Shown in pieces: positions 1 to 39,381 of a DNA stretch of 39,381 nt. The first letter of the stretch is position 1; each line of letters opens with the position of its first letter. Location: NCBI GenBank assembly GCA_003552795.1, contig PUOM01000107.1, positions 1 through 39,381 on the forward strand. The letters run 5' to 3'. Source of the DNA: Halomonas sp. GTDB lineage: Bacteria > Pseudomonadota > Gammaproteobacteria > Pseudomonadales > Halomonadaceae. Below the pieces are notes generated by a model. That model saw nothing but the letters and a program-made list of their open reading frames with translations. It was not told the origin of the DNA and ran no database searches. Made by a program: the position numbers and the translations under genes.

Positions 1-522
1 CACCAGGGCGTCGAGATCCGGCGCCTCCTCGAGCATCTCCAGGGCGATGGTGCCCTGGCCGGCGATGATGCGCTCGTCGTCGTAGGGGTGCACGAACACC
101 AGGTCCTGCTCTTCGGCCAGGCGATGGGCGACCTCGCCGGCTTCGGCCACGCCGTCGCCCGCCAGATGCACCTCGGCGCCCAGCTCCCGGGTGTTGCGCA
201 CCTTGAGGTTGGGCGTGTGCCGGGGCATGACGATGGTGGCGCGGATGCCAAGCCGGGCGGCGTGGTAGGCCACTGCCTGGGCGTGGTTGCCGGCGGACAT
301 GGCGATCACGCCGCGGGCACGCTCTTCGGCGCTGAGGCTCAGCAGGTGGTTGAGCGCTCCACGCTCCTTGAAGGCGGCGGTGAACTGGTGGTTCTCGAAC
401 TTGATGAAGAGCTCGCAGCCGACGATGCGCGACAGGGTGTGGGAGTGCAGACAGGGGGTGCGCTCGACGCTGCCCCGGATGCGGGCGGCGGCGGCGCGGA
501 TATCGTCGAGGGTCACGCTCAT
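1..522 (-). CDS. Threonine dehydratase-type PLP enzyme (3' part missing)
   Basis: The first 174 residues of a fold-type II PLP enzyme are present; the gene runs off the left edge in frame. The PLP-binding lysine is K52 in the FKERGALN motif, and SAGNHAQAVA forms the phosphate/substrate loop seen in threonine ammonia-lyases, which deaminate threonine to 2-oxobutyrate. Related enzymes act on serine or 3-hydroxyaspartate, or serve in hydroxyectoine breakdown (EutB-type), so the substrate is not fixed by this fragment. The start at 522 is supported by AAGGAG nine bases upstream. The stop of chaC lies about 31 bp upstream on the same strand, so the two are probably co-transcribed. Whether a C-terminal ACT domain exists cannot be seen. 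Confidence 0.85.
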   Translation of the reverse strand, partial: MSVTLDDIRAAAARIRGSVERTPCLHSHTLSRIVGCELFIKFENHQFTAAFKERGALNHLLSLSAEERARGVIAMSAGNHAQAVAYHAARLGIRATIVMPRHTPNLKVRNTRELGAEVHLAGDGVAEAGEVAHRLAEEQDLVFVHPYDDERIIAGQGTIALEMLEEAPDLDALV

Positions 523-553
523 GGAGGATCGCTCCTTGCGATGATTGTTGTTG

Positions 554-1132
554 TCAGCGACGGGGGGTATCGGTCGCCTGGGCCAGGCGGCTGGCCAGGG
601 CGAACACGTGGGGATCGTCCACCTCGAGGTCGCGCAGCGCCTCGGCCAGGTGCAGCAGGTAGTCGCGGTTGGGACCGCTGGGGCCGTGGGCCCGGGCGAT
701 CTGCTCGGCGATGGCATCCAGCGGGGCGTCGCCGAGGAAGGCGGCATTCTCCTCGGTGGCCAGATAGATCAGCCCCTCCTCGCTCTCGCCGTCGGCGAAG
801 TGCAGCGGGACGACCTCGCGCAGGTAGCCGTTCTTCTCGCGCACATCCAGCGGCGCGAGCACCTCCTGGGTGATGCGGTAGGCCATGCCGTGGCAGACCG
901 CGCCCGGCTCCCGGACCAGGGTGGCGACCCGCCCCGGCGCCTCCGGGGTGCCGCGGTGGTCGTGGGAGCCCTGCCAGAAGCGCCGCGACCAGCCGTGGAT
1001 ATGGGCCGGGCGCCGCTGGATATAGGGGAAGTCCACCTTCCAGATCAGCGAGCCGTAGCCGAACAGCCAGATCGCGTCGTGGCCGTCGAAGTGGGTCATC
1101 TGGCGGTTGAGGGCGGTGGTGTCCAGGGCCAT
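554..1132 (-). CDS. chaC: ChaC-type gamma-glutamylcyclotransferase
   Basis: This 192-residue protein matches the ChaC family, cytosolic enzymes that cut glutathione into 5-oxoproline and Cys-Gly. The family signature GYGSLIW lies at residues 25-31 and forms the substrate-binding loop. E99 in the REKNGY segment is the likely catalytic acid/base. Length is normal for the short bacterial ChaC form. No good ribosome site precedes the ATG at 1132; an alternative ATG eleven codons later is no better placed, so the longer start is kept. It precedes the threonine-dehydratase-type gene on the same strand. The family assignment is firm; the glutathione specificity is taken from the family. Confidence 0.88.
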   Translation of the reverse strand: MALDTTALNRQMTHFDGHDAIWLFGYGSLIWKVDFPYIQRRPAHIHGWSRRFWQGSHDHRGTPEAPGRVATLVREPGAVCHGMAYRITQEVLAPLDVREKNGYLREVVPLHFADGESEEGLIYLATEENAAFLGDAPLDAIAEQIARAHGPSGPNRDYLLHLAEALRDLEVDDPHVFALASRLAQATDTPRR

Positions 1133-1271
1133 GGTCGTTGTGCAGCCGGTAATGGGTGGAATTCCCCATGATGCGTCCGTCGCCGCCGGATGTCGAAGGG
1201 CAGGCGCGACGCGCTCAGGCGGGTGCGGTAGGCTGGCGCCTTATCAACCTTCCACTGATGGAGTCTCTGCC

Positions 1272-1838
1272 ATGACCGTGATGATACTCGGCCTGTTGAT
1301 CTTCCTGGGGGTGCACTCGGTGCGCATCGTCGCCGACGACTGGCGCAGCGCCCGGATCGCGCGGATGGGGGAGCTGCCCTGGAAGGCGGCCTATTCGGTG
1401 GTCGCCGTGGTCGGCCTGGCGCTGGCGATCTGGGGCTATGGCCGGATGCGCCTGGACCCGACCTGGGTGTGGTTTCCGCCCATGGGGCTGCGCCACGCCG
1501 TCTCGCTGCTGATGATTCCGTCCTTCATCCTGCTGGTGGCGGCCTACGTGCCGGGCAACCACCTCAAGGCGAAGCTGGGCCACCCGATGATCATCGCCGT
1601 GAAGCTGTGGGCCTTCTCCCACCTGCTGGCCAACGGCCGGCTCGGGGATATCGTCTTCTTCGGCGCCTTCCTGCTGTGGGCGGTATTCGACTTCCGCGCC
1701 GCCCGGCGTCGCCCGGCCCCCGCCATGCAGGCCCCCGGCATGGCGCGCACCGCCATCACCGTGGTGCTCGGTCTGGTTGCCTACTATCTGTTCGCCTTCC
1801 ATCTGCACGTCTGGGTCACCGGCGTGCCGGTGATGTAG
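1272..1838 (+). CDS. NnrU family integral membrane protein
   Basis: A 188-residue hydrophobic protein with about five membrane segments. It resembles NnrU/YP_ membrane proteins, first noted beside denitrification genes and often found elsewhere as a stand-alone gene; their biochemical role is not established. Seen features are the N-terminal LIFLGVHSVRI helix, a conserved HxLANG-type segment (SHLLANGRLGD near residue 118) and a final hydrophobic helix. The ATG at 1272 is chosen over upstream in-frame starts because TGGAG sits about ten bases before it and because the hydrophobic domain begins there. No nitrogen-oxide genes are nearby, so no denitrification role is implied. Confidence 0.8.
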   Translation: MTVMILGLLIFLGVHSVRIVADDWRSARIARMGELPWKAAYSVVAVVGLALAIWGYGRMRLDPTWVWFPPMGLRHAVSLLMIPSFILLVAAYVPGNHLKAKLGHPMIIAVKLWAFSHLLANGRLGDIVFFGAFLLWAVFDFRAARRRPAPAMQAPGMARTAITVVLGLVAYYLFAFHLHVWVTGVPVM

Positions 1839-1850
1839 GTAGCGACGCGA

Positions 1851-1870
1851 GAGGGCTTTCACGAGCCCTC
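1851..1870. terminator. Possible bidirectional terminator hairpin
   Basis: GAGGGCT and AGCCCTC form a perfect 7-bp stem with a 6-base loop between the convergent NnrU-like gene and LysR gene. The right arm overlaps the last codons of the LysR gene. There is no T-run on either side, so this is a weak terminator candidate. Confidence 0.4.
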
Positions 1871-2761
1871 CCAGACCCGCTCCAGCACCGCCAGCGCCTC
1901 GGCAATCACCGGCTCCTCCGCCCGGCCGCGCTGCCAGATGAAGCAGAGCGCGCAGGGCAGCCGCACCCCCTCGGCCACCGCCAGCCCCCGCTCCTGGCGT
2001 TCGGCCATGGCCAGGGCGTCCCGGGCCAGGCTGAGGCCCACCCCGGCGCGCACCAGATCGAGCATGCAGGCCTCCTGATCCACCCGGGCGACCCCGTTGG
2101 GAAGCAGGCCCAGCGGGTCCAGGGCGCCATGCAGCAGCCGGTGGTGGACGGAATCCGCCGGCGTGACGATCCACGGCAGGCGGGCCAGGCGCGTCCAGTC
2201 GGCCCCGGCCAGGCGGCTGCCCCAGCCGGCCGGGGCGATCACGTGGTAGTGGAAGTGGGTCAGTTCGCGATGGGCGATCTCGGCGTCCGCCTCGCCGATG
2301 CCCGCGCCGGGCGGGGCGAGATAGAAGCCCACGTCGAGTTCGCCGCGGCGCACCCGCGCCAGCACGCTGCCGCTCATGCCCTGGGAGAGCTCGGTCTCGA
2401 GCTGCGGGGCGCGCTCCACCAGGCGGTGCAGGAAGGCGCCCAGGCGGATGAACTCCGGATCGACGATGGTGCCGATCTTCAGCCGGCCGCGCAGGGTGCT
2501 GTGCAGCGCCCGGGCGCTCTGGTCGAAGGCGGCCACCGCCGCCAGGGCCTGCTCGGCGGCGGGCAGCAGCGCCTGGCCGTCGTCGGTCAGCGAGAGCCCC
2601 CGGGGGTGACGCTGGAACAGCCTGAGGCCGAGGCCGGCCTGGAACTGCTTGAGCTTGAGGCTCACCGCCGGCTGGGTCAGGTGCAGGCGCTCGGCGGCCC
2701 GGGAGACGCTGCCCTCCCGGGCCACGGTGACGAAGGCGCGCAGGGTCTGGAGGTCCTGCAT
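1859..2761 (-). CDS. LysR-type regulator, probable activator of the 3-hydroxypropionate genes
   Basis: A 300-residue LysR-type transcription factor. The winged helix-turn-helix covers roughly residues 3-60, with the typical SVSRAAERLHLTQPAVS segment, followed by an effector-binding domain. It is divergent from mmsA, with 147 bp between the starts. In Pseudomonas denitrificans, LysR regulators of this layout activate mmsA and 3-hydroxypropionate dehydrogenase genes in response to 3-hydroxypropionate, and Halomonas ddd clusters carry a comparable regulator. From that context the effector is inferred to be 3-hydroxypropionate or a related acid. A GATAT-N11-ATATC box lies 24 bp upstream of the start, which would also allow autoregulation. 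GGGGGAG precedes the ATG. Confidence 0.88.
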   Translation of the reverse strand: MQDLQTLRAFVTVAREGSVSRAAERLHLTQPAVSLKLKQFQAGLGLRLFQRHPRGLSLTDDGQALLPAAEQALAAVAAFDQSARALHSTLRGRLKIGTIVDPEFIRLGAFLHRLVERAPQLETELSQGMSGSVLARVRRGELDVGFYLAPPGAGIGEADAEIAHRELTHFHYHVIAPAGWGSRLAGADWTRLARLPWIVTPADSVHHRLLHGALDPLGLLPNGVARVDQEACMLDLVRAGVGLSLARDALAMAERQERGLAVAEGVRLPCALCFIWQRGRAEEPVIAEALAVLERVWEGS

Positions 2762-2784
2762 GGAGGCGCTCCCCCTCGGTAGTT

Positions 2785-2805
2785 GATATCAGTCGAGCTT
2801 ATATC
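2785..2805. promoter_or_regulatory. LysR-type operator box (GATAT-N11-ATATC)
   Basis: GATAT (2785-2789) and ATATC (2801-2805) form a perfect 5-bp dyad with an 11-base spacer, the classic T-N11-A form of a LysR recognition site. Its centre lies about 64 bp before the start point predicted from the downstream -35/-10 pair, the usual position of the LysR activation site. Binding itself is inferred. Confidence 0.5.
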
Positions 2806-2824
2806 CCGGTTTTACATTACTCAA

Positions 2825-2852
2825 TTGATCCCGCTGGCGATCCGGCTAGGCT
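2825..2852 (+). promoter_or_regulatory. Candidate promoter of mmsA
   Basis: TTGATC (2825-2830) and TAGGCT (2847-2852) are spaced by 16 bp. The match to the sigma-70 consensus is partial (4/6 and 3/6), as expected for an activator-dependent promoter. It lies downstream of the LysR box and about 57 bp before the mmsA start. Confidence 0.35.
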
Positions 2853-2908
2853 GAATAGCCATTGGCGGCCCCGTTGCCGCTACAACAGCCACGACAGCGA
2901 GGTTATTC

Positions 2909-4420
2909 ATGAGCACAGCCAGCATCCCGCACTATATCAATGGGCAAATGTCAGCAGGGCAGTCCGGCCTGAGCCAGGAGGTCTTCAACCCGGCCACCGG
3001 CCGGGTGAGCGGCCGAGTCGCGCTGGCCGGCGGCGCCGACGTGGAGGCGGCCGTGGCCGCCGCCCAGGCCGCCTTTCCCGCCTGGGCCGACACCCCGCCG
3101 ATCCGCCGCGCCCGGGTGATGTTCAAGTTCCTCCAGCTGCTGGGCGAGCACAAGGATGAGCTGGCCGAGGCGATCACCAAAGAGCACGGCAAGGTGTTCA
3201 CCGATGCCCGGGGGGAAGTGGCCCGCGGCATCGATATCGTCGAGTTCGCCTGCGGCATCCCGCAGCTGCTCAAGGGCGACTACACCGAGCAGGTCGGCAG
3301 CGGCATCGACAACTGGACGACGCGCCAGCCGCTGGGCGTCGTCGCCGGCATCACCCCCTTCAACTTCCCGGTCATGGTGCCGATGTGGATGTTTCCCCTC
3401 GCCATCGCCGCCGGCAACACCTTTATCCTCAAGCCGAGCCCGCTTGACCCCAGCGCCTCGCTGCTGATCGCCGATCTGCTCAAGCGGGCCGGGCTGCCCG
3501 ACGGCGTCTTCAACGTGGTGCAGGGCGACAAGGAGAGCGTCGAGGCGCTGCTGGATCATCCGGAGGTGCGGGCGCTGTCGTTTGTCGGCTCCACGCCGAT
3601 CGCCAACCTGATCTACGAGCGCGGCGCCCGCCACGGCAAGCGCATCCAGGCGTTGGGCGGCGCCAAGAACCATATGGTGGTGATGCCCGATGCCGACCTC
3701 GACAAGGCGGTGGACGCGCTGATCGGCGCCGCCTATGGCTCCGCCGGCGAGCGCTGCATGGCGATCAGCGTGGCGGTGCTGGTGGGCGACGTGGCCGACG
3801 AGATCGTGCCACGCCTGGCCGAGCGGGCCCGCGCCCTCAAGGTCAAGAACGGCATGGCGCTCGACGCCGAGATGGGCCCCATCGTCACCCGTCAGGCCCA
3901 TGAGCGCATCACCGGCTATATCGACAAGGGCGTTGCCGAGGGCGCCGACCTGGTGGTCGACGGCCGGGACTTCGATGCCGGCACCGCCGGCGAGGGCTGC
4001 GCCGACGGCTTCTGGATGGGCGGCACCCTGTTCGACCACGTCACCCCGGAGATGACCATCTATCGGGAAGAGATCTTCGGGCCGGTGCTGGCCTGCGTGC
4101 GGGTGCCCGACATCGCCACCGCCATCCGGCTGATCAACGACCACGAGTTCGGCAACGGCGTGAGCTGCTTCACCGAGAGCGGCAGCGTGGCCCGGGAGTT
4201 CGGCCGCCGCATCCAGGTGGGCATGGTGGGCATCAACGTGCCGATCCCGGTGCCCATGGCCTGGCACGGCTTCGGCGGCTGGAAGCGCTCGCTGTTCGGC
4301 GACACCCACGCCTACGGCGAGGAGGGCGTGCGCTTCTACACCAAGCAGAAGTCGATCATGCAGCGCTGGTCCGACTCCATTAACGCCGGCGCCGAGTTCG
4401 CCATGCCGACCCATAAATAA
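2909..4420 (+). CDS. mmsA: CoA-acylating (methyl)malonate-semialdehyde dehydrogenase
   Basis: A 503-residue aldehyde dehydrogenase of the CoA-acylating MmsA/IolA/DddC family, which oxidises malonate or methylmalonate semialdehyde with NAD and CoA, releasing CO2 and giving acetyl- or propionyl-CoA. The nucleophile is C283 in GERCMA; N152 in TPFNFP builds the oxyanion hole and K175 contacts NAD. Hydrolytic relatives carry Glu in the ELGGK motif, but here the motif reads ALGGAKN (248-254), the mark of the CoA-dependent subfamily. Full length for the family. The start has GAGG eight bases upstream. With the GMC dehydrogenase downstream, the likely job is the second step of 3-hydroxypropionate breakdown (DddC-like). 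A role in valine or inositol breakdown is possible, but no other genes of those pathways are present. Confidence 0.93.
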
Positions 4421-4451
4421 GGCTTTTCGCAGGCTAGCGTGAAACTGCCCT

Positions 4452-4500
4452 GTGGGAGCCCGGGTCCCCCGGGCGAATGGCGCCGCAGGCGCCCCGGCGG
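4452..4500. repeat. REP-like palindromic element
   Basis: GTGGGAGCCCGGGTCCCC is followed by GGGCGAATGGCGCC. It contains CCCGGG and CCCGGG arms around TCC, then a GGCGCC palindrome. The layout GTnGGAGCCCG...CGGGCGA is shared with the element at 27962-28010 read on the opposite strand, so both look like members of one REP family. It lies in the 254-bp gap between mmsA and the GMC gene; the rest of that gap shows nothing recognisable. Confidence 0.5.
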
Positions 4501-4674
4501 TGTTGGTGAGGTTGGCATCTTCCGCCAGGAGTCCTTCGGCCTCCATTCGTCGAAGCGTCGAACCGCGGGCACAGCCCAGCGCCCACAAGAAGTTCTCAGC
4601 CTTAACCAAGGCTCATGCCAGTTTGCGAAAAAATAAGCAGCATGAGCCACCATTTGCCGCAGTGAGATCACGTC

Positions 4675-6327
4675 ATGGCAGAGCGCGAATTTGACTATAT
4701 CGTGGTAGGCGCCGGCACGGCCGGCTGCCTGCTGGCCAACCGCCTGAGCGCCGATCCGGCCAACCGGGTGCTGCTGATCGAGGCGGGCGGTCGCGACAAC
4801 TATCACTGGATCCATATCCCGGTGGGCTACCTCTACTGCATCGACAACCCGCGCACCGACTGGCGCTTTCGCACCGAGCCCGACCCCGGGCTCAACGGCC
4901 GCTCGCTGATCTACCCCCGCGGCAAGACGCTGGGCGGCTGCTCGAGCATCAACGGCATGCTCTACATTCGCGGTCAGGCCCGGGACTATGACCACTGGGC
5001 CGAGCTCACCGGGGAGGACGCCTGGCGCTGGGAGAGCTGCCTGCCGGACTTCATGAAGCATGAGGATCACCACGGCCTGGACGCGGCAGGCGGCGCCGAC
5101 GCCGCCCACCGCGACTTCCACGGCCGCGGCGGCGAGTGGCGCGTCGAGAAGCAGCGTCTGAGCTGGCAGGTGCTCGACGACTTCGCCACCGCGGCCGTGG
5201 AGGCCGGCATCCCCCGCACCCGGGACTTCAACCGCGGCGACAACGAGGGGGTCGACTACTTCGAGGTCAACCAGCGTGCCGGCTGGCGCTGGAACACCGC
5301 CAAGGCCTTCCTGCGCGGCGTCGAGAAACGCGACAACCTGACCCTGTGGCACTCCAGCCAGGTGCTGGGGCTCGAGGTGGCGCCCGGCGGCGAGGACGGC
5401 GAGCCCCGCTGCACGGGGGTGCGGGTCGAGCGCGGGGGCGAGGAGGTGACCGCCCGTGCCGGGCGGGAGGTGATCCTCTCCGCCGGGGCCATCGGCTCGC
5501 CCCAGCTGCTGCAGCTCTCCGGCATCGGCGCGGCGCAGCTGCTGGCCGAGCACGAGATTCCCGTGGTCGCCGACCTGCCCGGGGTGGGGGAGAACCTCCA
5601 GGACCACCTGCAGATCCGCTCGGTCTACAAGGTAAGCGGGGCGATGACCCTCAACACCATGGCCAACTCCCTGGTCGGCAAGGCGAAGATCGGCCTGGAG
5701 TACGCGCTGAAGCGCACGGGCCCCATGAGCATGGCGCCCTCCCAGCTGTGCGCCTTCACGCGCAGCTCCGACGAGCATGCGCACCCCAATATCGAGTACC
5801 ACGTCCAGCCGCTGAGCCTGCCCGCTTTCGGCCAGCCGCTGGATACCTTTCCGGCCATCACCGCGAGCGTCTGCAATCTCAACCCCACCAGCCGCGGCAC
5901 GGTGCGCATCACCAGCCGCGACCCGCGCCGAGCGCCGGCCATCGCGCCCAACTATCTGAGCACGCCGGAAGATCGCCAGGTGGCGGCGGACTCGCTGCGG
6001 GTCACCCGACGCATCGCCGAGCAGCCCGCCTTCGCCAGGTACTCTCCGGAGGAGGTGAAGCCCGGCGTTCAGTATCAGAGCGATGAGGACCTGGCGCGGC
6101 TGGCCGGCGATATCGGCACCACCATCTTCCATCCGGTGGGCACCGCGAAGATGGGCCGGGCCGACGACCCCACGGCGGTGGTGGACCCTCACCTGCGGGT
6201 GCATGGGGTGGCAGGGCTGCGCGTGGTGGACGCCAGCGTCATGCCCACCATCACCAGCGGCAACACCAATTCGCCGACCCTGATGATCGCCGAGAAGGCG
6301 GCGGCCTGGATCCTGGCCGGCGAGTAA
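4675..6327 (+). CDS. GMC flavoprotein, probable 3-hydroxypropionate dehydrogenase (DddA/HpdH-like)
   Basis: A 550-residue FAD-dependent alcohol dehydrogenase of the glucose-methanol-choline family. The Rossmann motif GAGTAG lies at 12-17, the GMC signature RGKTLGGCSSINGM at 82-95, and the catalytic pair is H486 (FHPVGTAKM) and N530 (SGNTNSP). The sequence looks like choline dehydrogenase, and automated annotation would often say so, but no betaine aldehyde dehydrogenase or BetI gene is here. Its partner is a CoA-acylating semialdehyde dehydrogenase. That pairing, with a divergent LysR gene, matches dddA-dddC of Halomonas sp. HTNK1 and hpdH-mmsA of Pseudomonas denitrificans, where the GMC enzyme oxidises 3-hydroxypropionate to malonate semialdehyde. 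The substrate is therefore inferred from context; the family is certain. Confidence 0.85.
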   Translation: MAEREFDYIVVGAGTAGCLLANRLSADPANRVLLIEAGGRDNYHWIHIPVGYLYCIDNPRTDWRFRTEPDPGLNGRSLIYPRGKTLGGCSSINGMLYIRGQARDYDHWAELTGEDAWRWESCLPDFMKHEDHHGLDAAGGADAAHRDFHGRGGEWRVEKQRLSWQVLDDFATAAVEAGIPRTRDFNRGDNEGVDYFEVNQRAGWRWNTAKAFLRGVEKRDNLTLWHSSQVLGLEVAPGGEDGEPRCTGVRVERGGEEVTARAGREVILSAGAIGSPQLLQLSGIGAAQLLAEHEIPVVADLPGVGENLQDHLQIRSVYKVSGAMTLNTMANSLVGKAKIGLEYALKRTGPMSMAPSQLCAFTRSSDEHAHPNIEYHVQPLSLPAFGQPLDTFPAITASVCNLNPTSRGTVRITSRDPRRAPAIAPNYLSTPEDRQVAADSLRVTRRIAEQPAFARYSPEEVKPGVQYQSDEDLARLAGDIGTTIFHPVGTAKMGRADDPTAVVDPHLRVHGVAGLRVVDASVMPTITSGNTNSPTLMIAEKAAAWILAGE

Positions 6328-6355
6328 CTTTTCCGTCATCGACGGCAAATAGTGT

Positions 6356-6384
6356 TTGACCTGCGCCCGAGAAGGGCGCAACAT
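6356..6384 (+). promoter_or_regulatory. Candidate promoter of the cold-shock gene, with a dyad
   Basis: TTGACC (6356-6361) and CAACAT (6379-6384) are 17 bp apart. The spacer holds a 7-bp inverted repeat, TGCGCCC (6362-6368) and GGGCGCA (6374-6380). This could be an operator, or the 3' hairpin of the upstream GMC transcript. If the promoter is right, the leader before the cold-shock ORF is roughly 135 nt, a length typical of cold-induced csp leaders. Confidence 0.35.
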
Positions 6385-6527
6385 ACGCGCAGTTGGTTAG
6401 CAAGTTGAACGTCGCAAGTGGTCATCGAAACGCTCTAGTGTCGATTTCCCGGTGAAAGGTTTCTTGTTCTACCCACTGCAACTCGGGTATTTCCCGGAAA
6501 ATCAAACGCTATTCGAGGAATTCGAAA

Positions 6528-6734
6528 ATGGCTACCGGTACTGTCAAGTGGTTCAACGATACTAAAGGCTTCGGCTTCATCTCTCCGGACGACAATGGCG
6601 ACGACCTGTTCGCGCACTTCTCCGAGATTCAGGCTGACGGCTTCAAGTCCCTGCAAGACGGTCAGAAGGTCTCCTTCGACGTCACCCAGGGCAAGAAAGG
6701 CCTCCAGGCTTCCAACATCAAGGTCATCGGCTAA
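6528..6734 (+). CDS. CspA-family cold-shock protein
   Basis: A 68-residue single cold-shock domain that binds single-stranded RNA and DNA and melts mRNA structure. It carries the start [13 protein letters not shown]1 KGFGFIS (residues 14-20) and an RNP2 segment DLFAHF, all with the aromatic residues needed for base stacking. It is a monocistronic gene: a long upstream leader precedes it and a hairpin terminator follows within 50 bp. The leader is more AT-rich than the flanks, which fits thermosensing leaders of csp mRNAs, but cold induction itself is inferred. The family commonly has several paralogues per genome, so no specific symbol is given. Confidence 0.95.
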
Positions 6735-6756
6735 TCGCCAGCTGACACTGATGTAG

Positions 6757-6801
6757 CTCCCTCGGGAGCACGAGAGGGCCCGCCATGCGCGGGCCCTTTC
6801 G
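6757..6801 (+). terminator. Rho-independent terminator of the cold-shock gene
   Basis: A first small hairpin, GCTCCC-TC-GGGAGC (6757-6770), is followed by GGGCCCGC (6777-6784), a 5-base loop, GCGGGCCC (6790-6797) and TTT. The second stem-loop is a strong GC-rich terminator with a short T-run. Confidence 0.75.
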
Positions 6802-6857
6802 CGTGTGCGCTATCTGCATGGACAGCGTCTGGCCTCCGGGGCATCCCCGGAGCCTTC

Positions 6858-6918
6858 TAGGCGCCGGCAGCAGGTTCGCCTCAACAGGCGCCGAGGTCGC
6901 CCCTGCGGGGTCAGACCC
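6858..6918 (+). repeat. Intergenic repeat, copy A (5' part altered)
   Basis: Shares GCAGGTTCGCCTCAACAGG, then CGCCGAGGTCGCCCCT and GGGGTCAGACCC, with the copies starting at 6927 and 7163. The left half (CCCAGATTTTTCTCGGCG in the other copies) is replaced by unrelated sequence. Confidence 0.7.
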
Positions 6919-6926
6919 TGAGGCCT

Positions 6927-7004
6927 CCCCAGATTTTTCTCGGCGTTGGCGGCAGGTTCGACTCAAAAGGCGCCGAGATCGCCCCTGAGGGGTCAGACCC
7001 CGGC
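6927..7004 (+). repeat. Intergenic repeat, copy B
   Basis: Starts CCCCAGATTTTTCTCGGCG, continues TTGGCGGCAGGTTCG and ends GGCGCCGAGATCGCCCCTGA followed by GGGGTCAGACCCC. CTCGGCG (6939-6945) pairs with CGCCGAG (6971-6977), so the core can fold as a stem with an inner loop. The GGGGTC-A-GACCCC tail is itself palindromic. Confidence 0.75.
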
Positions 7005-7074
7005 CAAGTCACGAAGCCCGTCATGGTGCGCCTTGCGAGCGGTTTCGACGCCGCCGGGGTCTGACCCCTCAGGG
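6983..7074. repeat. 22-bp perfect inverted repeat around a 48-bp spacer
   Basis: The arm at 6983-7004 (CCCTGAGGGGTCAGACCCC plus GGC) is the exact reverse complement of 7053-7074. Beyond the right arm, CCGCCAACGC (7077-7086) is the reverse complement of the repeat core GCGTTGGCGG, so the right arm belongs to an inverted, decayed copy of the same repeat family. Confidence 0.8.
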
Positions 7075-7161
7075 CCCGCCAACGCTGGCAAAGTCGCACC
7101 GAGATGCTGACAGGTAGTTGATTTTATTCGGTTATTCGTGGGGAGGTCTCAGGGTCAGTCC

Positions 7162-7236
7162 CTGGGGAATCCCCAGATTTTTCTCGGCGTTGGCGGCAGG
7201 TTTGCCTCAACAGGCGCCGAGGTCGCCCCTCAGGGC
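7162..7236 (+). repeat. Intergenic repeat, copy C
   Basis: Begins with the palindrome CTGGGGA-A-TCCCCAG, then ATTTTTCTCGGCGTTGGCGG, CAGGTTTGCCTCAACAGG and CGCCGAGGTCGCCCCTCAGG. It has the same order and orientation as copy B, with only a few base differences. Confidence 0.75.
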
Positions 7237-7347
7237 CTCTCCCCGTTATAAGAGTATTTGGAATAAAAAGAGACCCACAAAGAACTTTTTAGAATAATTT
7301 GCGGGCGGCACAATGGGAGGGTCTTCCTTCCCGATCGGATACCCGCC

Positions 7348-9117
7348 ATGCCCCTGGACGCCTGGATCTCCCTCGCCGTCGTGATCGCCGCCTTCCCGCT
7401 GATGGCCTTCTCGCGGCTCGGACCGGACGTCGTCCTGATGGGGGCGGTGATTCTGCTGCTCACCCTCGGCATCATCGAGCCGTCCCAGGCGCTGGGCGGC
7501 TTCTCCAGCACCGGCCTGTTCACCGTAGCCTTCATGTATATCCTGGTCACCGCCATCCGCCAGACCGGCGGCATCGACCTGATCATTCGCCATGTGCTCG
7601 GCCGGCCTCGCCGCGAAAGCGGTGCGCTGCTGCGTCTGCTGCTGCCGGTGGCCTCGCTGAGCGGCCTGCTCAACAACACCCCAGTGGTGGCCACCTACAT
7701 TCCCGCCGTGCTGAGCTGGAGTCGTCGCCTGAGCGTGCCGGCCCACCGTCTGCTGATGCCGCTCAGCTTCGCCTCCATCCTCGGCGGCACCATCACCCTG
7801 TTCGGTACCAGCACCAATCTGGTGGTCCATGGCCTGCTGGTGGACCGCTCGCCGGAGCTGGCCATGGGGCTCTTCGATCTCGCCTGGGTGGGGGTGCCGG
7901 TGGCCGTGATCGGCCTGCTCTATCTCGTCCTGCTCGCGCCGCGGCTGCTGCCGGCGCGCCGCGGCGCCGCGGCGGCCTTCGAGAACCCCCGGGAGTTCAC
8001 CATCGAGATGGAGGTCGACCCGGCGGGACCGCTGGTCAACCGCAGTGTGGAGGAGGCGGGGCTGCGTCACCTCCAGGAGCTGTTCCTGGTGGAGATCGAG
8101 CGCGACGGCAACGTGGTCAGCGTGGTGGGTCCCGGTGAGCGGCTCAAGGGCGGCGACCGGCTGGTGTTCGCGGGCACCAGCGAAGGGGCGGTGGAGCTGC
8201 AGCAGGTGCGCGGACTGATGCCCTCGCGCCACGGGGAGTCGAGCCTGGAGAAGGACTTCAAGGAGCGCCGCCTGGTGGAGGCGGTGGTCTCCAGCCAGTG
8301 CCAGTTCGTCGGCCAGCGCATCCGCGACGGCCATTTCCGCACCCTCTATGGCGCCGCCGTGCTGGCGGTGTGTCGCGGTGGCGAGCGGGTCGCCGGCAAC
8401 CTCGGCCAGGTGCGCCTGCAGCCCGCCGATGTCCTGCTGCTGGAGGCGCGCCCGCCCTTCATCGAGCGCCACCGCCAGTCCCGGGACTTCCTGCTGATCA
8501 GCCAGCTCAACGGCGCGGCGCGTCCGGTGCACGAGAAGGCCTGGCTGGCCTGGAGCATCCTGGCCGGCGTGGTGGCCCTGGCGAGCCTCGGGGTGATGAG
8601 CATGATGAACGCCGCCATGCTGGGGGCGGGCCTGGCGCTGCTGAGCGGCTGCTGTTCAGTGGGCGACGCCAAGCGCGGCCTGGATACCCAGGTGCTGCTG
8701 ACCATCGCCGCCTCCTTCGGCCTGGGGGCGGCCCTGGAGAGCTCCGGGGCCGCGGCGGCCCTGGCCAGCGGGGCCCTGGGGCTGGCCGACGGCAATCCGC
8801 TGCTGCTGCTGATCGGCGTCTACCTGCTGGTGGCGCTGCTGACCGAGCTGGTCACCAACAACGCCGCCGCGGTGATCACCTTCCCGGTGGTGATGGCCAG
8901 CGCCGAGAGCCTCGGCGTGAGCCCCATGCCCTTCGTGGTGGCGGTGATGTTCGCCGCCTCGGCGAGTTTCCTGACGCCGATCGGCTACCAGACCAATCTG
9001 ATGGTGCACGGGCCCGGCGGCTACCGCTTCGGCGATTTCCTGCGCGTGGGCGGGCTGCTCAACCTGATCGTCGCCGCGGTGGCGCTGACGCTGATTCCCC
9101 TTGTCTGGCCCTTCTGA
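7348..9117 (+). CDS. SLC13/DASS-type carrier with RCK_C domains
   Basis: A 589-residue inner-membrane carrier. The first half of the transport domain (about residues 1-205) contains the hairpin motif NNTPVVATYIPAV and the second half (about 390-589) the matching TNNAAAVITFPVV, as in the divalent anion:Na+ symporter superfamily. Between them lie two RCK_C/TrkA-C-like cytosolic domains (about 210-290 and 295-375), as in SAC1-like and YfbS-type proteins of bacteria. Substrates in this group include sulfate, di- and tricarboxylates; the actual one cannot be read from sequence. No clear ribosome site precedes the ATG. The gene stands alone behind the repeat region, with the esterase 80 bp downstream. 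Confidence 0.88.
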   Translation: MPLDAWISLAVVIAAFPLMAFSRLGPDVVLMGAVILLLTLGIIEPSQALGGFSSTGLFTVAFMYILVTAIRQTGGIDLIIRHVLGRPRRESGALLRLLLPVASLSGLLNNTPVVATYIPAVLSWSRRLSVPAHRLLMPLSFASILGGTITLFGTSTNLVVHGLLVDRSPELAMGLFDLAWVGVPVAVIGLLYLVLLAPRLLPARRGAAAAFENPREFTIEMEVDPAGPLVNRSVEEAGLRHLQELFLVEIERDGNVVSVVGPGERLKGGDRLVFAGTSEGAVELQQVRGLMPSRHGESSLEKDFKERRLVEAVVSSQCQFVGQRIRDGHFRTLYGAAVLAVCRGGERVAGNLGQVRLQPADVLLLEARPPFIERHRQSRDFLLISQLNGAARPVHEKAWLAWSILAGVVALASLGVMSMMNAAMLGAGLALLSGCCSVGDAKRGLDTQVLLTIAASFGLGAALESSGAAAALASGALGLADGNPLLLLIGVYLLVALLTELVTNNAAAVITFPVVMASAESLGVSPMPFVVAVMFAASASFLTPIGYQTNLMVHGPGGYRFGDFLRVGGLLNLIVAAVALTLIPLVWPF

Positions 9118-9123
9118 CGAACC

Positions 9124-9138
9124 GCGGCGTCTCGCCGC
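9124..9138 (+). terminator. Weak hairpin after the SLC13-type gene
   Basis: GCGGCG-TCT-CGCCGC forms a 6-bp stem seven bases after the stop codon. There is no T-run, so termination is uncertain. Confidence 0.3.
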
Positions 9139-9198
9139 CGTCACGGCTTTGCGGTAGGGTGTCGGGTCTGATTTCCCCGACAAACGGAAGCCCAACCC

Positions 9199-9867
9199 AT
9201 GAGCCAACCCGGTGAGCTGATCATCGAACCGAAGGGCGGCAAGCCTGCCGACGCCTGCGTCTTCATTCTGCATGGCCTGGGCGCCGACGGCAGCGACTTC
9301 GAACCGCTGGTGCCGGCGCTCTCGCTGCCGGCCGATGCCAGCGTGCGCTTTATCCTGCCCCATGCGCCGCGTTTGCCGGTGACCATCAACGGCGGCATGG
9401 TGATGCCGGCCTGGTATGACATCCTCGAGATGAACCTGGGGCGCCGCGTCGACGAGCCACAGCTCATGGTCTCCGCCGAGCGCATTCAGGGCCTGGTCCG
9501 CGAGCAGATCGGCCACGGCATCGACAGCCGGCGGATCATCCTGGCCGGCTTCTCCCAGGGCGGGGCGGTGGCCTACCAGGCGGCGCTCTCCTTCGAGCAG
9601 CCGCTGGGCGGCCTGCTGGCCATGTCCACCTACTTCGCCACCGCCGAGTCCATCGAGCGCCACGCGGCCAATCGCGAGCTGCCCGTGGAGGTGCACCACG
9701 GCAGCTTCGATCCGGTGGTGCCCGAGGCGCTGGGCCGTGCCGGCTTCGAGCGGGTCAAGTCGCTGGGCTATCCCGCCCACTATCGCCAGTACCCCATGGC
9801 CCATGCGGTGTGCCCCCAGCAGGTGGGCGATATCGGCCACTGGCTGAGCCAGCGCCTGGCGCGCTGA
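9199..9867 (+). CDS. Carboxylesterase / lysophospholipase-like alpha/beta hydrolase
   Basis: A 222-residue cytosolic serine hydrolase of the phospholipase/carboxylesterase family (Pseudomonas EstB type; eukaryotic relatives are acyl-protein thioesterases). The nucleophile is S119 in GFSQGG, with D171 (GSFDPVVP) and H202 (MAHAV) completing the triad. HGLGADGSDF at 25-34 is the oxyanion-loop motif of the family. It prefers short-chain acyl esters by family precedent; the natural substrate is unknown. It lies between the carrier and trpB with gaps of 81 and 115 bp, so it may be transcribed alone. Confidence 0.92.
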   Translation: MSQPGELIIEPKGGKPADACVFILHGLGADGSDFEPLVPALSLPADASVRFILPHAPRLPVTINGGMVMPAWYDILEMNLGRRVDEPQLMVSAERIQGLVREQIGHGIDSRRIILAGFSQGGAVAYQAALSFEQPLGGLLAMSTYFATAESIERHAANRELPVEVHHGSFDPVVPEALGRAGFERVKSLGYPAHYRQYPMAHAVCPQQVGDIGHWLSQRLAR

Positions 9868-9982
9868 GGGCTCGCTCTGGCCTCTGGCCCGCTGAGGGCT
9901 CTCCCAATGTCGCCTCGACAGGGTCGGGGCGGCTCGGCAAACTGACGGAAAATTATTTCGGCACGCCTTCAGGAAAGAGACA

Positions 9983-11185
9983 ATGAGCACTTCCCCTTTC
10001 GCCAATCTCCCCGATGCCCAGGGCTACTTCGGCCGCTTCGGTGGCCAGCTGATCCCGCCGGCACTCAAGACGGTGATGGACGAGATCGACGCCGCCTACG
10101 AGGAGATCCGCGTTCGCGAGGACTTCCAGCAGGAGCTGGCCAGCCTGTTCGCCGACTACGTCGGCCGACCCAGCCCGATCTTCCACGCCCGGCGCCTCTC
10201 CGCGAAGCTGGGCGGTGCTCAGATTCACCTCAAGCGCGAGGACCTCAATCACACCGGCGCCCACAAGATCAACCACTGCCTGGGCGAGGCGCTGCTGGCC
10301 AAGTTCATGGGCAAGACCAAGGTGATCGCCGAGACCGGTGCCGGCCAGCACGGCGTGGCGCTGGCCACCGCCTGCGCCCTGGTGGGAATTCCCTGCGAGA
10401 TTCACATGGGCCAGGTGGATATCGAGAAGGAGCACCCCAACGTCACCAGGATGAAGATCCTGGGCTGCAAGCTGGTCCCGGTGACCCGCGGCACCGCAAC
10501 CCTCAAGGACGCCGTGGACAGCGCCTTCGAGGAGTACCTCAAGGATCCGCAGCATTTCATCTACGCCATCGGCTCGGTGGTGGGGCCGCACCCCTTCCCG
10601 AAGATGGTCCGCGACTTCCAGTCGGTCATCGGCCGCGAGTCCCGCGAGCAGTTCCTGGCGCGTCACGGTCGCCTGCCCGACCACGTCACCGCCTGCGTGG
10701 GCGGCGGCTCCAACGCCATCGGCATGTTCACCGCCTTCCTCGAGGACGAGGCGGTGCATCTGGTGGGCGTGGAGCCCGCCGGCGAGGGCCTCGACACCCA
10801 GCGCCATTCGGCCACCCTGACCCTGGGCAAGCCGGGGGAGATCCACGGCATGGCCTGCTATGTGCTGGAGGACGAGGCCGGCAACCCCATGCCGGTGCAC
10901 TCCATCGCCTCGGGCCTCGACTACCCGGGCGTCGGCCCCCAGCACAGCTACCTCAAGGAGCTGGGCCGGGTCGACTACCAGAGCGTCAGCGATGCCGAGT
11001 GCCTGGACGCCTTCCTGACCCTCTCCCGGGTCGAGGGGATCATTCCGGCACTGGAGAGTGCCCACGCCGTGGCCTGGGCCATGCGCGAGGCGCCCGGGCT
11101 GCCGAAGGATCAGCATATCCTGGTCAACCTCTCCGGGCGCGGCGACAAGGACGCCGACTACGTGGCGGACAAGCTCGGGCTGTGA
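9983..11185 (+). CDS. trpB: Tryptophan synthase beta chain, stand-alone
   Basis: A 400-residue PLP enzyme that joins indole and serine to make tryptophan. The PLP lysine is K95 (GAHKIN), the catalytic acid E117 (ETGAGQHG), and the phosphate loop GGGSNAIG lies at 240-247; the [11 protein letters not shown] and LSGRGDKD segments are intact. These are TrpB1-type features. No trpA or trpF is adjacent, whereas trpFBA is the normal gammaproteobacterial order. The region matching the TrpA-contacting COMM domain (about 110-195) departs from the enteric sequence, for example [19 protein letters not shown]. It may be a second, TrpA-independent TrpB, or the only copy with trpA elsewhere. GGAAAGAGA precedes the start. 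Confidence 0.9.
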
Positions 11186-11281
11186 GCCCGGGTGGTGCCC
11201 GGCAAGCGATTCTAGGGTAGGGTGGTAGCCGGCCCCGGAGGGGCTTCTTTCACTGGACGCAGGGAGTGTCGTGGCTTGAGC

Positions 11282-12142
11282 ATGGAGAGAGTCAGGCGGG
11301 CATGGCAGCGCTGGTGGGACGGAGCTGAGGAGGTCACCCCCGACCTCGGCGACCTGCTGCTGGCGTGCTACCCGGGAGCGGTCATGCTGCTCGACGAGCA
11401 GGGGGTGGTGCTGCAGGTCAATCCGGAGTTCGAGCGGCATGCCGGCCACCCTCCCGATGCCATCCTCGGCCGCCGGGTCGTGACCCTGGATGCCGACCCC
11501 CTCCACGGCGGCTTCACCCCCGCCCTGGAGCACTGCCTCACCACCCGCCAGCCCTGGCAGGGGGTGCTGCTCTGCCGGCGCGCCGACGACGCCCTCTGCC
11601 ACCAGACCACCCTGATCCAGCCCCTGGAGGCGCCGCCGGGCGGCCCGCTGCGGCTGCTGGTCATCCAGTACGACGTCACCGGCATGCGCCGGCGAGAGCT
11701 CCACGATCGCCAGCTGCTGGCCCGTCTCGGTGATACCGTCGCGCGCCTGCCCGGGGCGGTATTCCGCCTGCGCCAGACCGCGACGGGCCGCCTGGAGCTG
11801 CTCTACGCGAGCGAGGGTCTCGTGGCGCTGGCGGGGCTGACGCCAGAGCAGGCGATGAACGATATCGAGCGGCTGTTCGGCCTGATCGTGCCGGAGGATC
11901 GCCAGCGGCTCGAGACCTCCCTGGCGCGGTCGGCCCAGAGCCTGGTGCCCTGCCAGCTGCCGCTGCGTCTCGACCTGCCGAACGGCCTGCTCCATCTGGA
12001 GGCGCGCGCCCGGCCGCAGCGCCGCCGCGACGGCAGCACCCTGTGGGATGGCCTGCTGGTCGAGGCCATGGCGGACCATCGCGATCGGGTCGGCGGGCCC
12101 GGCGAGGGGCCGCCGGCTGCCCGCGATGCTGACCCAGCGTGA
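11282..12142 (+). CDS. PAS-domain protein without an output domain
   Basis: A 286-residue soluble protein with two PAS-like modules, about residues 20-135 (PGAVMLLDEQGVVLQVN then GRRVVTLD) and 140-265 (LGDTVARLPGAVFRL, then VPEDRQRLETSL). No kinase, GGDEF, EAL, helix-turn-helix or phosphatase domain follows; the protein ends in a short charged Gly/Pro-rich tail. The ATG at 11282 has no close ribosome site; a TTG two codons earlier lies nine bases after AGGGAG and may be the true start. The stop lies only 46 bp before the first gene of the membrane operon, on the same strand, so it could sense a ligand or redox state for that system. That link is inference. Confidence 0.7.
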   Translation: MERVRRAWQRWWDGAEEVTPDLGDLLLACYPGAVMLLDEQGVVLQVNPEFERHAGHPPDAILGRRVVTLDADPLHGGFTPALEHCLTTRQPWQGVLLCRRADDALCHQTTLIQPLEAPPGGPLRLLVIQYDVTGMRRRELHDRQLLARLGDTVARLPGAVFRLRQTATGRLELLYASEGLVALAGLTPEQAMNDIERLFGLIVPEDRQRLETSLARSAQSLVPCQLPLRLDLPNGLLHLEARARPQRRRDGSTLWDGLLVEAMADHRDRVGGPGEGPPAARDADPA

Positions 12143-12188
12143 GGGGGCGGCCTGGCAATCGCGCCGCGAAGGGGGCAGGATTCTGGTC

Positions 12189-12845
12189 ATGACATCTATT
12201 GCTCTGATTCTGCTGGCGCTTTTCTGCCTGCTCGACCGCTATCTGCGCCGCGCCTGCGTGGTGTTCATCGCCTTCGCCCTGGTGATGTCGTTCGCCTGGT
12301 GGCGGCTGGGCGCCCCCTGGCTGGCCGCCGCCGAGCTGCTGCTGGGGGCGCTGCTCACCGGGGGCGTCCTGCTCCACGCGCTGGGCCGGGCGGGCGATGT
12401 GCCCCGCCTGCCCCAGCGGGATGCCCCGACGCGGCGCGGTGCCCAGGCCCCGTTGCGCTGGCTAGCGGCCCTGGCCTGGCTGGGCCTTACCGCCCTGGCC
12501 ATGGCGGCGCTCTTCGGCACCGAGCGCTTGATCCTGGCGGCAGGGCGGCTGCCGGAGGGGGGCATGATCTCCCTGGTGCTCTCCGGGCTGCTGGTCATGG
12601 CGCTGGGGCTCTGGGCCTTCGCCCACTATCGCCATCTGCTGCGCCGGCTGCTGGCCTTCAACGTGCTCGGGTCCGGCGTCTTTCTGCTGCTGGCCGGACT
12701 GGCGGGGACCGCGCCCGAGGTCCAGGGGCTGATCCTGGTGGGTCTGGTGGTGGCGCTGGTCGGCTCGGTGCTGGGGGTGCTGCTGCTGCGCCGTCTGCAC
12801 GCCCTGGAGGGCAGCGTGACCCTCGAGTCCGAGGGCGGTCCATGA
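12189..12845 (+). CDS. Fused MbhD (DUF4040)-NuoK/MnhC-like membrane subunit
   Basis: A 218-residue membrane protein that combines two small subunits of Mrp/Mbh/complex I-type machines. Residues 1-67 match MbhD/DUF4040, with the GAPWLAAAELLLGALLTG motif and its conserved glutamate at E49. A Pro/Arg-rich linker and an extra helix (about 68-120) follow. Residues 125-205 look like MnhC/NuoK: a NVLGSGVFLLLAG helix, then APEVQGLILVGLVVAL, equivalent to the DPLPQALVLTAIVI region of MnhC. The glutamate of NuoK helix 2 is not obvious. The stop overlaps the next start (ATGA at 12842). In Mrp systems these two parts are separate (the MbhD part belongs to MrpA). ATG 12189 is chosen because GGGGG precedes it and the hydrophobic part starts there. 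Confidence 0.78.
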   Translation: MTSIALILLALFCLLDRYLRRACVVFIAFALVMSFAWWRLGAPWLAAAELLLGALLTGGVLLHALGRAGDVPRLPQRDAPTRRGAQAPLRWLAALAWLGLTALAMAALFGTERLILAAGRLPEGGMISLVLSGLLVMALGLWAFAHYRHLLRRLLAFNVLGSGVFLLLAGLAGTAPEVQGLILVGLVVALVGSVLGVLLLRRLHALEGSVTLESEGGP

Positions 12846-14290
12846 GTGCAGCCATGACCCCGCTGCTGTGGCTGGCGCTGGTGGCCCCGCTGCCGCTGGG
12901 CCTGCTGGCCCTCTGGAAACCGCCGTACCGCATGCGTGACGTGGTGATCGCCGCCGGGGGGCTGCCGCTGGTGACCCTCTGGCTGCTGTCCCGGGCGGGG
13001 GAGGGGGCGCTGCAGGGCAGCCTGGCGCTGGGCGGGCTCTCGCTGCACTGGCGGCTGGACGCCCTGGCGGCGCTGCTGCTGCTGCTGACCCAGCTGGTAC
13101 TGCTGGCCAGCGCGGCCTACGCCGTGGGGCATCGTCGCGCGGCGCTCTCCGGCGATGCCTCCCATGCTCGCTTCTGGCCGCTGCTGGGCGGCCTGGCGGT
13201 CGCCCTGGGGGTGATCTGGGTGGCCGCCGACCTGCTGCTGCTCTACGCCGGGCTGGAGCTGATGGGGCTCTGCGCGGTGGGCATGATGCTGCTGCCCGGC
13301 AAGGCCGAGGCGATACGCGCCGGCCTGCGCTACCTGCTCTACGCCCTGGTGGGGTCGCTGGCCTGGCTGCTGGGGGTGGCGCTGCTGCTGGGGGCCTGGG
13401 GCACCCTGGAGCTGAGCGCTCTGGCCGCGGTGGCCGAGCCCGACATCACCACGCGCATCGGCATGGCGCTGCTGGCCGGGGGGCTGCTGCTCAAGGCGGC
13501 GATCTTCCCGCTGCATGGCTGGCTGGCGCCGGTCCATGCCAGCGCCTGGACCCCGGTCAGCGCCGTGCACGGTGCTCTGGTGGTCAAGGCCTCGTTCTTC
13601 ATCCTGATCATCCTGTGGCGACTGCTGCTGCCCGAGGCGGTGGCCGCGGCCTGGGCGCTGGGGCTGCTGGGTGCCGCGGCGGTGCTGTGGGGTGGGCTCA
13701 AGGCATGGCGCGCCGATTCGCTCAAGCAGGTGGTGGCCTGGTCCACGGTGGGCCAGCTCGGCTACCTGATGCTGGCCTTTCCGCTGCTGGCCGGCGCCGC
13801 GGCGCCGGTGGCCGCCATGGCCTGGCAGTCCACCTGGCTGCAGCTGGCCGGCCACGCCCTGGCCAAGGCGGCGATGTTCATGGCCGCCGGCAACCTGATG
13901 TTCTCCACCGGCGCCAGCCGCCTGGCCGACCTGGCCGGCACCAGCCGCCGGCTGCCGCTGTCGCTGATGACCTTCGGTATCGCGGCGGTGACCCTGATGG
14001 GGCTGCCGCCCAGCGCCGGCTTTACCGCCAAGTGGCTGCTGCTGCAGGCCTCCCTGGCGTCGGGGCAGTGGCTCTGGGCCGCGGTCCTGGTGCTCGGCAC
14101 CCTGCTCACCGCCGCCTATGTGTTTCGCATGCTGCGCTGCTCCTTCGTGGAGGAGGCGCCGCGCCATGAGTTTCAGCCGCTGCCCCGAGGCATGGATCTG
14201 ACGCCACTGCTGCTGGCGCTGGCCGCCATCGGGCTGGGTCTGGTGGCGGAGTGGCCGCTGTCGCTGCTGCGTCAGGGAGGGGTGCCATGA
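12842..14290 (+). CDS. Complex I/MrpD-like proton-conducting membrane subunit 1
   Basis: A 482-residue antiporter-like subunit of the NuoL/M/N-MrpA/D family with about 14 predicted helices. It keeps the residues needed for ion translocation: E139 of helix 5 (LYAGLELMGL), K218 of the broken helix 7 (LKAAIFPLHGW), K249 on the following helix, the STVGQLGYL loop and a HALAKAAMF helix. It starts by a 4-base ATGA overlap with the fusion gene and ends by another with the next subunit, so translation is probably coupled. Proton or Na+ movement across the inner membrane is the family function. It could also be annotated as hydrogenase-4 or NADH dehydrogenase, but no hydrophilic redox subunits are present. 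Confidence 0.82.
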   Translation: MSAAMTPLLWLALVAPLPLGLLALWKPPYRMRDVVIAAGGLPLVTLWLLSRAGEGALQGSLALGGLSLHWRLDALAALLLLLTQLVLLASAAYAVGHRRAALSGDASHARFWPLLGGLAVALGVIWVAADLLLLYAGLELMGLCAVGMMLLPGKAEAIRAGLRYLLYALVGSLAWLLGVALLLGAWGTLELSALAAVAEPDITTRIGMALLAGGLLLKAAIFPLHGWLAPVHASAWTPVSAVHGALVVKASFFILIILWRLLLPEAVAAAWALGLLGAAAVLWGGLKAWRADSLKQVVAWSTVGQLGYLMLAFPLLAGAAAPVAAMAWQSTWLQLAGHALAKAAMFMAAGNLMFSTGASRLADLAGTSRRLPLSLMTFGIAAVTLMGLPPSAGFTAKWLLLQASLASGQWLWAAVLVLGTLLTAAYVFRMLRCSFVEEAPRHEFQPLPRGMDLTPLLLALAAIGLGLVAEWPLSLLRQGGVP

Positions 14291-15792
14291 GCGCAGCCTT
14301 CTTCCCGGTCGCGACCCTGGCCACCTCGCTGCTGGCGGCGGCGATCATCTTCCTGCTGCCGGAGGGCGCCTTCCGGGCTCGCACCGGCCTCAACCTGGCC
14401 GCGGCGGTGCTCAAGATCGGCCTGGTGGCGTGGATGGTGCGCGGGCTCAGCCAGGGGCACTCCTACGCGGTGGAGTTCCCGGTGCTGGAGGGGCTGGCCT
14501 TCGTGCTGCGTGCCGATGCGCTGGGCATCATGTTCGCCGGGCTCTCCTCGCTGCTGTGGCTGTTCACCACCGTCTACGCCATCGGCTACCTGGAGGACTC
14601 GCCCAATCGGCGCCGCTTCTTCGGCTTCTTCAGCCTCTGCGTGGCCAGCACCCTGGGGATCAGCCTGGCCGGCAACCTCTTCACCTTTCTGATCTTCTAT
14701 GAGCTGCTGACCCTCTCCACCTACCCCCTGGTGGCCCACCGGGGCAATCCCAAGGCGCTGGCCGCGGCCACCCTCTATCTGCGCTTCACCCTCACCGCCG
14801 GTCTGGTGCTGATGCTCGGCATGGTGGCGCTGCACGCCCTGGCCGGGGATATCCGCTTCGGCCAGCGGGAGGTGCTCGCCGAGTTCGGCGCCGAGCAGCG
14901 CGGCACCCTGATCGCCATCTTCTGGGTGCTGATTGCCGGCCTCGGGGTCAAGGCGGCCCTGGTGCCGCTGCACGGCTGGCTGCCTCGCGCCATGGTGGCG
15001 CCGGCGCCGGTCAGCGCCCTGCTCCACGCGGTGGCGGTGGTCAAGGCCGGGGCCTTCGGCATCGTGCGCCTGGTCTATGACGTCTACGGTGCCGAGCTCA
15101 GCCAGGCGCTGGGGCTGCTCACCGGGCTTGCCATCGTCGCCAGCGTGACCATCCTCTATGCCTCGCTGCGTGCCCTGGCACAGGTGGAGCTCAAGCGACG
15201 GCTGGCCTTCTCCACGGTCAGCCAGGTGAGCTATATCGTGCTCGGCATCGGGCTGTTCGGGCCACTCGGCACCATCGCCGCACTCTCCCATCTGCTGCAC
15301 CAGGGCATGATGAAGATCACCCTGTTCTTCTGCGCCGGCAACTATGCCGAGGAGCTGGGTATCCACCGCATCGACGAGCTCGACGGAGCGGGGCGGCGCA
15401 TGCCGCTGACCAGCCTGGCCTTCAGCGTGGGGGCGCTGGGCATGATCGGCCTGCCGCCGCTGGTGGGCTTTCTCAGCAAGTGGTACCTGGGCACCGGGGC
15501 GGTGCAGGCGGGCATGCCCTGGGTGATCGCGGTGCTGGTGGCCAGCAGCCTGCTCAACGCCGCCTATTTCCTGCCGATCCTCTACCGGCTGTGGTTCTGT
15601 CCCGGTCCCGACCACGGCGTTGGCGAGTGGCCCGCGGAGCGCCACCTCGGCCGCTTCGAGACCAGCAGCTGGCTGCTGGTGCCGGCGCTGGCCACGGCAC
15701 TGTTCAGCGTGCTGGCAGGTCTGTTCGCCGGGTTGCCCTACAGCCCGCTGGAGTGGGCGACCCGGGTCGCCAACCTGGAGTACCTGCCATGA
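14287..15792 (+). CDS. Complex I/MrpD-like proton-conducting membrane subunit 2
   Basis: A 501-residue protein of the same family, the closest of the three to MnhD/HyfB-type subunits. Key residues are E139 (LIFYELLTLSTYPLV), K222 (GVKAALVPLHGWLP) and K253 (AVVKAGAFG), the STVSQVSYI loop, HQGMMKITLFF and GFLSKWYL. It overlaps both neighbours by ATGA. The ATG at 14287 is used, not the in-frame ATG twelve codons upstream, because the overlap and the start of the first helix agree. Being complete in all charged residues of the ion path, it should be a working channel or antiporter module. Confidence 0.83.
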   Translation: MSAAFFPVATLATSLLAAAIIFLLPEGAFRARTGLNLAAAVLKIGLVAWMVRGLSQGHSYAVEFPVLEGLAFVLRADALGIMFAGLSSLLWLFTTVYAIGYLEDSPNRRRFFGFFSLCVASTLGISLAGNLFTFLIFYELLTLSTYPLVAHRGNPKALAAATLYLRFTLTAGLVLMLGMVALHALAGDIRFGQREVLAEFGAEQRGTLIAIFWVLIAGLGVKAALVPLHGWLPRAMVAPAPVSALLHAVAVVKAGAFGIVRLVYDVYGAELSQALGLLTGLAIVASVTILYASLRALAQVELKRRLAFSTVSQVSYIVLGIGLFGPLGTIAALSHLLHQGMMKITLFFCAGNYAEELGIHRIDELDGAGRRMPLTSLAFSVGALGMIGLPPLVGFLSKWYLGTGAVQAGMPWVIAVLVASSLLNAAYFLPILYRLWFCPGPDHGVGEWPAERHLGRFETSSWLLVPALATALFSVLAGLFAGLPYSPLEWATRVANLEYLP

Positions 15793-17603
15793 GTCAGGAG
15801 ATCTTTGCCGCGCTGATGGTCGTCGCGCTGCTCTGGCCGCTGGCGCTGGTGCTGCGCGAGCCGCTGATGGCGGCGCTGAACGCACGCGGCGAGACGCGCT
15901 TTCCCCTGGGCCCGCTGTGGGCCACGGCGCCGCTGCCGGCGCTGCTGCTGGCGCTGCTGGGCGGGGAGGGAAGCCTTGCGCTGTCGTCCTGGCTGCTGGG
16001 CGGCGTCTGGGTGCTGGACGAGACGCGCCGGGTGCTGCTGGCGTTCACGGCGCTGCTCTGGCTGCTGGCCGGCTGGTATGCGCGGGGCTACCTGGCGGGC
16101 GAGGGCGAGCGGGCCACCGCCGGCAACGGTGCGGCGAGTGCGCGGCTGGCGCGCTTCGCCATCTTCTGGCCGCTGACGCTCTCCGGCAACCTCCTGCTGC
16201 TGCTGGCCGAGGATATCGCCAGCTTCTACCTGGGCTTTGCGGTGATGACCTTCGCCGCCTACGGCCTGGTGATCCACTCCGGCACTCGGGACGCCCTGAC
16301 CGGCGGTCGCGCCTACCTGATCATGGCGGTGCTCGGCGAGGGGCTGATCCTGGGCGGCCTGCTGTGGGGGGCCGGCAGCCTGGGGGCGCTGACGCTGGGC
16401 GAGCTGCGCGAGGGGCTCGTCAACCTCGAGCACGGCGTCTGGATCGGGGCGCTGCTGTGGCTCGGCTTCGGGGTCAAGGCCGGGGTGGCGGGCCTGCACC
16501 TGTGGCTGCCCCTGGCCCACCCGGTGGCACCGACGCCGGCCAGCGCCGTGCTCAGCGGCGCCATGGTCAAGGCCGGGGTGGTGGGCTGGATGGCGACCCT
16601 GCCGCTTGGCCTGGTGGAGGCCGATGCGGCCTTCGCCGGCCTGGGCCGCATCATGCTGGCGGTGGGCCTGGCGGGGGCCCTCGGCGCTGCCCTGATCGGG
16701 GTCTGCCAGCGCCACCCCAAGGCGGTTCTGGCCTACTCCAGCGTCAGCCAGCTCGGCATGCTCGCGGTCCTGGTGGGGATGGGGCTCGCGGCTCCTGGCC
16801 TGTGGCCGGCCCTGGCGCCGGCGGTGGTGCTCTTTGCCGCCCACCACGGGCTGACCAAGGGGGCGCTGTTTCTGGGCGTGGGCATCGGCGAACATCCCCC
16901 GCGGCTGCCGGCCTGGGCGCTGGCCGTGCTGCTGACGCTGCCGGCGCTGTCGCTGGCCGGCGTGCTGGGCTCGGGCCTCACCACCAAGTGGGTCTTCAAG
17001 GCGGCGCTCTACGACGGTGGCTTCGCGGGCCTGGTGACCTGGCTCTCCCTGGCCGCGGTGGGCACCACGGTGCTCATGGCGCGGGCCCTGTGGCGGCAGT
17101 GGCAGGGTGAGCGGCAGGCGCGTCTGGATGGACTGATGCCGCTCGCTGCCCCCATGCCGGTGGCCTGGCTGCTGCTGTTGGTGAGCGCTCTGGCGCTGCC
17201 GCTATGGCTGCCGGTGGCGGGCATGCGCCCGGCGTCGCCGCCCGTGTCAGAGCTGTTCGGCCTCTGGTGGCCGGCGCTGCTGGGGCTGGCAGTGGCGCTG
17301 CTGGTGGGCTGGCGGGTGCACCGTCAGCCGCCGCGCCTGGCCTGGCGGCGCCCGCCGCCGGGAGATCTCTGGTGGCCGCTGACGCGACGTCTCGGCCGGC
17401 TGTGGGGCGGCACCCGGCCCTGGCTTGCGCGTCTGGCCGCGGCCAAGAAGGGGTGGGTGGCCTGGTGGGCGGCCCTGGAGCGTTCGGCGACCTCCGCCCT
17501 GGATGGGCTGAGCGAGCGCGAGGCGTGGCTGTCCCGCCACGGCGCGCTGCTGATGATGGCGGTCGCCGTGGGACTCGCCCTGGTGCTGCTGGCTTCTCCC
17601 TAA
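15789..17603 (+). CDS. Complex I/NuoL-like membrane subunit 3, lacking the helix-5 glutamate
   Basis: A 604-residue antiporter-like subunit. It keeps K230 (GVKAGVAGLHLWLPLAHP), K261, YSSVSQLGML, HHGLTKGALF and LTTKWVFKAAL. At the position of the invariant helix-5 glutamate it has A151 (FYLGFAVMTF); the 79-residue spacing to K230 equals E139-K218 in subunit 1, which supports the alignment. A nearby E141-D142 pair might compensate. The C-terminus differs from the other two: a helix at about 490-509, then about 75 residues rich in Trp, Arg and Lys that look amphipathic, then a last helix (585-602). That resembles the lateral-helix arrangement of NuoL. It starts with an ATGA overlap and its end overlaps the convergent phoH gene by 4 bases. 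Confidence 0.8.
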   Translation: MSQEIFAALMVVALLWPLALVLREPLMAALNARGETRFPLGPLWATAPLPALLLALLGGEGSLALSSWLLGGVWVLDETRRVLLAFTALLWLLAGWYARGYLAGEGERATAGNGAASARLARFAIFWPLTLSGNLLLLLAEDIASFYLGFAVMTFAAYGLVIHSGTRDALTGGRAYLIMAVLGEGLILGGLLWGAGSLGALTLGELREGLVNLEHGVWIGALLWLGFGVKAGVAGLHLWLPLAHPVAPTPASAVLSGAMVKAGVVGWMATLPLGLVEADAAFAGLGRIMLAVGLAGALGAALIGVCQRHPKAVLAYSSVSQLGMLAVLVGMGLAAPGLWPALAPAVVLFAAHHGLTKGALFLGVGIGEHPPRLPAWALAVLLTLPALSLAGVLGSGLTTKWVFKAALYDGGFAGLVTWLSLAAVGTTVLMARALWRQWQGERQARLDGLMPLAAPMPVAWLLLLVSALALPLWLPVAGMRPASPPVSELFGLWWPALLGLAVALLVGWRVHRQPPRLAWRRPPPGDLWWPLTRRLGRLWGGTRPWLARLAAAKKGWVAWWAALERSATSALDGLSEREAWLSRHGALLMMAVAVGLALVLLASP

Positions 17604-19000
17604 AGCAGCTCCTCGCCGGCGAGAGCCAGCCGCGAGCGCTCGACGCTTTTCAGGGTGACGTGGCCGGCGTGGGGCCAGTCGCGGAAGCGCTGCACCAGCG
17701 CCGCCATGCCGCAGGTGTTGGCGGTCAGATAGGGAGTGTCGATCTGGCCGACGTTGCCCAGGCAGACGATCTTGGTGTTGCGCCCGGCTCGGGTGATCAG
17801 CGACTTGAGCTGCTTGGGGGTGAAGTTCTGGGCCTCGTCGATGATCAGGAAGGTGTCGTTGAGGGTGCGCCCGCGCATGAAGCCCGGGGCGCGGATCTGC
17901 ACCCGGGCGCCAAGCAGCTGGCGGGTGGCGCCGTTGTCCCAGCTGGATTCGCCGTTCTCGTCGCGCAGCAGGTTGTCCATGTTGTCGTGGAAGGCGCCCA
18001 TCCAGGGCGACATCTTCTCCTCCTCGGTGCCGGGCAGGAAGCCGATATCCTCGCTCATGGAGATCGGCGCCCGAGTGAAGACGATGCGCTCGAAGCGCTT
18101 GGTATCCAGGGTCTGCTGGAAGGCGGCGGCCAGGGTCATGAAGGTCTTGCCGGTGCCGGCGCTGCCGGCGATGGTCACCAGGTCGATGTCGTCATCCATC
18201 AGCAGGTTGAGGGTGAAGTTCTGCCGACAGTCGTGGGCGTGGACGCCCCAGACGCTGGTGCCGTGCCGATAGTTGGCGAGCAGCTCCAGACGGGCGCGCT
18301 GCCCGCTCGCCTCGCGCACGATGGCCTCGAAGCCGCCCTCGTCGTCGCTGTCCGCCACCAGCATGCCCGGGTGCCAGTCGGTGGGGATCTCGCCGGCGAG
18401 GTGGTAGACCACCCGCTGCTCCTCGCGCTCGACGTTGACCTCCAGCGCCAGGCCGTTCCACAGCTCGCTGCCGGCGTCCGGATAGACCCGCACCCCTTCC
18501 AGCATGGCGTCGCTGTCGTCGAAGGCGCGATCGTTGAGGTAGTCCTCCACCGGCACGCCCAGGGCGGCGGCCTTGACCCGCAGGTTGATGTCCTTGGTGA
18601 TCAGGATGACCGAGGCGTCCGGCCGCTCCCGGTGCAGCCGGCAGGTCTCGGCGAGGAGGCGATTGTCGGGGCTCTCGTCGAGGGGCTCCACGCGTTCCAG
18701 GTCCGGATAGCAGAGCAGGCGCAGGTGCCCTTCGGGGCCGCTCAGGCGGGGAATGGGAATCCCCTCGCGGATCTGCGCCAGGTCGACGTCGGCGGTGAGG
18801 TCCGAGAGGGTGCGGCTGACCTGACGGGCGGTGCGGGCGATCTCCCGGGCACCGTTCTTGAGCGTGTCCAGCTCCTCGAGCACGGTCATCGGGATGACGA
18901 CATCATGTTCGTCGAACTGGTAGAGGGCGGCGGGGTCGTGGAGCAGGACATTGGTGTCCAGCACATAGAGACGAGTGGCCTTCTTGTCGATACGTACCAT
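17600..19000 (-). CDS. PhoH-family ATPase with N-terminal PIN domain
   Basis: A 466-residue protein with an N-terminal PIN nuclease domain (about 8-150; acidic residues begin with D15 in YVLDTNVLL) and a C-terminal PhoH P-loop domain (about 255-460). Walker A is GSAGTGKT at 279-286 and Walker B is LIIDEAQNF. PIN-PhoH proteins unwind RNA and may cleave it; in mycobacteria they act in a toxin-antitoxin setting, but here no antitoxin is visible. Function in proteobacteria is poorly known. AGGAG precedes the ATG at 19000. It is convergent with, and slightly overlaps, the membrane operon. The 259 bp upstream carry only a 6-bp CTGTCG-TTTT-CGACAG hairpin (19149-19164). Confidence 0.92.
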   Translation of the reverse strand: MVRIDKKATRLYVLDTNVLLHDPAALYQFDEHDVVIPMTVLEELDTLKNGAREIARTARQVSRTLSDLTADVDLAQIREGIPIPRLSGPEGHLRLLCYPDLERVEPLDESPDNRLLAETCRLHRERPDASVILITKDINLRVKAAALGVPVEDYLNDRAFDDSDAMLEGVRVYPDAGSELWNGLALEVNVEREEQRVVYHLAGEIPTDWHPGMLVADSDDEGGFEAIVREASGQRARLELLANYRHGTSVWGVHAHDCRQNFTLNLLMDDDIDLVTIAGSAGTGKTFMTLAAAFQQTLDTKRFERIVFTRAPISMSEDIGFLPGTEEEKMSPWMGAFHDNMDNLLRDENGESSWDNGATRQLLGARVQIRAPGFMRGRTLNDTFLIIDEAQNFTPKQLKSLITRAGRNTKIVCLGNVGQIDTPYLTANTCGMAALVQRFRDWPHAGHVTLKSVERSRLALAGEELL

Positions 19001-19259
19001 CGGCGCAACTCCTGATTGTCGCGAGTGGACGTCCTGTGTGACGTCCCGATGTCGACACTGTCAGCGCACGATGTCAGAGGGGTGACAGGGGCCCGACGGT
19101 GTCGTGCGGCGCTTCTACTCCCTCCTGTGGCAAGCCTGTGACGGTTTCCTGTCGTTTTCGACAGCGAGCGGGGCGCAGGGTGCGCTCCCGGCTTCTAGAG
19201 AGCATGATATCCCCCGTGTATTGCTGCTATGCAAAATAAGCAGATGTTTCAACGTTTCC

Positions 19260-20294
19260 TCAGCGTGGGGTTTCCGTATCCTGATAGACGCTCTCGACGT
19301 CGAGGGTGGAGCCATTGCCCAGCGCCTCGAAATGCTCGGCCAGCCACTCCTCGGCGGTGCGCCGGCCTTCGTCGCGCAGGTGACAGAGGAAGGGCCACTC
19401 GGCGTTCATCTTGCTCGAGACGGAGAGCTCGCCCAGGGTCTCGTCGCCGGCGATGCGGTGGAAGAGGGTGCCGGCGTAGCAGCCGATATCCACGCCCTGT
19501 TCGCCGAGCAGGCGCTGCAGCATGGCGATCATGCGCACCTCCTTGATCAGCGAGGCGTTGAAGGTGATCTCGTTCAGGCGGTTCATGATCGCCGCGGCGC
19601 TGGTGGGCAGTTCCTCCCGGTAGATGGGGTTGATCTGCACGATGACGATATCCCGGGAGCCGCAGTGCTCCATCAGCGGCATCAGCGAGGGATTGCCCAT
19701 GTAGCCGCCATCCCAGTAGGCCTCGCCGTCGATCTCCACCGCCTTGAACACCGTGGGCAGACAGGCCGAGGCCATCACCGCATCCACGCTCATCTCCTCG
19801 CGGGTGAAGATGCGCTGCTTGCCGCTGCGCACGTTGGTGGCGGTGACGAACAGCTTGAGATCCGGACAGCGGCGTACCCGCTCGAAGTCGACCCGCTCGC
19901 TGACGATATCGCGCAGCGGATTGAGATCGAAGGGGTTGAACTGGTAGGGGGAGACCAGCCGACTCATCAGATCCATGGCGATGTAGCCCGGCGAGTGGTC
20001 GAGGCTCCAGTTGCCGCGGACCACGTCCAGCGGGGTGCGCTGGATGGGGCTGGTCATGCCGGCTCGACTCACCGCCTGCCAGAAATCATGCAGCGCCTGG
20101 CGGGCGGTGTCGCGGTCACCGCGGGTCAGGGCATCGGCCATCACCACCCCGTTCATGGCCCCGGCGCTGGTCCCGCTGATCCCCTCGATCTCGATGCGGG
20201 AATCCTCCAGCAGGCGGTCCATCACCCCCCAGGTGAAGGCGCCGTGGGAGCCGCCGCCCTGCAGGGCCAGGTCGATTCGTTTGGTCTCGGTCAT
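19260..20294 (-). CDS. Patatin-like phospholipase
   Basis: A 344-residue patatin-family lipid acyl hydrolase. The oxyanion loop GGGSHGAF (13-20), nucleophile S43 in GTSAG and the second dyad residue D195 in WDGGYMGNP are all present, so it should be active. There is no signal peptide, so it is likely cytosolic or membrane-associated. Bacterial members act on phospholipids, and some are found with storage-polyester granules, but no pha genes are nearby. AAGGAGA precedes the start. It is divergent from the diguanylate cyclase gene, with 157 bp between them. Confidence 0.9.
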   Translation of the reverse strand: MTETKRIDLALQGGGSHGAFTWGVMDRLLEDSRIEIEGISGTSAGAMNGVVMADALTRGDRDTARQALHDFWQAVSRAGMTSPIQRTPLDVVRGNWSLDHSPGYIAMDLMSRLVSPYQFNPFDLNPLRDIVSERVDFERVRRCPDLKLFVTATNVRSGKQRIFTREEMSVDAVMASACLPTVFKAVEIDGEAYWDGGYMGNPSLMPLMEHCGSRDIVIVQINPIYREELPTSAAAIMNRLNEITFNASLIKEVRMIAMLQRLLGEQGVDIGCYAGTLFHRIAGDETLGELSVSSKMNAEWPFLCHLRDEGRRTAEEWLAEHFEALGNGSTLDVESVYQDTETPR

Positions 20295-20451
20295 CTTCTC
20301 TCCTTGTCCTCGACGAATACGCCTCTGATCTTACTGCATCAGCCGAGTTCCTGCGGCCAATGACTCCATGCGATGGTGTTGATGGCATGGATCCCTGATA
20401 GTGAAACCTATAGGATGGCCGGGGTTTTTGAAAAAATAAAACGATAAAACA

Positions 20452-21843
20452 ATGAAAAATATAAATTATTCCGAGCCGCGAAGCGTCACTCGCACCTTGG
20501 CCAAGGGGTACGCAGTAATGATCCTGCTTCTCGTGGGATTGTCTCCGTCTGCTGCCATTGCCTATCTGTACTTTTTTCAGGATCCCGCGCTTCGCTTCGA
20601 ACACCATGGGGTTCACGAGATCGCCATCGGAATTTCGCTGCTGCAGAGCGGGTTCATCGGCTATGTCACCTATCGCTGCTATCTCCAGGCCAAGGAAGAG
20701 TTTCTATGCTGGCTTGCGCTTGGCTTTATAGGCTTTACCGTCATCTACGGTTTTCACGGAGCCTTTACCCGCTTTTCGCATGACCATCATATGCTGTTTA
20801 TCCTCTACGGCCCGGCATCCCGGCTGGTGATGGCGGTTTGCTTGCTGGTCGGCTTGATGGTTTATCAACAGAACGAAAACGCCGACTCCCATGTCCGGCC
20901 CCTGCGGTTCTGGCTGGCCTGGCTCGGGGCATTCGTTGCCATCGATGCCCTTGTCTACCTGCTGGCCGTTTCGGAATGGGCGGAGCCGTCGCGATGGGTG
21001 ATGGAAGTGCTGGCCATCGGCACTTTCCTGGGCTGTGCGTTGACCCTTGTCGTGCGCCGAATTCGCTCTCCCCTGATGACGATCTATTTCCTGTCGATCC
21101 TGTTTTTCATGCAATCCTCCCTGGCCTTCCTGCTGGGGCCGGCCTGGTCTCATATGTGGTGGCTTGCCCACGCTAGCTTCGCGACCGGTTTCATGGCGCT
21201 GAGCTATGGCGTCATTCAGGCTTTCCTGACCACCGGCTCCTTCTCCCGTGTTTACCGTCAAGAAGAGCTCATTGATCAAGTGCGAGCCGAGAAGGCACGG
21301 GCCGAGGACGCCTTGCTGAAGCTGCAGTGTGCACACAGGGCGCTCGAGATTTCAGCGGCAACGGATGCACTTACGGGCTGCGCGAACCGCCGGGAATTTG
21401 AGGCCCGCGCTGAATCGCATATTGCAAGGGTAAGACGTAGCGAAGCACCGCTCTCGTTCGCCACGATCGATCTCGATCACTTCAAGCAGATCAACGACCG
21501 CCATGGTCACAGGGCGGGCGATGAGGTGCTGAAGGTGTTCGTCGGTCTGGCGGAGAAAGTGTTGCGCCAAAGCGATGTTGTGGGACGAATAGGCGGTGAG
21601 GAATTTGCCCTTGTGCTTCCCGACACCACCCGGGAAGGGGCTTTGATCATGGCGGAACGGCTACGGAAGCTCAGCGAAGGTGAAACCGTGATGTTTGCCG
21701 GTGCAAGCATCGACTTCACGGTGAGCATCGGTGTGGCTCAGTATGGTCTCGATGGTGAGACCTACGAGGCCGTCATCGAAGCGGCAGACAGCGGCATGTA
21801 CCGTGCCAAGCAGGCAGGACGAAATCAGGTCGCCGTGCCATGA
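20452..21843 (+). CDS. Membrane diguanylate cyclase (GGDEF)
   Basis: A 463-residue protein with seven or so predicted membrane helices (about 18-260), a short coiled coil (265-300) and a GGDEF domain (300-463). The active-site motif is GGEEF (381-385); the substrate segment DLDHFKQIND is intact; R372-x-x-D375 five residues upstream is a complete inhibitory I-site. It should therefore make cyclic-di-GMP with product inhibition. The sensory half is not clearly one of the named MASE types. The gene is visibly richer in A/T than its neighbours, uses rare codons such as ATA near the start and follows a very AT-rich leader (20428-20470), which suggests recent transfer. Its 3' end abuts an acetyltransferase relic. 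Confidence 0.9.
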   Translation: MKNINYSEPRSVTRTLAKGYAVMILLLVGLSPSAAIAYLYFFQDPALRFEHHGVHEIAIGISLLQSGFIGYVTYRCYLQAKEEFLCWLALGFIGFTVIYGFHGAFTRFSHDHHMLFILYGPASRLVMAVCLLVGLMVYQQNENADSHVRPLRFWLAWLGAFVAIDALVYLLAVSEWAEPSRWVMEVLAIGTFLGCALTLVVRRIRSPLMTIYFLSILFFMQSSLAFLLGPAWSHMWWLAHASFATGFMALSYGVIQAFLTTGSFSRVYRQEELIDQVRAEKARAEDALLKLQCAHRALEISAATDALTGCANRREFEARAESHIARVRRSEAPLSFATIDLDHFKQINDRHGHRAGDEVLKVFVGLAEKVLRQSDVVGRIGGEEFALVLPDTTREGALIMAERLRKLSEGETVMFAGASIDFTVSIGVAQYGLDGETYEAVIEAADSGMYRAKQAGRNQVAVP

Positions 21844-21844
21844 G

Positions 21845-21975
21845 GCTGGCGAGCCGCCGCGCCATGGCGGCGCCGTTCGCCTCCCGGCTCTCGAACTGGA
21901 GCGGCGACGCCGGGAAGTGCGCCATCACCTCGGGGTTGGTGTCGAGGGGTCGGCGATCACGCCGACCCTGGGCGG
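21845..21975 (-). pseudogene. Relic of a GNAT acetyltransferase
   Basis: Read on the minus strand, this stretch encodes DTNPEVMAHFPASPLQFES followed by a short helix (AAMARRLAS). That is the typical early part of RimJ/RimL-like GNAT acetyltransferases (NxDPEVMxxFP...ES). The acetyl-CoA-binding C-terminal half is missing: similarity stops where the diguanylate cyclase gene ends. The N-terminal part before the DTNPEV motif is also degraded. The match is short, so the call rests on a single motif. Confidence 0.45.
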
Positions 21976-21989
21976 ATCGTGGGGATCCG

Positions 21990-22466
21990 TTACAGCTGGG
22001 CGAGGATGGTCTCGGCGCTGCTCTTGTCGACGCCTTTCTCATCGACGCCCAGGTACTCCACCACACCGTCGTTGGCGATCAGCGCATAACGCTGGCTGCG
22101 AACGCCCATGCCGGCGGCGGTGAGGTCCTTGCTCAGGCCAATGGCCTCGGCGAAGTCGGCGCTGCCGTCGGCCAGCATGGTGATGGCCTGGGCATTCTGA
22201 TCCTTCTGCCAGGCGCCCATCACGAAGGCGTCATTGACCGAGGTGCAGACGATGGTGTCCACCCCCTTGGCAAGAATCTCATCGGCCTTGATCACGAAAC
22301 CCGGCATATGGGTATTGGAGCAGCCGGGGGTAAAGGCTCCAGGTACGGCGAACAGCACCACCCGCTTGCCGGCGAAGAGCGTATCGGTGTCGATATCCTC
22401 GGGGCCCTGGGCACCGATGGTCTTGAGGGTCAGGTTGGGCAGGGTGTCGTCGATGGCAAGGCTCAT
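21990..22466 (-). CDS. Prx5-type peroxiredoxin
   Basis: A 158-residue thiol peroxidase of the Prx5/PMP20 group, which reduces H2O2 and organic hydroperoxides. The peroxidatic cysteine is C49 in PGAFTPGCSNTHMPGF. A further cysteine, C74 (VCTSVNDAF), is common in the group. The usual Thr before the catalytic Cys (TPTCS) is Gly here, a tolerated change seen in other bacterial members. The enzyme is cytosolic and probably uses glutathione or glutaredoxin. AAGGA precedes the ATG. It lies downstream of the pirin gene on the same strand, with a 101-bp gap that holds a hairpin. Confidence 0.93.
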   Translation of the reverse strand: MSLAIDDTLPNLTLKTIGAQGPEDIDTDTLFAGKRVVLFAVPGAFTPGCSNTHMPGFVIKADEILAKGVDTIVCTSVNDAFVMGAWQKDQNAQAITMLADGSADFAEAIGLSKDLTAAGMGVRSQRYALIANDGVVEYLGVDEKGVDKSSAETILAQL

Positions 22467-22493
22467 CGGGGATCCTTATCGTCAGTGGAATTG

Positions 22494-22522
22494 GTCGCGC
22501 CGGGGACAGTCCCGGGAGCGAC
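22494..22522. promoter_or_regulatory. Dyad-symmetric element upstream of the peroxiredoxin gene
   Basis: GTCGC (22494-22498) pairs with GCGAC (22518-22522), and the inner CCGGG pairs with CCCGG, giving about ten base pairs of stem 28 bp before the peroxiredoxin start. It could be an operator, a leader hairpin, or the terminator of the pirin transcript; there is no T-run. Confidence 0.3.
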
Positions 22523-22567
22523 TAAAGTAGCAGGGTTGGCGCCATCGGCGAAGCCTGGGGCGTGGTG

Positions 22568-23509
22568 TCAGGCCTTCCAGGGCAGCGGCGGGGCGCTCAG
22601 CCGCGGGCCGTCGAACTCGGGAATGCGGCCGAAGCGGGGGCTCTCGGCCTCCCAGTCGCGCTGGGCCTCGGCGATCTCGGTCTTGCTGTGGCCGACGAAA
22701 TTCCACCAGATCAGGATCTCCTCGCCCAACGGCTCGCCGCCGACCAGGATGACCCGGGCGCCTTCGGGCAGGTCCAGGGAGACGCGATCTCGCCCGCGGC
22801 CCAGGTAGGCCAGCTCGTTGGGCGGGAAGGTCTCCCCCTCGATCTCCAGCTCGCCCTCCATGGTCAGCAGGCCGTACTCGAACTCCTCGCGCAGTGACAG
22901 CTCTAGAGTGCTCGACTCCCGGGCGACGAGATCCAGGCCCACCAGCGGCGAGAACGCCAGCGTTGGCGCCCGGTGGCCGGCGAACTCGCCGGTGAGCAGG
23001 GTCATCTCGACCTCTCCTTCACGCCACTGTGGCAGCCTTGGGTAATGGTCAAAGCGCGGGTCGGTGCCGCGATGGGCCTCGGGCAGGGCGATCCACAGCT
23101 GGGCGGCATGCAGGTGGCGCTCGCCGGGCACCGACTCCTCGGTGTGGCTGATGCCGCGGCCCGCCGTCATCAGATTGACCTGGCCGGGGCGAATCACCTG
23201 CTCGTTACCCAGGCTGTCGCGGTGCAGCACCTCGCCCTCGAGCATCCAGGTGAAGGTCTGCAGGCCGATATGGGGATGGGGGCCAACCCGCAGGCCGCGG
23301 GAGTCGCCCTTGAAGACGGCCGGGCCGGCATGGTCGAGGAAGCACCAGGCGCCCACCATGCGCCGCTGGCGCGAAGGCAGCACGCGGTTGACGGGAATGC
23401 CGCCCACGTCGGCGCTGCGCGGCGTGATGTGCTGCACCTGGCGCTTGCCGTCGACGACGGGGCAGTCGGGGGAGGTAGCGAAGTCGCGTTCGTTGACGAG
23501 ATTACTCAT
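22568..23509 (-). CDS. Pirin-family bicupin protein (first copy)
   Basis: A 313-residue pirin-family protein of two cupin barrels. The metal ligands of the N-terminal cupin are H78, H80, H122 and E124 (PHPHIGLQT and GRGISHTEES). Several bacterial pirins are quercetinases and others act as redox-dependent regulators; the substrate here is not known. The ATG at 23509 is chosen over one 26 codons upstream because AGGAAA lies in the right place and the family's conserved part begins after it. The YcaC-type gene lies 141 bp upstream on the same strand; pirin and YcaC genes with a LysR regulator recur together in pseudomonads. Confidence 0.92.
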   Translation of the reverse strand: MSNLVNERDFATSPDCPVVDGKRQVQHITPRSADVGGIPVNRVLPSRQRRMVGAWCFLDHAGPAVFKGDSRGLRVGPHPHIGLQTFTWMLEGEVLHRDSLGNEQVIRPGQVNLMTAGRGISHTEESVPGERHLHAAQLWIALPEAHRGTDPRFDHYPRLPQWREGEVEMTLLTGEFAGHRAPTLAFSPLVGLDLVARESSTLELSLREEFEYGLLTMEGELEIEGETFPPNELAYLGRGRDRVSLDLPEGARVILVGGEPLGEEILIWWNFVGHSKTEIAEAQRDWEAESPRFGRIPEFDGPRLSAPPLPWKA

Positions 23510-23610
23510 GGCTCGGGTTTCCTGATCAAGGGAGAAGGCTCGGCCCTCAGCATAGGCCCTGTGGGACCTTGCCAGGAGCCGAGCCATCGATATGCTACCG
23601 ACGGCCCGGC

Positions 23611-23631
23611 CAGGGCGCCTGTCGTGCCCTG
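23611..23631 (-). terminator. Weak hairpin between the YcaC-type and pirin genes
   Basis: CAGGGC (23611-23616) and GCCCTG (23626-23631) form a 6-bp stem about 20 bp after the end of the YcaC-type gene. No T-run follows, so it may only attenuate transcription. Confidence 0.3.
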
Positions 23632-23650
23632 ACCGGTCGTCCTGCAGAGC

Positions 23651-24277
23651 CTAGCCCTGCTGGCTCTGCTGGCTGTAGCTCTGCATCAGGTTGGCGTAGG
23701 CGGGCAGATGGCCGGCCAGCAGGCCTCCGAAGCCCTCGATGTCGTTGCGCCAGTCGCGGTGCAGCTCGCAGCCCACCCCGAACCAGGTCATCAGCTGAGC
23801 GCCGGCCTGGGACATGCGATTCCAGGCGGCGTCCCGGGTGGTCTGGTTGAAGGTGCCGGAGGCGTCGGTGACCACGAAGACCTCATATCCCTCCTCCAGG
23901 GCGGAGAGCGTCGGGAAGGCCACGCACACCTCGGTGACCACCCCGGCGATCAGCAGCTGCTTCTTGCCGGTGGCCTTGATCGCCGCCACGAACTCTTCGT
24001 TGTCCCAGGCGTTGATCTGCCCGGGGCGCGCGAAGTACGGCGCCTGGGGGAATGTTTCCTTGAGCTCCGGGACCATGGGGCCGTTGGGGCCGGTCTCGAA
24101 GCTGGTGGTGAGGATGGTGGGGATATCGAAGAACTTGGCGATATCGGCCAGGGCCAGGACGTTGTTCTTGAAGTCGTCCGGGCTGTAGTCGCGCACCAGG
24201 GAGAGCAGGCCGGCCTGGTGGTCCACCATCAGCAGGGCCACGTCATCCTTGTTCAGCCGGTTGTAGGTATAGGACAT
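23651..24277 (-). CDS. YcaC-type isochorismatase-fold hydrolase
   Basis: A 208-residue cysteine hydrolase of the isochorismatase-like superfamily, closest to YcaC. D19 (LMVDHQ) and C118 (GVVTEVCVAFPTLSAL) occupy the positions of the catalytic acid and nucleophile, and the length equals that of Escherichia coli YcaC, an octameric enzyme of unsettled substrate. The third residue of the triad, usually Lys, is not clear; the segment reads YFARPGQINAWDN. The ATG at 24277 has AAAGGAGA seven to eight bases upstream and is preferred to an ATG eight codons earlier. It is divergent from the LysR gene at 24480, which probably controls it. Confidence 0.9.
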   Translation of the reverse strand: MSYTYNRLNKDDVALLMVDHQAGLLSLVRDYSPDDFKNNVLALADIAKFFDIPTILTTSFETGPNGPMVPELKETFPQAPYFARPGQINAWDNEEFVAAIKATGKKQLLIAGVVTEVCVAFPTLSALEEGYEVFVVTDASGTFNQTTRDAAWNRMSQAGAQLMTWFGVGCELHRDWRNDIEGFGGLLAGHLPAYANLMQSYSQQSQQG

Positions 24278-24444
24278 GATTCGTTCTCCTTTCTCTGGCA
24301 TTTGTCGTCAGTGGGCTGCCCGGCACCAGGCCTCGCGATGCCTCACGAAGTAGCCTGGACGGGCCACCGGGTTTCGAGAGGGGCGCGCCGCTTCCCGATA
24401 ACGAGAAGCCTATTCAGGGAACGGTTGGTCCGCTAGATGGTAGA

Positions 24445-24463
24445 TGAGACACTCACTGTTTCA
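24445..24463. promoter_or_regulatory. Imperfect dyad in the YcaC/LysR divergent region
   Basis: TGAGAC (24445-24450) and GTTTCA (24458-24463) form an imperfect dyad with a 7-base spacer, 17 bp before the LysR start. It is a plausible regulator-binding site; the evidence is symmetry and position only. Confidence 0.3.
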
Positions 24464-24479
24464 CTAACAGGACAATAGA

Positions 24480-25421
24480 GTGCAGGATCTCAACGACCTC
24501 TACTACTTCGTGCAGGTGGTGGATCATGGCGGCTTCGCTCCGGCCGGGCGCGCCCTGGGCATTCCCAAGTCGAAGCTGAGTCGGCGTATCACCCGCCTCG
24601 AGGAGCGCCTCGCCACCCGCCTGATTCAGCGCTCCACGCGGCATTTTTCGGTGACCGAGCTGGGGCAGGCCTACTATCGCCACTGCCTGGCCATGCTGGT
24701 GGAGGCGGAGGCCGCCGAGGAGCTGATCCAGCGCCATCACGCCGAGCCTCAGGGCACGGTGCGACTGAGCTGTGCCCCCAGCGTGCTGCACTACCTGATA
24801 ACGCCGCTGCTGGTGCGCTTCATGGCGCGCTGTCCCAAGGTGGAGGTGCAGGTGGAGGCGACCAGCCGGCGAGTGGATGTGATCAAGGAGGGGTTCGACC
24901 TGGCCCTCAGGGTGCGCTTTCCGCCCCTGGAAGACAGCGACCTGACCATGAAGGTGCTGGCGTCGAGCCCCCAGCGACTGATGGCCGCCCCCGAGCTGTT
25001 TGCCGAACGGCCGCGGCCGCGCAGCCCGGCGGATCTTGCCGAGCTGCCTAGCCTCGATTTCGAGCAGTACGACCATCGCCACTGCTGGGACCTGATAGGG
25101 CCGGATGGCGCCAGCGCGCAGATTCCCCATCGGCCGCGGCTGGTTACCGATAGTGCCGAGACCCTGCATGCCGCGGCACTCGAGGGGCTGGGGGTGGCCA
25201 AGCTGGCGCTGCTGGTCGGCGCCAGGGATATACGGGCGGGGCGCCTGATCGATGTGCTACCGGGCTGGGAGCCCCGGGGCGGGATTCTGCATGCGGTCTT
25301 TCCCTCCCGCCGAGGGCTGCTGCCGGCGGTGCGGGCCCTGCTCGACTTTCTTGACGCGCAGATCGCCGAGGAGGACTTCGCCACCCCGGAGGCGTTGATC
25401 AACGTGGAGACGGCGCCCTGA
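24480..25421 (+). CDS. LysR-type regulator
   Basis: A 313-residue LysR-family factor starting at GTG with AGGA nine to ten bases upstream. The N-terminal helix-turn-helix (about 4-60) includes GFAPAGRALGIPKSKLSRR; the effector domain covers about 90-295. The sequence has the features of the large PA-type LysR subgroup whose members often sit divergent from isochorismatase or pirin genes and respond to quinone-like or aromatic compounds. Its likely targets are the divergent YcaC-type gene and perhaps the pirin gene behind it. The effector is unknown. Confidence 0.88.
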   Translation: MQDLNDLYYFVQVVDHGGFAPAGRALGIPKSKLSRRITRLEERLATRLIQRSTRHFSVTELGQAYYRHCLAMLVEAEAAEELIQRHHAEPQGTVRLSCAPSVLHYLITPLLVRFMARCPKVEVQVEATSRRVDVIKEGFDLALRVRFPPLEDSDLTMKVLASSPQRLMAAPELFAERPRPRSPADLAELPSLDFEQYDHRHCWDLIGPDGASAQIPHRPRLVTDSAETLHAAALEGLGVAKLALLVGARDIRAGRLIDVLPGWEPRGGILHAVFPSRRGLLPAVRALLDFLDAQIAEEDFATPEALINVETAP

Positions 25422-25493
25422 GGGCGCGGCGCCTGCTGTCGCCCCTGGGCCGCAGCGGGCCGACATCCTCGGCGTGACCGGTCGCGGTGCGGA

Positions 25494-26207
25494 TCAGCGT
25501 AGGGCCAGCTGGCTATCGTCGCGGTCGCATGCCAGGAAGGCGGAGCCCTCCAGCCACTCCTGGTCCGGATAGTAGACGAACAGGTACTGCTCCTCCTTGA
25601 TGCTGTCGATCAGCGGGTAGGTGACGTCGCGGCTCACCGCGGGGCAGCCGTGGCTGCGGCCCAGGCGCCCGGTCTGCTCGATGAAGGATTCGCTCACGTA
25701 GTCGGCGCCGTGGATGACGATGGCGCGCTGGTAGGCCAGGTCGTTGATGCCGTTCTCGAGCCCCTCCAGGCGCAGCGAGTAGCCGTTGCGCCCGTAGTAG
25801 GTGTTCATGGTGCGGAACAGCCCCAGGCTCGACTGGTTGCTGCCCTGCACGTTGGAGAAGGTTTCGGCCATGGCATCGCCGGAGCCGCGGCCGTGGGAGA
25901 CCAGCTCCTCGAACATCAGCTTCTCGCGGTTCAGATCGAAGACCCACAGGCGCGGCTCGCTGGAAGGGAGCGAGTAGTCGATCACCGCCAGGCGCTCGGC
26001 GTCCGGGTCGGCGCAGGCCAGCGCATTGGCGGCCAGCGACAGTACCTGGGGGTCGGCATCCGGCGCCAGGCGAGTGAGCCGCTGGTTCAGGGACTGGCCG
26101 TTGAGCGCCTCGGGATGCAGAGCCTGGCTGAGGAAGTTGTCGGCATGCGCCTGGGAGCTCGCCAGCAGGGCGGCGCCGGCGAGCAGGGGGAGCGGAAATT
26201 TCAGCAT
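25494..26207 (-). CDS. Murein L,D-transpeptidase catalytic-domain protein (YkuD_2 type)
   Basis: A 237-residue exported protein. Residues 1-22 form a signal peptide (hydrophobic stretch then SQAHA-DN). The rest matches the YkuD_2 family, with H166 (VIHGADY) and the catalytic cysteine C188 in SHGCPAV; the family is thought to act on peptidoglycan cross-links in the periplasm. The N-terminal residues before about 75 are not recognised. ATG 26207 is chosen because the signal peptide starts there; the longer frame upstream has no export signal and overlaps the divergent promoter. The ribosome site is weak. It is divergent from a second, unrelated L,D-transpeptidase. Confidence 0.88.
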   Translation of the reverse strand: MLKFPLPLLAGAALLASSQAHADNFLSQALHPEALNGQSLNQRLTRLAPDADPQVLSLAANALACADPDAERLAVIDYSLPSSEPRLWVFDLNREKLMFEELVSHGRGSGDAMAETFSNVQGSNQSSLGLFRTMNTYYGRNGYSLRLEGLENGINDLAYQRAIVIHGADYVSESFIEQTGRLGRSHGCPAVSRDVTYPLIDSIKEEQYLFVYYPDQEWLEGSAFLACDRDDSQLALR

Positions 26208-26276
26208 GGGGGAAACGGAACCCTTGTCAGCATGGGGGGCAGTGGGCCGGTTTCGCTGCGGCCCCGCAACGACGGC

Positions 26277-26282
26277 TATTAT
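26277..26282 (+). promoter_or_regulatory. Candidate -10 element for the large L,D-transpeptidase
   Basis: TATTAT matches five of six bases of TATAAT and lies 55 bp before the ATG at 26337, in the 129-bp divergent region. No good -35 lies 16-18 bp upstream, so the call is weak. Confidence 0.3.
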
Positions 26283-26336
26283 GAAGAGTGAGGCAGGGAA
26301 AGCCAATTCAGCTTTAAACGATAAAAGGAGGCGAAC

Positions 26337-27953
26337 ATGCGGCGATTTGTCACCATCCTCGCGATTATGTCGGCAATGCTGATGCCTCATGCCATGGCCG
26401 GCGGGGACGACGATGTCCAGCCGGACGCGCTCGAGGCCGAGATAGTCCGCCTGGTGGCCGAGAAGGACGACGAGCTGCGCGGCTTCTACGCGGCGCGCAG
26501 CTACCGTCCGGCTTGGCAGGAACGTCAGCAGGTGGCCGCCTTCGCCGAAGCGCTGGAGGTCCTGGAAAACGACGGTCTGGATCCGCGCGACTACCGGGCC
26601 GACCGTCTGGTGGCCGAGCATCGTCGACTCAAGGAGGGGGATGACGCACCGACCGAGCAGGCACGCTTCGATCTGCAGACATCAATGCTGCTGCTGACCG
26701 CGCTGCGTCATCTGCAGCGCGGGCGGCTCGACCCCCGGGAGGTAGATCCCAGCTGGGAGATTCCGGTAGAGCCGGCGCAGCTCGATCTCGAGGCCATCTC
26801 CCGGGCCGTGGACGGCCAGCGCTTCGAACAGGCCTTCAGCGCGGCGCGCCCCGGCCATGCCCCCTACGAGCGGCTGCGCAGCGGCCTGGCCCGCTATCGC
26901 AACATCGAGCGGGCAGGGGGCTGGTCGCCGCTACCCGAGGAGCCGCGAGTGCTGCGGCCGGGCGACGTGGACAAGGCGGTAGAGGGGCTGCGGGAGCGGC
27001 TGGCCATGGAGGGAGAGCTCGAGGTGATGGCCGCCGACCCTGGCGCCTTCCCGAGAGCCGAGCTCGAGACCCCCGATCCGCGGCACTTCGATGCGCCGCT
27101 GGAGGCGGCGGTGAAGCGCTTCCAGCGGCGCCACCTGCTGGAAGCGGATGGTATCGTCGGCCCCCAGACCCGCGCGGCCATGAACGTGTCGGTATCGGCG
27201 CGCATCGACCAGATTCGGCTCAACCTGGAGCGCTCTCGCTGGCTGCTGCACGGCCTTCCCGAGGCCTTCGTGCTGGTGGATATCGCCGGCTACCAGCTCA
27301 GCTATTTTCGTCCCAACGGCGAGATCTGGCGGTCGCGCATCGTGGTGGGGCAGCCCTATCGGCGTACCCCCTCGCTGCGCTCCGAGATCACCCACATGAC
27401 CGTCAATCCCACCTGGACGGTACCGCCCACCATCATGCGCGAGGACGTGCTGCCGGCGGTTCGTCGTGACCCGGGGTATCTGCAGCGGGAGAACATGCGC
27501 GTGCTGAGCCCCTCGGGACAGCGGCTCGATCCCCGGGAGATCGACTGGAGCAGCCCGGGCAATGTGATGATCCGTCAGGATCCGGGTCCCCAGAATGCCC
27601 TGGGGCAGATCGCCATCCGCTTCCCCAACGACCACCTGGTCTATCTGCACGACACCCCGGCCCAGGGGCTCTTCGCCCGGGAGCAGCGCGCCTTCAGCTC
27701 CGGCTGCATTCGCGTGCAGGGGGTGCTGGAACTGGCTCAACTGCTCTATGACGACACCGGCAGCGGCCACGACGTGCGCCGGCTGATCGAGGGTGGCCAG
27801 ACCCGCAATATCCCCCTGGCCGAGGCCATGCCGGTGATCCTGCACTACTGGACGGTGCACCCGAACGAGGATGGTCAGCTGGTGTTTCGCCCCGACATCT
27901 ACGAGCGCGACGATGCCCTGCTGCGAGCGCTCAACCGGCCGCTGGCGCTGTGA
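26337..27953 (+). CDS. YcbB/LdtD-like L,D-transpeptidase
   Basis: A 538-residue periplasmic enzyme that forms 3-3 cross-links in peptidoglycan. A signal peptide covers residues 1-22 (MRRFVTILAIMSAM... AMA). A scaffold domain and a PG_binding_1 repeat near 255-285 (FQRRHLLEADGIVGPQTRAAMN) precede the YkuD catalytic domain (about 310-480). Catalytic residues are H438 (LHDTPAQGLF) and C457 (SSGCIRVQG). Length and order match LdtD. It has a very strong ribosome site, AAAGGAGG. It is divergent from the YkuD_2 gene, so the two wall enzymes may share control. Confidence 0.93.
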   Translation: MRRFVTILAIMSAMLMPHAMAGGDDDVQPDALEAEIVRLVAEKDDELRGFYAARSYRPAWQERQQVAAFAEALEVLENDGLDPRDYRADRLVAEHRRLKEGDDAPTEQARFDLQTSMLLLTALRHLQRGRLDPREVDPSWEIPVEPAQLDLEAISRAVDGQRFEQAFSAARPGHAPYERLRSGLARYRNIERAGGWSPLPEEPRVLRPGDVDKAVEGLRERLAMEGELEVMAADPGAFPRAELETPDPRHFDAPLEAAVKRFQRRHLLEADGIVGPQTRAAMNVSVSARIDQIRLNLERSRWLLHGLPEAFVLVDIAGYQLSYFRPNGEIWRSRIVVGQPYRRTPSLRSEITHMTVNPTWTVPPTIMREDVLPAVRRDPGYLQRENMRVLSPSGQRLDPREIDWSSPGNVMIRQDPGPQNALGQIAIRFPNDHLVYLHDTPAQGLFAREQRAFSSGCIRVQGVLELAQLLYDDTGSGHDVRRLIEGGQTRNIPLAEAMPVILHYWTVHPNEDGQLVFRPDIYERDDALLRALNRPLAL

Positions 27954-27961
27954 TCCGCCGA

Positions 27962-28010
27962 AGCCCGATTTAGCGTCCAGCGAATCGCCCGATAAATCGG
28001 GCTCCTACGA
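27962..28010. repeat. REP-like palindrome between convergent genes
   Basis: AGCCCGATTTA (27962-27972) is the perfect reverse complement of TAAATCGGGCT (27993-28003). The right half contains the smaller palindrome CCCGAT-AA-ATCGGG and ends GCTCCTAC. Read on the minus strand it gives GTAGGAGCCCGATTTATCGG, the same layout as the element at 4452. It may also terminate both convergent transcripts. Confidence 0.6.
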
Positions 28011-28072
28011 GGCGGGCGACCTGTCCCACGGATTTATCCGGCGATGTTTCTGCGCGGGGGGCGCGATGGGAG

Positions 28073-29926
<1,854 letters not shown>

Positions 29927-29966
29927 AGGGGGGAGGGCTCCGGCACGACGCTGGTGACAACCGCTA

Positions 29967-29987
29967 CGCCCCGCTCATGGCGGGGCG
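29967..29987 (-). terminator. GC-rich hairpin between M23 and ABC genes
   Basis: CGCCCCGC (29967-29974) pairs perfectly with GCGGGGCG (29980-29987) across a 5-base loop, 26 bp after the end of the M23 gene. No T-run follows on the minus strand. Confidence 0.4.
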
Positions 29988-30012
29988 CGGCGCGGGGGCT
30001 TGGAGGGGGGCA

Positions 30013-31713
30013 TCAGCCCTCGTCGTCACTCTCGTCACGCTGGGACTGGGCTACCACCGGGCCGGTCTCGCCGCTCTCCAGGGCGGCCAGCAGCGGTTCG
30101 GCCTGGCGCTGAAAGGCCATCAGCTTGTCGCCGGTGAGGCTCTTGTTCTCCGGCAGGTCCACCTTCATGGGATCGACCTGGTCGTTGTCGACCAGTATCT
30201 CGTAGTGCAGGTGCGGACCGGTGCTGCGACCGGTGTTGCCGGAGAGTGCGATACGCTCGCCCATCTCGACCCGGTCGCCGCGGCTGACCAGCGGGCGCGA
30301 CAGGTGCAGGTAGCGGGTCTGATAGCCGTTGTCGTGGCGGATGACCACGTAGCGACCCGCTACCGGATGGTTGGCGACCTTCTCCACGCGGCCGTCGGCC
30401 GGGGCGATGATCGGCGTGCCGATGGGCATGGCGAAGTCGGTGCCGAGGTGCGGGCTGACGCGGCCGGTGACCGGGTGCCGGCGATTGGGGTTGAAGGAAG
30501 AGCTGATGCGGTAGCTGCCCTCGAAGGGGTGGCGTTCGAAGGCCGGGTCGAGGCTCTGGCCGTCCGGCGTATAGAAGTTGTTGTCGTCACTGTTGCGCAC
30601 CAGGGTCAGGTCCATGCGCTCACCCTCGTACTGGACCGCCAGCACCCGGGGATCGAAGCTTGAACCGTCGATGATGTCGGACTCCACCAGCACCTGAAAG
30701 CTGTCGCCGCGACGGGTGTCGCGGCGGAAATCGAGCCTCTGTTCCAGCACCCGGGTCAGCGCACTGATCTCGGAGCTGGAGAGGCCGGTGGCCTGTGCCG
30801 AGCGGGCAAAGCTGCCGCTGACGGTGCCGGCAAACAGCCGCTGGGTCGCTTCGCCGGCGCGCTCGATGCTGGCGACCTCGAAGCCGTCATCGCCGCGCTC
30901 GGCCAGAAAGCCCTCACGGGCGTTACGCATCACGCGCAGGGCCAGCAGCTTGCCGTCCTCGTCGAGCTGGTACTCGAAGCTGTTGCCGGCCCGCCAGCGG
31001 GTCAGGGCGTTCTGGTCGGGCAGTTCGTCGAGCAGGCTCAGCACCTCGCTGTAGCCCAGCCCGAGATGGTTCTGGGCCATCACCGCAAAGGTATCGCCCT
31101 GCTTCACGGTGTAGGTCTGCCACTCCGGCACGTAGGGCTCGGTGGCGGCAATCTCCTGCTCGAGCGCTATCGTGTCACCGTCGAACAGCACCAGCTCCTC
31201 GTCCGGGATCTTCTCGTAGGAGGTGGCATCGGCCATCAGGGGCCCGCTGTCGCTCAGCATGCCGCTGCCGATGGTGCCCACCACCACGGCCATGTGCAGT
31301 GCCCCCTGGTCGAACTGGGGCTGGGCCAGAGGCTGTTCGTCAGTGCCGGCGGCCGGGCGAGTGAGTGCCAGCGGCAGTTCGCCATCGGCCGAGGCGCTGG
31401 CGCCATCGATCAGGTTCAGGGTCTCGCCGTCGACAAGCTGGGCCAGGGGAAGACGCTGACGGTTGGCGTCCAGCGCCTGGCTGGTCAGCTCGATGGCATC
31501 GCCGACGGGACTGCGCTGGAAGCTGAGGGAGGGGAGACCGGGAGTGGAGTCGATCTCGAGAGGGACAATGACGGTGTCGAGCGTCTGCTGTTCGCGCTGG
31601 ACATCCTGAAAGGTGGTGACAATCTTCTGTGCGCCCAGCACTGTGACCACGGTAGCGACCGGTAACAGTAATAGCTTGTGCGTGCGGGGCAGCGAATGAA
31701 GGATTCGCAGCAT
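30013..31713 (-). CDS. M23 peptidoglycan endopeptidase with LysM-type domain
   Basis: A 566-residue cell-envelope protein of the MepM/YebA type, which cuts D,D-cross-links so that peptidoglycan can expand. One N-terminal membrane helix (about 12-30) anchors it. A LysM/OapA-type segment lies at about 199-245 (YTVKQGDTFAVMAQNHLG), and the M23 lysostaphin-type domain at about 415-515 with zinc ligands H422, D426 (HLGTD) and H503 (HLHYE). All catalytic positions are kept. The start at 31713 is chosen because the membrane anchor begins there; the frame stays open 62 codons further upstream, but that part has no domain. The ribosome site is poor, so the start is uncertain. Its acidic C-terminus (DESDDEG) is unusual but short. 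Confidence 0.9.
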   Translation of the reverse strand: MLRILHSLPRTHKLLLLPVATVVTVLGAQKIVTTFQDVQREQQTLDTVIVPLEIDSTPGLPSLSFQRSPVGDAIELTSQALDANRQRLPLAQLVDGETLNLIDGASASADGELPLALTRPAAGTDEQPLAQPQFDQGALHMAVVVGTIGSGMLSDSGPLMADATSYEKIPDEELVLFDGDTIALEQEIAATEPYVPEWQTYTVKQGDTFAVMAQNHLGLGYSEVLSLLDELPDQNALTRWRAGNSFEYQLDEDGKLLALRVMRNAREGFLAERGDDGFEVASIERAGEATQRLFAGTVSGSFARSAQATGLSSSEISALTRVLEQRLDFRRDTRRGDSFQVLVESDIIDGSSFDPRVLAVQYEGERMDLTLVRNSDDNNFYTPDGQSLDPAFERHPFEGSYRISSSFNPNRRHPVTGRVSPHLGTDFAMPIGTPIIAPADGRVEKVANHPVAGRYVVIRHDNGYQTRYLHLSRPLVSRGDRVEMGERIALSGNTGRSTGPHLHYEILVDNDQVDPMKVDLPENKSLTGDKLMAFQRQAEPLLAALESGETGPVVAQSQRDESDDEG

Positions 31714-32049
31714 GAGTAAAGGCCAGTGAATTATGAAGAATAGAAAAAGGCCTCGGAACCATAACCCATGACGCGAGATGTGCCTATCCTGTATGGGCAC
31801 ACAGGTAGGACCCGCGACGGCATCTGCCGCTGCGGGAGGCATGCTGGAACGCCATTTGTTACCAAATGTTATTAGAGACCGTGACGGGCCGGAAATCAAC
31901 CCCCACGCCGCGAAATTCGGGACTCGCTGGCATCGACCATCATTTGAAAACGGCGTTTACTAACCATCCATTGGGCACGGGGCGGAACGAGAAATCAACC
32001 CCCGGCCGTACGGATCGGGTCACCGGGCACGCTCCATGTGCCATCGCGC
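31714..32049. other. Intergenic region with a 13-bp direct repeat
   Basis: This 336-bp gap lies between the starts of M23 (minus) and the end of the second pirin (minus). It contains GAAATCAACCCCC twice (31892-31904 and 31991-32003), 99 bp apart. Short open frames through it have no recognisable product. It should include the M23 promoter; an AT-rich stretch at 31855-31880 is the best place for it. Confidence 0.5.
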
Positions 32050-32895
32050 TCAGCCGGTAAAGGTGCCGTTGCGATAGTCGCGCAGTGCCTGCTGCAGCTC
32101 TGCCTGGCTGTTCATCACGAAGGGGCCGTAGTGGGCGATGGGTTCACCATGGGGCGTGCCCGCCAGCAGCAGGGCCTGGCCGCCCGTGTCGCTGGTCAGC
32201 GCCAGTCGGTTGCCGGGGCCGAGACGCGCCAGATGGCTCGCCGGCACCCGGGCATCGCCCACCGTCAGCTCTCCGGCGAACACGTAGGCCAGCAGGGTGG
32301 GGGTGTCGGCCTGCAGGGTCAGTTCGCCGCCCGCCGCCAGGGTCACGTGAGCCACACCGCCGTTGCCGGCGAGGGCATTCAGAGGTCCATCCACGCCCTC
32401 ACCGCTGCTGCGCGTCCAGCTCCCGCCCAGGGCCACCAGCCTGGCGCCGTCGGCAGTCAGGTGCGGCATGTCATCGCCGGGCACATCGCGGTAGTCCGCC
32501 GGGCTCAGTTTCTCGCTGGCCGCCAGGTTCAGCCATAGCTGGAAGGCGTGCAGGCCCTGGCTGTCGGTGAGCGGCATCTCGGAGTGAATGATACCGCGGC
32601 CGGTGTGCATCCACTGGGCGTCGCCGGCACGGATGGTGCTGGCGTGGCCCAGGTGGTCCTCGTGGGTCAGACCGCCGTGAATCACGTAGGTGAGGGTCTG
32701 GATGCCGCGATGCGGGTGGGGCGGAAAGCCGCCGATATAGTCGTCGGGACGGTCCGACCCCAGCTCGTCGATCATCAGAAAGGGGTCCAGTCCGCCGCCG
32801 AAGTCGTGGATTCGCTTGATCTTGACGCCGTCGCCATCCTGACTCGGCCGGCTGGGCTGCAGATGATCGACCTGGCGAAGTAGGGGGGACGTCAT
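32050..32895 (-). CDS. Pirin-family bicupin protein (second copy)
   Basis: A 281-residue pirin-family protein, distinct in sequence from the copy at 22568. Metal ligands are H60, H62 (PPHPHRG), H104 and E106 (GRGIIHSE). A role as quercetinase-like dioxygenase or redox-linked cofactor is possible. ATG 32895 has GGAGG seven bases upstream and begins the conserved part, whereas the longer frame reaches back over the LysR promoter. It is divergent from the LysR gene at 33011 with 115 bp between, an arrangement in which the LysR protein usually controls the pirin gene. Confidence 0.93.
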   Translation of the reverse strand: MTSPLLRQVDHLQPSRPSQDGDGVKIKRIHDFGGGLDPFLMIDELGSDRPDDYIGGFPPHPHRGIQTLTYVIHGGLTHEDHLGHASTIRAGDAQWMHTGRGIIHSEMPLTDSQGLHAFQLWLNLAASEKLSPADYRDVPGDDMPHLTADGARLVALGGSWTRSSGEGVDGPLNALAGNGGVAHVTLAAGGELTLQADTPTLLAYVFAGELTVGDARVPASHLARLGPGNRLALTSDTGGQALLLAGTPHGEPIAHYGPFVMNSQAELQQALRDYRNGTFTG

Positions 32896-32963
32896 AATGG
32901 GGCCTCCGGCTGTCGTGAGGGCTTCATTGCGAAGCGATATCTGGCATTCTAGGCCGACTTTTT

Positions 32964-32986
32964 CGAAACTTAAGCGCATTGTTTCG
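32964..32986. promoter_or_regulatory. LysR-type operator box (CGAAAC-N11-GTTTCG)
   Basis: CGAAAC (32964-32969) and GTTTCG (32981-32986) form a perfect 6-bp dyad with the 11-base spacer typical of LysR sites, in the 115-bp divergent region between the second pirin and the LysR gene. Poly-T runs flank it on both sides. Confidence 0.45.
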
Positions 32987-33010
32987 CTTTTTTTATTCGA
33001 GGATATCGAA

Positions 33011-33928
33011 ATGTCCCGCGTCACCCTGGCCCAGTGGCAGATGCTGGCCGCCGTGGTCGATCACGGCGGTTTCGCTCGCGCCGCCGAGGCGATCCACAAG
33101 AGCCCCTCTACCCTCAACCATGCGGTGCACAAGCTCGAAGAGCTGCTCGGCGTCCAGATGCTCGAGCCTGTCGGCCGCCAGGTGCGCCTGACCGAAGCCG
33201 GCGATATGCTGCTGCGCCGAGCCCGCCAGCTGATCGAGAGCGCGGCGGCCCTGGAGGACGTGGCCGGGCGGCTGGCTGAAGGGCTGGAGGCGGAAGTGGT
33301 GCTCGCCGTGGACCAGGTCTTTCCCGCCGACGCCCTGGCTCGAGCCCTAGACGACTTTTCCGAGGCCTATCCCTACGTGAGGGTCCAGCTTCACGAGACG
33401 GTGCTCAACGGCGGCATCGAGATGCTCTATGACGGCAGTGCCGACCTGGTGATCTCCGGCCTCTCGGCCCAGGGCTTTCTGGGTGAACCCCTGGTCAACG
33501 TGCGCTTCCTGGCGGTGGCCCACCCCGATCACGCCCTGCACCATCTGGAGCGCTCGCTGGACCTGCGCGATCTGGTTCAGCATCGCCAGCTGGTGGTGCG
33601 TGACTCGGCGCTGCGCCAGTCCATGGATGCCGGCTGGCTCAAGGCGGAACAGCGCTGGACCGTCAGCCATCTGGAGACCTCCGTCGACATGCTGGAACGC
33701 GGCCTGGGCTTCGCCTGGCTGCCCGAAACGCGCATCCAGGACGCCCTGGCGAGTGGACGGCTGAAGCCGCTGCCGCTCTCCGTGGGGGGCGTGCGTGAGA
33801 TCCCGGTGCAGCTGATCCACCGCGACCGCGACCGCGCCGGTCCGGCGACGCGCGCCATGGCCGAGGCGCTGCTCCGAGGGGCAGTCGGCTGCGCAGCCGA
33901 TGAGGATTCAAATTTATCGAACAAATAA
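33011..33928 (+). CDS. LysR-type regulator divergent from pirin
   Basis: A 305-residue LysR-family regulator. The helix-turn-helix is at about 7-62 (GFARAAEAIHKSPSTLNHAV) and the effector domain at about 90-290 (VVLAVDQVFPADALARAL). ATG 33011 has GAGG seven bases upstream; the frame also stays open 38 codons before it but crosses the operator-like dyad. Likely targets are the divergent pirin gene and possibly the glutathionyl-hydroquinone reductase gene 97 bp downstream, which would link both to quinone stress. The effector is not known. Confidence 0.9.
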   Translation: MSRVTLAQWQMLAAVVDHGGFARAAEAIHKSPSTLNHAVHKLEELLGVQMLEPVGRQVRLTEAGDMLLRRARQLIESAAALEDVAGRLAEGLEAEVVLAVDQVFPADALARALDDFSEAYPYVRVQLHETVLNGGIEMLYDGSADLVISGLSAQGFLGEPLVNVRFLAVAHPDHALHHLERSLDLRDLVQHRQLVVRDSALRQSMDAGWLKAEQRWTVSHLETSVDMLERGLGFAWLPETRIQDALASGRLKPLPLSVGGVREIPVQLIHRDRDRAGPATRAMAEALLRGAVGCAADEDSNLSNK

Positions 33929-34025
33929 GCCCAGAATATGCGCTGAAGCGTCGATGATTTCGCACTAGCATGGAGGCATCATGACCCAATTGGCGGCACC
34001 AGGCCGCCCACAGAGGAGACGCTTC

Positions 34026-35030
34026 ATGGGCCTGCTGATCGACGGCAAGTGGCACGACCAGTGGTATGACACCGACAAGCACGGCGGCGAGTTCGTGCGT
34101 GAATCTGCCAAGCTGCGCGACTGGGTGACCCGGAGGGGTGACGCAGGGCCGGATGGCCAGCCGGGGCTGCCCGCGGAGGCGGGGCGCTACCACCTCTATG
34201 TGTCGCTGGCCTGCCCCTGGGCCCACCGCACCATGATCCTGCGCAAGCTCAAGGGCCTCGAGGACCTGGTCGGCCTTTCCCACGTCAGTCCGCTGATGCT
34301 GGACCAGGGCTGGACCTACGACGAATCCGAGGGGGCCAGCGGCGACCCGATCAATGGCGTCGACTACCATCGGGAGCTCTACACCCTGACCGATCCCCAC
34401 TACACCGGACGCGTGACGGTGCCGGCGCTATGGGACAAGCAGACGGGCCGCATCGTCAACAACGAGTCGGCCGAGCTGCTGCGCATGTTCAACGGCGCCT
34501 TCGATGAGCTGTCCGGCAATCGCCTCGATTTCTACCCCGAGGACCTGCGCGAGACCATCGATGCGGTCAACGCCGATGTCTACGACCATATCAACAACGG
34601 CGTCTACAAGTCGGGCTTCGCCACCGAGCAGGCGGTCTACGAGAAGCACGTGGTGGCGCTTTTCGAGTCTCTCGACCGCATGGAGGCGCGCCTGGCGCAG
34701 CACCGCTATCTGGCCGGCGAGTGGTTGACCGAAGCCGATATTCGTCTCTTCACGACCCTGGTTCGCTTCGATGCCGTCTACCACGGCCACTTCAAGTGCA
34801 ACCTGCGCCGCATCGAGGACTACCCGAACCTCTCGCACTACCTGCGGGAGCTCTACCAGTGGCCGGGCATTGCCGAGACTGTGGACTTCGACCACATCAA
34901 GCGCCACTACTACTACAGCCACGACACCATCAACCCGACCCGCATCGTGCCCCGCGGCCCGCTGCTGGATCTGGAGCGTCCCCACGACCGCGAGCGCCTG
35001 ACGGGCAAGGGCATTCGCGAGAAGGTATAA
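34026..35030 (+). CDS. yqjG: Glutathionyl-hydroquinone reductase (YqjG/ECM4 type)
   Basis: A 334-residue Xi-class glutathione transferase that removes glutathione from glutathionyl-hydroquinones. The catalytic cysteine is C63 in SLACPWAHR, the same position as in Escherichia coli YqjG, and the C-terminal helical GST domain is complete. The start MGLLIDGKWHDQWYDT equals the normal family N-terminus, and GAGGAGA lies eight bases upstream, so the ATG 45 bp earlier is not used. It follows the LysR gene on the same strand. Its stop codon is followed immediately by four heptamer repeats. Confidence 0.94.
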   Translation: MGLLIDGKWHDQWYDTDKHGGEFVRESAKLRDWVTRRGDAGPDGQPGLPAEAGRYHLYVSLACPWAHRTMILRKLKGLEDLVGLSHVSPLMLDQGWTYDESEGASGDPINGVDYHRELYTLTDPHYTGRVTVPALWDKQTGRIVNNESAELLRMFNGAFDELSGNRLDFYPEDLRETIDAVNADVYDHINNGVYKSGFATEQAVYEKHVVALFESLDRMEARLAQHRYLAGEWLTEADIRLFTTLVRFDAVYHGHFKCNLRRIEDYPNLSHYLRELYQWPGIAETVDFDHIKRHYYYSHDTINPTRIVPRGPLLDLERPHDRERLTGKGIREKV

Positions 35031-35061
35031 AAGCTGGAAGCTGTAAGCTTTAAGCTGTAAG
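35031..35061 (+). repeat. Tandem heptamer array (AAGCTnn)4
   Basis: Directly after the yqjG stop codon come AAGCTGG, AAGCTGT, AAGCTTT, AAGCTGT and AAG with no interruption. This is a 7-bp tandem array next to a copy of the intergenic repeat. Confidence 0.85.
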
Positions 35062-35063
35062 TA

Positions 35064-35139
35064 ACCCCTCAGGGGCAATCTCGGCGCCTTTTTAGGCGAA
35101 CCTGCCGCCAGCGCCGAGAAAAATCTGGGGATTCCCCAG
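35064..35139 (-). repeat. Intergenic repeat, copy D
   Basis: The reverse complement reads CTGGGGAATCCCCAG, ATTTTTCTCGGCGCTGGCGG, CAGGTTCGCCTAAAAAGG, CGCCGAGATTGCCCCTGAGG. It matches copies B and C nearly base for base but lies 28 kb away. CTCGGCGC (35080-35087) and GCGCCGAG (35111-35118) form an 8-bp stem. Confidence 0.85.
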
Positions 35140-35209
35140 AAGTCGCCCCCAAGTCCTGTGGCGCGAGAAGGGGTGCAAAGCAGCTGTGCCTCGCCACCTC
35201 GTTTGGGGC

Positions 35210-35659
35210 TCAGGCGTTTTTAGCCAGCCAGCGGTCCAGGGCGTTGGCGAACTCGCGGCGGTCTCCGTCGGAGTAGCCCTTGGGCCCGCCGGTGTGCTCG
35301 CCGCTGGCGCGCATGGTCTCCATAAAGTCCCTCATCTGCACCCGCGCGCGGATATTGTTCTCGTTCAGGGCCTCGCCGCGGGTGGTCATCACCTTCGCAT
35401 CACGTTCGATGGCCGCCATGGCCAGCGGCAGGTCAGAGGTGATCAGCAGGTCACCCGGCTGGATGCGTTCGACGATCTCGTCGTCGGCGGCATCGAAACC
35501 CTGGCTGACCGCCAGCGACTTGACCCACCGTGAGCGGGGCAGCGGCACCGTATGGTTGGCCACGAACCAGGCGGATGTCGAAGTGCGTTCGGCGGCACGC
35601 ACGATGATCTCACGCGCCACCTTGGGGCAGGCGTCGGCGTCGACCCACAGCGTCGGCAT
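35210..35659 (-). CDS. yaiI: YaiI/YqxD family (DUF188) protein
   Basis: A 149-residue conserved protein. The N-terminus LWVDADACPKVAREIIVRAA is the family signature, with the Asp residues of a PIN/NYN-like nuclease fold. The later segments DLLITSDLPLAM and a Gly-Gly-Pro motif near the C-terminus are also typical. RNase activity is suspected from the fold but the function is not established. GGGAGA precedes the ATG at 35659. It appears to be monocistronic, and lies beside repeat copy D. Confidence 0.92.
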   Translation of the reverse strand: MPTLWVDADACPKVAREIIVRAAERTSTSAWFVANHTVPLPRSRWVKSLAVSQGFDAADDEIVERIQPGDLLITSDLPLAMAAIERDAKVMTTRGEALNENNIRARVQMRDFMETMRASGEHTGGPKGYSDGDRREFANALDRWLAKNA

Positions 35660-36105
35660 GGAGCGTCTCCCGGAGTAGAAAGAAGGGCAGGCCCGGCGAA
35701 ATGGCTGGCCAGGTCAGGATGGCGATGTTAGCATGCGTCCTTCCTCGCATGTGCTGACCCCACCATCATGTACGACGCCATCACCGCCGGTCCTGGACCG
35801 AGCACTGGATGAGCGCCGCAACGCCAGGCCCAGCGCTATCGCTGTTGCGCCCCAAGCGTTCGAATTGTGTAGATGGAGCGCCAACGAGATCCCGCCACTC
35901 TGGCGAGATCGGCGCAAATGGTCGCCACAGGGTTCCTGATCGCCATCCTCGATGGCACGGACCCGATGCCTGGTGCGACCGGCGTCCCCGACTCCGATGT
36001 CTCGTGTTGCGATTCGTTAAGAGCGCAGCGCGCCTGACCGTATTGCCTGCGTCAGGGACGCCCATGAATTTTTGCCGGCAACCCCGGCCTACCAAGGTGT
36101 GATTG
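35660..36105. other. Intergenic region, probable long leader of deaD
   Basis: These 446 bp contain no credible gene. Short open frames exist on both strands but match nothing recognisable. TTAGCAT near 35727 lies in the divergent start of the region. CCTGAC (36033-36038) and GTCAGG (36051-36056) form a 6-bp stem with a 12-base loop about 50 bp before the deaD start. Genes of the csdA/deaD family often have long regulatory leaders, so part of this may be transcribed. Confidence 0.45.
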
Positions 36106-37806
36106 ATGACCTCGACTTCTGTCGCTTCGCCGAGCTTCGGTGACCTCGCTCTGCTGCCCGCCGTTCTGTCTGCCGTCGAGACTCTGGGCTACGAGACTCC
36201 CTCTCCGATCCAGATTCAGACCATTCCGGCCCTGCTGGAAGGTCGTGACATGCTGGGCCAGGCCCAGACCGGCACCGGCAAGACCGCTGCCTTCGCGCTG
36301 CCGCTGCTGTCGCGTATTGACCTGACTCGCCGTGAGCCGCAGGTGCTGGTGATGGCACCGACCCGCGAGCTGGCCCAGCAGGTGGCCGTCTCCTTCAGCC
36401 GCTATGGGCAGAACCTCAAGGGTATGGAAGTCGCTACCCTGTGTGGCGGCCAGGAGTACCGCGAACAGCTGGGCGCGCTGAAGCGCGGCGCCCAGGTGGT
36501 GGTGGGCACCCCGGGCCGGATCATCGATCACCTGGATCGCGGCAGCCTCAAGCTCGACGGCCTCTCCGCCCTGGTGCTCGACGAAGCCGACGAGATGCTG
36601 CGCATGGGCTTTATCGACGACGTCAAGCGCGTGGTCGCCGATACCCCCAAGGAAGCTCAGCGGGTCTTCTTCTCCGCGACTCTGCCGACCGAGATCGAGC
36701 GCATCGTCAACCGCTACCTGGTTGACCCGGTAAAGGTGGCCATCGAGTCGCGCACCACCACCGGCGAGAACATCGAGCAGCGCCTGGTGCGCGTCGACGG
36801 TGGCGCCAAGCTGGAAGCGCTGTCGCGCATCCTCGAGGTGGAAGCGGTGGATGCCGCTATCGTCTTCGTGCGCACCCGGGCCGCCTGCACCACCCTGATG
36901 GAGCAGCTCTCCGCCCGTGGCGTCAACGTCGCCAGCCTCTCCGGTGATCTGGACCAGAGCCTGCGCGAGCGCACTATCCAGCGTCTCAAGCGCGGCAAGG
37001 TCGACGTGCTGATCGCCACCGACGTTGCCGCTCGCGGCCTCGACGTGCCGCGCATCACCCACGTCTTCAACTATGACCTGCCCCAGGACTCCGAGGCCTA
37101 TACGCACCGCATCGGCCGCACAGGTCGTGCCGGGCGTAACGGCATCTCGATCACCTTCGTGGGCTTCCGCGAAGGCCGCAAGGCGGGCTGGATCGAGCAG
37201 GCCACCGGTCAGAAGATGGCCGAGATGGAAGTGCCCGACGAGGCCGCCATCCGCGCCCATCGCGACGAGGTCTTCCATCAGAAGGTGATCGCCGCGCTGA
37301 CCGCCGGCGCCGAAGAGCAGCGTGCCCTGGTGGGCCGTCTGGTCGAGGAGGGCTACGACCCCGTCGAGCTGGCCTGCGCCTTCGCTCGCCTGGCCCGCGC
37401 CGACGAGGCGCCCATCGGCCGCCTGCAGGCGCCGCGCAAGGAGCGCGCGCCCCGCGACGCCCGCGACAGCAAGCCGCGCCGGGATCGCGGCCCCAGCGAG
37501 GGCATGACCCGCTATCGCGTCTCCGTGGGCCACAAGGATGGCGTCAAGCCCGGCCAGCTGGTCGGTGCCCTGGCCAACGAAGGCGGCATCGAGGGGGCCC
37601 GTATCGGTCGCATCGATATCCGCACCTCCTTCTCCGTGGTGGAGCTGCCCAGCTCCCTGCCGGCCAGCATCCTGGCCAAGATGGCCCGCGCCCGCGTCGC
37701 TGGCCGTGCCCTGGAGATCAGCGAGGACAGCGGTGCTCCCGAGCGTGCCCCGCGCCGTCGTCGCGAGGACGGTGACGCGCCGATTCGTCGCCCTTCGCGC
37801 GCCTGA
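36106..37806 (+). CDS. deaD: DEAD-box RNA helicase of the DeaD/CsdA type
   Basis: A 566-residue ATP-dependent RNA helicase used in ribosome assembly and cold adaptation. Seen motifs are the Q motif (FGDLALLPAVLSA... TPSPIQ), Walker A AQTGTGKT (53-60), PTRELA, TPGR, DEAD (159-162), SAT (190-192) and HRIGRTGRAGR. Residues about 464-550 form the DbpA/CsdA-type RNA-binding domain (RYRVSVGHKDGVKPGQLVGA), and an Arg-rich tail ends the protein. Length is slightly below that of Escherichia coli CsdA. ATG 36106 follows AAGGTG by eight bases; the TTG one codon earlier is unlikely. Confidence 0.95.
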   Translation: MTSTSVASPSFGDLALLPAVLSAVETLGYETPSPIQIQTIPALLEGRDMLGQAQTGTGKTAAFALPLLSRIDLTRREPQVLVMAPTRELAQQVAVSFSRYGQNLKGMEVATLCGGQEYREQLGALKRGAQVVVGTPGRIIDHLDRGSLKLDGLSALVLDEADEMLRMGFIDDVKRVVADTPKEAQRVFFSATLPTEIERIVNRYLVDPVKVAIESRTTTGENIEQRLVRVDGGAKLEALSRILEVEAVDAAIVFVRTRAACTTLMEQLSARGVNVASLSGDLDQSLRERTIQRLKRGKVDVLIATDVAARGLDVPRITHVFNYDLPQDSEAYTHRIGRTGRAGRNGISITFVGFREGRKAGWIEQATGQKMAEMEVPDEAAIRAHRDEVFHQKVIAALTAGAEEQRALVGRLVEEGYDPVELACAFARLARADEAPIGRLQAPRKERAPRDARDSKPRRDRGPSEGMTRYRVSVGHKDGVKPGQLVGALANEGGIEGARIGRIDIRTSFSVVELPSSLPASILAKMARARVAGRALEISEDSGAPERAPRRRREDGDAPIRRPSRA

Positions 37807-37856
37807 TAGCGGCAAGCTGACGGCCCGGCGGCTTTCGCCGCCGGCCTGAACGCCCA

Positions 37857-37886
37857 GCGCCCCGCACCGGAAACGGTGCGGGGCGC
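37857..37886 (+). terminator. Strong terminator hairpin after deaD
   Basis: A 13-bp perfect stem, GCGCCCCGCACCG and CGGTGCGGGGCGC, closes a GAAA tetraloop and is followed by TGTCGTTT. A smaller GGCGGC-TTTC-GCCGCC hairpin lies just before it (37827-37842). Confidence 0.75.
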
Positions 37887-37940
37887 TGTCGTTTGCGGCG
37901 GGGTTCAAGAAGCGAGCCTCGAGGCCTGGCCCCTGCCCCC

Positions 37941-38666
37941 TCAGGCGTGCTTGGCCACCCTGGCCACCGCCTCGGCAAAGCGTGCCAGCAGCGAGCTGGC
38001 CTCGGGCGTGGCGGTAACGCCGGCGAGCAGCGCCTCGGGGTCCTGGCCCTGGTCGCGCAGCTTGTCGACCTGACGGGCCAGGTAGGCGCGCATCACCTCA
38101 GGCGTGAACTCGGGATGAAACTGCACGCTCCACTGGCGCGGGCCGTAGCGCAGGGCCTGGTAGGCATCGTGGGCGTTGCGGGCCAGCACCAAGGCACCTT
38201 CCGGTGCCTCGAGCACCGACTGGGCGTGGGTCAGCTGGGCCGGGAAGCGCTCCGGCAGCTGGCCGAGCAGGGCATCATCGCGGCCGGCCTCGGTCAGGGC
38301 CACCGAGTGGGTGCCGGATTCGCGCCCTGCCGGATGATAGTCGCTCACCCCGCCCAGGGCTGCCGCCATCAGCTGGTGGCCGTAGCAGACCCCGAGCATC
38401 GCCGTGTTGCGCTCCATCGCCTGGCGAAGCCACGGCTTCAGGGCTTCGCTCCAGGGTTCGGCGTCGCTGACCATGGCGTGGGAGCCGGTGATGTAAAGGC
38501 CGTCGATCTCCGTCAGGTCGGGCAGCGGCTCATGGCGGGCGTCGAAGATGGCGGCGTCGAAGCCGGCAGCGGCCAGGGCCTTCTGGAACAGCGCCTCGAA
38601 GTCGCCGTGAGCCTCCACCACCTCGGGGAAGGCGTCGCCGGTCTTGACGATCAGCAGTCGGGGCAT
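37941..38666 (-). CDS. Class I glutamine amidotransferase (GMP synthase-like)
   Basis: A 241-residue stand-alone glutaminase-fold protein. The triad is C94 (GVCYGHQ), H184 and E186 (QFHPEF). No synthetase domain is attached, so it is not GuaA; related stand-alone proteins hydrolyse gamma-glutamyl compounds or have no known substrate. ATG 38666 is preferred to one 14 codons upstream because AAGGAGA lies eight bases before it. Its start lies 19 bp after the argE stop on the same strand, so the two are probably one operon. Confidence 0.88.
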   Translation of the reverse strand: MPRLLIVKTGDAFPEVVEAHGDFEALFQKALAAAGFDAAIFDARHEPLPDLTEIDGLYITGSHAMVSDAEPWSEALKPWLRQAMERNTAMLGVCYGHQLMAAALGGVSDYHPAGRESGTHSVALTEAGRDDALLGQLPERFPAQLTHAQSVLEAPEGALVLARNAHDAYQALRYGPRQWSVQFHPEFTPEVMRAYLARQVDKLRDQGQDPEALLAGVTATPEASSLLARFAEAVARVAKHA

Positions 38667-38685
38667 GGGGCTCTCCTTGAGAGGA

Positions 38686-39381
38686 CTAGTCGTGGCACAG
38701 CCGTTCACCCAGCGCCACCATGAAGCGTGCGCCGGCCTCGAGCTGCTCGCGCTCGATATACTCGTCGGGCTGGTGGGCCTGGCCGATGCTGCCGGGGCCG
38801 CAGATCACCGTGGGCAGCCCCCGGCGCTGGAACTGGCCCGCCTCGGTGGCGTAGGCCACGGCCCCGGCGGGGCGCTCGCCGAGCAGGGCGTGGCAGAGCG
38901 CCAGCACCTCGGCGTTGTTGTCATCGGCGAGCGCCGGCACCGTCTCGTTGAGCGCCTGGGTGACGATGGAGGCCTCCGGGGCGCGGCTGCGCATCTCGGC
39001 CTCGAGCTCGGCGGCCCGGGCGTTGACTCGGCCCACCAGCGCCTCGAAGCGGTCCGACGGCAGATGGCGGATCTCCCACTCGAAGGTGCACTCCCGAGCC
39101 ATGATGTTGATCGCCGTGCCGCCGGCGATCTTGCCCACGTGCAGGCTCGAGTGCACCACGTTGAAGGCCTCGTCCACGCGCCCCTCGGCCTTGAGCTCGG
39201 CCATCACCTCCTCGATATAGGTGACCAGCTTGGCCGCCACGTGGATCGCCGAGACTCCCTGATTCACCTGGCTGGAGTGGCTGGCGCGGCCGGTAACGGT
39301 GGTGCGCAGGTTGGTGGCGCCCTTGTGGGCCACCACCGGGTGCATCAGGGTCGGCTCGCCGACGATCACCGCGGCGGGCAG
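38686..39381 (-). CDS. argE: Acetylornithine deacetylase (N-terminal part missing)
   Basis: The last 231 residues of an M20-family metallopeptidase; the 5' part lies beyond the right edge and the frame is open to the last base. The dimerisation (lid) domain (VVAHKGATNLRTTVTGRASHSS) and the C-terminal catalytic lobe with the metal-binding histidine in GQAHQPDEYI are present, and YATEAGQFQ and CGPG match ArgE. The enzyme removes acetate from N-acetylornithine in arginine synthesis. Other M20 deacetylases are possible, but the sequence fits ArgE best. The glutamine amidotransferase gene follows 19 bp later. Confidence 0.87.
   Translation of the reverse strand: MPAAVIVGEPTLMHPVVAHKGATNLRTTVTGRASHSSQVNQGVSAIHVAAKLVTYIEEVMAELKAEGRVDEAFNVVHSSLHVGKIAGGTAINIMARECTFEWEIRHLPSDRFEALVGRVNARAAELEAEMRSRAPEASIVTQALNETVPALADDNNAEVLALCHALLGERPAGAVAYATEAGQFQRRGLPTVICGPGSIGQAHQPDEYIEREQLEAGARFMVALGERLCHD

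Follow-up and report, generated by a model that had tools for sequence, protein, structure and literature searches.

A family of nested palindromic repeats in Halomonas, probably mobilised by a Y1/HUH transposase of the GGGGWSAS-end type

We found that a nest of repeats in a Halomonas genome belongs to a family which, in all likelihood, consists of non-autonomous mobile elements of the single-strand type served by a Y1/HUH transposase of the RAYT class (the GGGGWSAS-end or 'TIRYT' type). The window, that is, the whole stretch of 39,381 nucleotides analysed here, is contig C293 of the draft genome G000 (2.87 Mb, 336 contigs, 86.7% complete). G000 is the Halomonas genome to which the window belongs; G, C and L followed by a number denote genomes, contigs and loci. 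An earlier note had seen in the nest a mobile non-coding element comparable to REP/BIME or MITE sequences and perhaps moved by a RAYT-type transposase. That proposal is supported, because copies occur at many sites, the orthologous sites are empty, one module (A) is present or absent inside a larger element (D-B), and the same ends are found at Y1/HUH genes of relatives. Judged from these comparisons, the family is real and very probably mobile, and it is best read as REPIN-like elements with ends of the GGGGWSAS ('TIRYT') kind rather than as canonical GTAG REPs. The observation was real, yet the repeat then described is part of something larger, and the part linked to the transposase is the palindrome, not the core emphasised in the earlier note.

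The repeat described earlier is here called module B, with the copy at 6908-6991 as reference. Its three direct copies were confirmed at 6826-6909 (74% to the reference), 6908-6991 and 7152-7235 (89%), and so was the copy on the other strand, at 35066-35139. Module B occurs at 14 places in G000 at E <= 2.4e-11, the four of the window among them, which is far beyond chance. The sequence at 7053-7090 that had been taken for an inverted decayed copy is there, but it is the right end of module A (6989-7068) followed by the start of module D (7069-7150). The palindromes noticed at the ends are likewise present, but they are not a mere ornament of the ends: GGGGTCAGACCCC is the joint between modules. 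The features are listed in Table 1. Compared with relatives, the whole nest (~6820-7240) is extra DNA. The lone B copy sits between convergent genes at 33981-35030 (+) and 35210-35659 (-), as called by a rough GC3 gene caller, and short direct repeats, AAGCTGGAAGCTGTAAGCTTTAAGCTGTAAG, adjoin it at 35031-35063.

Table 1. Repeat features of the window, with the basis of each assignment.
Feature	Position	Strand	Basis
Module B, first and most decayed copy	6823..6906	+	82% to 7139-7245 query, E 1e-15; 74% to reference copy
Outer palindrome, REP-like, GGGGTCAGACCCT; left end of the 256-bp composite	6907..6919	+	outer arms 6908-6931/7139-7162, 24 nt, 88% complementary
Module B, second copy; left arm of the composite	6919..6988	+	alignment and genome search
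Module A, 80-bp REPIN-like doublet, GGGGTCAGACCCCGGC ... GCCGGGGTCTGACCCC	6989..7068		relatives in the genus; fold; absent from three D-B copies
Module D; right arm of the composite, partial pairing with B	7069..7150		13 distinct copies in the loci retrieved
Outer palindrome, decayed, AGGGTCAGTCCC; right end of the composite	7151..7162		outer-arm complementarity
Complete composite, 256-bp nested inverted repeat: palindrome-B-A-D-palindrome	6907..7162		fold; same order in other copies
Module B, third copy	7162..7235	+	alignment; fold z -3.4 (+ strand), -3.9 (- strand)
Module B alone	35064..35139	-	91%, E 3e-23; fold z -4.7

The hallmark palindrome GGGGTCAGACCCC has 43 exact copies in G000 (24 forward, 19 reverse), and the reversed control has 0. 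With one mismatch and either centre base allowed, there are 75 forward matches versus 3 for the control in the same genome. Most palindromes are paired as inverted doublets, whose step is 66-68 bp in module A and 25 bp in module C, a 38-bp hairpin. Module A, 80 bp long, is bounded by two inverted GGGGTCAGACCCC palindromes and lies between B and D. The inner arms around it (6983-7004/7053-7074; 22 nt) are 100% complementary, and the middle arms, D with B, are 82% complementary over 17 nt. Folded as single-stranded DNA, the composite reaches -74.9 kcal/mol versus -45.7 +/- 3.6 for shuffles (z -8.03), and 0 of 200 shuffles were as low. Module A folds with -27.3 kcal/mol (z -4.87) and module B with z -3.4 to -4.7; module D alone shows no folding (z +1.4). 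The loci retrieved from the genus contain 55 distinct relatives of module A, 79-82 bp long, whose 16-nt ends are near-invariant and whose middle is less conserved. All 55 have two inverted REP-like units at fixed spacing in one hairpin, which is the definition of a REPIN. They start with GGGG or a one-base variant, and no GTAG of the canonical REP type was found at the foot. Short module C hairpins (L057 2040-2077, L061 2486-2523, L066 1947-1984 and L067 2517-2529) overlap genes predicted with a crude caller; a number of these hairpins lie near a gene end, and they may alter C-termini.

In the loci retrieved, D and B are joined through A in four contigs of G000 (C293, C240, C179 and C330) and joined directly in G000 C283, G000 C184 and G045 C431, the A-less copies being 82-83 bp shorter than the A-bearing ones. 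The joint at C283 reads GGCGGACCCCGCAGGGGCGACC and that at C240 GGCGGACCCTGC-[A]-GCAGGGGCGACC, and C240 has the D variants of C283. Module A thus appears in these alignments as a discrete unit, and the clean A-less joints fit its excision or insertion as a doublet; A may have been cleanly excised there, or may not yet have arrived. It is quite possible that only A is mobilised by a transposase and that D-B is another, older repeat on which A landed once and which then spread by other means. The three D-B copies without A agree with this, as do the lone B at 35064 and the occurrence of A without B or D in many species: the composite query has matches in at least 22 of 90 genomes of the genus (G000 included) at E 1e-6, most of them over module A only. 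These counts are lower bounds, since scoring was limited to 8 candidates in almost all genomes. On the other hand, the palindrome recurs, inverted, at the two outer ends of the composite, and the D-A-B order and orientation are the same in G000 (C240, C179), G019 and G096 even though the module sequences of their composites differ by ~15-27%. Among the matches listed, only those in G000, G019 and G096 cover most of the composite, and G045 and G033 have B or D pieces. Carriage of the composite by plasmids or phages was ruled against, because neither collection gave a match to the 256-bp sequence at E 1e-5.

Both window sites are empty in relatives, as the earlier note had suggested should be looked for; 29 loci per site were compared, drawn from 89 other genomes. 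Site 1 is flanked by a csp gene and by a gene that looks transporter-like, a class judged by eye. In 28 of its 29 loci both flanks could be aligned, and the interval measures 141-270 bp versus 599-614 in the window. The closest relatives retain the terminator-like hairpin of csp and the upstream region of the next gene, without the nest. At site 2, both flanks of 19 of the 29 loci were aligned, and four intervals are only -2, 3, 11 and 17 bp. This interval is variable, other repeats fill it in many species, and it looks like a repeat hotspot. No match to B or D was found in any of the 58 orthologous loci of the two sites, and a one-mismatch match to the degenerate palindrome in one of them (L259, GGGGTCTGTCACC) was taken as chance. 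Orthologues of window 35030-35210 (L225, L232, L235, L247, L253 and others) bear other palindromic repeats such as GTGGGAGCTGGGCTTTGCCCGGCGAA and GTAGGAGCCGGATTTATCCGG, the latter of which resembles canonical GTAG REPs.

An alternative without any transposase is that the repeats are maintained and spread as RNA or transcription signals, such as terminators or 3' stabilisers of mRNA, and are copied by recombination or gene conversion. The RNA fold of the nest is strong (z -7.3), and the nest lies between the csp terminator-like hairpin and the conserved upstream region of the next gene. Gene placement also agrees with such signals: among 31 clusters, as seen with the crude caller, 23 are intergenic (4 with a neighbour missing) and 8 overlap a called gene, and the 19 intergenic clusters with both neighbours called comprise 14 same-direction, 5 convergent and 0 divergent pairs; one of the 8 gene-overlapping clusters has divergent neighbours. 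This explanation is nevertheless improbable, for the csp hairpin is retained at the empty sites without the nest, and the ends are near-invariant, match the flanks of transposase genes and vary with the transposase. The earlier note had itself raised two objections, that the copies might be confined to those it saw and that they might reflect a conserved RNA gene. Neither was borne out: further copies lie elsewhere, Rfam at gathering thresholds gave only the cspA thermoregulator upstream, and ARAGORN gave no tRNA or tmRNA. The cspA match (6359-6802) falls on the csp gene and scores 78.4 against a gathering score of 78.

The same ends were found beside Y1 genes of relatives. A scan with five proteins returned 575 relatives, of which the best 80, from related genomes, were used; 76 of these loci have at least 200 bp on each side and 4 were too short on one side. 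The motif GGGGWSAS occurs within 300 bp at 71 of the 76 loci, and on both sides at 50; because the five query proteins had been preselected for such ends, 71/76 gives no rate for Y1 genes at large. These loci contain 187 GGGGWSAS sites versus 10 for the motif read backwards. In an earlier set of 30 Y1 loci from relatives (L068-L097), mostly of other Y1 types, 6 have a palindrome match with at most two mismatches. Alternatively, the elements could be MITEs that have nested inverted ends and belong to a classical (DDE) insertion sequence. This would account for the size of 80-256 bp, the inverted ends, the multiple copies and the lack of any visible coding capacity, but it is very improbable given that the same ends flank Y1/HUH genes.

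The ends come in two alleles, GGGGTCAG and GGGGACAG, at 22 and 49 of the 80 loci (9 unclear). The allele tracks the descent of the transposase. A tree of 78 proteins (L162 and L176 left out for frame problems; 9 of the 78 rows without an allele label) needs 5 allele changes versus a shuffled mean of 18.2, and 0 of 500 shuffles were as low, a comparison that measures clustering, which near-copies produce too. One protein position goes with the allele. In 81 proteins, from which unlabelled, frame-shifted and short rows were dropped and for which 14 labels came from the genome-level comparison, position 199 is R, H or K in 27 of 29 TCAG proteins and F, Y or L in 51 of 52 ACAG proteins. The exceptions are L182 (F) and L189 (W) on the TCAG side and L125 (R) on the ACAG side, and the own end of L125, GGGGACAGTCCCC, is again a perfect palindrome. 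Expressed as whether loop bases 5 and 9 pair, the rule holds for 26 paired/basic and 51 unpaired/non-basic cases with 4 exceptions, two each way. In the sampled Proteobacteria and Thermodesulfobacteriota, most ACAG-type genes have the asymmetric end GGGGACAGACCACG.

The HUH and Y---NP motifs of the transposase (H60, H62, Y121, N125, P126) are invariant in 52 sequences. Pfam Y1_Tnp is matched with 43.8 bits (cut-off 23), and NCBIfam NF047646 REP_Tyr_transpos with 72.1 bits (E 4e-20), under the curated cut-off of 80 bits; by sequence, the protein is a relative of the RAYT family NF047646 below its cut-off. An AlphaFold model (mean pLDDT 93.2) has as its best PDB match 4er8, E. coli TnpA-REP with its REP hairpin (Z 16.4, 158 residues aligned, 2.4 A), and the runner-up reaches Z 9.2. 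Thg1 and ribosomal S6 likewise appear among the VIA-align matches, at Z 5-7.4, which we read as a shared fold arrangement. A sequence search of solved structures gave nothing at E 0.01 with the five proteins as query; with the 52 proteins it gave 4er8 at 6.5e-4, behind two other transposase entries. As regards the C-terminal HTH-like extension of subclass 2.1, Pfam found no HTH in two proteins, and the model has C-terminal helices at 185-197 and 204-214.

Copy number goes with the presence of the gene. Among 89 genomes (G000 excluded), those with the gene (21) all have exact palindromes of one or the other allele, with a median count of 18, while the 68 without it have a median of 0 and 45 have zero (Mann-Whitney p 2e-11, kinship ignored). 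Ten or more palindromes occur in 13 of 21 gene-bearing and 5 of 68 gene-less genomes. When the copies inside transposase loci were removed, the 21 genomes still had a median of 15, none had zero, and 13 still had ten or more. The gene match is partial in 3 of the 21 (G040, G116, G112). Counting against the link, five genomes that are 99-100% complete (G004, G026, G097, G106, G115) have 10-28 copies and no gene match at E 1e-20, and G000 has its 43 copies. The majority palindrome allele is that of the transposase in 15 of 17 genomes, also with locus copies removed; G082 disagrees, and G113 ties and then disagrees once these copies are removed. The comparison covers 17 of the 21 genomes because G095, G105 and G114 carry both alleles and G118 none. 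G095 (L211) has an A element with GGGGACAGACCCC ends, as does G114, judged by position, and in each of these two genomes both allele labels occur among the transposase loci. Exact TCAG copies number 253 in G027 and 102 in G095. Several palindromes ~20 bp apart surround the transposase genes of these two genomes (L119, L120, L288, L289).

In G000 itself, no cognate transposase gene was found in the 86.7%-complete assembly, so the assignment of the family rests on relatives; the search for a Y1/RAYT gene with the same ends, which the earlier note had proposed, succeeded there and failed here. The only two Y1 genes of G000 lie in opposite orientation on contig C6 (L046, 5035-5922). They were rejected as cognate, because C6 has a GC content of 52% versus 62-71% in nine other stretches measured and no palindrome within two mismatches; C6 is a probable contaminant. 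The elements of G000 could be relics, or the 13% missing from the assembly could contain the gene.

The Halomonas elements resemble the BIMEs of enterobacteria, on which PMC8266576 gives background: both are intergenic mosaics built from repeated modules and inverted palindromes. We know of no counterpart of modules B and D. GGGGWSAS ends with Y1 genes have been described as TIRtrons/TIRYT in passages of Di Nocera 2013 (PMC3733652), and TIRYT were mostly placed in subclass 2.1 in those of Quentin 2018 (PMC6006769), where HUH and Y---NP motifs are the signature of class 2; the GGGGWSAS TIRYT are probably this subclass 2.1. The Halomonas ends GGGGTCAG and GGGGACAG fit GGGGWSAS and flank Y1/HUH genes as TIRtrons do. 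Unlike in TIRtrons, the end in Halomonas is perfectly palindromic and nested, and a single genome can hold as many as 253 exact matches to it. TIR repeats occur as dimers and clusters in some species according to sections of PMC3733652, and the ORF 1152 TIR family of S. maltophilia, likened here by its description there only, also has self-complementary TIR repeats close together and a Y1 gene. The Halomonas family differs from the account in PMC6006769, in which no REP-like sequences were found near subclass 2.1 genes. HTH domains are reported there for the TIRYT examples; Pfam gave no such match in our two proteins.

A further comparison is with the Pseudomonas REPINs as treated in parts of Bertels and Rainey 2011 (PMC3116915). 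Both have two inverted short repeats at fixed spacing (71 bp in REPIN GI, 67/68 in Halomonas), one long hairpin, and clusters beside the transposase gene, and excision of REPINs is reported in that account. Unlike REPINs, the Halomonas elements are without the GTAG-type tag, carry a 13-nt mini-palindrome, and have an outer second pair that makes the nested 256-bp composite. A literature search did not find the palindrome GGGGTCAGACCCC among the matches listed; likewise among the matches listed, GGGGACAGACCAC or its complement gave a single match, in a mouse study. Literature on Halomonas with 'repetitive extragenic palindromic' contained, in its excerpts, nothing on such elements, nothing was found for Halomonas with MITE or 'miniature inverted-repeat', and the word Halomonas is absent from the main text of PMC3733652 and PMC6006769. 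The nested composite and the palindromic, amplified end allele appear to be new.

With transposition as the preferred reading, the following mechanism is plausible. The recognised unit would be the 13-nt mini-hairpin GGGG-TCAGA-CCCC. Two inverted mini-hairpins make up the 80-bp REPIN-like hairpin A, which seems to be the most clearly mobile unit, and in the larger nested form A is enclosed by a D-B element that has the palindrome again at its outer ends; we infer that D-A-B may move as one unit. By analogy, the Y1/HUH transposase would bind folded copies in single-stranded DNA, the Y1 tyrosine would cut beside the hairpin, and the copies would be rejoined elsewhere, mostly between genes. Catalysis and the single-stranded intermediate are drawn from the known binding, cutting and rejoining chemistry of TnpA-REP and its IS608 relatives, as set out in excerpts of PMC8266576.

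More speculatively, and this is rather unlikely to hold as a whole, Halomonas may present the birth of a REP system. The asymmetric end GGGGACAGACCACG would have become the perfect mini-palindrome GGGGTCAGACCCC; the transposase would have changed too, with position 199 basic instead of F/Y/L and position 4 mostly non-R; and the ends would have been amplified into free doublets, which then nested in another repeat to give four-palindrome composites. In this scenario, residue 199 may sense whether loop bases 5 and 9 are able to pair. The weak point of this proposal is the allele difference in cognate copy number, 1-253 in TCAG versus 5-26 in ACAG genomes, which is weak (p 0.03 only).

The origin of dispersed REP repeats from the ends of transposase genes is an open question. 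According to PMC3733652, following TIRtrons over time may help to clarify it, although its authors saw no obvious link of such genes to families of repeats. Within one genus, the present data include gene-bearing and gene-less genomes, two end alleles that have switched, exact TCAG palindrome copies from 0 to 253, and an element whose copies either contain the inner doublet or lack it. Because such variation exists within a single genus, the question of REP origin is testable there by comparison and by in vitro swaps of single residues and single bases.
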